NCBI RefSeq assembly: GCF_030643825.1 | Contig: NZ_CP101717.1 | Location: forward strand, 1 to 64,000 | DNA from: Salinispirillum sp. LH 10-3-1 | GTDB lineage: Bacteria; Pseudomonadota; Gammaproteobacteria; Pseudomonadales; Natronospirillaceae | Direction: 5' to 3' | DNA: 64,000 bases | In this document: one piece after another, positions 1-64,000 of the stretch | Position numbering within the stretch: position 1 is the first letter of the stretch | Layout of the letters: each line of letters opens with the position of its first letter | Position numbers and translations under genes: made by a program | The notes under the pieces: model-generated | Told to the model about the DNA's origin: nothing | What the model saw: the letters and a program-made list of their open reading frames with translations, nothing else | Database searches by the model: none

Positions 1-1440
1 ATGTTTTGGAGGCCTTTCTTGGCTCAGGGAATTTGGGATACTTGTCTTGCGGTGTTGGAAACAGAGTTGCCACCGCAACAGTACATCACGTGGATCAAAC
101 GTTTATCGACCACTGAGCATGCGGCGGGACTTAATCTAGTCGCGCCCAATCGTTTCGTCGGCGATTGGGTGCGTGACAAGTATTTGGATCGTATCGCGCA
201 ATTGGCTAAAGACGTCAGCGAGAACCCTGCTTTTCGTGTTGAAGTGCAGATAGCCCATCGTGAAGGCGTTGCCGCGCCGTCGACCTTTAATCGGTCCTCT
301 GCTACGCCGTTAGCGACTCGGCCACCGGGTCAGGATGCTATGGTTGAGGCTGGTGCGGAGAACCGCAGAGCCGCCTCCCTGGCTTCCTCTAATGTGCGAG
401 TTGAAGGTGGGTTACGACATCACAGTTTTCTAAACCCCGGGTTCACCTTTACCAGTTTTGTAGAAGGTAAAGCTAACCAGATGGCGTTGGCGGCGTCTAA
501 GCAAGTAGCTGCCAATGAAGGGGGCGGGTACAACCCACTTTTTATATACGGTGGAGTGGGTTTGGGTAAGACACACTTGATGCACGCGATTGGCAATGAA
601 GTGGTGCAACGTAATCAGAACGCGCGAGTGCTTTATATCCATTCTGAGCGCTTCGTAGCTGATATGGTCAAGGCCTTGCAACAGGGCGCTATGAACGACT
701 TCAAGCGTTTTTATCGCAGTTTGGATGCATTGCTGATCGACGACATTCAGTTTTTTTCCGGTAAGGACCGTACTCAAGAGGAGTTTTTCCATACCTTCAA
801 CGCGTTGTTGGAAGGGAACCAGCAGGTTATATTGACTTGCGACCGTTTTCCGAAAGAGATGGACGGGTTGGAAGATCGTCTGAAGAGTCGCTTTTCCTGG
901 GGGTTAACGGTCGCCGTTGAGCCGCCTGATTTGGAAACCCGGGTAGCGATCCTGAAGAAAAAAGCCGAGAAAGAGAAGGTACGATTGTCGGATGAAGCTG
1001 CGTTCTTTATTGCGCAGCGGATTCAGTCCAATGTACGCGAATTGGAAGGTGCATTGAAGCGTGTCATCGCGAACGCGCAATTTACCCGCAGTCGTATCAC
1101 GCTCGGGTTCATAAAGGACACTTTGAAGGATCTGCTCGCAGCGCAGGATAAACAAATATCCATCGATAACATTCAGCGTATGGTGGCGGAGTACTACAAT
1201 ATCAAGATCAACGACCTGCTGTCCAAACGACGCAGTCGTTCAGTCGCACGTCCGCGTCAAATGGCGATGGCGTTGGCAAAAGAACTGACATCACACAGTT
1301 TGCCGGAGATCGGTGCGGCCTTTGGTGGACGCGATCATACAACGGTATTGCATGCGTGCAGAAAGGTAAAAGAGTTGCTGGAATCTTCATCGGAACTGCG
1401 TGAAGATTATGCGAAAATACATCGGTCACTGACCAGTTAA
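1..1440 (+). CDS. dnaA: Chromosomal replication initiator protein DnaA
   Basis: DnaA binds DnaA boxes at oriC, melts the origin and helps load the replicative helicase. Visible parts: an N-terminal helicase/DiaA-interaction domain, a variable linker (about 85-145), an AAA+ domain with Walker [10 protein letters not shown] (184-192), Walker B LLIDDIQ (244-250) and sensor 1 around TCDR (279-282, where many homologues have TSDR), and the C-terminal box-binding signature [11 protein letters not shown] (442-452). The frame opens with ATG at base 1, but a strong GGAGG (8-12) sits 6 bases before an in-frame TTG at 19, giving MAQGIWDTC..., which fits family N-termini better. dnaN follows after 20 bases in the same direction. 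Identity is certain; only the start is open. Confidence 0.97.
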
Positions 1441-1460
1441 CAGAATCGAGAGAAAGGACA

Positions 1461-2561
1461 ATGAACCTCAAAGTATCACGTGAAGATTTGCTGAAACCTC
1501 TGCAATTTGTGGCTGGTGTCGTTGAAAAGCGCAATACCTTGGCTATCTTGGCCAACGTGCTGTTGGAAGTAGAGGGTGACGTTCTGACCCTGACCGGTAC
1601 CGATCTGGAAGTGGAACTGGTAGCTCGGTTGCCTTTATTGGAACCCGCTGAGCATAGCGCCGTCACCTTGCCGGCCAAAAAACTGCTGGATATCTGTAAA
1701 TCCTTGCCGGCGGAATCGGTGATAGATCTGGTTCAAGATGGCGATCGCGTTATTATTAAGACTGGCCGTAGTCGTTATAACCTGGCTACCTTGCCGGCTG
1801 TTGAATTCCCCAACATTCAAACGGAAGAAGACACCGCACCGGTTACGTTACCTCAGCGTGTGCTGCGTAAGGTAATCGATTCCACCACTTTTGCCATGGC
1901 GGTGCAGGATGTCCGGTACTATTTGAACGGTATGCTGCTTGAATTAAAAGATAAGCAATTACGCTCTGTAGCGACCGACGGGCACCGGTTGGCGATGGCA
2001 TTAACCCAGTTGGAGTCTGAAGTTCCTAATGTACAGGTCATTGTGCCGCGCAAGGGTATTTTGGAGCTGCAACGTATTATTGATGACAGCGATAAGAATC
2101 TCACGTTGGAACTGACGTCGAATCACATGCGCGCGACGCTCGACCAGTTCACCTTCACCACCAAATTAGTGGACGGTAAATTCCCGGATTACGAACGTGT
2201 TATTCCGCGCGGCGGAGATAAAGAAATCGTCGCCGATAAAGAGAGTTTGAAGATGGTGTTGTCGCGCGCGTCGATTCTGTCCAACGAAAAGTACCGCGGT
2301 GTTCGTTTGGTGTTCACCGACGGGAATGTGCAGGTATTGGCGAACAACCCAGAGCAAGAAGAAGCGGAAGAAAACCTTGCCGTGGATTACCAGGGTGAGC
2401 CTTTGGAAGTCGGGTTTAATGTGACCTACTTGATCGACGTGCTTAACGCCGTTAAGGGTGATCAAATCATGATTAAAGCCTCGGATGCTAACAGCAGTGC
2501 GTTGGTGCGTGACTTCGACGACGATACAGCGGTCTACGTCATCATGCCTATGCGTTTGTAG
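1461..2561 (+). CDS. dnaN: DNA polymerase III beta subunit (sliding clamp)
   Basis: The beta clamp forms a ring-shaped dimer around DNA and tethers DNA polymerase III and many repair proteins. The 366-residue length equals the E. coli protein, the N-terminus (MNLKVSREDLLKPLQFVAGVV) is typical, and the C-terminus ends in the near-invariant MPMRL that forms part of the partner-binding pocket. An AAAGGA ribosome site precedes the ATG. It lies between dnaA and recF in the canonical order and is probably co-transcribed with dnaA. Nothing in the protein looks unusual. Confidence 0.98.
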   Translation: MNLKVSREDLLKPLQFVAGVVEKRNTLAILANVLLEVEGDVLTLTGTDLEVELVARLPLLEPAEHSAVTLPAKKLLDICKSLPAESVIDLVQDGDRVIIKTGRSRYNLATLPAVEFPNIQTEEDTAPVTLPQRVLRKVIDSTTFAMAVQDVRYYLNGMLLELKDKQLRSVATDGHRLAMALTQLESEVPNVQVIVPRKGILELQRIIDDSDKNLTLELTSNHMRATLDQFTFTTKLVDGKFPDYERVIPRGGDKEIVADKESLKMVLSRASILSNEKYRGVRLVFTDGNVQVLANNPEQEEAEENLAVDYQGEPLEVGFNVTYLIDVLNAVKGDQIMIKASDANSSALVRDFDDDTAVYVIMPMRL

Positions 2562-2581
2562 TGTTGGTTAGCGAGTCTTTG

Positions 2582-2649
2582 CCGGTGATGCTGCAGAACA
2601 CAATTGTTAGGTGTCCTGTCGTGCAGTATCACCGGAATCTTCTTCCGGT
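2582..2649 (+). promoter_or_regulatory. Mutually exclusive stem-loops between dnaN and recF
   Basis: A 14-bp stem, with one G-U pair, joins CCGGTGATGCTGCA (2582-2595) to TGCAGTATCACCGG (2622-2635). The last bases of its right arm also form the left arm of a perfect 7-bp hairpin, ACCGGAA (2631-2637) with TTCCGGT (2643-2649), which is followed by a pyrimidine-rich run. Both cannot form together. This gives the dnaN-recF leader an attenuator-like arrangement just upstream of the recF start at 2671. The pairing is read directly from sequence; a regulatory role is inferred. Confidence 0.45.
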
Positions 2650-2670
2650 CCCTTTCTGCGTTTTCTACTT

Positions 2671-3795
2671 ATGCCATTGACCAAAGTTAAGATAAACGGT
2701 TTTCGTAATCTGTCTTCCGTCAGTTGGCAGCCATCCCCTCATATAAATTTGATTACCGGTGCTAACGGTTCAGGTAAAACGTCGTTGCTGGAAGCCTTGT
2801 ACGTGTTAGGGTCAGGTAAGAGCTTTCGGGTGGCGCAGGTTAAGCCCTTGGTAACATTTAATGCCGATCGTTTTTCGCTATACGGTGAAGCCCTTTTGCC
2901 TGATCGGCATTCGATGGGTATTGAAAAACGGCTCGCGGGTGACGGCACCATTGTTATTGATGGGTCTCGCGCCGCCAGTGCGTCGGAATTGGCGTCGCTG
3001 TTGCCCATTCAACACTTTGGTTTAGACGACTTTCAGTTGTTTGAAGGCGGTCCCCGTATTCGGCGACGGTTTTTGGATTGGGGAGTGTTCCACGTGGAAC
3101 ACGAACAAGATGCTCAATTGTTTCGTCGTTTTGATCGTGCAATAAAACAACGCAATAGTGGTCTTAGATCTGGTAAAATAAGCCGCAGTGAACAACAAGT
3201 ATGGAACGCCGAGTTTCTAAAATGCGCGGAGTCCTTGGATGAAGCCCGACGGCGTTACCTGACCGCATTGATGGAAGCTTATCGTGTCCTGTGTCTCTCG
3301 TACGGTGATATGCCATACGCTGAGGCGTTGTCGATACAGTATTCGCCCGGTTGGGATCAGAAGATGTCGTTGGCGGATGCCATGCAGAGGCCTAATCTGA
3401 TCGAACGTGAACGGAAAACAGGCATTACTCAAGCAGGACCTCACCGGGCAGATTTACGCATGATGATGGAGGGTATGCCGGCGCGCGACCTGTTGTCGCG
3501 TGGGCAGATGAAGGTGTTAGGGCATTTATTGAAATTGGCGCAAATTAAGGTGCTGGTGTCCGAACGTTCGGCAGGGCGACTGCCAATATTGTTATTGGAT
3601 GATCTGGCTGCTGAATTGGATGAGGGCAACGTGGTGAAGTTGCTGTCATTGGTGAGAAACTTCGGTACACAGGTTTTTCTGACCACGCTGGATGCTAAAC
3701 AACTACCGCCTGTTCGTTTATGGGCAGAACAAACAGAATTAAAACTGTTCCACGTGGAACATGGTCAATTGACCGAACAATCGTTTCAGGAGTAA
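2671..3795 (+). CDS. recF: DNA replication and repair protein RecF
   Basis: RecF is an SMC/ABC-type ATPase that, with RecO and RecR, loads RecA at gapped DNA. Walker A GANGSGKT is at residues 30-37 of the chosen start, the LSRGQ signature lies near 270, and Walker B ILLLDDL near 306-312. The frame is open upstream to a GTG at 2611, but the protein from ATG 2671 (MPLTKVKINGFRNL) aligns with the usual RecF N-terminus; that ATG has no clear ribosome site, suggesting weak or structure-controlled translation. Two perfect parS palindromes lie inside the gene, each encoding FHVEH. The stop codon is 3 bases before gyrB. Confidence 0.95.
   Translation: MPLTKVKINGFRNLSSVSWQPSPHINLITGANGSGKTSLLEALYVLGSGKSFRVAQVKPLVTFNADRFSLYGEALLPDRHSMGIEKRLAGDGTIVIDGSRAASASELASLLPIQHFGLDDFQLFEGGPRIRRRFLDWGVFHVEHEQDAQLFRRFDRAIKQRNSGLRSGKISRSEQQVWNAEFLKCAESLDEARRRYLTALMEAYRVLCLSYGDMPYAEALSIQYSPGWDQKMSLADAMQRPNLIERERKTGITQAGPHRADLRMMMEGMPARDLLSRGQMKVLGHLLKLAQIKVLVSERSAGRLPILLLDDLAAELDEGNVVKLLSLVRNFGTQVFLTTLDAKQLPPVRLWAEQTELKLFHVEHGQLTEQSFQE
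3086..3101. promoter_or_regulatory. parS: parS centromere site 1 (inside recF)
   Basis: TGTTCCACGTGGAACA is a perfect 16-bp palindrome identical to the Pseudomonas-type parS consensus bound by chromosomal ParB. A parA-parB pair is encoded at 36.5-38.2 kb. It lies in the recF reading frame and encodes FHVEH. Confidence 0.93.
3746..3761. promoter_or_regulatory. parS: parS centromere site 2 (inside recF, 3' end)
   Basis: A second perfect copy of TGTTCCACGTGGAACA, 660 bases after the first, in the same orientation and the same codon phase (again FHVEH). Two exact 16-base palindromes within one gene make chance very unlikely. Together they would be the loading zone for ParB next to the origin. 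Confidence 0.93.
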
Positions 3796-6207
<2,412 letters not shown>

Positions 6208-6248
6208 TTCTAGGTGTTAGCGGGCGGGGTTTGATGCCGTAAAAACTA

Positions 6249-6283
6249 AAAGCCGGTCTTGTTCACAAGACCGGCTTTTTTAT
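6249..6283 (+). terminator. Intrinsic terminator after gyrB
   Basis: A 13-bp perfect stem, AAAGCCGGTCTTG with CAAGACCGGCTTT, around the loop TTCA, runs into a T tract (TTTTTTA). The matching A run on the other side means it may also work leftwards at the end of the convergent plsC gene. Confidence 0.92.
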
Positions 6284-6325
6284 TAGTGCTGGAGAACGGA
6301 GAATAGGCTTTTACTCGGCTCAATC

Positions 6326-7114
6326 TCAGTTGCCAAAGGCTTCCTGCTGCAGGGCGCTCGATGGGCTGGCCGTAACGTCGGCATCCAGTGTGCCTTGATC
6401 ACCGTGTAAACTGCGGTGAATGGTTGCCTGAAGTTGCTGGGTAACGGCCAGCGCATCACCGCTCGTAGAGGCCATTGTGGGGTGCAGAGTAACCGTGATT
6501 ACACCGGCCCGTTTGGGCTGCCACAAAGATGCGGGCCAAACCCGGCCAGCGTCAAGACTGACCGGCAACAAGGGCACATTGGCTTTTTGGGCCAGGGTGG
6601 CGGCACCCTTAGAGAATTTTCCCAATTCATCAGGATGACGGCGTGTGCCTTCCGGGAAGATCAAAACATGATGTCCGTCAGTAAGCACACGCTTACCTTG
6701 CTCTACCACCTGTACCATGGCGGATTTAGGGTTTGTGCGATCGATGGCGATGGGCTTCAGCAGGCCATACGTCCAGCCAAAAAAGGGTATTTTTAACAAC
6801 GATTTTTTGATCACCTGGCTCTGGGGGTTGATCAAGGTTTGCAGGAAGAAGGTTTCCCAAGCACTTTGATGGTTTGCGGCAATGACTACCGGCTGTTGTG
6901 GCAAGTGTTCACGCCCGACCACCTGCCACCGTATGCCCAGTACCCAACGCGCGGCGTACAGAGAGAACCAGGACCAGGTTAAGATGATGTACGGATAGCG
7001 CCAGCGCTTCGGCAGCATCCAACTGGTTAAGCCAGCGAAAATGGCCCAAAAGATGGTGAACGGGCCATAAAAAAAGAGATAAAACACAGCGGTACGAAAC
7101 CAGGCCAACCACAT
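6326..7114 (-). CDS. plsC: 1-acyl-sn-glycerol-3-phosphate acyltransferase (PlsC family)
   Basis: This membrane-bound acyltransferase transfers a fatty acyl chain to lysophosphatidic acid, or a related lysophospholipid, in phospholipid synthesis. The catalytic block NHQSAWE (81-87) is the HX4D/E motif in the E form common in this subgroup, and FPEGTRR near 155 is the glycerol-phosphate site. Hydrophobic N-terminal segments (about 8-32 and 42-60) suggest membrane anchoring. GAGGA lies 6 bases before the ATG. It is convergent with gyrB and occupies the position of Pseudomonas PA0005 (called lptA there). The gmhB gene that normally accompanies it is missing. Confidence 0.88.
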   Translation of the reverse strand: MWLAWFRTAVFYLFFYGPFTIFWAIFAGLTSWMLPKRWRYPYIILTWSWFSLYAARWVLGIRWQVVGREHLPQQPVVIAANHQSAWETFFLQTLINPQSQVIKKSLLKIPFFGWTYGLLKPIAIDRTNPKSAMVQVVEQGKRVLTDGHHVLIFPEGTRRHPDELGKFSKGAATLAQKANVPLLPVSLDAGRVWPASLWQPKRAGVITVTLHPTMASTSGDALAVTQQLQATIHRSLHGDQGTLDADVTASPSSALQQEAFGN

Positions 7115-7367
7115 ACTATATCCTCACAGGTGCAGCGTTGAGCATTTGCCCGCGACGATGCTGCTGTCGCCCACGGTGCGGCCCGAGCTTTGCTCGAATA
7201 GCATCATGTTACGGCCTCGACACCTAACTAGCCAGTAGCCATCGTTCAGCAGACTTGTGACATTGTGGCATATTTATACAGTCCACTCTCGCGTTACCGG
7301 CATACGGCCTATTCCCGAGCATAAAAAACCCGGCACTGAGCCGGCTTTCGTGCGCTTGATTCGCCGA
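7115..7367. other. 253-bp gap between plsC and glyS
   Basis: This gap sits where gmhB is found in Pseudomonas. It holds the glyS terminator at its right end and a small hairpin CGAGC-TTT-GCTCG near 7184. No gmhB remnant or other convincing coding frame was found. A leftward TATAAA near 7272 could belong to a plsC promoter, but no matching -35 element is clear. Confidence 0.5.
7323..7350 (-). terminator. Intrinsic terminator of the glyQS operon
   Basis: On the minus strand, GCCGG (7340-7344), loop and CCGGC (7330-7334) form a short GC-rich stem followed by GGTTTTTTAT. It lies just beyond the glyS stop codon. Confidence 0.75.
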
Positions 7368-9446
7368 CTACACCTGTAACAGGGAGATGTCTGCGACCTG
7401 CAGGAACAATTGCCGCACATTGGCCAGCAGAGCCAGCCTCTGCGCCCGTAGGGCAGCGTCATCTGCCATAACCATCACATCACTGAAGAACTGGTCCAGC
7501 GGGCCCTTAAGCGCGCTCAGCGCCTTTAACGCGGACTCATAGTCACCGTTACCCACCGCGGCGCCTACGTCGCCCTCTAACTGCGGTAACATACTCAGCA
7601 AGGCTTGTTCGGCAGGCTCTTGCAACAAGGCGGCGTCTAGGCGAGCGGGCAAACCATCGGTAGCCTTGCTCAGCAGGTTGGCCACCCGCTTATTGGCTTC
7701 TGCCAAACTGGCGGCCGCAGTGCTGTGTTTGAACGCGCTGACGCCCATCACGCGACGCTGAATATCCAGCGGTTCGCTGATGTTCAGGGCACGTACGGCA
7801 TAAAAGACATCGGTATCAATGTCGGCGTCCTGGTACCAAGCGCGGAAACGTTCCAATACGTAGCTCAACACATCCTGCTCGACCGTTGCACTCTCGGGCA
7901 GGTTCCCATATTGCTGACGGGATAAGGCAAGTAACTCAGCCAAATCCAGTTCCAACTCCCGCTCTACCAGGATACGCAATACACCCAGTGCGGCTCGACG
8001 CAACGCATACGGGTCTTTAGTGCCGGTCGGTTTGAGACCAATACCGAAGATCCCGGTCAAGGTATCTAGGCGGTCCGCCAACGCCACGACACAGCCTTCT
8101 AAGGTTTCTGGCAGGGCATCACCGGCAAACGCGGGGCGATACTGGTCGCGAATGACTTCCGGTACACCGGCGGCTTCGCCATCTTTTTGCGCATAATAAT
8201 AACCCGCCAACCCTTGCAGGTCGGCAAATTCAAACACCAGGTCCGTTACCAGGTCGGTTTTGGCCAGCTTGGCGCCGCGCTGGGCGACCACCGCATCGGC
8301 CCCCACGCGTTGGGCGATTAAGCCTGCCAAGGTTTCCACACGACTGGATTTTTCACGCAACGTGCCTAACTGTTTTTGGAACACGATCTGCTCCAAGCGC
8401 GGCAGGCGGTCTTCTAGTGGCGTTTTTTGATCGGTTTCCCAGAAGAACGCCGCGTCAGACAGGCGCGGGCGTATTACTTTCTCATTCCCATGGATCACTA
8501 CGCTGGGGTCTTTGCTGGCGATATTGGCGATGAAGAAAAACCGCGCTACCAGTTTCCCTGATGCATCAACCGCCGGGAAATACTTCTGGTGTTCTTGCAT
8601 AGACGACATCAAGGCTTCGGCTGGGACATCAAGGAAGCGTTCGTCGAACTGACCAGACAGCGCCACGGGCCATTCATTGAGGCTATTTACTTCGTCCAGT
8701 AAGGCATCGTCGAGCAATACCGTTACTTCATGCTGACGTGCCAATGCTAGCAAATCTTCTTCGATCTTCGCTTTACGTGCGGCAAAATCGGCCAACACAA
8801 AGCCTTTTTCCGCCAACACCTGATGGTAGTCACTGGGTTTGGTGATTGGCAACGCCACCGGTGCATGAATACGATGCCCGCGGGTCGTATTACTTGATTG
8901 CAGCCCGAACAGCGCCAGCGGTAAGACGTCTTCGCCCCATAAGGCCAGCAGCCATTTTACCGGTCGCACGAATTCATAGCGATGAGCACCCCAACGCATG
9001 CGTTTGGCGACGGGCAACTGATTCAGCGCCTGCTCGATGATGTTGGGCAGTAGGGCCGTGGTTTGCTGCCCTGGCTCGGTGCCTTCATGCACCAAGTAAT
9101 CGCCTTTGTCGGTTTTCTCAACGCCCAGTTCTGCAACGCTGATGCCACAAGACCGAGCAAAGCCTTCGGCAGCCTTTGTGGGGTTACCGTCTTTGTCGTA
9201 CGCCGCCTGCAACGCCGGTCCGCGCCGATTGAAGGTGCGGTCTGCCTGTTGTACCTGCAGCGCGGTAATCTCTATCGCTAAGCGTCGCGGTGCGGCGTAC
9301 GAGCGCACCGCTGTGTAACTGAGATCAGCCGCTGCCAGAGCTTGCACAACCTGTTGTTCAAAGGCCGCTGACAGGGTGCGTAACGACTTGGGTGGCAACT
9401 CTTCGGTGCCTAGCTCAAATAAGAAATCGCGTGTGGCTTGGCTCAT
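7368..9446 (-). CDS. glyS: Glycine--tRNA ligase beta subunit
   Basis: The beta subunit of the alpha2beta2 bacterial glycyl-tRNA synthetase recognises and binds tRNA(Gly). The N-terminus ([13 protein letters not shown]) and the 692-residue length match the family (689 in E. coli), and the C-terminal part carries the anticodon-binding region typical of GlyS. An excellent AAGGAGG (9454-9460) lies 7 bases before the ATG. The gene overlaps the end of glyQ by 4 bases, so the two subunits are translationally coupled. A terminator follows at once, so glyQS is a two-gene operon. Confidence 0.97.
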
Positions 9447-10390
9447 GCTTTGGCCTCCTTTTGAGCGGCTTCGGCCAGCGCGGCCTCACGCAGTGATTCG
9501 GGGGCCATCGGAAAACCAGCGGCGCGCCGTGATTCGAAATAGGCTTCGGCGACCGCGCGCGACAGGGTACGAATGCGCAATATATAAGCTTGGCGTTCGG
9601 TTACTGAGATGGCATGGCGTGCATCCAGCAAATTGAAGGTGTGTCCAGCCTTAAGAATTTGTTCATAGGCGGGCAAGGGCAGACCGGCGGCGATCAAACG
9701 CTGACTGGCGGCTTCGTGCTCTTCAAAGGCGGCAAACAGGGCCGTGGTATTGGCGTGCTCGAAGTTATAGGCTGACTGTTCTTTTTCGTTCTGCAGGTAG
9801 ACGTCACCGTAGGTGACGACGCTGCCGTCTGGGCTGCGTGTCCAAATCAGGTCGTACACGTTGTCGACTTCCTGAATGTACATCGCCAACCGCTCCAGGC
9901 CGTAAGTGATTTCGCCGGTCACCGGGAAGCATTCCAAGCCGCCTACTTGCTGGAAATAAGTAAACTGGGTCACTTCCATACCGTTGAGCCAGACTTCCCA
10001 GCCTAAGCCCCAGGCGCCCAATGTGGGGTTTTCCCAATTGTCTTCAACGAAGCGAACATCGTGAATTTCGGGATCAACGCCTAAGGCCTTCAATGAACCT
10101 AAGTAGAGTTCCTGAATGTTGTCCGGTGATGGCTTTAATACCACCTGATATTGGTAGTAGTGTTGCAGGCGGTTGGGGTTTTCACCGTAGCGACCGTCGG
10201 TGGGTCGGCGGCTGGGCTGCACATAGGCGCAGTTCCATGTCTCCGGCCCAAGGGCCCGTAAGAAAGTCGCGGGGTGTGAAGTGCCCGCACCGACTTCCAT
10301 ATCCAGTGGTTGCAGCATGACACAGCCGTGTTCGGCCCAGTATTGCTGCAAAGTCAGTATAAGTTGTTGAAACGTTGGCTTGTCAGACAC
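9443..10390 (-). CDS. glyQ: Glycine--tRNA ligase alpha subunit
   Basis: The alpha subunit holds the class II catalytic core that makes glycyl-adenylate. Diagnostic blocks include [39 protein letters not shown] and [18 protein letters not shown], all strongly conserved. Its 315 residues fit the family (about 303-315). The start is GTG at 10390, preceded by a modest GGGTGA ribosome site. A good minus-strand promoter (10472-10500) and a leader able to form alternative hairpins lie upstream. Confidence 0.97.
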
Positions 10391-10431
10391 GGGTCACCCA
10401 CAGTCATGAAATGAATTCGATGGTTCTGGCG

Positions 10432-10468
10432 GAGACCATTAGCACGGTCTCTTCCTACCAGCAGACCG
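10432..10468 (-). promoter_or_regulatory. Alternative hairpins in the glyQS leader
   Basis: In the leader RNA, CGGTCT (10463-10468) can pair with AGACCG (10445-10450). The overlapping GAGACC (10446-10451) can pair instead with GGTCTC (10432-10437). The two 6-bp stems share the middle segment and exclude each other. This is not a T-box: there is no specifier loop or T-box core. Regulatory function is inferred only. Confidence 0.35.
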
Positions 10469-10471
10469 CGC

Positions 10472-10500
10472 ATTATAAACATGGGTGGGTAGCTTGCCTA
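10472..10500 (-). promoter_or_regulatory. Sigma-70 promoter for glyQS
   Basis: Read on the minus strand: TAGGCA (4/6 to the -35 consensus), a 17-bp spacer, and a perfect TATAAT (10472-10477). It lies about 80 bases before the glyQ start and overlaps the 3' end of trkH, so glyQS can be transcribed independently of trkAH. Confidence 0.65.
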
Positions 10501-11946
10501 CCGTCGCCAGAACATTGGGCTAAAGATAACGATCAGGGTGAAGATCTCTAAGCGCCCCAACAGCATGGCGAAGCACAGAATCCACTTGGCGGGTACATTG
10601 ATGCTGGAATAGTTAGCGGCGGCTTCACCGAGCGCGGGGCCTAGGTTGTTCATTGCACTGCCCAACACCGCCCATGCGGTTAGAAAGTCCAGTCCGGTGG
10701 CGAGCAATAACGTCAAAAGAACCGTAAATGCGAACATATAAACGGCAAAGAAACCCCAGACAGCGGCCAGTACGCGCTCCGGGACTTCCTTACGGCCAAC
10801 TTTGACTGGAAATACGCCGTTCGGGTGAATCAGGCGTTTAATCTCGCGCACACCTTGTTTCCACAGCAATAAAATACGAATGGCTTTCATGCCGCCAGCG
10901 GTCGACGCCGCCGAGCCGCCAATAAACGACGACAAAAAGAGTAAAAACGGCAGAAAAAATGGCCAGTGCGAAAACCCCGTGGCGGCGAATCCAGCCGTGG
11001 TCATTACCGACGTCGCTTCGAAGGCGCCAATGCGAATGGCTCGCCAACCGGTCTCGGTGTTAGTGAAGGTGAGGCCGACGGCCATCACCACCATTAACCC
11101 GACGATGATGGTCAGGAAGAACCGGTATTCGGGGTCACGCCAATAGCCCAGCATACTTTTATTGCGGAAGGCGACGAAATGCAGGCTGAAGTTACCCGCA
11201 GCCAGCAGCATAAAAACGATGGCAATACTTTCGATGACGGCGCTGTCGTAATACCCGATGCTGGCGTCCTTGGTGGAAAAGCCGCCGATGGCTACGGTAC
11301 TGAAAGAGTGACCGATGGCGTCGAACAAGGTCATGCCTGCGGCCCAATAACCCAGGGCGCACAGCACCGTAATCCCCAGATAGATGTACCACAGCGCTTT
11401 CGCGGTTTCCGCGATACGCGGCGTCAACTTGTTGTCCTTCACCGGGCCAGGTGCTTCGGCACGGTAGAGCTGCATGCCACCTATCCCTAGCATCGGCAGT
11501 ATGGCGACCGCTAAGACCACAATCCCCATGCCACCCATCCATTGCAGTTGTTGGCGGTAGAACAAAATGGAGCGCGGCAGATCGTCGAGCCCGCTGATCA
11601 CCGTGGCCCCGGTGGTGGTCAGACCTGAGAAGGATTCAAAGAAGGCATCGGTAAAGGTCAGCGTCGGCGCGGTCGACAAAAACAACGGCAAGGCGCCCGC
11701 CGCTCCCAGCACCACCCAAAACAACGCCGTGACCAAAAAACCCTCACGCGTGCGCATCTCTTGCTGACTGCCATAAGACGGCAGCCACACCAACACGCCG
11801 ATTACAAAAATCACCACAAAGGATACCGCAAAGGGCATGATGCTGCTGTCGTCATACCACAGCGCTAAGCCCATGCTGGGCAGCATGGCAAAGGAAAACA
11901 GCATCAATAGAATGCCCAGTATGCGAAGGATCACGCGAAACTGCAT
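10498..11946 (-). CDS. trkH: Trk potassium uptake system, membrane subunit TrkH
   Basis: TrkH is the ion-conducting subunit of the low-affinity Trk K+ uptake system in the inner membrane. The 482-residue protein is almost wholly hydrophobic, with the four pore-loop repeats expected: around TTTGATVISGL, STVAIGGFSTKD, VMTTAGFAATGF and MNNLGPALGEA. It lies 20 bases after trkA in the same direction, so channel and regulatory subunit form an operon. Close relatives are called TrkH or TrkG; position and length favour TrkH. Confidence 0.94.
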   Translation of the reverse strand: MQFRVILRILGILLMLFSFAMLPSMGLALWYDDSSIMPFAVSFVVIFVIGVLVWLPSYGSQQEMRTREGFLVTALFWVVLGAAGALPLFLSTAPTLTFTDAFFESFSGLTTTGATVISGLDDLPRSILFYRQQLQWMGGMGIVVLAVAILPMLGIGGMQLYRAEAPGPVKDNKLTPRIAETAKALWYIYLGITVLCALGYWAAGMTLFDAIGHSFSTVAIGGFSTKDASIGYYDSAVIESIAIVFMLLAAGNFSLHFVAFRNKSMLGYWRDPEYRFFLTIIVGLMVVMAVGLTFTNTETGWRAIRIGAFEATSVMTTAGFAATGFSHWPFFLPFLLFLSSFIGGSAASTAGGMKAIRILLLWKQGVREIKRLIHPNGVFPVKVGRKEVPERVLAAVWGFFAVYMFAFTVLLTLLLATGLDFLTAWAVLGSAMNNLGPALGEAAANYSSINVPAKWILCFAMLLGRLEIFTLIVIFSPMFWRR

Positions 11947-11966
11947 AGTGCTGGTCTATCCCTTGG

Positions 11967-13343
11967 TTAAAAGAACGTAAGCCCAACCTGAAAAAGGCGT
12001 TCGACATCCGGGGTCCGTCGTTTATCGACCAAAAACAGAATGACGTGGTCTTCGGCTTCTATCACCAGCTTGTTGTTGGCGATAATCACCTCGTCTTGGC
12101 GCACCACCGCGCCGATGGTGGTGCCTTCAGGGAGGTCTATATCCTCAATGGCTTTACCGACCACTTTTGAACTGGCCGCGTCACCGTGGGCTACCGCTTC
12201 GATGGCTTCCGCTGCACCGCGTCGCAGCGAGTGAACGTTTACGATATCGCCCCGACGTACGTACGCCAGTAAGGTGCCGATGGTGGCGTGTGAAGGCGAA
12301 ATAGCGACGTCTATTTCACCACCCTGAACGAGATCAACGTACGCCGGGTTGTTGATCAAGGCCATGACCTTGCGCGCTCCCAGACGCTTAGCCAGCATGG
12401 ATGACATGATGTTGGCTTCATCATCATTGGTCAGTGCCATGAAAATATCGGTATCTTCGATGTTTTCGCTCAACAACAATTCTTGGTCTGACGCATCACC
12501 TTGCAAGACAAGCGCGTGGTTCAGGTGTTCCGACAGATAGTGGCAGCGCTCCGTATTGCGCTCGAGAACTTTTAAGCGATAACGCGACTCAATTGCCGAC
12601 GCCAGGCGGTACCCAATGTTCCCGCCGCCCGCGATCACGATGCGGCGGTAGGCGCTCTCCTTGCGGCGCAATTCGTTCATAACGCCCTTGATGTCTTTTT
12701 GCGCCGCGATGAAGAACACCTCATCCTCGGCTTCGATCACCGTATTGCCGCGCGGTAGAATAGCGCGGTCTTTACGGAAGATCGCCGCAACTCGGGTTTT
12801 GGCGTTGGGCATATGTTCGCGCAGATAGCCCAGTTCCTGGCCAACCAATAAGCCGCCGGTGATGGCCTTTACGGCCACCAACTGCACCTTGCCATCGGCA
12901 AAATCCAGTACTTGCAGTGCCCCGGGGTGTTCCACCAAGCGTTGTATGTAATCACAGACTACCTGTTCAGGGCTGATCAATACATCGATGGGAATGGCGT
13001 TGTTGTTAAAGAGTATTTCGGCGCGTTTCAGATAGTGCGGGTTGCGAATTCGGGCGATCTTGGTGGGCGTGCGAAACAGTGCATAGGCGACTTGGCAGGC
13101 CACCATATTCACTTCGTCGCTGTTGGTCACCGAGATCATCAAGTCCGCGTCGTCGGCACCCGCCTGCATCAGTATATTAGGGTGTGACGCCAAGCCGTGT
13201 ACGGTGCGAATATCCAGTCGATCTTGCAGCTCGCGCAGCCGAACGGCATCGGTATCGACCAAGGTAATGTCGTTGTCTTCATGCGCCAGTGTGCTGGCGA
13301 GTGAGCCACCGACCTGGCCGGCACCGAGAATGATGATCTTCAT
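11967..13343 (-). CDS. trkA: Trk potassium uptake system, regulatory subunit TrkA
   Basis: TrkA is the cytoplasmic nucleotide-binding subunit that gates TrkH. It has two tandem RCK units: the first begins with the Rossmann motif [11 protein letters not shown] (about 7-17) and the second with [11 protein letters not shown] (about 239-249), each followed by a TrkA_C domain. The length, 458 residues, equals the E. coli protein. It is 12 bases downstream of rsmB, the same rsmB-trkA linkage as in E. coli and Pseudomonas, suggesting a def-fmt-rsmB-trkA-trkH transcription unit. Confidence 0.96.
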
Positions 13344-13355
13344 AGTGCTGTCCGT

Positions 13356-14648
13356 TTAGGATTGTAGTTTCTGCAGCCGTGCATAATAGAAGCCGTCGGA
13401 TCCGCCCTTTAATGGCAGCCATTGTTGACCTATTTTTAATGGAAGTCCACGGCTGGCGGGTAACGCCGCTGCCGCCGCATCGGGGGTCCGAGCGAGAAAT
13501 GCACTGACCTGCTCTTCATTTTCGGCGGGCAAGACAGAACAGGTGGTGTAGAGCAGGAACCCACCGGGTTTCAGCATGGGCCACACGGCGTCTAAAATGC
13601 GCCGCTGGGTTTTTACCAGCTGGGCAATGTCTTCTGGACGGCGCAGCAGTTTAATGTCCGGATGACGACGTATCACGCCTGTGCCAGAACAAGGCACGTC
13701 CAACAGAATTCGGTCGAACGGTTTGTGATTCCAGTAAGCGTCAATGTCTTCGGCGCTGGCACAATGCAACACGGCGTTTAAACCGATACGCGTCAGATTC
13801 TCTTCAATACGTACTAGGCGTCGACTGTCTTGGTCCACCGCAATGACATCGCCATTGCCCTGAATCAGCTCCAAAATATGGCCGGTCTTACCGCCGGGTG
13901 CCGCACAGGCGTCCAGAATACGCTGGCCGGGTTGTGGATCCAGCCAGTGGGCGGCCATCTGTGCCGCTTCATCCTGCACCGATACCCGGCCTTCGGTAAA
14001 ACCGGGCAACGCCGTGACATCTGTGGCTTTGTCTAACGTGATACCGTAAGGACTGACCTGTGTGGGTTGGGCAGCAATGTCCCAACTGGCCAACTCGGCT
14101 AAATAGTCGATGCGACTTTGTTTGGTCAGATTCAAGCGCAAGGTTAACGGCCCAGGCTCCTGATTGGCTTGCACAATGCTTTGCCAGTCATTGGGCCAGG
14201 CCGTACGCAGCATATCTAGCATCCATTGTGGATGATTCCAGCGCGCCGGTTCCTTGAACTGGGCCTGTAGGTGGCCGACGGTGGCTTTGCGCAGAACGGC
14301 GTTTAACAAGCCGCGCGCCCAGTCTTTTTTAAGCAGCTTCGCGGCATCGACGGTACTGGCGACGGCGGCATGGTCGGGAATCGACAAAAACCGTACCTGA
14401 CAGATGCCGACCAACAGTAAACAATAGACGTCGAGGTCTTTCTTGCGCAACGGTTTCGTTAACGCGCTGTTGGCCAGCGCCTCAAGCTCTTGAAAGTGCC
14501 GAATGGTTTGATAGACCAGCGCTTGTAACAAGCCTTTGTCGCGCGCCGGTATGTCTTGTAACGCGGCCGGCAAGGCTTCGTTCAGAGATACACGGTCTTG
14601 CCAGACCTGTAAGACGGCGCGGGCAGCGGCAACACGGGTGCGGGCCAT
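13356..14648 (-). CDS. rsmB: 16S rRNA (cytosine(967)-C(5))-methyltransferase RsmB
   Basis: RsmB methylates C967 of 16S rRNA using S-adenosylmethionine. An N-terminal NusB-like RNA-binding domain (about 1-140) precedes a Rossmann methyltransferase with the SAM-binding stretch DACAAPGGKTGHILEL. Both expected active-site cysteines are present, in PCSGTGVIRRHPDIK and TTCSVLPAENEEQV. The start codon overlaps the fmt stop by one base (TGATG), indicating translational coupling. Length 430 is normal. Confidence 0.95.
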   Translation of the reverse strand: MARTRVAAARAVLQVWQDRVSLNEALPAALQDIPARDKGLLQALVYQTIRHFQELEALANSALTKPLRKKDLDVYCLLLVGICQVRFLSIPDHAAVASTVDAAKLLKKDWARGLLNAVLRKATVGHLQAQFKEPARWNHPQWMLDMLRTAWPNDWQSIVQANQEPGPLTLRLNLTKQSRIDYLAELASWDIAAQPTQVSPYGITLDKATDVTALPGFTEGRVSVQDEAAQMAAHWLDPQPGQRILDACAAPGGKTGHILELIQGNGDVIAVDQDSRRLVRIEENLTRIGLNAVLHCASAEDIDAYWNHKPFDRILLDVPCSGTGVIRRHPDIKLLRRPEDIAQLVKTQRRILDAVWPMLKPGGFLLYTTCSVLPAENEEQVSAFLARTPDAAAAALPASRGLPLKIGQQWLPLKGGSDGFYYARLQKLQS

Positions 14649-15595
14649 CAGTTCAATACCTCACCGTCTTGCAGGGCCTGACCTTGTCCCCGTAACCAGT
14701 CTCCTGCCGCCATGGCTTTCTTGCCCGGTGGTTGTAGTGTTTTGATGCTCAGCCAACCCTGTGTGCACGCCACTGAGAAGTGGTCTTTATGGCGGCGCAC
14801 AGTGCCGGGTGGAACAGTATGCGTGCCGGATTCGGCGTCGGCCGACCAAACGCGATAGGTCTGATCGCGCCATTGAAAACTGCTCACCGGCCACGGATTG
14901 AACGCCCGTACTCGGCGCGCCAATGTGTCTGCGGTCTCTTGCCAATGCAGTGCCGCTTCGTCCTTGCTCAGTTTGTGTGCGTAGGTCACGCCGCTTTCGG
15001 GTTGGGGTGTGGCTTGTTGCAGTAATGGCGCAGCTTGCGGCAGAAAATCGAGCAGTAATTCAATGCCACTGGCGGCGAGCGCATCGTGCAGATCACCGGC
15101 ATTCATATCATCGCTAATCGTTACCACCGCACGAGAAATCACCGGGCCGGTATCTAGCCCTGCGTCCATCTGCATCAGGCAGACGCCACTTTCTCGATCA
15201 CCGGCTTCGATGGCCCGCTGTATGGGGGCGGCACCACGCCAACGTGGTAATAATGAAGCGTGTACATTGACGCAACCTAACCGTGGCGCATCCAAAACGG
15301 ATTGCGGTAAGATCAGGCCATAGGCGATCACGATCATCAGGTCGGCGTCATAGGCGCGTAACTGAGCGAGGGCGTGGTCATTGCCGCGCAGCTTTTCAGG
15401 CTGTTCCACTGGAATGCCTGCTGCAACCGCGGCCGCTTTGACAGGCGAAGGTAAGGGCTGCCGACCACGTCCGGCAGGGCGGTCAGGCTGGGTGTATACC
15501 GCAACCGGTACTATGCCGTGATCAATTAAAGCCTGTAATGGGCGTGCGGCAAACTCAGGCGTACCGGCGAAAATAATACGGAGCGGGGACGACAT
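14648..15595 (-). CDS. fmt: Methionyl-tRNA formyltransferase
   Basis: Fmt formylates the methionine on initiator tRNA using 10-formyl-tetrahydrofolate. The formyl-folate and catalytic region HASLLPRWRGAAPIQRAI and the N-terminal FAGTPEFAARPL are typical, and a C-terminal OB-like tRNA-binding domain completes the 315-residue protein. Its partner def lies 43 bases upstream, but a terminator-like hairpin separates them. The upstream ribosome site is poor. Confidence 0.96.
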   Translation of the reverse strand: MSSPLRIIFAGTPEFAARPLQALIDHGIVPVAVYTQPDRPAGRGRQPLPSPVKAAAVAAGIPVEQPEKLRGNDHALAQLRAYDADLMIVIAYGLILPQSVLDAPRLGCVNVHASLLPRWRGAAPIQRAIEAGDRESGVCLMQMDAGLDTGPVISRAVVTISDDMNAGDLHDALAASGIELLLDFLPQAAPLLQQATPQPESGVTYAHKLSKDEAALHWQETADTLARRVRAFNPWPVSSFQWRDQTYRVWSADAESGTHTVPPGTVRRHKDHFSVACTQGWLSIKTLQPPGKKAMAAGDWLRGQGQALQDGEVLN

Positions 15596-15610
15596 AAGGA
15601 AACGCCTTGA

Positions 15611-15647
15611 ACAATAAAAAAGAAGAGCGGGTTAACCATTAACCCGC
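15611..15647 (-). terminator. Terminator-like hairpin between def and fmt
   Basis: On the minus strand, GCGGGTTAA (15639-15647) and TTAACCCGC (15627-15635) form a perfect 9-bp stem with loop TGG, followed by TCTTCTTTTTTATTG. The left arm contains the def stop codon. It looks like a real intrinsic terminator, so fmt expression would depend on read-through or its own promoter. Confidence 0.75.
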
Positions 15648-16142
15648 TTCGCGGTGTGCTTTTTCCAGTTTCTTGCGAATGCGGTTCCGTTTCAGCGTAG
15701 AAAGGTAGTCTACAAACAGCTTACCGTCCAAATGGTCGCATTCGTGCTGAATGCAGATGGCGAAAAGGTCCTTGGCTTCCAACGTGAAGCGCTCGCCCTC
15801 GGTGTTCAAGGCGCTAACACGAATGTGATTGTGCCGAGTCACTTCTTCATAATACCCCGGCACCGACAAACAGCCTTCCGGATACAGTATTTCTTCGCCC
15901 AACAGCTCGATCTCTGGGTTAATAAAGACGTGTGGATCATCTTGCTCTTCCGAGACGTCCACGACAATCACCCGTTGATGAACGTTCACCTGTGAAGCCG
16001 CCAGGCCAATACCCGGAGCTTGATACATGGTTTCGAGCATATCACCGGCGAGCGTCCGAATGCTGTCGTCTACCTCGGCCACGGGTTTCGCCTTGGTTCG
16101 TAGCCGTGGATCTGGGAACTCAAGGATCTCTAAAATAGCCAT
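15639..16142 (-). CDS. def: Peptide deformylase
   Basis: Def is a metalloenzyme that removes the N-formyl group from nascent proteins. The three diagnostic motifs are present: [17 protein letters not shown] (Cys metal ligand) and QHECDHLDG (two His ligands and the catalytic Glu). The frame is open upstream to 16277, but the start at 16142 ([15 protein letters not shown]) gives 167 residues, matching the family, and leaves room for the promoter of the divergent LysM gene. The extra 45 residues of the longer version look like translated leader. Confidence 0.96.
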
Positions 16143-16278
16143 AATTCTTTCAAAAACTCCCGGGTTCACGTCGGTTAAACGGGAACCGCATCGCATTAAC
16201 ACACACACTGCGTTTGCAGCGCGGGTAATATGGTTTAAGCTAACTTCATTTGTAGCAAATGATATAGGGAATCGCACG

Positions 16279-17364
16279 ATGAGGAAACGACTTATCGGTC
16301 TCCTGCTGGCAAGCTGTATTGCCGCTGTGGCTCATGCCGACATTTTGTCGATCCGTGAAGACGTTCCGGAACGCTATGTCGTCAAGTCAGGCGATACACT
16401 CTGGGACATTGCAGAGTTGTTTCTGCAAAGTCCATGGCGGTGGAATGAAATCTGGTACCAAAACCCGCAAATTGAAAATCCGCACCTGATATTTCCGGGC
16501 GACATCATTGGCCTGCGTTGGATTGACGGTGAGCCGCGCCTGACCACCCTAGAGCGTGGACTGGAAGCTGACACAGTGCGGTTAACGCAAGATATGGCAG
16601 ACGATGGTGTGGTGCGATTGCAACCCGCGGTGCGCTACTTCAATGTGGACCAAGCCATTCCGGCCATTCCGCGCGAATACATTCAACCGTTCTTGAACGC
16701 CAGTCAAATTGTTACCGGTGAAGAACTCAATGCCGCCGCCTATGTGGTCAGTGGGGAAGAGGGCCGTATTGTGATCGGCGCCGGTGATCGGCTGTATGCA
16801 CGCGGTAACTGGGCAGGCGATGGTGTGGCGTATGAATTGTTTCGTGCCGGTGAAGCTTATCGCGACCCAGTCACCAATGATTTCCTAGGCGTAGAGGCGA
16901 TTGCCTTAGGCCGAGCAGAAATGGAAGCCATTCAGGGCGATGTCGCGAAGCTGCATGTCGTGACCAGTCGTTCCAATATACGTTTGGGCGATCGTTTAAT
17001 GCTCAGCGAGCGCACGCGCTTGGAGCCAACGTTTTTCCCAGCGACACCACCAGAGGGAATGACCGGGCAAATTCTGTCCGTGGTTGAAGGGCTCAGCATC
17101 ATTGGGCAATTCAACGTCGTGCTCTTGAACCGCGGAGCGGTGGACGGTGTTGCCACCGGGCATGTGTTCGACATCATGCGGCAGGGTGAAGTTGTGCGTG
17201 ACCCGATCAATAACCAATTGATCCGGCTACCGGAGGAGCAAGGCGGTATGATGATGGTGTTCCGTGTGTTCGATCGCATGTCGTACGCCTTGGTTATGGA
17301 GGCCACCAATACCATGAAAGTCGGGGACACCTTTCGTGTACCCAGCATCCGTCGCATTCCTTGA
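16279..17364 (+). CDS. LysM-domain secreted protein (PA0020-like)
   Basis: A 361-residue exported protein. Residues 1-21 form a signal peptide (basic start, LLLASC core, cleavage near AHA-D). A LysM domain follows (about 34-84; [17 protein letters not shown] and [13 protein letters not shown]), which normally binds peptidoglycan. The rest is beta-rich without a recognised catalytic motif. ATG 16279 is chosen over the longer frame from 16027 because AGGGA lies 8 bases upstream and a signal peptide starts there. It stands divergent from def and before dprA, exactly as in Pseudomonas. It probably acts in the periplasm at the cell wall; the exact role is unknown. Confidence 0.85.
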
Positions 17365-17380
17365 CCCGTAGTTAGGCAGA

Positions 17381-17410
17381 TTTAAAAAAGCCCCCGCAAG
17401 GTCGCGGGGG
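17381..17410 (-). terminator. GC-rich terminator hairpin reading leftwards, between LysM gene and dprA
   Basis: CCCCCGC (17391-17397) pairs with GCGGGGG (17404-17410). The U tract (CTTTTTTAAA) is on the minus strand, although both neighbouring genes are on the plus strand; the plus strand has no T run after the stem. It may block antisense transcription coming from downstream. Confidence 0.6.
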
Positions 17411-17439
17411 TCGTTCCACCCAACACAAGGCAGTTAGCT

Positions 17440-18540
17440 ATGATAGACCAGACGACTTTGCAGTGGCTCATACTGCATTTGGTGCCCGGTATCGGTGGCC
17501 GTCGCTTAACACAATTTCTTACTTCTTTCGGTTCTCCCTCCACATTGCCCGAATTAACTCGGGCGGACCTGCAAACGCTGCGTTGGCCTGTCGATGTGGT
17601 GGACCAGCTTTGCCGAGCCGCACACAACCCGTGGCACGAACTGCCCGAATTGAAACGCATCGCCAACTGGCAAGCGGCGGACAGACACCATTTGCTGACA
17701 CCCAGCCATGCCGACTACCCATGGCAGCTCACAGCGTCGTTACCTGATTATCCACCCGTGCTCTATGTGCAAGGCAACCCCGGTGTCTTGACCTTGCCAC
17801 AGTTGGCGGTGGTGGGGAGCCGACGGCCGGGCAGTACCAGTCGTCAGTTGACCGACGATTGGTGTCGTCGTTTGGCGGCACAAGGTGTAGTGATCACCAG
17901 TGGCTTAGCGGCCGGAATCGACATTACCGCGCATTTGGCGGCGCTCGCCGTTGACGGTCAAACAGTCGCCGTGATGGGCAGTGGCTTCGATCACGTATAC
18001 CCCAAGGGGCATGCACGCCATCTTGATGCAATTGCCGCCAATGGCGCGGTGTTGACCGAGCATTGTCCATCAACACCGCCGTCGCCCGGTAACTTCCCGC
18101 GCCGCAACCGCATTGTCGCGGCACTGTCGCAGGCGGTTTTGGTGGTGGAGGCCGCACTGAAAAGTGGTTCCTTGATTACGGCGAAGCTGGCCGCCGAATA
18201 CGGACGGGATGTCTTGGCGGTGCCCGGCCATCCGTATTACCCAAATGCCCAAGGATGTAACCAACTGCTGCGTGATGGTGCCGAGCTCGCTGCCGACTGG
18301 GCCGACGTGAGTGCTCACTTCGGCATGATAGAAGCGCAACACGAGCCAGTGCAGCAGATTCTCGTCTCGGGGCTACAGAATGACCTGTTGGCCCTGATCG
18401 GTACGGAGCCTACAGCATTGGAAACCTTGTCGAGCGAGCTGCAAAAACCGCTGAACGAACTCTATGAAGCACTTCTAGATATGGAACTGAGTGGCTTAAT
18501 ACAGCCGCAAGGTGGTTCTTATGTGCGCTTGGTGCCTTAA
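17440..18540 (+). CDS. dprA: DNA-processing protein DprA
   Basis: DprA (Smf) protects incoming single-stranded DNA during natural transformation and loads RecA. The Rossmann-like core shows GSRRPGSTS, ITSGLAAGID and GSGFDHVYPKGH, followed by FPRRNRIVAALS and AALKSGSLITAKLAAEYGRDVLAVPG. A SAM-like N-terminal region and a C-terminal winged-helix segment (about 305-366) flank it. Length 366 is normal. Order LysM-dprA-tsaC matches Pseudomonas. Presence of dprA alone does not prove competence. Confidence 0.95.
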   Translation: MIDQTTLQWLILHLVPGIGGRRLTQFLTSFGSPSTLPELTRADLQTLRWPVDVVDQLCRAAHNPWHELPELKRIANWQAADRHHLLTPSHADYPWQLTASLPDYPPVLYVQGNPGVLTLPQLAVVGSRRPGSTSRQLTDDWCRRLAAQGVVITSGLAAGIDITAHLAALAVDGQTVAVMGSGFDHVYPKGHARHLDAIAANGAVLTEHCPSTPPSPGNFPRRNRIVAALSQAVLVVEAALKSGSLITAKLAAEYGRDVLAVPGHPYYPNAQGCNQLLRDGAELAADWADVSAHFGMIEAQHEPVQQILVSGLQNDLLALIGTEPTALETLSSELQKPLNELYEALLDMELSGLIQPQGGSYVRLVP

Positions 18541-18636
18541 CCCGCACGCCACTGACACTGATGCATGTTTTCGGTGAGTTGCGATGAGTTTTTCAAATTC
18601 GCCATGACCTCTGTATCATAGGTGCCTTGATGATCC

Positions 18637-18660
18637 GGCGAGCGTGCTCGTCTCTTTCTT
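18637..18660 (+). terminator. Weak candidate terminator after dprA
   Basis: GGCGAG (18637-18642), loop CGTG, CTCGTC (18647-18652) form a 6-bp stem with one G-U pair, followed by the T-rich TCTTTCTT. It sits in the 156-bp dprA-tsaC gap. The stem is short and the T run interrupted. Confidence 0.3.
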
Positions 18661-18696
18661 TGGGCTATCTTTTCAGGCTATGGCGCAATACAGACT

Positions 18697-19245
18697 ATGA
18701 AGCAGAGCTGGCAAAAAATTCGACGCGCATTCTACGACGGCCAACTACTGGCCTACCCGACGGAAGCGGTCTGGGGGTTGGGGTGCGACCCGTTCAATGA
18801 GGGCGCAGTGCGCCGCCTTCAAGCGGTCAAAAACCGTTCCGCGGGGAAGGGGTTGATCTTAGTCGCCGGGGCGTGGGCACAACTGGACCCGGTTTTGGCG
18901 CATTTGTCGGAGGACGAAAAAAAGCCCTTATACGATACCTGGCCTGGTCCGGTTACCTGGCTAATTCCGCGCCCGCCGGCCATTCCACAATGGATTGTCG
19001 GGCAGTACGACACGGTCGCCGTGCGTCTCAGCACGCATCCGGGTGTGATAGAACTCACGCAAGCACTCGGCAGCATGGTGGTATCGACCAGCGCCAACCA
19101 TTCCGGCAAGTCTCCGGCACGCAACGCCTTGCAAGTCCGCCGCTGGTTCGGGTCGGATGTGCCGGTCATTATTCCCGGCCCCTTGGGCGGGCAGTTGAAG
19201 CCCAGCCGCATCTTTGACCTGCGCACCGGCGAACAACTGCGCTAG
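18697..19245 (+). CDS. tsaC: Threonylcarbamoyl-AMP synthase TsaC
   Basis: TsaC (YrdC/Sua5 family) makes threonylcarbamoyl-AMP from threonine, bicarbonate and ATP, the first step of t6A37 tRNA modification. The short form, 182 residues without a Sua5 C-terminal domain, is characteristic. Family features include AYPTEAVWGLGCDP (about 19-32), the KNRSAGKGLILV nucleotide-binding stretch and STSANHSGKSPA near 128. No clear ribosome site precedes the ATG. It lies before hemF as in many relatives. Confidence 0.94.
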   Translation: MKQSWQKIRRAFYDGQLLAYPTEAVWGLGCDPFNEGAVRRLQAVKNRSAGKGLILVAGAWAQLDPVLAHLSEDEKKPLYDTWPGPVTWLIPRPPAIPQWIVGQYDTVAVRLSTHPGVIELTQALGSMVVSTSANHSGKSPARNALQVRRWFGSDVPVIIPGPLGGQLKPSRIFDLRTGEQLR

Positions 19246-19269
19246 GCCGTCCGGGCACCAAAACATTGA

Positions 19270-21023
<1,754 letters not shown>

Positions 21024-21029
21024 GGTGGT

Positions 21030-21045
21030 GTGTTTACACCCGCCA
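21030..21045. repeat. 16-base repeat, copy 1, after aroE
   Basis: GTGTTTACACCCGCCA occurs here, 6 bases past the aroE stop, and again exactly at 24685-24700 just past the prlC stop. A third related element nearby, GGCGGGT (21070-21076) with ACCCGCC (21095-21101), can form a 7-bp stem in the same convergent gap. Confidence 0.6.
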
Positions 21046-21120
21046 CTACAATAACGTTCGATCGCTACCGGCGGGTATACTCATACAGAAAAGCACCCGC
21101 CCGAAGATGTCGAATATCTT

Positions 21121-21918
21121 TTAGCTAAGCAGGCGCTGCAGTAGCGCGCGAATGGTTGCCGGTTCAAACGGCTTTTCGCAGATGGCATCGACCCCCGACT
21201 GGGCAATATTGCTCAACTGGGCTTCGTTGGCTTCCGAGCTGACCATCAAAATGGGCAAGTGCGACAACGCGGGCTGTTGGCGTACAAACTCGGTGAGTTC
21301 TCGACCATCCATTTCCGGCATATTGTAGTCGGTAAAGATGACATCAAAGGGCTCTTCCAGCAGCAACTTCACGGCTTCTTTGCCATTTTCCGCTTCCACA
21401 AAGGTGCTGGCACCCATTTTCTCCAGCGTGCGTCTGATGTGTTTGCGCGCCATTCGGCTGTCATCGACCAGCAATATACGCATTTCGTGGATGTCAAAAA
21501 CCTCGAGTTCCAGCTCCTCTTCGGAGATCGAATCGATGGTTGCGCGAATAGCCCGGTCGAGTGCTTCCGCACCAAACGGCTTGGGCAGAATAGCCAGTAC
21601 GCCGGACTGGCGCATGGTTTCTAAGTAGTGCTTGTTGCGCTCACTGGACACCAGCATGAATGGCTGGGCTTCAGTGGCTGGGTCTTTACGCAGCGCCGAT
21701 AAAAAGTCTTCGGCGGTGCCGTCTTCAAGATACATCGCACTGACCACTAAATCGGGTTCCGTTGCCAATATGACCGACCGTGCAGCGGCAAAGGTGGTGG
21801 CGGTCTCAATCTTGTTGATCCCCAGCTCTTGCAGGCTGCGTACAATGATTTTTTGCTGAACCTCCGACGGTTCTATCAGCAACAGCGACAAGTCAGCCGC
21901 CGCAATGGTATGAGCCAT
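21121..21918 (-). CDS. Double-receiver response regulator without output domain
   Basis: A 265-residue protein of two CheY-like receiver domains. The second (about 147-265) is complete: acidic pocket VDDS (151-154), phospho-acceptor Asp197 in FTDYNMP, and Lys in CEKPF. The first (about 10-127) has lost the acceptor: Ala61 stands where Asp is expected (DLVVSAMY), and the pocket reads IEPS, although Lys113 (PKPF) remains. It is probably a stand-alone phosphorelay or adaptor protein, with the first domain acting as a dimerisation or protein-binding module. GAGG precedes the ATG. It lies 18 bases after the carbonic anhydrase gene and may share its transcript. No kinase is adjacent. Confidence 0.88.
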   Translation of the reverse strand: MAHTIAAADLSLLLIEPSEVQQKIIVRSLQELGINKIETATTFAAARSVILATEPDLVVSAMYLEDGTAEDFLSALRKDPATEAQPFMLVSSERNKHYLETMRQSGVLAILPKPFGAEALDRAIRATIDSISEEELELEVFDIHEMRILLVDDSRMARKHIRRTLEKMGASTFVEAENGKEAVKLLLEEPFDVIFTDYNMPEMDGRELTEFVRQQPALSHLPILMVSSEANEAQLSNIAQSGVDAICEKPFEPATIRALLQRLLS

Positions 21919-21936
21919 GCTTACCTCGAAAAGTTG

Positions 21937-22491
21937 TCAGAGCACCCGACGCTGATCCACCTCGGCAGCCAGATAGTCGTTCTTGAGCTTCATGTAGTTT
22001 TTTGCACTGTACTTAAAGAAGGATAGCTCCTTTTCACTCAAAGGGCGCGCCTGTTTCGCTGGACTGCCCATGTAAAGATAACCACTTTTGAGAGTTTTGC
22101 CCGGTGGTACCAGAGTTCCTGCGCCTATCACCACGCGGTCTTCGACCACGGCGCCATCCAATACCACGGCGCCAATACCGATTAAGACTTCGTTACCAAT
22201 GGTGCAGCCATGCAGGCATGCTTGGTGTCCGATGGTAACGTCATCACCTATAGTGAGAGGATAACCTTCTGGGTTGAAGTCACTGGCGTGCGTGATGTGC
22301 AGTACCGCACCATCCTGGACAGAGGTGCGTTGGCCCACGCGAATGCGATGCATATCACCGCGCACGATGGCCCCCGGCCAGATGGATACATCGTCGCCGA
22401 GCTTCACATCACCTAACACAAACGCCTGCGGATCGACCATGACAGCATCGCCCAATTGAGGGGTGTAACCGCGAAAACTGATAATAGCCAT
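21937..22491 (-). CDS. Gamma-carbonic anhydrase family protein
   Basis: A left-handed beta-helix hexapeptide-repeat protein of the gamma-carbonic anhydrase/YrdA group. The turn repeats run from about 14 to 150, with the expected metal-binding histidines in VLHITH and IGHQACLHGC. Many such proteins are annotated as transferases, and actual CO2 hydration activity varies, so the enzymatic role is unproven. It is divergent from prlC, the same pairing as in Pseudomonas. Length 184 is typical; the protein is probably a cytoplasmic trimer. Confidence 0.88.
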   Translation of the reverse strand: MAIISFRGYTPQLGDAVMVDPQAFVLGDVKLGDDVSIWPGAIVRGDMHRIRVGQRTSVQDGAVLHITHASDFNPEGYPLTIGDDVTIGHQACLHGCTIGNEVLIGIGAVVLDGAVVEDRVVIGAGTLVPPGKTLKSGYLYMGSPAKQARPLSEKELSFFKYSAKNYMKLKNDYLAAEVDQRRVL

Positions 22492-22615
22492 GGAACCTGA
22501 GTCTCCTGAAACTTGTATTGAGGCCGATCAGCACCATATCCTAAGGTGAGGAAGGTGCTAAATTCGTAACGCGTTTAGTTGCCTTCATAAGATACCCTAA
22601 GTTGAAGGAGTCCGC

Positions 22616-24667
22616 ATGTCTGACAATCCACTGCAGCAACCGCATGAGCTACCCCCGTTCTCACAGATCAAGGTCGAGCACATACTGCCCGCAGTGGATA
22701 AAGCCATCGCGGATTATCGTACCCTGATTGAGCGTCTAGCGGCTGATCAACAGGCACCAACGTGGGAAAACTTCGCAGCGCCAATGGAGCAGGCGGCTCG
22801 CGTGCTGAGTAACCTGTTTTCGCCGGTCAGCCATTTAGCCAACGTAAAAGATTCACCTGAACTGCGTGACGCCTATCGGGAGGCCGTGCAGCGCATCAGT
22901 GCTTTTGATACCGACCGAGGTCAGCACGCTGGTCTTTATTCGCGTTTCCAAGCGTTGCATGACAGCGCTGAGTTTGCTGTGCTATCTGAGGCTCAACAAG
23001 CTGCGGTAGAACACGCCCTGCGTGATTTTAAGCTGGCCGGTATTGCCTTACCAACGAAGGAGCAGGCACGGTTTAAACAGCTGATGCAGGATCTGGCGCG
23101 TTTAGAAAATCAATTTTCGGAAAATGTCTTGGATGCGACGCAAGGCTGGACGCTGCACATTGCAGATGAAGAGGAGTTGTCAGGCCTACCAGACTCGGCA
23201 CGCGCGACCCTGGCTGACAACGCGCAACAAGCGGATCAGACCGGCTGGCTGGTGACCCTGGAACACCCATCCTATTTGCCGGTCATGACCTATGCTGATA
23301 ATCGGACCCTGCGCCAAACAGTGCATGAAGCCTTTACCACGCGGGCATCGGATCAAGGCCCTAAGGCTGGACAGTGGGATAATAGCCACCTGATGACCGA
23401 GATATTGGATAAGCGCTTAGCGGCTGCCAAATTGTTGGGCTTCGAACACTATGCCGAGCTGTCGCTGGCCACCAAGATGGCGCAGACACCACAAGCGGTC
23501 ACGGACTTCCTGTACGAGTTGGCGCGCCAAAGTGTGCCACAAGCCCGTGCTGAAATGGCGGAGCTCGCGGAGTTCGCCCGCCAAGAGCTGAGCATTGAAC
23601 AGATGCAGCCTTGGGACATGGCCTACGCCAGCGAAAAGTTAAAGGAAGCGCGTTACGCGGTGTCGGACGAGCAACTGCGCCCGTATTTTCCGGTGCCACG
23701 TGTGCTGTCGGGCTTGTTTGAGACCGTACGTCGCCTGTACGGCATTCGAATTGAAGCGGTGACCGACTTTGATCGTTATCACTCGGATGTCCAATTGTAC
23801 AACCTGTTCGATGATGATCAATTGGTCGCCCGCTTCTACCTCGACCTCTATGCGCGTAAAGGCAAGCGCGGTGGCGCTTGGATGGACGATTGCCGGGCGC
23901 GCGGTCAATACGATGACGGTTTACAGCTACCGGTGGCGTATTTGACCTGCAATTTTACTGCCCCGATCGGAGGCCAGCCCAGCTTGCTGACGCACGATGA
24001 CGTGGTGACGTTGTTTCATGAATTCGGGCACGGCTTGCACCATATGCTCACGCAGGTAGACATTGCTGCCGTCAGCGGTATAAACGGCGTGGCTTGGGAC
24101 GCCGTTGAATTGCCGTCGCAGTTCATGGAAAACTTCTGTTGGGAACCGGAGGCACTGGCCTTTATTTCGGGTCATGTCGATACCGGTGCACCACTGCCGA
24201 AAGACTTGCTCGATAAGATGTTGGCGGCGCGCAATTTTCAGTCGGCCATGCAAATGGTCCGGCAGTTGGAGTTCTCGCTGTTCGATTTTATTCTGCATCA
24301 GGCCAGTGAGGCGGTTGATATCACGGCCCTTCGGAAGGTATTGGCGCACGTCCGTAAAGACGTCACCGTGGTGCCGGTGGCTGATTACACGCGTTTTGAG
24401 AACAGCTTCGGCCATATCTTTGCGGGTGGCTACGCAGCGGGTTACTACAGCTATAAGTGGGCTGAAGTGCTCAGCGCTGATGCGTTCAGTCGCTTTGAAG
24501 AAGAGGGTTTGTTCAGTCCCGAGGCGGCTCGAGATTTCAGACATAAGGTGTTGGCGCGCGGTGCGGCACGGCCCGCAGCCGAGCTGTTTAAAGACTTTCG
24601 TGGTCGCGAGCCCTCAGTGGAGCCTTTGTTGCGTCATTCGGGTATTACCGGCAAGCAGGCAGCTTGA
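22616..24667 (+). CDS. prlC: Oligopeptidase A (M3 family zinc metallopeptidase)
   Basis: PrlC/OpdA degrades cytoplasmic peptides, including cleaved signal peptides. The zinc motif HEFGH is at 468-472, with the downstream Glu ligand in NGVAWDAVELPSQFMENF. Length 683 fits (680 in E. coli). A strong AAGGAG (22605-22610) lies 5 bases before the ATG. It follows a divergent gap shared with the gamma-carbonic anhydrase. A hairpin lies after the stop codon. Confidence 0.96.
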   Translation: MSDNPLQQPHELPPFSQIKVEHILPAVDKAIADYRTLIERLAADQQAPTWENFAAPMEQAARVLSNLFSPVSHLANVKDSPELRDAYREAVQRISAFDTDRGQHAGLYSRFQALHDSAEFAVLSEAQQAAVEHALRDFKLAGIALPTKEQARFKQLMQDLARLENQFSENVLDATQGWTLHIADEEELSGLPDSARATLADNAQQADQTGWLVTLEHPSYLPVMTYADNRTLRQTVHEAFTTRASDQGPKAGQWDNSHLMTEILDKRLAAAKLLGFEHYAELSLATKMAQTPQAVTDFLYELARQSVPQARAEMAELAEFARQELSIEQMQPWDMAYASEKLKEARYAVSDEQLRPYFPVPRVLSGLFETVRRLYGIRIEAVTDFDRYHSDVQLYNLFDDDQLVARFYLDLYARKGKRGGAWMDDCRARGQYDDGLQLPVAYLTCNFTAPIGGQPSLLTHDDVVTLFHEFGHGLHHMLTQVDIAAVSGINGVAWDAVELPSQFMENFCWEPEALAFISGHVDTGAPLPKDLLDKMLAARNFQSAMQMVRQLEFSLFDFILHQASEAVDITALRKVLAHVRKDVTVVPVADYTRFENSFGHIFAGGYAAGYYSYKWAEVLSADAFSRFEEEGLFSPEAARDFRHKVLARGAARPAAELFKDFRGREPSVEPLLRHSGITGKQAA

Positions 24668-24679
24668 TGTACCTCGTTG

Positions 24680-24700
24680 GGCGGGTGTTTACACCCGCCA
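24680..24700 (+). repeat. Palindrome after prlC carrying 16-base repeat, copy 2
   Basis: GGCGGGTG (24680-24687), loop TTTA, CACCCGCC (24692-24699) form a perfect 8-bp hairpin 12 bases after the prlC stop. No T tract follows. Bases 24685-24700 are identical to the copy after aroE. Both sit between convergent genes, where such a hairpin could end transcripts or protect their 3' ends. Confidence 0.6.
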
Positions 24701-24751
24701 TGAATCAATGAGCAGCTCGTTCAACCGTGTGCCGTAACCTTTATCAACCGG

Positions 24752-26626
24752 CTACACCACAAAGCGGTTAAGGTTACTGCCGAGGTCATGGGCTAACTGG
24801 TCGAGGGCACGGGCGCGTTGTTCCGCTTCGTCCGAGTTCTGCGCCAGCTGATCGGCGGCTTCTTTAATTTGACTGGTGATACGACTGATCTCATCGGTCG
24901 CCTTGTGTTGCTCACCCGACGCGCCGGCAATGCGCTCTGACATTTCGTTGATCAACTCAATGGCATCATTGATCGATGACAGGCTACTGGCTACCCCACT
25001 GGCGTTTTCGGCGGTGTCTTGTGTCACAGTCACAGACTTCTCCATCATATTCACTGCCTGGCCGGTCTGCGCCTGTAAGCCTTCAATCATGCCTTGAATC
25101 TCACCCGTTGCGTCGTGCGTGCGCTGCGACAAGGCACGCACTTCGTCAGCCACTACGGCAAAGCCGCGCCCCTGATCACCGGCGCGCGCTGCTTCAATCG
25201 CTGCGTTCAAGGCCAGCAAATTGGTTTGTTCAGCGATCCCTTGAATCGTTGCCAGGATTGAATTGATTTTCAAGGCTTGTTCATTAAGGCTTTGTATGAC
25301 AACTGTGGTTTCATGGATGCCATCGGTAAGCTTCTGCATGTTCTCACGGTTGGTCTTTGCCAGCCCTAGGCCGTCGCGCGTTGCTTCAGCAGAACGGCGG
25401 GCTGCTTCGGCCGTCTCGCTGGCGCTCTGCGCCACCTCGTTCGCGGTCATCGACATTTCATGGATGGCAGCGGCGACTTGCCCGATTTCATCCTGTTGCA
25501 GACGAATCTGCTGATTATTTTCTTGGCTGTCTTCCATCGTGGCCTTGGCTTCTTCACCCAATGCGCCGGAGGTGTCGCGTGCTTGGCTCACCAGGGCTTG
25601 GATGGTTTCCATAAAATGGTTGAACGATCGGCTCAGTTGTCCAAGTTCATCATCCTTCAAATACGTCAGTCGACGCGTTAAATCGCCTTGGCCTTGTCCG
25701 ATGTCATGCATAGCGTCACGAATGGTATCCAATGGGGCCAGCAGCCAGCGCAGCAGTGTCAGGGCTACGGCGAAATAAATGGCAAGGATAATGATGGTGT
25801 TGATCAGGGTGCCAATCAGCATGGCCCTGATGGGCGCGTTAACCGCGGCTTGGTCAAGAGCAAAGCCAAGGCTCCAGTCACTGCCTGGCACCGCAGTAAA
25901 GGCCACCAAGCTGTCCTTGCCGTCCATCCGCACATTCACCAACTCATTGCTGTTGCGCAATGCATTGATGCGCTGCGGGGTAAGGCTGCTGTTCAGCGTA
26001 CTGATGTTTTCGGTGGCAAAGCGCTCGTCCGGATGCGCAAGTATTTGGCCATCACCGGCCACCATAAAGGTGTAACCCCGATCGCCTAAACTGGCGGCTA
26101 ACACGGTATCTACCACCACTCCCAGTGATAAATCGGCTCCTAACACGCCTTGGCCACGCACGGGCGTTGCAAAGGTCACCACATAGCCACCGGAAGAAGC
26201 ATCCGTGTAGGGTGGGGTAAGGATACTGTCGTTGGCTCTGGAGGACTGCTGGTACCAAGGTCGCACGCGCGGGTCGTAATCACTGGGTAAGGTTTCAGGC
26301 GGGTACATGATCATGTCGCCTTGCGTGGTACCCAGATAGGCGTATAAAAAATCACCACCACCCTGAGTTAACCGCAATACGTGGTCGAGGGTGTCTCCAG
26401 CCTCTAAACGAGCTGCAGCCGTTTCCATCAAGCGGATGTTGTCGGCAACCCACGAAGCCACATTGCCCGACAGCACATTACCTGCCAAGGTTATTTCATT
26501 TAATACGCCCTGGCGGGCTTGATTACGCAAATCGAGAAAAGAGGTAATCGCTCGAACTGCAATGGCGATAAAGGCCATGATGAGCACGGCGGCGAGCAAC
26601 TTGGTTTTCAGGTTCATACTCGGCAT
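24752..26626 (-). CDS. Methyl-accepting chemotaxis protein, dCache amino-acid-receptor type
   Basis: A 624-residue transmembrane chemoreceptor. TM1 is about 9-29, the periplasmic dCache sensor about 35-262, TM2 about 268-298, then HAMP and the cytoplasmic signalling helices with the hairpin [18 protein letters not shown] and adaptor-binding [11 protein letters not shown]. In the sensor, Tyr117, Arg122, Trp124, Tyr125, Tyr140 and Asp142 reproduce the spacing of the known amino-acid-binding motif of PctA-like receptors, with Asp165 as a possible last ligand. GAGGA lies 8 bases before the first ATG. It is monocistronic. Binding of free amino acids is inferred from the motif. Confidence 0.92.
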
Positions 26627-26840
26627 GATCGCATTCCTCGTAAGGAAAAGTTTTTTGTTGTCAGCGCTTGTTTGATCGCTGTTATAGTTAGGTAAATATC
26701 AGTATTGACTAGGTTGCGCGGTTCAGCCAGTTTGTGCGCCTTAAAACCTGATGTTTTGGCTACCGTGCGAAACGTGACTGTGCGGTATATCATTAGTGGC
26801 ACTTACAATCACTTAGTTCGCCCGAGGAGGCATATCGCTT

Positions 26841-27389
26841 GTGGAGCCATTTTTCTCTCACCACCTGCTGATTTCCATGCCACAGATGACGGACGCCTAC
26901 TTTGCGCAGTCTATTGTTTATCTGGTACGACACGACAGTGATGGCGCCATGGGCTTGATCATTAATAAGCCGGTTGGCATGACGTTGACCGAGTTGCTCG
27001 ATAATTCGGGCGTGCCACACAATGACGTCAGCTCGGAACCCGAACTGGTGTTTGGTGGGCCGGTGATGCGCGAGCGCGGGTTTGTGCTGCATGGCTTGCT
27101 GGGTGGTTGGGACTCGACGTTGAACAATGATGCATGGGGTGTCACCACGTCCAAAGACATCTTGCATTCGATTGCCCAAAAGCAGGGGCCTGAGCAGTAC
27201 CAAATTTGTTTGGGTTACGCCGGTTGGGACGCGGGGCAGCTGGAACAGGAGTTGGCGCAAAACGCTTGGTTGATAGTGCCGGCGGATGCAGACTTGGTGT
27301 TTGCGACACCGCCGTACGAGCGCTACCAAAAGGCCTTGGATCGTCTGGGTGTGGATTTGACACAGTTGGGCGCGGGCGGTACAGCGTAG
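26841..27389 (+). CDS. yqgE: UPF0301/YqgE (AlgH) family protein
   Basis: A 182-residue protein of the YqgE/AlgH family, whose molecular function is not established. Typical blocks are HHLLISMPQMTDAYFAQSIVYL, GAMGLIINKP, GGPVMRERGFVLH and the C-terminal ELAQNAWL-like sequence. The start is GTG, preceded by GAGGAGG at 26824-26830 with a rather long 10-base gap. In many gammaproteobacteria ruvX follows; here ppc does instead. Confidence 0.93.
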   Translation: MEPFFSHHLLISMPQMTDAYFAQSIVYLVRHDSDGAMGLIINKPVGMTLTELLDNSGVPHNDVSSEPELVFGGPVMRERGFVLHGLLGGWDSTLNNDAWGVTTSKDILHSIAQKQGPEQYQICLGYAGWDAGQLEQELAQNAWLIVPADADLVFATPPYERYQKALDRLGVDLTQLGAGGTA

Positions 27390-27439
27390 CTAGACTAAAA
27401 AACCGATGGAAAGAATGCAGTTCACATAAGGGGAAGGGC

Positions 27440-30061
27440 ATGGCGGCACAAACGGCATTGCGTAAACAGGTAAAAGAGCTCGGGCAATTATTGGGGCAAA
27501 CCATTGCACGGGCGAACGGCGCGGAATGGCTAGAGACCATTGAAACCATCCGTGGCTGGGGTAAAGCAGCACGCGACGGCGACGCCAAGGCGCGCCAAGA
27601 GATGGCGGCGTTGTTTGAGCAAATGTCCGACGACGACTTACTGGTGGTGGCGCGCTCCTTCACTCAGTTTTTGAACCTGGTCAACATCGCTGAACAGCAG
27701 CACACCATTACCCCCGAAGGGTTGGCGCAGCAGCAGTATCCAGAGCCGCTGGCAGACCTTTTGCAGCGCCTCGGGCAAAGTGAGCTGACCGCGCAGGAAA
27801 AACAAAGTGCGATTGATACGCTGCGCTTGGAGTTGGTATTGACCGCCCACCCTACTGAAGTAACACGACGCACCATCATTCATAAATACGGTGCCTTGGC
27901 TGGCGAGCTGGCGCACCTGAACGATAAGGCGCAGCCGCGCACGCGCCGTCTCGCGGTGCAGCGCATCGATGAGTTGATCAGTCAATCGTGGCACACGGCG
28001 GAAATTCGTAATGTCCGGCCCACGCCGGTCGATGAAGCACGCTGGGGCTTCGCTGTTATCGAGAATTCGTTGTGGGATGCGGTGCCGCAGTTTATGCGTG
28101 ACATGGAAGAGACCATTGCCGCGCATGGACTGAACTTGCCGCTCGACGCTCGCACCTTAAGCTTCTGCTCTTGGATGGGCGGTGACCGCGACGGCAACCC
28201 CTTTGTCACCGCACGAGTGACCGAGCAGGTGCTGTTGTTGGCGCGCTGGAAAGCAGCCGAGTTGTTCAGCAAGGCGGTCGATGAACTGGCGTCCGAGTTA
28301 TCGATGACCGATTGCACACCCGCCTTACGCACCATGGCGGGCGACAGCAGCGAGCCTTATCGGGCCGTGCTCAAGTCATTGCGTACCCGACTGAATCTGG
28401 TGAAGGATGCTATCCAGTTGCGTTTGGACGATCGCAGCAAAGTCGCCTTGGAAGATTGCTTGCTCAGTGACGATGCTTTGATAACGCCGCTGACTGCGTG
28501 TTACGAGTCGCTGCAGGCCTGTGGCATGGAGGTCATTGCCGAAGGAGCGTTAAAAGACACCTTACGCCGTGCCTATGTGTTTGGCAGCAGTCTGTTGCGT
28601 TTGGATGTCCGTCAGCACAGCGAGCGCCACCGGGCGGTGTTATCCGAGCTGACATTGTATTTAGGGTTGGGTGATTACGAACACTGGGGCGAAGACGACA
28701 AACAAGCTTTTCTGTTGCGAGAATTAGGTAGCAAGCGCCCGCTGATTCCGCTCCAGTGGCAGCCGTCAGAAGAGGTGCAAGAGGTACTGGATACCTGCCG
28801 TGTGGTCAGTCAATTCAGTGCCGACTCCTTCGGTATCTATATTATCTCCATGGCGCGGCATCCGTCCGATGTATTGGCAGTACAGTTGCTGTTGCGGGAG
28901 TGTGGCGTTAACTGGGCCATGCCGGTAGCGCCGTTGTTTGAAACCCTTGATGACTTGGAAGTGGCTCCGGACACCATGCGTCGCCTCCTGTCGGTGGAGT
29001 GGTATCGCGGTTATATCCATGGGCGCCAACACGTCATGATTGGCTATTCCGATTCTGCCAAAGACGCCGGGGTGCTGGCTGCTTCATGGGCGCAGTATCG
29101 CGCCCAAGAGTCACTGGGTCAGTTGGCCGAAGAATTTGGCATTAGCCTCACGTTGTTTCATGGCCGGGGTGGCACCATCGGTCGCGGGGGCGGCCCAGCC
29201 CACGCGGCTATCCTGTCGCAGCCGCCGGGCTCCGTGCAAGGCGGTTTCCGCGTCACCGAGCAGGGTGAAACCATCCGCTTCAAATTCGGTTTGCCGGAAT
29301 TGGCGGTGCGTAGCCTGCATCTGTACGCCAGTGCGGTACTGGAAGCCTTGTTGCTGCCCCCGCCAGAGCCAGAGCCCAAATGGCGCGAGCTGATGTCCCG
29401 CATGGCGACGGTGTCGTGCCAGCACTATCGGGCCATAGTGCGTGACCACCCGGACTTCGTCCCGTTCTTCCGCGCTGTGACGCCGGAACAAGAGTTGGGT
29501 AAGTTGCCGCTCGGTAGTCGTCCTACCAAGCGTAAGCCGGGTGGCGGTGTGGAATCCTTGCGCGCCATTCCGTGGATATTCGCATGGTCGCAGAATCGTA
29601 TGCTTTTGCCGAGCTGGTTAGGTGCGGTACAAGCGATACAGGAAGAAGCCGATGCCGGTGCGGGTGCGCTGGTTGAACAAATGAAAGACCGCTGGCCCTT
29701 CTTCGCGACACGTCTTGCCATGCTGGAAATGGTGTTTTTAAAGACGGATGGCGACATCAGCGGGGCTTATGCCGCACGCCTATCACCGCCGGAGCTGCTG
29801 CATCTCGATACGCTGCTGCGCGAGCAGATGGCGAAGGATGCGCAAACCTTGCGTGCGTTGTTGGCAGAAGATCAACTGATGTTGAACGACAGCTGGAACC
29901 GCGACAGCATCTTGTTGCGTGATCCTTACCTGGAACCCTTGCATTGGCTACAGATTGAGTTGATCGCACGCTTGCGCGCGGCTGAACACAACAGCACGGT
30001 AGAAAAAGCGTTGATGGTGACCATCGGCGGTATTGCGGCAGGGATGAGAAACACGGGCTAG
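27440..30061 (+). CDS. ppc: Phosphoenolpyruvate carboxylase
   Basis: Ppc carboxylates phosphoenolpyruvate to oxaloacetate, refilling the TCA cycle. The catalytic His137 lies in LTAHPTEVTRRT; other family blocks are WMGGDRDGNP, GYSDSAKDAG, FHGRGGTIGRGGGP and the C-terminal GIAAGMRNTG, whose last residues carry allosteric sites in E. coli. Starting at ATG 27440, after an AAGGGGAAGGG ribosome site, gives 873 residues (883 in E. coli); the open frame upstream to 27206 only overlaps yqgE. It is followed by the structured gap that holds a candidate regulatory RNA in the opposite direction. Confidence 0.97.
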   Translation: MAAQTALRKQVKELGQLLGQTIARANGAEWLETIETIRGWGKAARDGDAKARQEMAALFEQMSDDDLLVVARSFTQFLNLVNIAEQQHTITPEGLAQQQYPEPLADLLQRLGQSELTAQEKQSAIDTLRLELVLTAHPTEVTRRTIIHKYGALAGELAHLNDKAQPRTRRLAVQRIDELISQSWHTAEIRNVRPTPVDEARWGFAVIENSLWDAVPQFMRDMEETIAAHGLNLPLDARTLSFCSWMGGDRDGNPFVTARVTEQVLLLARWKAAELFSKAVDELASELSMTDCTPALRTMAGDSSEPYRAVLKSLRTRLNLVKDAIQLRLDDRSKVALEDCLLSDDALITPLTACYESLQACGMEVIAEGALKDTLRRAYVFGSSLLRLDVRQHSERHRAVLSELTLYLGLGDYEHWGEDDKQAFLLRELGSKRPLIPLQWQPSEEVQEVLDTCRVVSQFSADSFGIYIISMARHPSDVLAVQLLLRECGVNWAMPVAPLFETLDDLEVAPDTMRRLLSVEWYRGYIHGRQHVMIGYSDSAKDAGVLAASWAQYRAQESLGQLAEEFGISLTLFHGRGGTIGRGGGPAHAAILSQPPGSVQGGFRVTEQGETIRFKFGLPELAVRSLHLYASAVLEALLLPPPEPEPKWRELMSRMATVSCQHYRAIVRDHPDFVPFFRAVTPEQELGKLPLGSRPTKRKPGGGVESLRAIPWIFAWSQNRMLLPSWLGAVQAIQEEADAGAGALVEQMKDRWPFFATRLAMLEMVFLKTDGDISGAYAARLSPPELLHLDTLLREQMAKDAQTLRALLAEDQLMLNDSWNRDSILLRDPYLEPLHWLQIELIARLRAAEHNSTVEKALMVTIGGIAAGMRNTG

Positions 30062-30079
30062 CCGGCAGAATGGGATGCC

Positions 30080-30100
30080 AAAAAACGAGCATCCTTGCTC
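30080..30100 (-). terminator. Intrinsic terminator of the candidate small RNA
   Basis: GAGCA (30096-30100), loop AGGA, TGCTC (30087-30091) then G and TTTTTT (30085-30080) on the minus strand. The stem is only 5 bp but the U run is uninterrupted. The loop also carries the AAGGA motif. Confidence 0.6.
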
Positions 30101-30181
30101 CGGTGCACAGGGCACCCGCTCAACTCCTTGAGCGACACCATCCTTGGTGCAGCAGAACAGTATCCATGATACTGCTAAAAG
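30080..30181 (-). ncRNA. Candidate CsrA/RsmA-sequestering small RNA (RsmY/RsmZ/CsrB type)
   Basis: Read on the minus strand, about 100 nt carry successive stem-loops with GGA in the loops: CAGTATC-ATG-GATACTG (AUGGA), CACC-AAGGAT-GGTG, CGCTCAA-GGAG-TTGAGCG, a spacer hairpin GGTGC-CCTGT-GCACC, and finally GAGC-AAGGAT-GCTC followed by G and six U. Two loops match the RsmA core CANGGANG exactly (CAAGGATG). Repeated ANGGA loops, a length near 100 nt and an intrinsic terminator made from the last hairpin are the hallmarks of RNAs that titrate CsrA/RsmA. An extended -10 (TGTTATGCT) lies just upstream. The start is estimated from that box. Function is inferred; the architecture is seen directly. Confidence 0.72.
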
Positions 30182-30187
30182 TTAGAC

Positions 30188-30196
30188 AGCATAACA
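30188..30196 (-). promoter_or_regulatory. Extended -10 promoter element for the candidate small RNA
   Basis: Minus-strand TGTTATGCT is a TGnTATnnT extended -10. No good -35 hexamer lies at 17 bp; the region is instead filled by the 20-bp inverted repeat, as would suit an activator-dependent promoter. Confidence 0.4.
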
Positions 30197-30243
30197 GTGA
30201 AAGGTGACGATTTAGGGGGGGTCAAATCGTCACCTTTCACTGT
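30194..30243. repeat. 20-bp perfect inverted repeat with a 10-base G-rich centre
   Basis: The left arm 30194-30213 begins ACAGTGAAAGG and is perfectly repeated, inverted, at 30224-30243. The centre is AGGGGGGGTC. There is no T tract after either arm, so it is not a normal terminator. It abuts the -10 box of the candidate small RNA and spans about -13 to -62 of that transcript, so it could be a control region. It could also be the trace of a small mobile element, but no target duplication is evident. Confidence 0.9.
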
Positions 30244-30257
30244 ATCAATGACTTACG
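30241..30257 (-). promoter_or_regulatory. Degenerate GacA-box-like palindrome
   Basis: Minus strand CGTAAG-N5-GATACA, compared with the GacA/UvrY upstream activating sequence TGTAAG-N6-CTTACA: 5/6 and 4/6 matches, with the spacer one base short. It is centred about 68 bases before the presumed start of the candidate RNA, close to where GacA boxes lie in rsmX/Y/Z promoters. Weak on sequence alone. Confidence 0.25.
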
Positions 30258-30393
30258 GGCGTCTTTTCGGGGCCGAAGCTGTAAAAATTGCCAAAATCGA
30301 CACGATAGCGCGCGTCAACTATCATTGTCGCTCTCTCGGTGCGTTATAAAGCGTGCCGATGGCGATTCTGCTACAAGCCGCTATAGTCCGATA

Positions 30394-30414
30394 ACCCAAG
30401 CGCAATCGTTGGGT
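30394..30414. promoter_or_regulatory. Operator-like inverted repeat before the tandem-HTH gene
   Basis: ACCCAA (30394-30399), 9 bases, TTGGGT (30409-30414), ending 21 bases before the ATG. Such a site could serve autoregulation by the HTH protein. The arms are short and no other copy was located. Confidence 0.3.
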
Positions 30415-30435
30415 GAGCGATTCAGAGGATAAGGC

Positions 30436-31290
30436 ATGTCAAACAATAAGCTGGAGCCAGTGCGAGAGCAAATTCTTGCCCAATTCTCACCACGTGAGGT
30501 CAATTTCGCTGAGTTAGAAGTGGGGCTAGACCAGCTTTATGGATCCAACCTTAAGCGCAGTCGCTTGGCGTTAGGCTGGAGCCAAGAGAAAACGGCTGCA
30601 GAGATCGGTGTTTCGTTGTCGCAGTACCGTAAGTACGAAAGCGGCAGCGACTATGCGCGCATGGGTACCACCGCGCGTTATATGATGCGCACGGGCGTGC
30701 CTTTTCAGTATTTCTTTTTAGGTGGTGGTTACGACTACCTGTTTTCGTCGTTGACCATTCGTGCTGATTTGCTGCAGATGCAGATATTTGTTGGTCAAAG
30801 CAACGACAGAGAGTTCAACCATTTTGTCCACCTCTTGTCAGAGATGCTGGAAGTTCCTTTGCCTACGCCCTTGGACACCGATGGCCTCATCTGGCCGAGT
30901 CGGCAAGAAGTAGCGGCAGAGATTGATGGCTACTACGCCATGGTGGCGGAGGGTCTGCGCAGCTTCCGAGACGTACTACATATTCCACAAGATATGGTTG
31001 CTGACCTGCTGGGCATTGCCTCATCGACCATGGGCAACTATGAGCGCGCCAGCAATGAGCCGCACTTTAACGTCATCATGGCGTTGCGCTTATGGGCAGC
31101 AACCGGTGTTAACCCGCTGTGGTTAACCTACGGTAGTCACTTTTTTAACATGCGTATGTTGCAACACAAGCGTATGGAATACCTGTGTCAGATGCTGCAT
31201 GGCTTGCCCGTGCCGGCACTGCCAAACCTAACGCAGGCGGTAGTCGCCTTGGGAACCTTGCGGGCTGACGTTCGAGGCTCGCGCAGTTGA
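30436..31290 (+). CDS. Tandem XRE-type helix-turn-helix regulator
   Basis: A 284-residue protein, not a family I can name, with two Cro/CI-type HTH units and an evident internal duplication. Unit 1 (about 38-100) reads LKRSRLALGWSQEKTAAEIGV and ends TGVPFQYFFLGGGY. Unit 2 (about 173-234) reads LRSFRDVLHIPQDMVADLLGI and ends TGVNPLWLTYGS. Both keep the Q of helix 2 and the YE(S/R) after helix 3. No ligand or membrane domain is seen. AGAGGATAAGG precedes the ATG. It probably binds DNA as a pseudo-dimer. It sits next to the candidate regulatory RNA and upstream of yheV-pur, but no target is shown. Confidence 0.85.
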   Translation: MSNNKLEPVREQILAQFSPREVNFAELEVGLDQLYGSNLKRSRLALGWSQEKTAAEIGVSLSQYRKYESGSDYARMGTTARYMMRTGVPFQYFFLGGGYDYLFSSLTIRADLLQMQIFVGQSNDREFNHFVHLLSEMLEVPLPTPLDTDGLIWPSRQEVAAEIDGYYAMVAEGLRSFRDVLHIPQDMVADLLGIASSTMGNYERASNEPHFNVIMALRLWAATGVNPLWLTYGSHFFNMRMLQHKRMEYLCQMLHGLPVPALPNLTQAVVALGTLRADVRGSRS

Positions 31291-31299
31291 GGTAGTCTT

Positions 31300-31308
31300 T
31301 GCTATACT
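31300..31308 (+). promoter_or_regulatory. Extended -10 promoter for yheV-purEK
   Basis: TGCTATACT, an extended -10 box, lies 10 bases after the HTH gene stop and 29 bases before the yheV ATG. The -35 region has no clear hexamer, as is usual for extended -10 promoters. Confidence 0.4.
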
Positions 31309-31336
31309 CGCCCTCCTTTTTTCAGGCAGGCACATC

Positions 31337-31576
31337 ATGGTCAAGCGATTCATTGCGGGTGCAGTCTGTCCATCTTGTGGGGCAAAAGACTCACTACGCA
31401 TGGAATATATGAACGACGGTGCCGATATGGTACGTGACTGCGTCGATTGCGGTTTCACCGACACACTCAATGCTGAGGCGTCGTCAGCGACGCTGCCCGG
31501 TACGCGGGTCGAAGCCGCACCGCGTGACGATGACCGGCAGGTGATTCGTATCATGCCTCCGACCAAGCCTAAATAA
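31337..31576 (+). CDS. yheV: YheV family zinc-ribbon protein
   Basis: A 79-residue protein with one zinc ribbon formed by Cys11/Cys14 (CPSC) and Cys35/Cys38 (CVDC). It begins [17 protein letters not shown] and contains the RDCVDCGF segment typical of the YheV/DUF2387 family, whose biochemical role is unknown. The C-terminal tail is polar and probably disordered. In E. coli yheV lies by kefB, and in Pseudomonas its homologue lies by prlC, so its place before purE here is a different context. It is 26 bases before purE and likely co-transcribed. Confidence 0.88.
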
Positions 31577-31602
31577 CCTTACTAGCAATTAGGAGAGAGC
31601 GA

Positions 31603-32094
31603 ATGACGCCATTGGTTGGTGTAATCATGGGTTCACAGTCCGACTGGGATACCATGGAACACACAGTAGACACCTTGAAGGCCTTAGGCATCCCCTATGA
31701 GGCTAAGGTTGTGTCGGCGCATCGAACCCCCGATTTACTGTTTGAGTATGCCGAGACCGCCTATGCGCGTGGGCTACAGGTTATTATCGCCGGTGCCGGT
31801 GGTGCAGCGCACTTGCCCGGTATGTGTGCGGCGAAAACGCATTTACCGGTATTTGGTGTACCTGTGCAGTCGAAAGCGTTGAACGGTATGGATTCCTTGC
31901 TCAGTATCGTTCAAATGCCAGCGGGCATACCGACGGGTACCCTGGCCATTGGGCGTGCCGGAGCCATCAATGCGGCGCTATTGGCGGCGGCGGTGTTGAG
32001 CAATCACTCGGACGATATTCGTACCGCGTTGGTGGCGTTTCGCGCCGCACAAACCGAAAAAGTCCTGAGCAATCCGCTGCCAGGTCAGGCGTAA
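31603..32094 (+). CDS. purE: 5-(carboxyamino)imidazole ribonucleotide mutase
   Basis: PurE (class I) moves the carboxyl group of N5-CAIR to give CAIR in purine synthesis. The N-terminal [26 protein letters not shown] and [11 protein letters not shown] are the substrate-binding motifs. Length 163 is typical. AGGAG lies 8 bases before the ATG. purK follows after 12 bases, so the pair of enzymes that replaces a one-step carboxylase is made together. Confidence 0.97.
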
Positions 32095-32106
32095 TATAGG
32101 TTGGCT

Positions 32107-33210
32107 ATGAAAAAGACTTTAGGCATCGTTGGGGCCGGGCAGCTGGGGCGTATGATGGCGTTGGCCGCCGCCCCATTAAACATTCGTTGTGTCTTTTTAG
32201 ACCCCGCGCGTGACGCCTGTGCGAGTGCTTATGGCGACCAGCTGGTGGCGGACTACGATGACTTGGAGGCCGCAACAGTGCTCGCAGGCCAGGCGGACGC
32301 CGCTACCTTTGAGTTTGAAAATGTACCACCCTCCACGGTTGCGGCGATTGCCGAACAGATTCCTGCTTATCCGCCAGCGCTGGCCTTGGCGACTTCGCGT
32401 GATCGCTGGTTGGAAAAGTCGATGTTTCAACGCTTGAATATTCCTATCCCGCCCATTGCGCGGGTTGATAGTCAGTCTGCGTTGGTGGCGGCGGTGCAGG
32501 ATATCGGTTTGCCTGCTGTCTTAAAGACCCGCACCATGGGCTACGACGGCAAGGGGCAGAAAGTACTGCGCCATGCCGCCGATCTAGAAAACGCGGTGGC
32601 TGAATTGGGCAATGTACCCTTGATTTTAGAAGGCTTCATTGCTTTCGATGACGAGCTGTCCTGCGTTGCAGTGCGTTCGGCCGATGGCGACTTTAAATGC
32701 TACGATCTGGTGTTGAACGAACATCAAGACGGCATACTCTACCGTTCGGCACCGCAGGCTACACATTCTCTACAGGGCCACGCCGCCGATTATGTAAAAC
32801 GGGTAATGGAAGAGTTGCAATACGTCGGCGTGATGGCGTTTGAATTCTTCCGGTTGGGTGACAGCTTGATGGCCAACGAAATCGCTCCCCGCGTACACAA
32901 TTCGGGGCATTGGACCATTGAAGGGGCTGAAACCAGTCAATTTGAAAACCATGTGCGAGCGGTCTGTGGTTTGCCACTGGGCGATGTTGCGACACGCGGC
33001 GCTGTGACCATGCTGAACGTCTTTGGTGGGCATCCGGACATTGGCGGGTTGCTGCGGTTACCTGGCGTGCATTGGCACGACTACGACAAGGCTCCGCGTC
33101 CCGGCCGTAAACTCGGGCATGTCACTGTAACGGCGGCTGACCCCGCTACCTTACAGATACGCGTTGCCGCTGCCGAGCAATGCCTGCGTAACGATCGTGG
33201 TGTGGCATGA
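32107..33210 (+). CDS. purK: 5-(carboxyamino)imidazole ribonucleotide synthase
   Basis: PurK is an ATP-grasp enzyme that carboxylates AIR to N5-CAIR using bicarbonate and ATP. The N-terminus GIVGAGQLGRMMA, the TRTMGYDGKGQ nucleotide loop and NEIAPRVHNSGHWTIEG are diagnostic. ATG 32107 is chosen over the upstream in-frame TTG at 32101 because the latter falls directly on the presumed ribosome site. The stop overlaps the next gene by 4 bases. Confidence 0.96.
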   Translation: MKKTLGIVGAGQLGRMMALAAAPLNIRCVFLDPARDACASAYGDQLVADYDDLEAATVLAGQADAATFEFENVPPSTVAAIAEQIPAYPPALALATSRDRWLEKSMFQRLNIPIPPIARVDSQSALVAAVQDIGLPAVLKTRTMGYDGKGQKVLRHAADLENAVAELGNVPLILEGFIAFDDELSCVAVRSADGDFKCYDLVLNEHQDGILYRSAPQATHSLQGHAADYVKRVMEELQYVGVMAFEFFRLGDSLMANEIAPRVHNSGHWTIEGAETSQFENHVRAVCGLPLGDVATRGAVTMLNVFGGHPDIGGLLRLPGVHWHDYDKAPRPGRKLGHVTVTAADPATLQIRVAAAEQCLRNDRGVA

Positions 33211-33752
33211 AGGCCAGCCAGATGAAGTTGGGGCGCTCGCAGAAGGTCACCTTGGCCGTGCTGCTGGTGTTGATGGGGGTGTTCTATTATCTGCAATGGC
33301 CTACCCGGGTGCGTCCAGTCCCGACGCCGGACATTGCCGTACAGTTGCCGGTTTCCGGTTACACCGTCTGGTTTGAACGAGAGCCCAGCCGTGAGGAGCA
33401 CGTTGCCGCAGGTGCTTTAACCGGCCCGCAGCAGGCTACCAACTGGCAAGTTAATCACCGTGGTATCAATATGTTGGTGCAGGAACTGGTGTATTCAGAG
33501 GGCGTACTCGAGCAGCGGATGCGTCAAGTAATGAGCGACGCCATAGCCGCTGACCAAGCGGGTTTTGAAGGCCAGCTTATCAGCCATCACAGCCAAGGTG
33601 ATGCACAGGTCTACCGCCTGCAGCAAGAAGGCGGACGCACCTTTGTCGGCGTGCTCATGGTCCACCCTCCTGCGCTCGTGAAGGTGGGTATCGTGTACAC
33701 CGGCAGCGAGCGCGCAGCCCGGGCGCAAGCGATTCTGGAAAAGCTACTGTAA
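33207..33752 (+). CDS. Membrane-anchored protein of unknown function
   Basis: A 181-residue protein that I do not recognise. It has one hydrophobic segment (about 14-31, LAVLLVLMGVFYYL) after a basic start, then a soluble domain of mixed alpha/beta character probably facing the periplasm. No cysteine, lipobox or catalytic motif is visible. It overlaps purK by 4 bases (ATGA), so it is translationally coupled to purine genes, though it need not act in purine synthesis. No terminator lies between it and mnmG, but mnmG has its own promoter. Confidence 0.7.
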   Translation: MKASQMKLGRSQKVTLAVLLVLMGVFYYLQWPTRVRPVPTPDIAVQLPVSGYTVWFEREPSREEHVAAGALTGPQQATNWQVNHRGINMLVQELVYSEGVLEQRMRQVMSDAIAADQAGFEGQLISHHSQGDAQVYRLQQEGGRTFVGVLMVHPPALVKVGIVYTGSERAARAQAILEKLL

Positions 33753-33814
33753 GTTCAATGGCGGTATAAGTCGGTGCGCACTGACTAAGCGGTGAAAACA
33801 AGTTCAGCTAATGG

Positions 33815-33842
33815 TTTATTGGTCATTTTTTATCCGTATAAT
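33815..33842 (+). promoter_or_regulatory. Promoter for mnmG-rsmG
   Basis: A perfect -10 TATAAT (33837-33842) with TTTATT (33815-33820) 16 bp upstream as a poor -35. It lies about 30 bases before the mnmG ribosome site. Confidence 0.5.
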
Positions 33843-33878
33843 ACGTCCCCCCTGTAATTTCTCGATCCGAGGTTGTGT

Positions 33879-35765
33879 GTGAATTTTCCAACTCAGTTTG
33901 ATGTCATTGTCATCGGCGGTGGCCATGCCGGTACCGAGGCCGCATTAGCGGCGGCGCGCATGGGTGCGCAGACCCTGTTATTGACGCACAACATCGAGAC
34001 CGTAGGGGTGATGTCCTGCAATCCCGCCATTGGCGGTATTGGCAAAAGTCATTTGGTGAAGGAAATCGACGCCATGGGCGGTGCCATGGCACGCGCCACC
34101 GACCGAGCGGGCATTCAGTTTCGCGTACTCAACAGCCGCAAAGGCCCAGCCGTTCGTGCTACGCGAGCCCAGGCCGACCGCAACCTATATCGTATGGCGA
34201 TTCGCGATATCGTGGAGCAGCAAGAGAATCTCTTTGTTTTTCAGCAAGCTGCTGACGACCTCATCATTGAACAAGACCGCGTGAGTGGCGTCGTGACGCA
34301 GACCGGTATTCGCATTAAGGGCCATACCGTCGTCCTGACGGCCGGCACCTTTCTCGGTGGCCGCATTCATGTGGGTATGGACAACTATCAGGGTGGCCGC
34401 ATGGGCGATGCGCCCGCCAACAAGCTAGCCGAACGCTTGCGTGCATTGCCGTTTAAGGTTGGCCGCTTAAAAACGGGTACGCCAGCACGCATCGATGCAC
34501 GTACGGTAGACTTCAGTGTGATGGATGAACAAGCGGGTGATACGCCGCTGCCAGTGATGTCCTATCTGGGCAAAGTCGAAGAGCACCCGCGCCAAGTCAG
34601 TTGCTATGTCACGCACACCAGCGAAGCCACGCACGACATCATTCGCAGCAACCTAGACAAATCCCCCATGTACGCGGGCGTGATAGACGGTATTGGGCCA
34701 CGTTATTGCCCGTCCATCGAAGATAAGGTAGTACGCTTCGCCGACAAATCATCGCACCAAATTTTTGTCGAGCCGGAAGGCCTGACCTCTTACGAATTAT
34801 ATCCCAACGGTATCTCAACCAGTCTGCCGTTTGACGTCCAGGTGCAGTTTATTCGCACCATGAAAGGGTTTGAAAACGCCCACATGACGCGGCCCGGCTA
34901 CGCCATTGAGTATGACTTCTTCGATCCACAAGACTTATCGCACTGGATGGAAACGCGCTACGTGAAAAACCTGTTCTTCGCCGGACAGATCAACGGCACC
35001 ACCGGGTATGAAGAGGCCGGAGCGCAGGGTTTGCTGGCCGGTATTAATGCCGCTTTGCGCGCGCGCGATACTGCGCCTTGGTACCCGTTGCGCGACCAAG
35101 CGTACATCGGGGTGTTGATGGATGATCTGATCACCATGGGCACCAAAGAGCCTTATCGTATGTTCACCAGCCGCGCCGAATACCGTTTGTTGCTGCGTGA
35201 GGACAACGCTGATCAGCGCCTGACCGAACAGGCGCGCGAACTGGGCTTGGTTGACGAAGAGCGATGGGCAGCGTTCTGCAGCAAACAGGAAGCGATTGTC
35301 GGCGAAACAGCGCGTATAGCGGCGACTTGGGTACGCCCTGATACACCGGAAGGCGACCGTGTGAAGACGCTGATAGGGCAGCCTCTGCGCCATGAATACT
35401 CGCTGCGCGATCTGCTCAAACGACCAGAAGTAACTTACGGCGACCTGGCTGAGCTGGCAAGTGACCACCCTGCGTTGCCGGATGATGTCACCGAGCAGGT
35501 TGAGATTGCCGTGAAGTACGAAGGCTATATTAAGCGGCAGCAAGATGAAATCGATCAGCTGCGTAAGCATGAGCATACCGCGTTGCCGGACGATTTAGAT
35601 TACACCGCCATCAGTGGATTATCAAACGAGGTACGTCAGAAGCTGCAACAGGTGCGTCCCACCACCTTGGCGCAGGCAGGTCGCATCTCCGGTGTCACAC
35701 CCGCCGCCGTTTCTTTATTGCTGGTGCACCTGAAAAAGCACTCGGCCATGCGGAAGACGGCCTGA
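33879..35765 (+). CDS. mnmG: tRNA uridine 5-carboxymethylaminomethyl modification enzyme MnmG (GidA)
   Basis: MnmG, with MnmE, installs the cmnm5 group on U34 of certain tRNAs using FAD. The FAD-binding [21 protein letters not shown], the block [20 protein letters not shown]-like region, and [17 protein letters not shown] are hallmarks. GTG at 33879 is chosen because CCGAGG (33867-33872) lies 6 bases upstream; the alternative in-frame TTG at 33873 has no spacing at all. The protein is then 628 residues, the usual size. rsmG follows after one base. The partner mnmE, often adjacent, is not in this window. Confidence 0.96.
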
Positions 35766-35766
35766 T

Positions 35767-36393
35767 ATGAGCCTACCGTATAAAGACGTGTTGTCGCAGG
35801 CCATCGATCAGCTGGCCATAGCGCTGGATGATGCTCAGGTGGACCAGCTGTTGGCGTATCATGCTGGCCTGATCAAATGGAACAAGGCTTATAATTTGAC
35901 CGCCGTGCGTGACCCTATGGCCATGGTGCAGCGGCACCTGATTGACAGTTTAAGCATTCTGCCGTTTCTGCCCGCTGGTCGCTTGCTGGATGTGGGTACT
36001 GGTGGCGGTTTGCCCGGTATCGTGGTCGCCATTGCGCGGCCCGATATCACGGTGACTTTGCTCGACAGCAATGGCAAAAAAATTCGCTTTTTGCGCCAGA
36101 TGACGATGGAGCTGGGGTTAAAATCAGTTGCAACCATACAGAGTCGTGTGGAATCCTACAGCGCTGAACCCTTTGACGTGATCACCAGTCGAGCCTTTGC
36201 TACCTTGGCCGATATGGTGGCTTGGTCGCGCCATTTGTTGGCGCCAGACGGTCAGTTCATTGCCATGAAAGGGCTCTACCCGGATGAGGAGCTGGCGGCG
36301 CTGCCCGCAGATATTCACGTAACCAGCGTTCGGCAATTGCAGGTGCCCGGTGCCGATGGTCAGCGACATCTGGTAGTTTTGGGCGCGGCGTAA
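35767..36393 (+). CDS. rsmG: 16S rRNA (guanine(527)-N(7))-methyltransferase RsmG
   Basis: RsmG (GidB) methylates G527 of 16S rRNA; its loss gives low-level streptomycin resistance in several bacteria. The SAM-binding motif LDVGTGGGLPGIVVAI and the downstream TSRAFATLADMV are typical. Length 208 is normal. It starts one base after the mnmG stop and precedes parA, the classical gidA-gidB-parA-parB order. Confidence 0.96.
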   Translation: MSLPYKDVLSQAIDQLAIALDDAQVDQLLAYHAGLIKWNKAYNLTAVRDPMAMVQRHLIDSLSILPFLPAGRLLDVGTGGGLPGIVVAIARPDITVTLLDSNGKKIRFLRQMTMELGLKSVATIQSRVESYSAEPFDVITSRAFATLADMVAWSRHLLAPDGQFIAMKGLYPDEELAALPADIHVTSVRQLQVPGADGQRHLVVLGAA

Positions 36394-36460
36394 ACTGGGC
36401 AGCGGTAAACATAGAATTCATCGGTCGTTCATAGCACCGGCTACAGTATCGGAGTGTTGC

Positions 36461-37246
36461 ATGAAGAAAATCATCGCCGTCACCAACCAAAAAGGTGGGG
36501 TAGGGAAGACGACCACGGCAATTAACCTCGCGGCGTCCTTGGTCGCAACCAAGCGTAAAGTATTGCTGGTGGATATGGACCCGCAAGGTAATGCAACCAT
36601 GGGTAGCGGCATCAGTAAAAATGAGCTCGAGTTCCACCTCTACCATGTCTTGATTGAAAAAACCCCGCTCGATAAAGTCATCGTGCACGCCGAGCAGGCG
36701 GGTTACGATATGATTCCTTCGAATGGCGATGTCACGGCGGCGGAAGTTGAGCTGTTGAATGTGGATCAGCGCGAGCATCGCTTGTCGATGGCGTTGGAAA
36801 CCGTGCGTGATCAATATGACATGATCATTCTGGATTGTCCTCCATCGCTTAATATGCTGACGGTTAATGCATTAACCGCTGCCGATGCGGTACTGATTCC
36901 GGTGCAGTGCGAGTACTTTGCTCTTGAAGGTATTGCCGCCTTATTGGACACCATCGAGCAGATTAAAGACGCTACGAATCCCAAGCTGGAAGTCGAGGGT
37001 GTGCTGCGTACCATGTACGATGGCCGCACCAGCCTGACGTCTGATGTGTCGAAGGAATTGCAAAACCATTTTGGCGCACGCCTGTATCGCACGGTAATTC
37101 CGCGCAATATTCGTGTTGCCGAAGCACCATCTTATGGACTCCCGGTGATGCAGTATGATCAGTCGTCACGGGGCGCTTTATCCTATCTGGCCTTGGCTGG
37201 TGAGTTTATTCGTCGTCAAGAAGAAACCCAGGCTACAGCCAATTGA
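36461..37246 (+). CDS. parA: Chromosome partitioning ATPase ParA (Soj)
   Basis: ParA is a deviant Walker ATPase that binds the nucleoid and drives ParB-parS complexes apart. KGGVGKTT (11-18) is the deviant Walker A; the signature lysine Lys11 is present. DMDPQGNATMGSG and LDCPPSLNMLT follow. The short N-terminus without an HTH is the chromosomal (type Ib-like) form, 261 residues. parB follows after 12 bases. Two perfect parS sites in recF complete the system. Confidence 0.97.
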   Translation: MKKIIAVTNQKGGVGKTTTAINLAASLVATKRKVLLVDMDPQGNATMGSGISKNELEFHLYHVLIEKTPLDKVIVHAEQAGYDMIPSNGDVTAAEVELLNVDQREHRLSMALETVRDQYDMIILDCPPSLNMLTVNALTAADAVLIPVQCEYFALEGIAALLDTIEQIKDATNPKLEVEGVLRTMYDGRTSLTSDVSKELQNHFGARLYRTVIPRNIRVAEAPSYGLPVMQYDQSSRGALSYLALAGEFIRRQEETQATAN

Positions 37247-37258
37247 GTACGTTAAGTT

Positions 37259-38182
37259 ATGTCGGTTAAAAAAAGAGGATTAGGGAAAGGCCTGAGTAGC
37301 CTGATCAGCCAGCCTGCGGTGCGGGTAGAAGTGCCGGTAAGCTCGGAATCACACTCAACAGCCCTTGAGCCAACACCCACGGCGGCACGTGTGCCGGACC
37401 CACGCGGCGACCTCAGTTACTTACCATTGGATGCATTGCAGCGTGGGCAGTATCAGCCGCGCCGAGATATGTCATCGGACGGCTTGGAAGAGCTGGCGGC
37501 CTCCATTCGCTCGCAAGGTATCATTGAGCCTATCGTTGTTCGGGCTATAACCTCGGATAAATACGAAATCATTGCCGGTGAACGGCGCTGGCGTGCGGCG
37601 CGGATGGCGGGTCTGGAGTCGGTACCCGCGGTAATCCGCGAAGTCAGCGATGAAGACGCCATTGCCATGGCGCTGATCGAAAACATTCAGCGTGAAGACC
37701 TGAATCCGGTCGAAGAAGCCGTGGCTTTGCAGCGTCTGCAAAAAGAGTTTGAGTTAACTCAGCAAGAAGTGGCAGACATTGTCGGCAAAAAGCGAGCAAC
37801 CGTAGCGAATTTGATGCGCTTGTTGAATCTGACGTCGGAAGTACGCCGCATGCTCGAACACGGCGATATTGAAATGGGCCACGCGCGCGCCATGCTGACC
37901 CTTGAAGGCGCCGATCAAATCCGCATTGCGCAAGAAGTGGTGGCTAAAGGCCTCAACGTGCGGCAAGCCGAGGCCTTAGTAAAGAATCATGCGTTGCGTA
38001 GTAATCATGGCCCGGCAACTAAGCCGCCTGTCGATGCCAATATTCGCAAATTGGAAGACACCTTGGCGGCGCGCATAGGTGCCCCGGTGGCGATCAAGCA
38101 TGGTGCGCAGGGCAAAGGCTCCTTGGTGATCAGTTATAACAGCCTGGATGAGCTGGACGGTATTCTCGATCATCTCAAGTAA
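37259..38182 (+). CDS. parB: Chromosome partitioning protein ParB (Spo0J)
   Basis: ParB binds parS and spreads as a CTP-dependent clamp. The N-terminal ParA-activating basic segment (KKRGLGKGLSSLI), the CTP-binding domain with GERRWRA, the HTH domain (about 145-215, LTQQEVADIVGKKRATVANLMRLL) and a C-terminal dimerisation domain are in the standard order. Length 307 is usual. No good ribosome site precedes the ATG, suggesting coupling to parA. No terminator lies between parB and the atp promoter. Confidence 0.97.
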   Translation: MSVKKRGLGKGLSSLISQPAVRVEVPVSSESHSTALEPTPTAARVPDPRGDLSYLPLDALQRGQYQPRRDMSSDGLEELAASIRSQGIIEPIVVRAITSDKYEIIAGERRWRAARMAGLESVPAVIREVSDEDAIAMALIENIQREDLNPVEEAVALQRLQKEFELTQQEVADIVGKKRATVANLMRLLNLTSEVRRMLEHGDIEMGHARAMLTLEGADQIRIAQEVVAKGLNVRQAEALVKNHALRSNHGPATKPPVDANIRKLEDTLAARIGAPVAIKHGAQGKGSLVISYNSLDELDGILDHLK

Positions 38183-38278
38183 GTAGAGAGAAGGCATTCA
38201 TTACGAGCATAATCGCGACAAGAGTAGAGTATTACCGACACAGATACAGGCGGCTAGGTGTTAAAAGCGAATCAACTA

Positions 38279-38307
38279 TTGATGGTGAGCCTTTGAACAC
38301 CTATACT
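38279..38307 (+). promoter_or_regulatory. Sigma-70 promoter of the atp operon
   Basis: TTGATG (38279-38284), exactly 17 bp, TATACT (38302-38307): 4/6 and 5/6 matches with ideal spacing, about 44 bases before the atpI start. The -35 lies inside one arm of an inverted repeat, TTGATGGT (38279-38286) with ACCATCAA (38325-38332), which would flank the transcription start. Confidence 0.75.
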
Positions 38308-38350
38308 TTCCCGCGCTTTTGATGACCATCAACGAATAGACAGAGGGCCG

Positions 38351-38767
38351 GTGACCGAACATCAGGTGACCACGCAAGCGCAACAAGCGACTGACTTTAA
38401 AAGGCGCATAATAACAGCCAAAGTCGTCGAACTGGTGTCCCTGATGACACTCACTTTGTTAGCGTTCCTAGTGTCCTCAGAGATCGGCATTGCCGTCTTA
38501 TTAGGCGGCTTGCTCTATGCCATACCGCAGTGGGTGTTTTCATTGTTAAGCCTGCGGTTTGTTGGCGCTGAGCAGTCAGTCAGCCTTTTTCTATCCATTG
38601 TGGTCGGCTTTACTGGGAAATTGGTGTTTGTAGCCTTTGGCTGCGCACTCATTTTTACTCGATATCCTGGCGTTGCGGCAGGTTGGCTTATGGCCACACT
38701 GCTCTTCTTTTATGTATATGGCCTGATATTGAGCAGCATTCTAATTCAACTGCCGCCGCGGCGGTAA
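38351..38767 (+). CDS. atpI: ATP synthase subunit I
   Basis: AtpI is a small membrane protein that helps assemble the c-ring or handles Mg2+; it is not part of the final enzyme. The 138-residue protein has four hydrophobic helices (about 27-45, 50-68, 76-98, 105-125). The start is GTG, preceded by AGAGGG. It is the first gene of the atp operon, immediately before atpB, as in E. coli. Confidence 0.88.
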   Translation: MTEHQVTTQAQQATDFKRRIITAKVVELVSLMTLTLLAFLVSSEIGIAVLLGGLLYAIPQWVFSLLSLRFVGAEQSVSLFLSIVVGFTGKLVFVAFGCALIFTRYPGVAAGWLMATLLFFYVYGLILSSILIQLPPRR

Positions 38768-38778
38768 AAGAGGCTTAA

Positions 38779-39648
<870 letters not shown>

Positions 39649-39654
39649 AAAGCA

Positions 39655-39670
39655 GAGGGCTGCGGCCCTC
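39655..39670 (+). promoter_or_regulatory. Hairpin between atpB and atpE
   Basis: GAGGGC-TGCG-GCCCTC, a perfect 6-bp stem 7 bases after the atpB stop, with no T tract. It could stabilise or end processed atpB mRNA upstream of the highly translated atpE. Confidence 0.5.
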
Positions 39671-39703
39671 ATAAGTAAGCGTATTACCTAAGTATTTAAC
39701 CCG

Positions 39704-39735
39704 TTTTAACTTTTAAACTACTGAAACTCTAGGAG
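39704..39735 (+). promoter_or_regulatory. atpE translation-enhancer region
   Basis: TTTTAAC (39704-39710) followed by a second U/A-rich stretch, ACTGAAACTC and AGGAG (39731-39735) before ATG 39742. This closely resembles the U-rich enhancer upstream of E. coli atpE, which allows subunit c to be made in about ten-fold excess over other F0 subunits. Confidence 0.6.
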
Positions 39736-39741
39736 AAAACC

Positions 39742-39963
39742 ATGGAAACTGCTGTATATTTTGCTGTTGCAATCATCTTGGCTGCCGGTGCACTAGGTGC
39801 GTCACTGTCTATCAGTAACCTGGGTAGCAAGCTGTTGGAAACTACAGCTCGTCAGCCTGAATTGGCACCTGCACTGCAGACTAAATTCTTCATCATCGCT
39901 GGTCTGGTAGAAGCTATTCCTATCATCGGTGTTGGTATCGCAATGCTCTTGATCTTCCTGTGA
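39742..39963 (+). CDS. atpE: ATP synthase F0 subunit c
   Basis: Subunit c forms the rotating proton-binding ring. The 73-residue hairpin has helix 1 (about 4-33), the polar loop ARQPE (36-40) and helix 2 with the ion-carrying Glu57. Glu57 is followed by Ala rather than Ser/Thr, favouring H+ over Na+. Helix 1 is unusual: where E. coli has G-x-A-x-G-x-G (23-29), this protein has Gly19-x-Ser21-x-Ser23-x-Ser25. These small residues set helix packing and hence ring size. Translation is probably boosted by the upstream U-rich region. Confidence 0.96.
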   Translation: METAVYFAVAIILAAGALGASLSISNLGSKLLETTARQPELAPALQTKFFIIAGLVEAIPIIGVGIAMLLIFL

Positions 39964-40034
39964 TAACCCGTTGTCCGTCCTGAAGTATTTTGGGTCGTTG
40001 ATCAATTCAAGCTATCAACAGAAAGAGGTGAAAC

Positions 40035-40505
40035 GTGAATTTTAACTACACGTTAGTTGGTCAAATCATCACCTTTGGTCTGTTCGTATGGTTTTGCGCA
40101 AAGTTCGTTTGGCCGCCACTCGTGGCGGCTATCGAAGAGCGCCAGAAGAAGATTGCCGATGGCTTAAACGCCGCTGATCGTGCAAGCAAAGATCTGGAGC
40201 TCGCGCAAGATAGCGCAAAGGCAAAATTGCGTGAAGCCAAAGAACAGGCAGCAGCCATTATTGAGCAGGCGAATCGTCGTGCTGCACAGTTAGTGGATGA
40301 AGCAAAGGCTGAAGCTCGTGCGGAAGGTGAGCGTTTAATCGTTGCCGCCCGTGAAGATATCAAACACGAGCAAAACCTGGCAAAAGAAGAATTGCGTGCG
40401 AAAGTCGCAGTGCTTGCAATGCTGGGCGCAGAGAAAGTATTGGATGCCTCTATCGACGAGAAAGTCCACAGTGACATGCTGGAAAAACTGGCAGCAGAAC
40501 TCTAA
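40035..40505 (+). CDS. atpF: ATP synthase F0 subunit b
   Basis: Subunit b is the peripheral stalk linking subunit a to F1. One N-terminal membrane helix (about 5-27) is followed by a long charged coiled coil rich in Ala, Glu, Lys and Arg up to residue 156, exactly the usual length. The start is GTG after GAAAGAGG. Only one b gene is present, so the stalk is a homodimer. Confidence 0.96.
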
Positions 40506-40517
40506 GGGGATGAGGCT

Positions 40518-41054
40518 ATGGCAGAAATCAGCACATTAGCACGTCCTTACGCGAAAGCGGCGTTCGATGTAGCCAAGGCGAACGGCCAGCTTACTGGGTG
40601 GTCGGCGATGCTGCGCTCCTTAGCCAGCGTTGCTTGCATACCCGAAGTCCAGTCGTTGGTAAACCACGTCAGTCTCTCTACAGCGCAAAAAGTAGAGCAA
40701 CTGGTCGCGTTGTGTACTGAAGACATGGTCGCTGGCGGTGAAAATCTTGTTGCTACGATGGCAGAGAACAGCCGTTTGGGTCTGTTACCGGAAGTCTTTG
40801 AGCAATTCGAAACGTTGCGTTTGGCGGAAGAACAAACCGCCGACGTGGTGATCTCTACTGCGTTCGCGTTGTCCGATGCACAGATAAAAACCCTGTCAGA
40901 AAAAATTACCAAGAAGCTGAACCGTGCGGTTCAGGTGTCGACAGAGCTCGATCCGTCTTTGAAAGGCGGTATCATCATTCGTTACGGTGATACCGTGATC
41001 GATGGTTCTGTACGCGGTCGTTTGGTCAAACTGGCAGAAGCGATGAATTCCTAA
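40518..41054 (+). CDS. atpH: ATP synthase F1 subunit delta
   Basis: Delta sits on top of F1 and binds the b dimer. The N-terminus [15 protein letters not shown] and the C-terminal segment [26 protein letters not shown] are the conserved family signature. Length 178 is typical. It is 12 bases after atpF and 14 before atpA. Confidence 0.96.
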
Positions 41055-41068
41055 TTGAGGGAAATAGC

Positions 41069-42610
41069 ATGCAGCAATTAAATCCTTCAGAAATCAGTGA
41101 AGTGATTAAGAAGCGCATTGAGGGTCTCAATGTATCTTCTGAAGCAAAAAATGAAGGCACTATCGTGTCGGTATCTGACGGTATCGTTCGTATCCACGGT
41201 CTTGCCGATGTAATGTACGGTGAAATGATCGCCTTTGACGGTGGTTTATTCGGTATGGCACTGAACTTGGAGCGTGACTCCGTTGGTGCTGTTGTACTGG
41301 GTGACTATAAAGGTTTGGCCGAAGGTCAAAAGTGTCATTGCACCGGTCGTATCCTAGAAGTACCCGTAGGCCCAGGCCTGATGGGTCGTGTTCTGGATGC
41401 GCTGGGTAATCCTATTGATGGTAAAGGCCCTGTAGAAGCTGTTGGCACTGACGCTATTGAAAAAGTGGCGCCTGGTGTAATCGCTCGTCAGTCGGTCGAT
41501 CAACCATTGCAAACCGGCTACAAAGCCGTTGATGCCATGGTACCCATCGGTCGTGGTCAGCGTGAGTTGATCATCGGTGACCGCCAGACGGGTAAAACCG
41601 CCATGGCCATCGATGCCATCATCGCGCAGAAAGACACGGGCGTTAAGTGTGTATACGTTGCCATCGGTCAGAAACAGTCGACCATTGCTAACGTCGTACG
41701 CAAGCTGGAAGAGCACGATGCGTTGAAACACACCATCATCGTAGCCGCTTCTGCTTCTACTCCTGCCTCTATGCAGTTCTTGGCGCCTTACGCTGGCTGC
41801 ACCATGGGTGAGTATTTCCGTGACCGTGGCGAAGATGCCTTGATCGTATACGATGACCTGTCTAAACAGGCTGTTGCTTACCGTCAAATCTCGCTGTTGC
41901 TCCGTCGTCCGCCAGGTCGTGAAGCCTACCCTGGTGACGTATTCTATCTACACTCACGTTTGCTTGAGCGTGCTTCACGCGTTAATGCAGAAGAAGTTGA
42001 AAAGCTGACCAAAGGCGAAGTGAAAGGCAAAACCGGCTCTTTGACCGCGCTGCCAATCATCGAAACTCAAGGTGGTGACGTATCGGCATTCGTACCGACC
42101 AACGTAATCTCGATTACTGACGGTCAGATCTTCCTGGAAACCAACCTGTTCAACTCCGGTATTCGTCCGGCAATGAACGCGGGTATTTCGGTTTCTCGTG
42201 TAGGTGGTGCGGCGCAGACCAAAATTGTTAAGAAATTGTCCGGTGGTATTCGTACGGCATTGGCTCAGTATCGTGAATTGGCGGCATTCTCGCAGTTCGC
42301 ATCTGATCTGGATGAAGCGACGCGTGCCCAGCTAGACCACGGTGAGCGCGTGACAGAGCTGATGAAACAAGCTCAGTACGCACCACTGTCTATCGCACAA
42401 ATGGCAGTGTCTATCTTTGCAGCGAACGAGGGTTACCTCAAAGACGTTGCAGTGAGTGACATTGGTTCATTCGAGTCAGACTTGCACAAATTCATGCAAG
42501 CGGAATACGCCGACCTGATGAAAGACATCGTTGCTTCTGGCAAATACGATGACAGCATCGAGAAAGCGTTCCGTGAAGGTATCGAGAAGTTTAAGGCTTC
42601 TCGTAGCTAA
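41069..42610 (+). CDS. atpA: ATP synthase F1 subunit alpha
   Basis: Alpha carries the non-catalytic nucleotide sites of the alpha3beta3 hexamer. The P-loop GDRQTGKTA and the arginine-finger region with [18 protein letters not shown] are present, and the 513-residue length equals that of E. coli. It is followed by a strong stem-loop before atpG. Nothing is unusual in the protein. Confidence 0.98.
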
Positions 42611-42626
42611 GCTGGTTCCTGATCAT

Positions 42627-42665
42627 ATCTGGGCGGTTGCCACATACCGGCAACTCTGCCCAGAT
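42627..42665 (+). promoter_or_regulatory. Two-tier stem-loop between atpA and atpG
   Basis: ATCTGGGC (42627-42634) pairs with GCCCAGAT (42658-42665), and inside it GTTGCC (42636-42641) pairs with GGCAAC (42649-42654). Only a small internal loop separates the tiers. No T tract follows. It ends about 18 bases before the atpG start, so it may limit translation of gamma or define mRNA ends after atpA. Confidence 0.6.
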
Positions 42666-42683
42666 TAGTTTGAGGCGATAATT

Positions 42684-43553
42684 ATGGCAGCCGGAAAAGA
42701 GATACGCTCCAAAATTGGGAGCATCAAGAATACGCAGAAAATCACTTCCGCGATGGAAATGGTTTCGGCGAGCAAGATGCGCAAAGCCCAGGACCGGATG
42801 CAAGCCACCAAGCCGTATTCTGAAAAAGTACGTCTGGTGATCGGCCACATCGCAAACGCCGATACCGACTATAACTACACACACCCTTACCTCGAGGAGC
42901 GTGAGGTAAAGAACGTAGGTTATATCATGGTATCGACCGACCGTGGCCTCTGTGGTGGTCTGAACGCCAACATGTTTAAGGCCGCACTGAAGTCGATCAC
43001 TGAATGGAAGAATCAGGGCGTAGGCGTTGAGGTCTGCACCATCGGTAACAAGGGCGCGGGATTTTTCCGCAAAATCGGCTTGCGCAGCGTTGCAGCCACG
43101 AGCTCACTGGGCGACAAACCAGAAGTCAAAGACGTTATTGGTTCTGTTCAGGTTATGCTCCAGAAATACAACAAGGGCGAAATTGATCGTCTGTTTCTGG
43201 TTTATAACGAGTTCGTTAACACCATGACGCAGACGCCAAACGTCGAGCAGTTGCTGCCTTTGGTAGCGGCTGAAGATGAAACGGCAAAGCGCGACATTTG
43301 GGAATATATTTACGAGCCAGATGCCAAGAAGTTGTTGGACGGTTTGTTTTCCCGTTATGTTGAGGCCATGGTGTACCAGGCCGTAGTTGAGAATCTGGCT
43401 TGTGAGCAGGCCGCGCGGATGATGGCAATGAAGAACGCGACAGATAATGCTGGGGATTTGATGGACGAGCTAGCGTTGGAATACAACAAAGCCCGTCAGG
43501 CCAGTATTACGCAGGAATTGTCTGAGATCGTTAGCGGCGCCATGGCGGTGTAG
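42684..43553 (+). CDS. atpG: ATP synthase F1 subunit gamma
   Basis: Gamma is the central rotor shaft. The conserved N-terminal helix ([31 protein letters not shown]-like) and the C-terminal helix ending in [20 protein letters not shown] are typical. [16 protein letters not shown] is the usual mid-protein signature. Length is 289 (287 in E. coli). It is preceded by a strong stem-loop. Confidence 0.97.
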
Positions 43554-43578
43554 CGAGCTCCCCAATATTCGGGATTGA

Positions 43579-44997
<1,419 letters not shown>

Positions 44998-45000
44998 TGG

Positions 45001-45037
45001 AAGCCAACCTTACGCAGCAATGGGTAAGGTTGGTTTT
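45001..45037 (+). terminator. Terminator-like hairpin between atpD and atpC
   Basis: CCAACCTTAC (45004-45013) pairs perfectly with GTAAGGTTGG (45024-45033), and the stem extends three more pairs (one G-U) to the flanking AAG/TTT. It runs into TTTTCTGT. It begins 4 bases after the atpD stop and probably causes partial termination, lowering epsilon relative to beta. Confidence 0.65.
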
Positions 45038-45061
45038 CTGTGATCCCTTAGGGAGAGAATG

Positions 45062-45484
45062 ATGGCAATGACTGTACATTGCGATATCGTCAGCGCTGAA
45101 GGCAAGATCTTTTCGGGTCTGGTCGAGTTTTTGGTCGCCAGCGGTGCCATGGGCGAATTGGGTATTCTGCCTAATCACGCTCCGCTGCTGACTACACTTG
45201 AACCTGGCTACATTAAGATCACCCGACAGGGCGGCAAAGAAGAGATGATGTATGTGTCCGGTGGCTTCTTAGAAGTGCAGCCGAACCTACTGACCATTCT
45301 TGCCGACACGGTAACCCGAGCGGATGATATCGATCAGGCGGCTGCGGAAAAAGCAGCTGAAGAAGCGAAGAAAGAAATGGCACATCTCGTTGGCGACGCT
45401 GATTATGCGTACGCCGCCGCGCGTTTGGCAGAAGCCATGGCGCAACTGCGTGTGCTCGAAGCAATGCGTCGTCGTCGCAAGTAA
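45062..45484 (+). CDS. atpC: ATP synthase F1 subunit epsilon
   Basis: Epsilon links the rotor shaft to the c-ring and inhibits ATP hydrolysis. The N-terminal beta-sandwich (MTVHCDIVSAEGKIFSGLVEFL; GELGILPNHAPLLTTLEPG) and the C-terminal helical hairpin are complete at 140 residues. ATG 45062 gives MAMTVHCD, as in E. coli (MAMTYHLD), with AGGGAG 6 bases upstream; ATGs at 45059 and 45068 are alternatives. It ends the atp operon before a strong terminator. Confidence 0.95.
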   Translation: MAMTVHCDIVSAEGKIFSGLVEFLVASGAMGELGILPNHAPLLTTLEPGYIKITRQGGKEEMMYVSGGFLEVQPNLLTILADTVTRADDIDQAAAEKAAEEAKKEMAHLVGDADYAYAAARLAEAMAQLRVLEAMRRRRK

Positions 45485-45511
45485 GCTTACTTGCGCGGCC
45501 CGCTATGCGAG

Positions 45512-45537
45512 AAAGCGACCTTCGGGTCGCTTTTTTT
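45512..45537 (+). terminator. Intrinsic terminator of the atp operon
   Basis: AAAGCGACC-TTCG-GGTCGCTTT followed by TTTT: a 9-bp stem with a stable UUCG tetraloop and a T tract, 28 bases after the atpC stop. Confidence 0.95.
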
Positions 45538-45658
45538 ATGCCTGTGGATTTGCCTGCGAACCTATGGCCTTATTTATGTCATAAAGAAAATGACAATTAC
45601 AGGGCTATGAATCCCGTCAACATGCCTTAGAATGAACGCCAAATAGGGAGAAACTCAA

Positions 45659-47017
45659 ATGTCAGTACACATTGTCATTTTGGCGGCGGGTCAAGGCACA
45701 CGCATGAAATCGAAATTGCCTAAGGTGCTACACCCCTTGGCGGGGACGCCCTTGGTGCAGCACGTCGTTGATACGGCACAACAACTGGGTGGAGATATTA
45801 CTCTGGTGGTTGGTCATGGCGCCGAAGCGGTGAAAGCGCAGTTCGCCGAACAGCCTGTTCGATTCGTCACTCAGGCGGAGCAGTTGGGTACCGGCCATGC
45901 CGTGGCACAAGCCTTACCCTGTATAAAAGACGACCAACGTGTACTGATTCTTTATGCCGATGTTCCGCTGATCGAGGCTAATGCACTGTTGCCTTTACTA
46001 AGCGGCGAGCGGGCCGAAGGCTTGACGCTATTCACGGCGTCATTGAATGACCCGACTGGCTATGGTCGTGTCGTGCGTGAACATAACGCTATCACTGCCA
46101 TCGTAGAGCAAAAGGACGCCACGCCAGAACAACTTCGCATCAAAGAAATTAACACCGGCATCATGTCCGTGCCCGGTCAGTGGCTACAACAGGCTTTGCC
46201 GCGCTTGGACAACAGTAACGCACAGCAAGAGTATTATCTGACTGACCTTGTGGCTATGGCCGTAGCGGACGGTTTGGTCGTTAACGGAGTAGAAGCTGAC
46301 GACTTGATTGCCACGCAGGGCGTTAATAACCGCGTGCAGTTGGCGGCCTTGGAGCGCGAATATCAGCGCCGCCGGGTGGAGAGTTTAATGTTGCAAGGCG
46401 TGACCGTGATCGATCCGGCTCGTTTAGATTTGCGCGGTACAGTAACCACCGGTACAGATAACGTCATCGATGTAAATGTCATCTTGGACAATGTCTCCCT
46501 GGGTTCCAATGTCACCATCGGTGCCAACTGCATTATTCGGCACAGTCATATTGCCGATGGCGCAGTTATTCTCGACAACACTCTGATCGAAGAGTCGCAC
46601 GTCGGGCCAAATGCTAATGTTGGCCCCTTTGCGCGTTTGCGTCCCGGTACAGCACTGGCGGCTAAGGCCAAAGTCGGCAATTTCGTGGAGATCAAGAAAT
46701 CACAGATCGGCGAAGGTGCTAAAGTAAATCACCTGACGTATGTCGGCGATGCCACAGTGGGCGCGGGCGCTAACATCGGGGCAGGCACCATTACCTGTAA
46801 CTACGACGGCGTGAATAAGTACCGCACGCGCATTGGTGACGGAGCTTTCATTGGCTCCAACAGTACCTTAATCGCCCCAGTTTCCATAGGGGATGGCGGC
46901 TATGTCGGCGCAGGTTCAGTGATCAGCAAAGACGCTCCGGCCCAACAGTTAACCCTCGCCCGCGCTAAGCAGCTAACGCTCGCTAAGTGGCAACGCCCAA
47001 CTAAAAAGGACGCTTAA
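45659..47017 (+). CDS. glmU: Bifunctional UDP-N-acetylglucosamine pyrophosphorylase / glucosamine-1-phosphate N-acetyltransferase
   Basis: GlmU acetylates glucosamine-1-phosphate and couples it to UTP, giving UDP-GlcNAc for peptidoglycan and LPS. The N-terminal uridyltransferase shows LAAGQGTRMKSKLPKVLHPL (about 7-26) and the C-terminal acetyltransferase is a left-handed beta-helix (about 250-440) with GPFARLRPGT and NYDGVNKYRT. Length 452 is usual. GGGAG precedes the ATG. glmS lies two genes downstream, so both amino-sugar genes are close. Confidence 0.97.
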   Translation: MSVHIVILAAGQGTRMKSKLPKVLHPLAGTPLVQHVVDTAQQLGGDITLVVGHGAEAVKAQFAEQPVRFVTQAEQLGTGHAVAQALPCIKDDQRVLILYADVPLIEANALLPLLSGERAEGLTLFTASLNDPTGYGRVVREHNAITAIVEQKDATPEQLRIKEINTGIMSVPGQWLQQALPRLDNSNAQQEYYLTDLVAMAVADGLVVNGVEADDLIATQGVNNRVQLAALEREYQRRRVESLMLQGVTVIDPARLDLRGTVTTGTDNVIDVNVILDNVSLGSNVTIGANCIIRHSHIADGAVILDNTLIEESHVGPNANVGPFARLRPGTALAAKAKVGNFVEIKKSQIGEGAKVNHLTYVGDATVGAGANIGAGTITCNYDGVNKYRTRIGDGAFIGSNSTLIAPVSIGDGGYVGAGSVISKDAPAQQLTLARAKQLTLAKWQRPTKKDA

Positions 47018-47020
47018 CGC

Positions 47021-47677
47021 ATGCCTACCGAGACGTCCTTTGCGGCGGTGCTATTTGATTGCGACGGAGTATTGGTCGATTCGGAATCCATCGCGACGCG
47101 TGCTCTCCACAAGTCGTTACAGAGTGTAGGGGTTACCCTGACCGAACATGAGGTGGCGCAGCAGTTTACCGGACATGCGTGGCCTCGTTGTATTGAAATG
47201 ATTGAAGAGCTGATTGGGCAGACTCTTCCGGACACTTTTTTGGCCGATAACCGCACGTACTTTGAAAGTCTGATGGCCGATGCCCTATTGCCAATGCCGG
47301 GTGTGGTCGAGCTTTTGGATCGTTTAGCACTGCCGTTCGCAGTAGTGACTAACTCACGTACACAAGAATTGGCGTTTAAGTTAGGTGTTTCTGGGCTAGA
47401 TAGGTACTTCTCGGGAGCACAGCGTTTTGATGCCGAAGCAATGGGTGTTGCCAAGCCCGATCCGGCCATTTATCGGCGATCGGCAGAGCGGTTAGGGTTT
47501 GATATTAAGCAGTGTTTGATCATTGAAGACAGTTATCCCGGACTGGTAGCAGCGACAGAAAGCGGAGCCACTGTTTGGGCTTACCGCCCATCGGCTACTG
47601 CTGAGCAGCTAGCACAATTATCAGTTACCAATGTGATGACCGACTGGCGAGAATTTCCGCAGCTGCCTGAGCGATAA
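47021..47677 (+). CDS. HAD-superfamily phosphatase (subfamily IA)
   Basis: A 218-residue haloacid dehalogenase-like hydrolase, beta-phosphoglucomutase/phosphoglycolate-phosphatase group. Motif I DCDGVLVDSE gives the nucleophile Asp and acid/base Asp; the helical cap spans about 22-88; motif II Thr/Ser is in VVTNS, motif III Lys in AKPDP, motif IV in IIEDSYPG. The substrate cannot be told from sequence; a sugar phosphate is plausible given its place between glmU and glmS. It starts 3 bases after the glmU stop. Confidence 0.88.
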   Translation: MPTETSFAAVLFDCDGVLVDSESIATRALHKSLQSVGVTLTEHEVAQQFTGHAWPRCIEMIEELIGQTLPDTFLADNRTYFESLMADALLPMPGVVELLDRLALPFAVVTNSRTQELAFKLGVSGLDRYFSGAQRFDAEAMGVAKPDPAIYRRSAERLGFDIKQCLIIEDSYPGLVAATESGATVWAYRPSATAEQLAQLSVTNVMTDWREFPQLPER

Positions 47678-47741
47678 ACAAAAAGATCTTTAATGTACCG
47701 TGCTCTAGGGAGTGCGGAGTAACTTAATTCATATGGCTTAT

Positions 47742-47760
47742 GGTATGGCATCTAGATACC
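47742..47760 (+). promoter_or_regulatory. Small leader hairpin before glmS
   Basis: GGTAT (47742-47746) and ATACC (47756-47760) can pair, ending 8 bases before the TAGGAG ribosome site. In E. coli glmS translation is controlled by leader structure and the small RNA GlmZ; whether that applies here is not shown, and the stem is short. Confidence 0.25.
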
Positions 47761-47782
47761 GCAAGCGTTAGGAGAAATGACT

Positions 47783-49603
47783 ATGTGTGGGATTGTTGGA
47801 GCCGTAGCGCAACGTGATGTGGTGGATATTCTAGTAGAAGGCCTGCGCCGCCTGGAATACCGTGGTTATGACAGCGCTGGTGTAGCGGTCATGCAAGCAG
47901 GCGGCGAGCTGCGCCAAACCAAGCGTCTGGGCAAGGTATCGGAACTGGCCGCCGCTCTGAGTACCCAGCCGCTGCCCGGTGGTACCGGCATCGCACACAC
48001 GCGTTGGGCAACACACGGTGAACCCAGCGAAGTGAACGCTCACCCACATACCAGCGGCAGTGTCGCCGTAGTGCACAATGGCATCATCGAAAACCACCAG
48101 ACGCTGCGCAATGGCCTAAAAAGCAAGGGCTATCAGTTTGTGTCGCAGACAGATACTGAAGTCATCGCCCACCTAATCGCTGACCTACGCAGCCAACACG
48201 GCAGCCTGGTCGAAGCGGTACAGGCTGCGCGCAAACTTCTGGAGGGCGCTTACGGTACCGCCGTCATGGACACCAACGAACCGGAGACCATTGTGGTGGC
48301 CCGCTCCGGGGCGCCGCTGGTGATTGGTTATGGTATCGGTGAGCACTTTGTTGCGTCTGACCAACTTGCCTTGTTACCGGTTACACGTCGATTTCAGTAC
48401 CTTGAGGAAGGCGATGTGGCAGAAGTTAAGCGTACCTCGGTGCGTATTTTCGATCTCAACGACGAACGGGTTGAGCGCGAAATAGTCGAAAGCACGGTCA
48501 ACCATGATGCCGGTGACAAAGCGGGCTATCGCCATTTTATGTTGAAGGAAATTCACGAACAGCCCGACAGCCTGCGCGCTACTTTAGAGGGTCGTATTAA
48601 CGCCGGTCGTGTGGTGGCCGAAGCTTTTGGCGCCGGTAGCATCGACATTTTGCGTGACATTCAAGCAGTACAAATTATCGCCTGTGGTACCTCCTATCAC
48701 GCTGGTATGGTCGCGCGGTATTGGTTTGAAGAGATCGCCGGTATCCCCTGCCAAGTGGAAATCGCCTCCGAGTTCCGTTACCGCAAATCCGTCGTACTAC
48801 CGAACAGCCTGCTGGTAACCATCTCACAGTCCGGAGAGACCGCCGATACCCTGGCAGCACTGCGCCTTGCTAAAGACCTCGGCTATGCCGCATCCTTGAC
48901 CATTTGCAATGCACCGGGTTCTTCGCTGGTGCGTGAATCCGACCTCGCTTATATGATGCGCGCTGGCGTGGAAATTGGCGTTGCTTCCACCAAGGCCTTT
49001 ACCGTGCAGTTGACTGGCTTGTTGCTGTTGACCATGAGCATCGCACAAGAGCAAGGCAAGCACGTTAAGCCGTTGGTTGAGCTAATGGCTAAACTGCCAA
49101 CACTGGTGGAGCAAGCCTTGCAGCTTTCCAGCAGCATTGAAGAGTTGGCGGAAGACTTCGCTCACAAGCATCATGCCTTATTTCTGGGGCGTGGCACCCA
49201 GTACCCCATTGCGATGGAAGGCGCGCTAAAGCTCAAAGAGATTTCCTACATTCACGCCGAAGCCTACGCCGCAGGCGAGCTGAAACATGGCCCACTGGCA
49301 TTGATTGACGAAGACATGCCGGTCATCGTCGTTGCACCCAACAACGACCTGTTGGAAAAGCTGAAATCGAACATGGAAGAAGTGCGCGCGCGAGGTGGCC
49401 AGCTTTACGTGTTTGCCGACGAAAACGCCAACATGGAACCGGAGCCCGGTATTCAGGTGATTACTATGCAGACCGTCCCCGATTTGCTGGCGCCGGTGGT
49501 CTACACCATACCGTTACAGTTGTTGTCGTACTATGTCGCCTTGATCAAAGGCACCGATGTGGACCAGCCACGCAATTTGGCCAAGAGCGTTACGGTGGAG
49601 TAA
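47783..49603 (+). CDS. glmS: Glutamine--fructose-6-phosphate aminotransferase (isomerizing)
   Basis: GlmS makes glucosamine-6-phosphate from fructose-6-phosphate and glutamine, the first step to UDP-GlcNAc. The glutaminase domain must begin MCGIVGA, because Cys exposed after Met removal is the nucleophile; this fixes the start at 47783 rather than the upstream ATG at 47777. HTRWATHG follows. Two SIS sugar-isomerase domains occupy about 285-600 ([18 protein letters not shown], ending AKSVTVE). Length is 606 (609 in E. coli). TAGGAG lies 8 bases upstream. Confidence 0.97.
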
Positions 49604-49667
49604 CAGGGTGTTCTTGCTAAAAGGCAGAAATCAGAAGTAGCTGGTAACCTTGGCGATCGCAAATGTT

Positions 49668-49695
49668 AAAAAAGGAGGCCAATGCCTCCTTTTTT
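49668..49695. terminator. Bidirectional terminator between glmS and the binding-protein gene
   Basis: AAAAAAGGAGGC-CAAT-GCCTCCTTTTTT: a perfect 12-bp stem with A and T tracts on both sides, serving the two convergent genes. Confidence 0.95.
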
Positions 49696-49707
49696 CTTTT
49701 TACCCTA

Positions 49708-50457
49708 TCACTGATAGAGGATCTCATTTAACCGTCCGCTGTCGCTCAGCTTTTTAAGTCCGGCATTGAAGGTATCAATGATGAGCTGTGCATCGGGGTG
49801 GTCACGCGAGATGATCAGGTGATAAGGATCAGCTTTGATCGGTTTAGGATAAAACGATATTTGGTCAGCAGCACCGATAGAGCGTGCCAATTCCAAGCCA
49901 ACCTGTACTTCTTCCAGCACACCGTCTAAGCGACCGGCTTGCAGCTTACGGTAGTTGTTTTCTGGGACACCAACGCGATCCAGTGTAAAGCCCGCGTCCT
50001 CGGTGACGAAGCCATAGTCATAAGCCGTCACTGCGCCGAATACCTTGCCCTTCAAGTCGTCCGGAGCCTCCCAGCTGATAGGTTGATCGTTTCGGTAGAA
50101 CACCACGGTTTCAAGGGAAATAACCGGGTCGCTGTAGAGAAATTGCGTACCACGTTCGCTGTTGTAGCTGTATAGGAAGGTACCGTCTAAGTCAGCCTGA
50201 CGTGTCATTTCCAGACCGCGTGCCCAGGGCAAATAACGGTACTGCACATTCCACCCTTCTTGTGCGAAGGCTTCGCTGACCACCTGAGCGGCAGGACCAC
50301 CATTCGGTAATGTGTCCCCTTGATAGGGCGACCAGTCGCCACTGGCGAGGGTGATGGTGCGTGCCATTGCGGTGGGTGCCGCGAGTAGCAAAGTGACCAG
50401 CGCGCCGATCGCTAGGCGTAAAAGTCGTGTTTGGGGGATTAACGAGTTAAGGTTCAT
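49708..50457 (-). CDS. Periplasmic solute-binding protein (SBP family 3-like)
   Basis: A 249-residue exported protein with a signal peptide (about 1-32, LLAAPTAMA-R) and the bilobed fold of amino-acid-type binding proteins: ITLASGDWSPYQGDTLPNGG at the mature N-terminus, a hinge near WEAPDDLKGKVFGAV, and a C-terminal ADPYHLIISRDHPDAQ segment. No ABC permease or ATPase is adjacent. It lies 124 bases downstream of a chemoreceptor gene on the same strand, so it may serve signalling rather than uptake. The ligand is unknown. GGAG lies 8 bases before the ATG. Confidence 0.85.
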   Translation of the reverse strand: MNLNSLIPQTRLLRLAIGALVTLLLAAPTAMARTITLASGDWSPYQGDTLPNGGPAAQVVSEAFAQEGWNVQYRYLPWARGLEMTRQADLDGTFLYSYNSERGTQFLYSDPVISLETVVFYRNDQPISWEAPDDLKGKVFGAVTAYDYGFVTEDAGFTLDRVGVPENNYRKLQAGRLDGVLEEVQVGLELARSIGAADQISFYPKPIKADPYHLIISRDHPDAQLIIDTFNAGLKKLSDSGRLNEILYQ

Positions 50458-50530
50458 GTTGTGTACTCCGGTGAAGTTAAAGTCTGAGTGTCACCTTGTC
50501 GCAACCCTTGCTTCGCAGTGCGTAAAGTGT

Positions 50531-50551
50531 GTTCATCAATGCCTGATGAAC
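50531..50551 (-). promoter_or_regulatory. Hairpin between the chemoreceptor and binding-protein genes
   Basis: GTTCATCA (50531-50538), 5 bases, TGATGAAC (50544-50551): a perfect 8-bp inverted repeat in the 123-bp gap. No T tract follows on either strand, so it is more likely an operator or an mRNA-processing site than a terminator. Confidence 0.45.
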
Positions 50552-50580
50552 TTGGGCTCTCCACTCCGTGTGGAAACACC

Positions 50581-52107
50581 CTACCAACGAAACCCGGCGA
50601 GGTTTTGTTTAAGAGACTGAGTTTGAGCACTTACATCCGAACTGGCGGCGGATGATTGATCCACTTGGTCGGTCGCTTGTTGAGAAAGTTCGGTCATCCG
50701 ATTGATGTTCACACTGATCTCTTGGCTGACTTGCGATTGCTGTTCTACCGCAGTAGCTATTTGAGCAGCCATATCATTGATCTTGTTCATCGAATCCAGA
50801 ATATCGCCCAGCGTGTTTTGTGCATTGCCAACGTGTTGAACTGAGGCTTCGCTGGATGCTTTGCCGGATTGAGCGAGTGCGACGCCGCGCTCTGCACTTT
50901 GCTTAAGGCGATCTATCTTTTCTGCAATTTCGGTGGTGCTGCCCTGGGTTCTTGCCGCAAGGTTGCGTACTTCATCCGCCACAACTGCGAAGCCGCGACC
51001 TTGCTCGCCGGCGCGCGCGGCTTCAATTGCCGCATTCAGTGCAAGTAGGTTGGTTTGTTCGGCAATGCCGCGAATAACGGCCATGATTTCAGAAATACTG
51101 TCCACGTCACCTTGCAGAGACGCCATGGCTGCGGCGGTTTCATCAATCTGAGTCGCTAACTCGTGCATGGTATGCACAGTTTGATCCATCGCTTGCCGTG
51201 TTTTGTCTGCATTGACCACAACATCTTCGGCGGCGACGGCTGCAATTTGTGCGTTCTGTGCAACATCGTGCGTCGCCGTTGCGCTTTCGGTAACCGCAGT
51301 GGCAATTGAGTCGATCTCTACGGTTTGTTCGGAAACCAGTTGACGACTGCTGGCAAAAGATTCCTCCATGCGTGCTACAGACTTGTCGACCTCTAAAGCG
51401 ATGGCGCCGACCGAGCTGATGGACGACTGCAACTTGTCCATAAAGGCATTGAAGTAAGTCACCAAGCTGCCGATTTCATTTTGCTCAATTACCACAAGGC
51501 GGCGTGTTAGGTCGCCATCTTCTTGGGCAATATCGCGCATGGCGTCGCGTAACTGAACGATAGGGCGTTTAACCAAGAGTGTCATCAGGGTATGAATGAC
51601 TACCATGAGGATGACAGCCAGAATCAGCGTGCTCACAATGGCCATGGTCACTACCGCACGCAGACGCTCGTTCAGAAAGCGAGGATCCAATTCCAAATAC
51701 GCCGTAGCGATCGGCGCATCGCCAGCATCTTCAAGGTACAACGGCACTTCAAATAAGCCAGCTGTTTCAGGCAGTTCGCTGGCGGCTTCAATTTCACCTT
51801 GAGCGTTGATCACCAAACCGCGGGAAAAACGGCTGTCCTCGGCTAGATAGACACCGGTGAGTACAGCACTGCCAACCGAGGCACGTAGTATCTGATCCAC
51901 CGTATTTAGTTCAAAGTTCCACAGGGCAGAAGGCAGTGATAAACCTATGAAGGTGGCGATGTCGTTCTGTTGAGCGGCCACTGCGTCACGCCAGTTCTGT
52001 GCGGTTCGGGTATAGTTTATGAATGAGCTCAAAATGAGCATTAGGGTGATGATGGACACCGCCCAGAGGTTAAACTTTAAGGTCAGGGATCTGTTGCGCT
52101 TGGTCAT
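50581..52107 (-). CDS. Methyl-accepting chemotaxis protein with a small periplasmic sensor
   Basis: A 508-residue chemoreceptor. TM1 is about 13-30, a short periplasmic domain about 31-152 ([27 protein letters not shown]), TM2 about 153-176, then HAMP and the signalling hairpin [20 protein letters not shown]. The sensor is not a dCache; its LWNFE motif recalls the small PAS-like sensors of HAMP proteins, but I cannot name the family. AAGGAG lies 9 bases before the ATG. The solute-binding protein gene follows on the same strand and may supply its ligand. Confidence 0.92.
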
Positions 52108-52415
52108 GTGTTCATACTCCTTAGCGCGCCGTGCGCCACGCCAAGAAAGGTAAGTGTACCTGCTGTGTTAACAACAAAAAGCGAACGTTTGACATCAGTG
52201 AATCTCCAACTGCAGGACCACATGAATACAAGCAAAATAGAGTCGAACTCTACAGCACGTAAACGAACGATGTTCGATTAAACTGTAGCACACCAGTTTG
52301 GTTGATGCATAACATCGATTTGAAAAAGAGTTGAGTTTAGGTATGAGCGGTGTGTTGATTTGCTCTAGGTGAATGCTGCACTACTGTGGTTGGCGTTGCA
52401 CTCCATCATCGGGCT
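52108..52415. other. 308-bp gap upstream of the chemoreceptor gene
   Basis: AT-richer than its neighbours and without a coding frame I can support. It holds a short palindrome TAGAGT-CGA-ACTCTA (52238-52252), another CGAA-CGATG-TTCG near 52265, and the AAGGAG of the chemoreceptor. No sigma-28 box or terminator was recognised. It presumably contains the leftward chemoreceptor promoter. Confidence 0.5.
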
Positions 52416-53120
52416 TCATTGTTGTTGTGCAATAAACTCTGCATACAGATGCTCGAGCGTGTCCGTTTCTTCTTCCAGATAGGTATTCATCAGCCCAGTG
52501 AACAAGTCCAACAGTACAAGTGCGTTATTGATGGCGTCCGAAGATGCCATACTGCGTAGGCGTCGACTCATGCCTGCGTTGACCTGATGAACATCTGCAT
52601 AGATGCGTTCAAGTGTCTTTGAGGACCCTGGTTGGTCGCCGGAATGGCGGCGATTATGGAGGTGTTGGGCAATCAAAAAATTACCGAGCGACCGAAACAC
52701 CGTTTCGGCGTCGCTGGAAAATGGCAGGTGAAAGCGTGCCAGCGGCCGGAAGTACAGCATGTAAGGGCAACCACTGCCACCCATCAATAAGCCGAGCAAT
52801 GACCGTAACCCTTGTTGCAGCGACGTGCGCTTGAGGTAGCTCCGCTCTTCCGTGACGACTAATACGCGTGTTTCTTCATAGGAGGTCAATTGACCAAACT
52901 CCGCAAGAGCAGGACAAATGGTGGCGGCGAGCGGGCAGTATGGGTGTTCGTCGGCCTGCAAAGGGCAATGAGCACATTGGCAGTGGGCAAGAGCAGTCAC
53001 TGGACTCAGGCTGTCTTTGGACTCAGGCAGCACACCGGAGATCAGGCCTTGGTCGTTTTGCTGCACACTGATAGTCAGAGGAGAGCGATCGTTAAAGCGA
53101 AAAATATAGTCAGTCTTCAT
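52416..53120 (-). CDS. Cysteine-rich protein of unknown function
   Basis: A 234-residue soluble protein that I do not recognise. Cys47, 49, 52, 62 and 69 form a cluster (HCQCAHCPL ... YCPLAATICP) that could bind zinc or an iron-sulphur centre, and Cys118 lies in a striking block, GGSGCPYMLYFRPLARFHLPF (114-134 region). The C-terminal half is helical. No signal peptide or membrane helix is present. It is 52 bases downstream of the EAL/HDOD gene on the same strand, so it may be part of the same signalling unit. Confidence 0.75.
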   Translation of the reverse strand: MKTDYIFRFNDRSPLTISVQQNDQGLISGVLPESKDSLSPVTALAHCQCAHCPLQADEHPYCPLAATICPALAEFGQLTSYEETRVLVVTEERSYLKRTSLQQGLRSLLGLLMGGSGCPYMLYFRPLARFHLPFSSDAETVFRSLGNFLIAQHLHNRRHSGDQPGSSKTLERIYADVHQVNAGMSRRLRSMASSDAINNALVLLDLFTGLMNTYLEEETDTLEHLYAEFIAQQQ

Positions 53121-53172
53121 TGTCGCCGATCCGAGTTGCCGTCTGGCATGCTGAATTGTGTGTGAGACCGTG

Positions 53173-54390
53173 CTATTTATCAGGATCGTAGGCGTTCGCC
53201 CAGTGGATTGCCTCCTTATACAGCCCGTTAATCATTTTATCTTCCAGCTTCAGTCGCGTAATTGCAGTATGTAAGCGCCCCCAGTCGGCACGCTCTAGCA
53301 TGCGGATTACGGCCAAGTATCCGGCCAACAAACCTTTGTGCTGAACCAGAGCGGTGCGAACATCGGTATTGAGCAACAGGCGTTCAAGTAAGGCTTCTAG
53401 CTTGTCGTCCATAACTGCGTCCAGTAGCGAAAACAGCCCAACCACGAAAGCACGCGCCGGGTCTACTGACTTTTGCTCGCGGGCCAGCAGTTCGCAAAAA
53501 CGTGCACGGGCAATAGCGAGGCGTATCAACTCGGGTGGTTTACTGGGACTCAGTTGGCCGGTGGCAATCACCGTGGCAAAGCGCTTTACTTCGTCTTCTC
53601 CCAAATACACCAATGCTTGGGGGAGTGTCTCAATCGGGTTGCCACGTAAAAATGCCGGTGAGTTAACGTATTTCAGCAGCCGTTCGGTCATGACTTTGTC
53701 CGTCTCAATGATGTCACTCATGAGCTGTAAATCAGCCGCTGGCTTATTACATTCGGTGATTAAGGTGACCAATAAGGCTTGCTCTTCACTGAGCTTGACG
53801 GTGCGCTGCGCCTGTGCCCGGGCAAAGAATTGCCCTTGAAAGTAATCGTATTCCTGCTCGCGTGCCTCAGCGAAATCGGCGTAGGTATCCAGGTGCGTCG
53901 CCATGTAGTGCACGTCGAAACGTTCCAAGGCTTCCTTCACTGCTTGCAGTGTTTCGGGGGCCGTGGCGCGATGGTTCACCTTGACGATGTTGATCAGTGG
54001 GTAGATGGGCTCCCACGCCGGGTCGGTAGGTAGGCTAATCGCCAAGGTATAGCCGCGATTCTTGATTTTGATGATTGCATTAACCACATCGGTGCTGGGC
54101 TGCACTTCATCAGCCACGGCCATAATCAGGTGCTTTTTGGGCAGCGCCAAAGGGGCCATGGCCAGCAGGCTTTCGGCATCGAATGACACCATGCCATGTT
54201 TGCCGGCGGTCAGATCAGCGATGGTTTTGAGTTGAAAAGGACCGGGCTCGCGCATCATTTCTTGGTCGGCGTCATCGGTTTCACTGGGCTCTGGCGCGCC
54301 CAGTGGCGTACGGCGCAAAATCAGTTCGTACGCATGCAACTGCCGCTTTTTCTGAAAAATGGGCTGGCGAACAATATGGTAGTAATCCAT
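53173..54390 (-). CDS. Degenerate EAL plus HDOD signalling protein
   Basis: A 405-residue YuxH/CdgJ-like protein. The N-terminal half (about 1-200) is an EAL fold that has lost catalytic residues: the EAL signature is YELILRR, KxD is replaced in IVKVNHRA, and ET/KxxD-type metal ligands are missing near HLDTYADFAEAREQEYDYFQGQFF. The C-terminal half (about 205-390) is an HDOD domain. It cannot be an active c-di-GMP phosphodiesterase; relatives act as regulators of motility or signalling. The long gap between GAGGG and ATG suggests modest translation. A sigma-28-like -10 lies about 200 bases upstream. Confidence 0.9.
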   Translation of the reverse strand: MDYYHIVRQPIFQKKRQLHAYELILRRTPLGAPEPSETDDADQEMMREPGPFQLKTIADLTAGKHGMVSFDAESLLAMAPLALPKKHLIMAVADEVQPSTDVVNAIIKIKNRGYTLAISLPTDPAWEPIYPLINIVKVNHRATAPETLQAVKEALERFDVHYMATHLDTYADFAEAREQEYDYFQGQFFARAQAQRTVKLSEEQALLVTLITECNKPAADLQLMSDIIETDKVMTERLLKYVNSPAFLRGNPIETLPQALVYLGEDEVKRFATVIATGQLSPSKPPELIRLAIARARFCELLAREQKSVDPARAFVVGLFSLLDAVMDDKLEALLERLLLNTDVRTALVQHKGLLAGYLAVIRMLERADWGRLHTAITRLKLEDKMINGLYKEAIHWANAYDPDK

Positions 54391-54555
54391 AGCGCTTATA
54401 GTCCCTCGCTAGACAGCAATGATGCCATTGCACGCATCCACAGGCAGAAGAATGACGCTACCATAAGATATCCATATCTCGATGGGCATTCGTGCTACTA
54501 CTCGCCTTCATACACGTTCCGCCTGTTATGACATTTTATGATCAGTATAGCAGTA

Positions 54556-54585
54556 TTTTGTACAGTAAATGCACAGCGTACAAAA
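54556..54585. promoter_or_regulatory. Inverted repeat upstream of the EAL/HDOD gene
   Basis: TTTTGTAC (54556-54563), 14 bases, GTACAAAA (54578-54585): a perfect 8-bp inverted repeat in the 213-bp gap after aer, suitable for a dimeric regulator. The regulator is unknown. Confidence 0.45.
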
Positions 54586-54588
54586 CGG

Positions 54589-54596
54589 TTATCGGC
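54589..54596 (-). promoter_or_regulatory. Sigma-28-type -10 element
   Basis: Minus-strand GCCGATAA is the exact flagellar sigma-28 -10 consensus, 7 bases past the end of the Aer-like gene and about 200 bases before the EAL/HDOD start. The matching TAAA -35 is not convincing (TTCA at the right distance), so it may be a chance match. Confidence 0.3.
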
Positions 54597-54603
54597 CACA
54601 TGA

Positions 54604-56169
54604 TCAATTACTGAAGCGATCCACCAGTTCGTGCAACTCATCGGACGTTTGATTTAACTCGGTCGCTATACGTGCCGTCTCTTCCCCTTTCTCTAAGCTG
54701 TTGTCCGCAAGGCTGGCGATACGGGTGATCTGGCGGTTGATTTCTTCTGCGACGGACGCTTGTTCCTCAATTGAAGCCGCCATTTGGTGGGACATCGACG
54801 TAATGCGTTCGACGGCTTCGGCAATGCCTTGTAGGCTACTGTTGGTGGCCTCCACCCGGGTGACGCCCTCCTGTGCCGCGGTGACGCCAGAATGCGCGGC
54901 ATTTTCGGCTTCTTTTGCCCCCTCTTGTAACGCGACAATAATCTGATGAATTTGCTCGGTGGATTCATGGGTGCGTTTCGCTAAAGCACGTACCTCATCG
55001 GCGACCACCGAGAAGCCGCGCCCATGTTCACCGGCCCTCGCTGCTTCAATGGCGGCATTGAGCGCCAGTAAGTTGGTTTGTTCGGTGATTTGCTGAATCA
55101 GTTCGGCGGCTTTGGAGATGTTGCCGGTTTTGACGACCACATCCGAGACAGTATCCCCTATGGATTGCACCGCGCCGGCTAACTGTGTCATGCCGTCGTG
55201 GGTAGACTTGACGACGCGGGTACCTTCTTCTGCGAGGTTGTGTGCCCGGTCGGCTTCATCGGCGGAGTTTTGTACCTGACTGGATAGCTCGTGAATAGTG
55301 GCCGACATCTGGTTGATTGCCGTGGCCACCTGAGCGGACTCTTTTTGTTGTTCTTCGATGGATGACGCTGACTCGCGAGCGAGGCTCATAGCACCCTTGC
55401 TCTGCGAAGCGAGGTTGCTGGCAGCGTCATTGATGCGCGTCAGCACATTGGCGAGGTGCGCGCGTGAACTCATGACGGCCATTTCGATTTGCCCGGCCAA
55501 ACCGGGTGTGGACGTATAGGTACGGGCCACTAGCGGATCATGGAAGGCGTTTTTGAGCCGACGCGATATAGTGTTCAATAGTTTGCGGCGTTGGACAAAG
55601 CGCACACCGTCTTGTGCAAACAGCAGCACGATCCCCAGTGCCGCGAGTCCCCATTGTTGTGTCAGTGCGCCTGCCAGTAGCATGATGACCGTAGTTGCCA
55701 GTACGGCTCCCCATGTCGAGCACACGGCATAGGCCACTTCAAATGGCGTGTCTATCGACTTACCCGCATTGATCCTGCGGTACATACGACCAGCCCTTTC
55801 CACCGACTTCTTGTTCGGCTTTACCCGAACGGACTCGTAGCCAATGATTTTCCCATCTTCTGAAATGGGTGTAACGTAAGCACTGACCCAATAGTAGTCG
55901 CCGTTTTTGCGGCGGTTTTTGACCATGCCCATCCAGGGCTTGCCGGACTGCAGATAGCGCCACATGTCTTCAAAAACTTTCGGTGGCATATCGGGGTGAC
56001 GTACCAGGTTATGCGGTTTACCAATGAGTTCTTCGCGAGTAAACCCGGATGTGCGCACAAAAGCATCGTTGCAATGGCGGATTTTGCCCTTGGCGTCAGT
56101 GCTGGAGATTAAACGGTCGGTTTCCGGAAACTCATATTCTACATCGGTGACGGGTAAATTTTTACGCAT
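54604..56169 (-). CDS. aer: Aer-type PAS aerotaxis receptor
   Basis: A 521-residue chemoreceptor without a periplasmic domain. The N-terminal PAS domain (about 15-115) has the Aer-type features [10 protein letters not shown] and [18 protein letters not shown], which in E. coli Aer bind FAD and sense redox or oxygen. A membrane hairpin lies at about 150-190, followed by a HAMP-like region and the signalling hairpin [25 protein letters not shown] strong AAGGAG lies 6 bases before the ATG. Several Aer paralogues exist in Pseudomonas-like bacteria, so the symbol is by family. Confidence 0.9.
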
Positions 56170-56292
56170 ACCAAACTCCTTGTTCGGGGTAAACCGCGAC
56201 GGCAGACTGCGATAAGGGGGGTATTGCTCACTGTTACAGTAATAGTCGAAGTGTCACAGAATATCCTATCGTTTTAGCACTATTTTTTTGCG

Positions 56293-56592
56293 TCAGTTAA
56301 AACGATGGAAATGACGTCGATGCACGCGGTTGCGGGACACGGGTATGCCGTCGGCTAGTAGGCGAGATTCTTGCTCATCCGCCCTCGCATGTTCGGCGAG
56401 GGTGCCATCGCTGCGAATCACGCGATGCCAAGGTAATTGAGTGTCTTCTGGCAACTGGCCCATGGCACGGGCGACTTGTCGTGGGCCTACGCCGCCAATG
56501 GCCTTGGCGAGCGCACCGTAGCTGGTTACCTGATGACGCGGTAAACTGTCCACCAGTTGATACAATTGTTCTGTCCATTCAGGCGTGTGCAT
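56293..56592 (-). CDS. Alkyltransferase-like protein (MGMT family, ATL)
   Basis: A small protein of the O6-alkylguanine-DNA alkyltransferase fold in which the alkyl-acceptor cysteine is replaced: PWHRV (54-58), with Trp55 where active enzymes have Cys in PCHRV. ATLs cannot repair DNA themselves but bind O6-alkylguanine and channel it to nucleotide-excision repair. The HTH region with GGVGPRQVARAMG is intact. I take ATG 56592 (MHTPEWTEQL, 99 residues); the frame extends to ATG 56640 (115 residues), which has no better ribosome site. It is divergent from rsmE. Confidence 0.88.
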   Translation of the reverse strand: MHTPEWTEQLYQLVDSLPRHQVTSYGALAKAIGGVGPRQVARAMGQLPEDTQLPWHRVIRSDGTLAEHARADEQESRLLADGIPVSRNRVHRRHFHRFN

Positions 56593-56667
56593 ACGATGGT
56601 TTCCGGTCATAAGGTTGGTGAGCCAAGAGGCCATGATCAAACAAACGACTAAGGCATAATACAGTCT

Positions 56668-57393
56668 ATGCGAATTTCCAGAGTTTATGAAAGCCAGCCC
56701 TTAATGGTGGGGGCTACCGTTGTCGTGAGCGACCGTAGCCATCAACACCTGATCAAGGCGCTTCGGCTAGCCGACGGCGCACCCGTTGTATTGTTCAATG
56801 GTGACGGTCACGATTATGCCGCCACCTTGACGGCGGTGGGTAAGAAAACGGCACAGGCGGCGATTACGGCCAGCACGCCCGTAACCAATGAAAGCCCTGT
56901 GCAGGTGCATATCGGTTTAGGCATGTCCTTAGGCGACCGCATGGAGTATGCCATTCAGAAAGCGACCGAAGCCGGCATCGCGGAGCTGACGCCCTTGGAA
57001 ACGGAACGCAGTGAATTGCGTTTGAAAGGTGAGCGCGCCGATAAGAAGTGGCAACGTTGGCAGCAAGTGGCCATCAGTGCGGCAGAGCAGTGTGGACGCG
57101 CGCGGGTGCCGGTAATTCATCCTCCGTGTGCGCTCAATAGTTGGTTGGATGCCCAAAAAGCGGAGCTAATGTTGGTGTTGCATCATGAGCATGCACAGCG
57201 CTTGCGGGCGCAACCACCGGTTAATTCGGTAGCGGCTTTGATCGGGCCTGAAGGCGGGTTGAGTGAAGGCGATATCAGTGCTGCTCTACAGGCGTCGTTC
57301 TTGCCAGTGGCGATGGGGCCGCGTGTACTGCGCACTGAGACCGCCCCCGTGGTGCTGTTGGCGGCTTTAAATACGCTGTGGGGCGATTATTAA
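56668..57393 (+). CDS. rsmE: 16S rRNA (uracil(1498)-N(3))-methyltransferase RsmE
   Basis: RsmE, a SPOUT-fold methyltransferase, makes m3U1498 in 16S rRNA. The C-terminal knot shows LIGPEGGLSEGDI and LRTETAPVVLLAAL, and an N-terminal PUA-like domain covers about 1-70. Length 241 is typical. No ribosome site precedes the ATG, and a CATAAT -10-like box lies only 7 bases before it, so the mRNA may be leaderless. It is convergent with chpC. Confidence 0.95.
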   Translation: MRISRVYESQPLMVGATVVVSDRSHQHLIKALRLADGAPVVLFNGDGHDYAATLTAVGKKTAQAAITASTPVTNESPVQVHIGLGMSLGDRMEYAIQKATEAGIAELTPLETERSELRLKGERADKKWQRWQQVAISAAEQCGRARVPVIHPPCALNSWLDAQKAELMLVLHHEHAQRLRAQPPVNSVAALIGPEGGLSEGDISAALQASFLPVAMGPRVLRTETAPVVLLAALNTLWGDY

Positions 57394-57444
57394 GGTCGGC
57401 CGTAGAGCGCAAGAGCGCAGCGGTATCCGCCGTCGGCTGGCCGC

Positions 57445-57930
57445 CTAAGGCAGGGCTTGGCCTAACGCGGCTTCCAGAGCTTCCAAGTCCGGTAGGTCTG
57501 CCGGACCTAATGGCGTATCCACTTCAAACAGCGTGCCTGAAGAAGGTACACCTGCGAGGGTGACCAATTCTTCTTCGGTGATCTTCTGCATGCGGGGAAT
57601 CCCCTGAATGAGTATGCCGTAAAAGCGTCCCTTATACTGGTCACTGATGCTGTTCATAATCGCAATGCGCAAATCGTTAGACTCGGCACCGCGCCGCTTG
57701 CCTAGATAGTTTTCGTAAAGTACCAAGGGCACAGACTCACCGCGCCATTGCACGAATCCTTGAATCCACTCAGGCAGACTTTGTGCCGGACGTTGCGGCA
57801 GTTGGTGGGCCACCAATTCGGCCATTGCAACGTTTGGCACCAACAATTGGCTGGCTTGCATGGGCAACAACAGGGTGGGCAGCAGGGTGGGCTGTGCAGT
57901 GGCTGCTTGGGTTGAGAGTTGTTTGGCCAT
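57445..57930 (-). CDS. chpC: CheW-like protein ChpC
   Basis: A 161-residue single CheW-like domain protein (about 22-150: LLPMQASQLLVPNVAMAELV; QWRGESVPLVLYENYLG). CheW proteins couple receptors to CheA-type kinases. It is the last gene of chpA-chpB-chpC, 10 bases after chpB, in the same order as the Pseudomonas Chp system that controls type IV pili and surface sensing. GAGGA lies 7 bases before the ATG. The core CheW (PilI) of that system would be upstream, outside the window. Confidence 0.86.
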   Translation of the reverse strand: MAKQLSTQAATAQPTLLPTLLLPMQASQLLVPNVAMAELVAHQLPQRPAQSLPEWIQGFVQWRGESVPLVLYENYLGKRRGAESNDLRIAIMNSISDQYKGRFYGILIQGIPRMQKITEEELVTLAGVPSSGTLFEVDTPLGPADLPDLEALEAALGQALP

Positions 57931-57940
57931 GGGAAAGTCC

Positions 57941-58996
57941 TCAGGTTGTCCGGAGTGGGCTAGATGACATGCGCTGCTGCTCGGTCACTAGGTGGTTAAC
58001 GATGGCATGGGCCAGCGCCTGTGGCGTATCGCGGTAATTCGACAGACCAGCTTGATGGATGGCATCAGGCATAGCCGATTGAATGCATGACCTCGGAGCT
58101 TGTGTCCAGACCTGTCCGCCAGCGGCACGGATCTGTTCGGCGCCGACGAGGGCGTCGCCGTCCATGCCACTGAAGATCAGCGCATGACATTGGCCACTGA
58201 ATTGTACTGCAGCAAACTCCATGGTTTCATCAATGCTGGGTGCATAGGGCCCAGACCATCGGGTATCGTGCAGCTGAACCAAGTTTGTCGCATCGAGGCT
58301 GAATGTTTGCTCGACGGGAACCAGATAAACATGGCCGTTACGTAGGGTAATGCCTTCTCGCAAGTGTGTTAATGTCAGGCTACTGTGTCGTCCGACGGCG
58401 TTCAATAGGCTGTCTTGAAACTGTGCATCAATGTGCTGGGCATATAAAAAGGCACAAGGCAGTTGTGCCGGTAAGAGATCGAGAAAGGTCTTAACGGCGG
58501 CAGGCCCGCCTAAAGATGCCCCAATCACCCATAACGTGCGCACCGGATCATGCTCATTGGTCGGGGTAAGGCTGGAGGGCAACGGCAAAACGGTTTTGAC
58601 TGGCGTGGGCAAACTGAACAGTTCTCGGTCATCAATCAACGCCGTTACCGGACTGGATACCGCAGGCGGTAGCGCGCTGTGAATCTTGTCCAGTAACCGG
58701 CGTGACCATGCCTGATAGGCTTGCTCATCTTGGCGCTGTGCCATTCCTTCATTAATGATGACAGGTGCTTGGTGCTCACCAAAAACAGCGTCTAATACGT
58801 CATCCGGACAGGCTTCTAGGTCGGTATCCACCAACCATAGGGCCACACTGCTGCTGTCGAGCAGCGCCGGGCTTGTACGTTGCGGAGCGGTGCAGAGGAC
58901 CACGTGCAGACCAGCCTCGGTCAATAGGCTGCGCAGCCGCTGCTGCTGCAGTGGCTGGTCAGCGAGTATACCTATGCGTGGGGCCGGGTCCTTCAT
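57941..58996 (-). CDS. chpB: CheB-type methylesterase ChpB
   Basis: ChpB removes methyl groups from the Chp chemoreceptor (PilJ in Pseudomonas). The C-terminal methylesterase domain (about 153-345) keeps the catalytic triad: Ser161 in GASLGGP, His188 in QHID, Asp279 in SGMDGD. The N-terminal region (about 6-110) resembles a receiver (IGILADQP; LWLVDTDL) but is divergent and linked by a long low-complexity segment. It lies 13 bases after chpA and 10 before chpC. Confidence 0.9.
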   Translation of the reverse strand: MKDPAPRIGILADQPLQQQRLRSLLTEAGLHVVLCTAPQRTSPALLDSSSVALWLVDTDLEACPDDVLDAVFGEHQAPVIINEGMAQRQDEQAYQAWSRRLLDKIHSALPPAVSSPVTALIDDRELFSLPTPVKTVLPLPSSLTPTNEHDPVRTLWVIGASLGGPAAVKTFLDLLPAQLPCAFLYAQHIDAQFQDSLLNAVGRHSSLTLTHLREGITLRNGHVYLVPVEQTFSLDATNLVQLHDTRWSGPYAPSIDETMEFAAVQFSGQCHALIFSGMDGDALVGAEQIRAAGGQVWTQAPRSCIQSAMPDAIHQAGLSNYRDTPQALAHAIVNHLVTEQQRMSSSPLRTT

Positions 58997-59009
58997 GTGC
59001 AGGTCCGTA

Positions 59010-62000
59010 TCAATTCAGCACGAGGCGCTGGATGGCGTCCAGCAACTGCGACTCCTGGAACGGTTTTCCCATGTAGTCGTTAACCCCGATTTCCAGTGCC
59101 CGATCTTTGTGCTTTTGCCCGGTCCGCGAGGTAATCATGATGATGGGTATGCTTTGCAATCGCTCAGTGTGGCGCACGCGATTAGCCACCTCAAAGCCGT
59201 CCATGCGTGGCATCTCAATGTCTAGCAGAATGATGTCCGGTACATGATCCTGCAGCAAAAGCATGGCATCGGCACCGTCTTTCGCAGTAATGACTTCCAT
59301 GCCATTGCGCGTCAGCAAGCGGCTGGTAACCTTACGCACCGTGACTGAATCATCCACCACCATGACGTTGATTGTGGTGTCGAGATCCCGCTTACGTACG
59401 GGTAGTGCCGTTACATTTTTTGGCACATTGTTGTCATCGGCATGGTGTACCAAGGTCGAGAGCGAGGTACGCAACATGGCCGGCACATCAAGAATGACGA
59501 CCACGCTACCATCCCCAAGTATGGTCGCGCCTGACACTGCGGGAACCGTGGCAAACTGCGGGCCCAGTGTTTTTACGACGATTTCACGCGAGCCCATTAA
59601 GCGATCTATGTGCAAAGCAACGGATTCGTTACGATCCCCTCCCTTGATCAAAATGATGGGCTGTGGCAAAGCAATTTCGTCACTGTGAACTTCGTGTTCA
59701 TTGCGGAGCAACTGCCCTAGCGGCTTTATCACATACTGCTTGTCACCGTAGGGGTAGTGCTTGTCTGGATGCTCAAGATAGTTGCGCAGCTCGGCGGGCT
59801 GCATACGCACGATACCGTCGATGGTGTTCAATGGAATTGCGTAGATGTCATCGCCGCTGGCGACCATCAGGGCGCGGTTTACCGATACAGTGAACGGTAA
59901 CCGGATCAGGAAGGTAGTGCCCTGGCCTTGCTCGGTACTGATTTCCATAGTGCCGCCAAGGGCTTTAACCTCGTTGTGCACGACATCCATACCGACACCG
60001 CGTCCGGAAATCTGTGTAACCTTCTGAGCGGTCGAGAAACCACTGCTCAGAATGAACTGTAGGATTTCGTCTTCGGGCATGTCACTGTCAGCGCTCATCA
60101 AGCCACGCTCAATGGCTTTGCGGCGCACTGACTGTACGTCAATGCCGTGGCCATCGTCTTGCAGTTTCAGCACCACATCGCCGCCTTCACGAGCCAGAGA
60201 AAGTACAATGTGACCTTGGTTAGGCTTACCAACCTCTTCTCGTGCCGCCATGGTTTCAATACCGTGATCGACGGCATTGCGCAGCATGTGCTCCAGCGGC
60301 GACACCATGCGCTCCAGTACCGAGCGGTCCATCTCGCCTTCGGCGTTCAATACATCGAAACGGGCGTCTTTCCCAAGCTCTGTTGCCACTTGCCGAACGA
60401 TACGTCGCAAGCGGGGCACAAGGCGAGAAAACGGCACCATGCGAGTTTGCATCAAGCCTTCTTGCAACTCGGAATGGATACGCGACTGCTGCAGTAACAC
60501 GGTTTCGGCGTCGCGTGATTTGTTGGCTAATGTTGAGCGCAGATCAATCAAGTCGGAAGCTGTTTCCATCAAGGAACGCGATAGCTGCTGAATCTGGGTA
60601 TAGCGATCCATTTCCAGTGGGTCAAAGTCTTCGTAGTTCGACTCTTCGGCGCGCTCTTGGCGGAACAGTACCTGTGCTTCCGTTTCCATATCCAGCTGAC
60701 GTACTTTGTCACGCAAGCGTTCAATAGTGGTATCCAGCTCGCCCAGCGTGAAGCCCATATCACTGACTTGTTCTTCAAGCCGGGCGCGCGAAATACTGGT
60801 TTCGCCTGCCAGGTTAACCAAGTTCTCCAACAAACTCGCGCTGACCTTCACCGTTTCTTGTGGGGCCCGCCGCGCTGCGGTGGCTGCACCGGCGGAACCC
60901 TTGTGGGTACCAGCGTTTGCGTTACGAGGTGCCGGTACATCGGGTGTTTCTGCCGCCTCATCGGGTTGTGGACGATGCTGGAAAGGCACCACATTGCCCG
61001 GGGCCTTAGGTGCCGCGCTGTCGTCAGGTTCGGCTACCTGAGGGCCGTCACTACTGGCAATTTGTTGCAGCTGCTCAACCGCCACGCTCAGTTGATCGTA
61101 CTGTTGCAGCAGATGCGCGAAAAAAGCATCGTCCAAGGGTGCCCGTTGTTCTTGGGCGCGCACGATGAAGCTTTCCAGTTCATGACTCAGTACCCCCATA
61201 GAGGGCAGTCTAGCCAGACGAGAGCCGCCTTTTAACGTGTGCAATACGCGCTTCATTTCGTCGGCGGCGAGCTCATTGGTTGGATCTTCATGCCATTGTG
61301 CAATGGCTTCATCAAGCTCACTCAGCAATTCGACCGCTTCATCAACAAACACTTCAAGGATGTCGCTGTCGAGTGTTTCCAATTCATCAAAGCTTAACAG
61401 CGGCTCATCGTCTGACTCAGCGACGATGCGCGCGCGCGCCGCACTGAGGTCACCACGAGGGTCTTCTTGGACTGGTAGCTCGGGTGGCAGCCCTTGACGG
61501 GCTCGATAGATCGCATTGATTAAGGCTGGGGCGGCGTAACAGCCTTGGTTTTCAATGATGTCATGCACCATGTCAGAGAGCTTATCCTGCCCTTGCATAA
61601 TAAGTGACATCAAGTCATCGGACGGCGTTAACTGGCCATTGCATAGACCTTCGTACAGGAATTCCAGTTCATGCGCTAAATCGCCTACAGGTGTGGCCTC
61701 GGACATGCGAGCGCCGCCTTTCAGCGTATGCAGATCACGCTGCAAGTCGGCAACCGGCTTAAGGTTGTCAGGCGCGTCACGCCAAGTCTCCAGCTCGCGC
61801 TGGATAGATTCCAGAAGCTCGTTGGCTTCTTCCAGAAAGACGTCCAGGATGTCGGCGTCCATGGACTTCAAGGAAAACCATTCTTCAGTGACCGGTGTTG
61901 CACTATCGGTTAACGATGGCGTACTGGCCGTCGCCGTGCCGCTGTTGCTTTCAGGTGCCTCTTGGGGCTTTTCTGCAGGCCCTGCTAAAGGTGCGCCAGC

Positions 62001-64000
62001 CAGTTCCGCAAGTTCGCTTTCGATGTCGTGCCGCGTCTGGATGCTTTGTCCAGCGGCCAAACGATCCATCATATCGATGACAGCTTCGTGTGCTTCATAG
62101 AGCGAGCTGAATACCGGATCATTAGCATCAGTCGGTGGCTGTTCCGCCAAGTATTCGTAGAGCACAACTAATTGGTTGGCGAGTGAACTCAGCGGCAAGA
62201 GATCAATAGCGCGCGCGGCATCGGCCAGTGTAGTCAGGTCACGTTGCAAGGCGGTAACGCGATGCGACTCTAAGCCACTTTCCTGCCACGCTTTCAGCGT
62301 ATCTTCCGCATCCAATACCGTATTCATCGCCTCATTCAGGAAGATCGACATCAGGCTGGAGGACGATTCGCTACCGGCGGCTGCTGCGCTGTCCGCCACC
62401 CAGGCATTCAGATCTTTCAGCTGATCAAAGAACGAATCGGGTGCGGGTACGATAGCCGTTTGGTCACTGGCGGAGTTGAGCTGGTCTGACGCAATGGCAA
62501 CGGTGTCTTGCAATAATTGCTGTACGGCAGGTGTCGCAGGCAGTCGATAGACTTGCAATGATTTAATCAGCTGCTCGACTGGTCCGGCCAGGTTGGCCAT
62601 GGCTTCGATACCCGCCATGTGAGAGCTGCCTTTAATGGTGTGTAGTGCTCGTTGCAGCGAATCGGTGACGTTGGCGGTCGGGTCGCCTGCGCTGGCATGC
62701 AAGAATTCTTCTATGGTAGTCAGGTGGTTGTGAATTTCGTGACTGAAAATAGCGAATAGTCGCGCTTGGTCGGTATCACTGGGTGCTTCGTCGCTCGTTT
62801 TATCGTCGGACATTTCGACGGCGGCCGGAGCGCTTTCGGTGGTTTCGGCGGCTTCCTCGAATTCACTGTCATCCTCAACGTAGGCATCCAGGCCATCGTC
62901 AAAGGGCTCAATGACGTCGTGTTCGCCCGCAATGATCGCACTGGCACGGTCACGCAGTTGGTCCACCGCTTTGGTGTCCGACGGCGTATTTTGCGCAAAG
63001 TCACTCACCAACTGCGGTAGCATGGCGTTAACGTCTTCGATCAAGCTGACGAGGGCGTCACTGTGTGGGATAACCCCGTCACGCCGATGATTCAGCATGT
63101 TCTCAATCGACCAGCCGAGTTCGCCGATGACCATGGCCCGAACCATACGACCACTGCCTTTCAGGGTGTGGAAGGCGCGGCGCAATTCCCCCAGTGCTTC
63201 TTTGTTGTCAGGGTCGGCACAATAAGCCGGGAACCACTGAGCGATCTCCGCCTGTACGTCGTCCGCTTCTTCGAGAAATATCTCACGGATATCATCATCA
63301 ATCAGGTCGTCATCGTCGTTTGCGGCAGTTGCCTCAACTTCCGGCGCCGCAGCTTCGGATGGCTCGTCGGCTTCTTCAGCTTCGTCTTGCGGTGCGGGGG
63401 GCAAGTCGAGGTCGCCTTCGCGCTTGCTGTCCAGGGCGTCGAGATCCATCGCCCGGTATTCCGGCCATTCTGAGTCCGTCGCGACTTCCGGTGCTTCCTT
63501 AACAACCTTGTCTGCGCTGTCTTCGATGCTTGCTGTTACATTCGGCTCAGCGCTGGCCTCGTCATGCGGCTCGTCGCTGGCTGCAATGGCGGCATCAATA
63601 CCGGCTTCATCGAGCTGATCAATGAAACCAAAATAGTCATCCAGCGCTTGATTAACCGCGTCCTCAGGGGGCGGTGTATCTTGCTGCCCATTGGACAGGT
63701 TAACCGGATAGCCCAGGGCCGCAAGGCTGTCAGCAGCTCGCTGTAAAATAGCATCGTTTCCGTCTTCACCGCGGTCACGCGGTAGTCGCTCAAGATAGTA
63801 ATCGATACCAACCAATGCATCAGCCAGGCGATCCATGTCTTGCCACTCAGGTGCATGGTTGGGTACCAACAGTTCGCTTTCAACATAGGTCTGTAAACCG
63901 TCTGCCACCACCGCAGCGTTGTACAGCGGAATAATATTCAGGTTGGCCTGTATCTGGTGAAGCTCAGCCGGAACGTCGCGCAGTTTCTCAATGTCCCATT
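59010..64000 (-). CDS. chpA: ChpA/PilL-type hybrid histidine kinase, 5' end outside window
   Basis: The largest gene, open to the right edge, so the N-terminus is missing; at least 1,663 residues are visible. Numbering from codon 63911, four Hpt modules carry the phospho-His: His248 (FHTLKGSG), His424 (LHTIKGSS), His728 (LHTLKGGA) and His891 (LHTLKGGS). A fifth (about 515-620) has Thr560 in place of His (RDLTTLADA), like the Tpt domain of Pseudomonas ChpA. Then follow the dimerisation helix, ATPase (MLRNAVDHGIE; GRGVGMDVV), CheW-like domain and a C-terminal receiver with Asp1564 and Lys1616. It controls type IV pilus activity in relatives. pilG-pilH-pilI-pilJ should lie just outside. Confidence 0.94.
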   Translation of the reverse strand, partial: WDIEKLRDVPAELHQIQANLNIIPLYNAAVVADGLQTYVESELLVPNHAPEWQDMDRLADALVGIDYYLERLPRDRGEDGNDAILQRAADSLAALGYPVNLSNGQQDTPPPEDAVNQALDDYFGFIDQLDEAGIDAAIAASDEPHDEASAEPNVTASIEDSADKVVKEAPEVATDSEWPEYRAMDLDALDSKREGDLDLPPAPQDEAEEADEPSEAAAPEVEATAANDDDDLIDDDIREIFLEEADDVQAEIAQWFPAYCADPDNKEALGELRRAFHTLKGSGRMVRAMVIGELGWSIENMLNHRRDGVIPHSDALVSLIEDVNAMLPQLVSDFAQNTPSDTKAVDQLRDRASAIIAGEHDVIEPFDDGLDAYVEDDSEFEEAAETTESAPAAVEMSDDKTSDEAPSDTDQARLFAIFSHEIHNHLTTIEEFLHASAGDPTANVTDSLQRALHTIKGSSHMAGIEAMANLAGPVEQLIKSLQVYRLPATPAVQQLLQDTVAIASDQLNSASDQTAIVPAPDSFFDQLKDLNAWVADSAAAAGSESSSSLMSIFLNEAMNTVLDAEDTLKAWQESGLESHRVTALQRDLTTLADAARAIDLLPLSSLANQLVVLYEYLAEQPPTDANDPVFSSLYEAHEAVIDMMDRLAAGQSIQTRHDIESELAELAGAPLAGPAEKPQEAPESNSGTATASTPSLTDSATPVTEEWFSLKSMDADILDVFLEEANELLESIQRELETWRDAPDNLKPVADLQRDLHTLKGGARMSEATPVGDLAHELEFLYEGLCNGQLTPSDDLMSLIMQGQDKLSDMVHDIIENQGCYAAPALINAIYRARQGLPPELPVQEDPRGDLSAARARIVAESDDEPLLSFDELETLDSDILEVFVDEAVELLSELDEAIAQWHEDPTNELAADEMKRVLHTLKGGSRLARLPSMGVLSHELESFIVRAQEQRAPLDDAFFAHLLQQYDQLSVAVEQLQQIASSDGPQVAEPDDSAAPKAPGNVVPFQHRPQPDEAAETPDVPAPRNANAGTHKGSAGAATAARRAPQETVKVSASLLENLVNLAGETSISRARLEEQVSDMGFTLGELDTTIERLRDKVRQLDMETEAQVLFRQERAEESNYEDFDPLEMDRYTQIQQLSRSLMETASDLIDLRSTLANKSRDAETVLLQQSRIHSELQEGLMQTRMVPFSRLVPRLRRIVRQVATELGKDARFDVLNAEGEMDRSVLERMVSPLEHMLRNAVDHGIETMAAREEVGKPNQGHIVLSLAREGGDVVLKLQDDGHGIDVQSVRRKAIERGLMSADSDMPEDEILQFILSSGFSTAQKVTQISGRGVGMDVVHNEVKALGGTMEISTEQGQGTTFLIRLPFTVSVNRALMVASGDDIYAIPLNTIDGIVRMQPAELRNYLEHPDKHYPYGDKQYVIKPLGQLLRNEHEVHSDEIALPQPIILIKGGDRNESVALHIDRLMGSREIVVKTLGPQFATVPAVSGATILGDGSVVVILDVPAMLRTSLSTLVHHADDNNVPKNVTALPVRKRDLDTTINVMVVDDSVTVRKVTSRLLTRNGMEVITAKDGADAMLLLQDHVPDIILLDIEMPRMDGFEVANRVRHTERLQSIPIIMITSRTGQKHKDRALEIGVNDYMGKPFQESQLLDAIQRLVLN

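Follow-up and report, generated by a model that had tools for sequence, protein, structure and literature searches.

In gammaproteobacteria, the familiar CsrA sponges are expressed under the control of the GacA/UvrY two-component system, whose box is of the type TGTAAG-N6-CTTACA. RsmV and RsmW of Pseudomonas aeruginosa are exceptions to this rule, being described as RsmA decoys with GGA motifs whose expression is not directly GacA/S-dependent (PMC8395346). Judged by their description, these two are the closest analogues of the RNA reported here among the publications consulted; they act alongside RsmY and RsmZ, whereas in the genome studied here the long RNA is missing from its usual locus. 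According to a review (PMC7652899), McaS and GadY, short RNAs carrying two or more GGA motifs, are reported to bind CsrA, and RsmE sites of high affinity take the form of an ANGGAN hexaloop. Unlike the CsrA-titrating role proposed below, McaS and GadY are base-pairing sRNAs.

The window, a 64-kb stretch of DNA from the genome designated G000, contains a hairpin cluster that shares with RsmY, RsmZ and CsrB the presence of GGA hairpins, a terminator of its own and the character of an intergenic gene. It differs from them by the lack of an Rfam match, by fewer GGA sites and by a window without a GacA-type box. The best explanation, to which we assign a probability of about 0.78, is a compact sRNA which binds and titrates CsrA and is controlled by an activator other than GacA. 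The novelty would lie in a lineage that lacks the usual sponge at the standard locus and pairs a minimal one with a non-GacA promoter; such a lineage would show how a global RNA switch acquires a new input. A literature search for the lineage names together with CsrA found no csrA report. Conservation of the sRNA was followed in three genomes of two genera: G000, Natronospirillum operosum (G006) and a Natronospirillum metagenome-assembled genome (G012).

Anatomy of the hairpin locus

Between about 30184 and 30080, the minus strand forms five hairpins in a row followed by a U run. The features of the region are as follows.

30080..30158, minus strand: predicted compact CsrA-binding sRNA, conserved part (79 nt; four GGA, three of them in hairpin loops)
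30136..30149, minus strand: hairpin 1, CACC-AAGGAT-GGTG, an ANGGAN hexaloop on a stem identical in G006 and G012
30117..30134, minus strand: hairpin 2, CGCTCAA-GGAG-TTGAGCG (CGCTCAAGGAGTTGAGCG), GGA in the loop and pairing kept in relatives
30102..30116, minus strand: spacer hairpin GGTGC-CCTGT-GCACC, loop without GGA, seen in the minimum-energy fold
30087..30100 (30080..30100 with the U run), minus strand: terminator hairpin GAGC-AAGGAT-GCTC, which also presents AAGGAT, then GTTTTTT
30158-30174, minus strand: 5' hairpin CAGTATC-ATG-GATACTG, from the fold, absent from relatives
30166..30171, minus strand: likely -10 hexamer TATCAT, from palindrome spacing
30196..30241, no strand assigned: large palindrome, perfect 18-base arms around a 10-base spacer, suggested as the binding site of an activator near -60
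30436..31290, plus strand: XRE-type protein, two HTH units predicted at about residues 31-94 and 166-231, divergent from the sRNA, candidate palindrome binder
27440..30061, plus strand: ppc-like gene (name from the preliminary description), convergent with the sRNA

Every hairpin that the preliminary description had reported on the minus strand was recovered at its place, both in the sequence and in the minimum-energy fold. Its proposal that the last of them doubles as an intrinsic terminator agrees with the minus-strand prediction of a terminator scan. The minimum-energy fold of 30078-30184 contains all five hairpins (-40.7 kcal/mol, z -2.81; matched or surpassed by 1 of 200 shuffles). In the ensemble, each of the three loop GGAs has a probability of 0.76-1.0 of being unpaired. 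When the piece is shortened to 30078-30162, its stability is no longer unusual (z -1.20; matched or surpassed by 25 of 200 shuffles). The plus strand also folds well (z -5.47). Hairpin 2, with seven pairs and the tetraloop GGAG, lies outside the strict ANGGAN form.

The extent of the RNA had been put at about 100 nt and its promoter at an extended -10. The hairpins do span about 30184-30080, but the conserved RNA covers just about 79 nt (30158-30080), with a 5' end (30158) deduced from the position of the -10. The 5' hairpin, although present in the fold, is not conserved in the relatives and overlaps the -10 favoured by the comparison, TATCAT (30171-30166). TGTTATGCT is an extended -10, but not at the palindrome distance common to the other sites.

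A strict scan of the 64-kb window for ANGGAN hexaloops on at least four Watson-Crick pairs returned three hairpins, none on the plus and three on the minus strand. Two of the three sit 49 nt apart, both at the sRNA locus. Among 120 simulated 64-kb strands (second-order Markov) the mean was 0.71 such hairpins per strand, with no pair within 110 nt. The ANGGAN loop motif is above chance at this locus.

No Rfam family reached its threshold over the 64 kb, and no Csr/Rsm family came up at E up to 10 in 29980-30440, so that the covariance-model check advised by the preliminary description gave no match at the locus. In G000, RF00166 produced six weak matches, none of them at the sRNA locus, and RF00018 none at E up to 1. 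Six permissive Rfam matches near the locus were set aside, five of them microRNA models on the palindrome and one DicF at E 6.4. No GacA-type box (up to two mismatches in the second half-site) was present in the window or in the loci L002, L004, L102, L103, L108 and L109. CsrA itself is encoded by one gene in G000 (PF02599 at 1232457-1232612) and was found in 22 of 22 family genomes. The initial classification as a candidate CsrA sponge is supported by the conserved GGA loops and the encoded CsrA, but its likeness to RsmY/RsmZ is not backed by Rfam or by a GacA-type box in the window; because model match and box were both looked for and both missing, we do not file the sRNA under RsmY/RsmZ. 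From its sequence it is best read as an RNA that would work like RsmY/RsmZ though outside those families.

We propose that the minus strand gives rise to a free-standing sRNA of about 79 nt with a terminator of its own, and that the three GGA hairpin loops of this sRNA, including that of the terminator, would bind CsrA dimers and thereby free the mRNA targets of CsrA. Counting against a CsrA sponge are the small number of sites and the restriction of the conserved element to three genomes in two genera, together with the fold energetics and the poor -35 described below. A natural sponge with just three loop sites would test how few suffice.

Conservation in Natronospirillum

The HTH gene divergent from the sRNA has its closest homologues in G006 and G012. 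In each of these genomes an equivalent minus-strand element lies before that homologue, composed of TTCTGC, CACC-ANGGAN-GGTG, another GGA hairpin and a terminator that carries AAGGA in its loop. In all three genomes GGA lies in three hairpin loops, the terminator included. The hairpin 1 stem is unchanged and its loop reads ATGGAT in G006 and AGGGAC in G012. The counterparts of hairpin 2 are CAAC-AGGGAT-GTTG (G006) and CACC-AGGGAC-GGTG (G012); the stem letters thus differ between CGCTC/GAGCG in G000, CAAC/GTTG and CACC/GGTG, with pairing and loop GGA retained. The terminators are GCAGA-AAGGAC-TCTGC-TTTTT in G006 and GCAGA-AAGGAT-TCTGC-AATTTTT in G012. The spacer hairpin has, by eye, just a short GG...CC counterpart. 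The preliminary description had named stems kept with GGA loops lost as the pattern that would speak against it; both relatives keep the GGA loops, and it is the second stem that varies, with its pairing. Its reading as an Rsm/Csr-type sponge is therefore supported, with transcription and titration of CsrA as predictions.

A covariance model built from the two Natronospirillum copies alone (R1) matches the window at 30158-30082 with 24.5 bits and E 2.2e-5 (21 chosen sources, 128,565 bases), hairpin 2 being poorly aligned. Since the long RNA of another family genome, G016, scores nearly as high (23.6 bits), this match speaks for GGA hairpins in general. Across 390 genomes of the order, 17 had an R1 match at E 0.05 or better and only that in G006 was strong; this search, in which 10 candidates per genome were scored, says little on absence because G000 itself was missed. 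The 16 weak matches, of which 15 with sequence were inspected by eye (1-5 GGA each), were set aside. At the DNA level the sRNA had no match beyond the window itself in 57 genomes. Plasmid records gave no match either.

The conserved loops bear on the possibility that a free-standing sRNA acts by base pairing or via another protein, the GGA loops being incidental. We regard this as improbable: the loop GGA is retained while the letters of the second stem vary, and each genome has two or three ANGGAN hexaloops. In its favour are the mere three loop GGAs, a whole-RNA stability near that of shuffles for all three short RNAs (z -1.20, -0.73 and -0.68) and the free folds of the relatives, which hide two of the three GGAs. 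In G006 and G012 these are the GGAs of hairpins 1 and 2, whose probability of being unpaired is 0.07-0.34. Adopting the form with three hairpins would cost 1.7 kcal/mol in G006 and 2.3 kcal/mol in G012; a CsrA-binding RNA may reach this form if local hairpins form first or if CsrA selects it.

A structured 3' end or terminator of ppc, with no sRNA gene at all, would fit an element which directly follows ppc and whose hairpins fold on the plus strand too. In Natronospirillum, however, a glutathione-synthetase-like gene (Pfam for G006; the G012 ORF looks alike) separates ppc from the element, which keeps its place before the HTH gene although the ppc neighbour differs. Moreover, the terminator and U run are on the minus strand, and the palindrome-linked -10 faces minus-strand transcription, with none at that distance on the HTH side. 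This alternative is very unlikely.

Absence of the long CsrB-like RNA from its usual locus

A neighbour gene without a Pfam match served as query for the locus of the family's long RNA; 16 of the 22 family genomes have a match to it. On the strand leading away from it, the densest 200 nt hold 8-24 GGA in 12 of the 16, as compared with 6 GGA, far from the gene, in G000, G006 and G012 and with 5 in G007, which matches the query partially. The opposite strand reaches 3-9 GGA, and hence G009, with 8 the lowest of the twelve, is not distinct by count alone; its locus shows visible GGA hairpins and a box. A TGTAAG-N6 box (up to two mismatches in the second half) is present in all twelve long-RNA loci, 96-352 nt before the GGA-rich stretch in ten of them and exclusively after it in L148 and L151. 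The four loci without long RNA have no GacA-type box.

The spacing of the flanking genes points in the same direction. In nine of the twelve long-RNA loci a preceding same-strand ORF with a shared C-terminal motif ends 393-1147 nt before the match of the query gene; the one tested of these nine, in L144, is an S1/P1 nuclease by Pfam. The equivalent ORF ends 6 nt before the match in G000 (S1/P1 nuclease), 13 nt in G006 and, read directly from the DNA, about 9 nt in G012; in G000 and G012 its stop codon overlaps the next start. The long RNA is absent from its usual locus in these three genomes. A model of ten 3' parts of long RNAs (R2) found nothing in them at E up to 1. Six further genomes, G004 among them, were likewise without a match, and the known loci of G003 and G018 went undetected; the silence of R2 therefore does not prove genome-wide absence.

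The ppc C-terminal 300 residues have a homologue in 21 of 22 family genomes. In a tree of 300 ppc residues, G000, G006 and G012 group at 87/86 next to G009 and G003, both of which retain the long RNA. Loss in the ancestor of the three genomes is the simplest reading, long branches leaving some forks unsure, and in the clade of G000 and Natronospirillum the short sRNA would stand in for the long CsrB-like RNA of the relatives.

The long CsrB-like RNAs of the family (L144-L153, L157, L158) resemble the present sRNA in having GGA hairpins, a terminator and CsrA-bearing hosts; they differ in GGA density, in their box and in genomic place. That of G003 (L063, L157) is very long, with 37 GGA in 391 nt and repeated CAGGA units, and stays under the Rfam CsrB cut-off; none of L144-L153 and L158 exceeds the RF00018 or RF00166 cut-off. 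G016, G017 and G019 have several copies each.

Palindrome, predicted promoter and divergent HTH protein

The chance expectation of the palindrome core pattern in the window is 0.00. With a model built from seven palindrome copies (R3), the 22 family genomes yielded nine sites whose E was at most 3.3e-4. G000 has four of them, G006 three and G012 two; two of the nine (G000 2667156 and G006 C4:94417) were outside the model input. Single weak matches (E 0.035-0.6) occur in each of G017, G018 and G011, and strong palindromes are confined to G000, G006 and G012. At seven of the nine sites a -10-like hexamer (at least four of six positions, A second, T last) lies on one side of the centre, at a distance of 46-49 nt. 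Only 1 of 2000 flank shuffles reached seven in any 4-nt bin; the bin was picked post hoc and all bins were counted. The remaining two palindromes have, by eye, TG-N-CATCCT and TG-N-CATTCT at 47 nt. Where the palindrome accompanies the sRNA, in all three genomes, the hexamer is oriented towards the sRNA.

The hexamer distance places the palindrome centre near -60, a usual position for activators. A simple sigma-70 scan detected no minus-strand promoter and no good -35 at the sRNA locus. Sigma-54 control of the L025 palindrome was dropped, as the pattern was, by eye, missing at the other sites. Taking into account the promoter sequence, the sRNA is probably driven by a non-GacA activator, with the palindrome taking the place of the GacA box. 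This activator is perhaps the divergent protein with its predicted tandem HTH, or a relative. The first HTH unit of the divergent protein matches HTH_3 (E 2.8e-12), and its structural model (pLDDT 86.8) consists of two five-helix units. A six-member HTH profile matches single-HTH chains, weakly, at both units; Foldseek found nothing at E 0.001 or better, and the best rows were single-HTH likenesses. Protein and palindrome form a candidate regulator-site pair that is directly testable.

For the promoter part, there is a slightly less than even chance that the palindrome is instead bound by an unrelated regulator, that the HTH protein acts as a repressor, or that the palindrome is a repeat element. 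XRE proteins are often repressors, and the HTH paralogue of G000 (L026) has no palindrome in its 1500-nt flank. Against this, strong palindromes and close HTH homologues (at least 40% identity; two each in G000, G006 and G012, none in the other 19) share the same 3 of 22 genomes, the HTH paralogue genes of G012 and G006 have upstream palindromes whose hexamer points to the gene, and the spacing to a -10 is fixed.

A more far-reaching scenario, which we consider unlikely as a whole, combines loss of a GacA-driven CsrB in the ancestor shared with Natronospirillum, a minimal CsrA sponge under the tandem-HTH activator, and the same palindrome driving mRNAs with GGA-rich leaders. If it were true, one regulator would make the targets and lift CsrA from them, which amounts to a feed-forward loop and a new input into the Csr system.

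Several other genes lie behind palindromes. The one at L002 1503-1548 (G000 3381385-3381430) precedes a minus-strand leader of 251 nt with 11 GGA, including TTGCCC-AAGGAC-GGGCAA, and two consecutive HlyC-family acyltransferase genes (minus strand, down to 234). That at L004 1503-1547 (near G000 1849195) is upstream of a beta-CASP/metallo-beta-lactamase-fold protein (minus strand, below 1236), whose 264-nt leader has 6 GGA and a start resembling the L002 leader. In L198 1177-1540 (G000 2667156) a palindrome lies upstream of a 69-residue GerE/LuxR-type protein, whose ribosome-binding site may lie within a GGTAA/TTACC hairpin, a structure not favoured in the free fold. CsrA control of the palindrome-linked genes stays a guess because the folded leader parts of L198 and L002 are no more stable than shuffles. 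On G006 C4 (L190, right end), a palindrome before a YqiJ-like gene is directly flanked by short tandem repeats of the GGTAGAC type.
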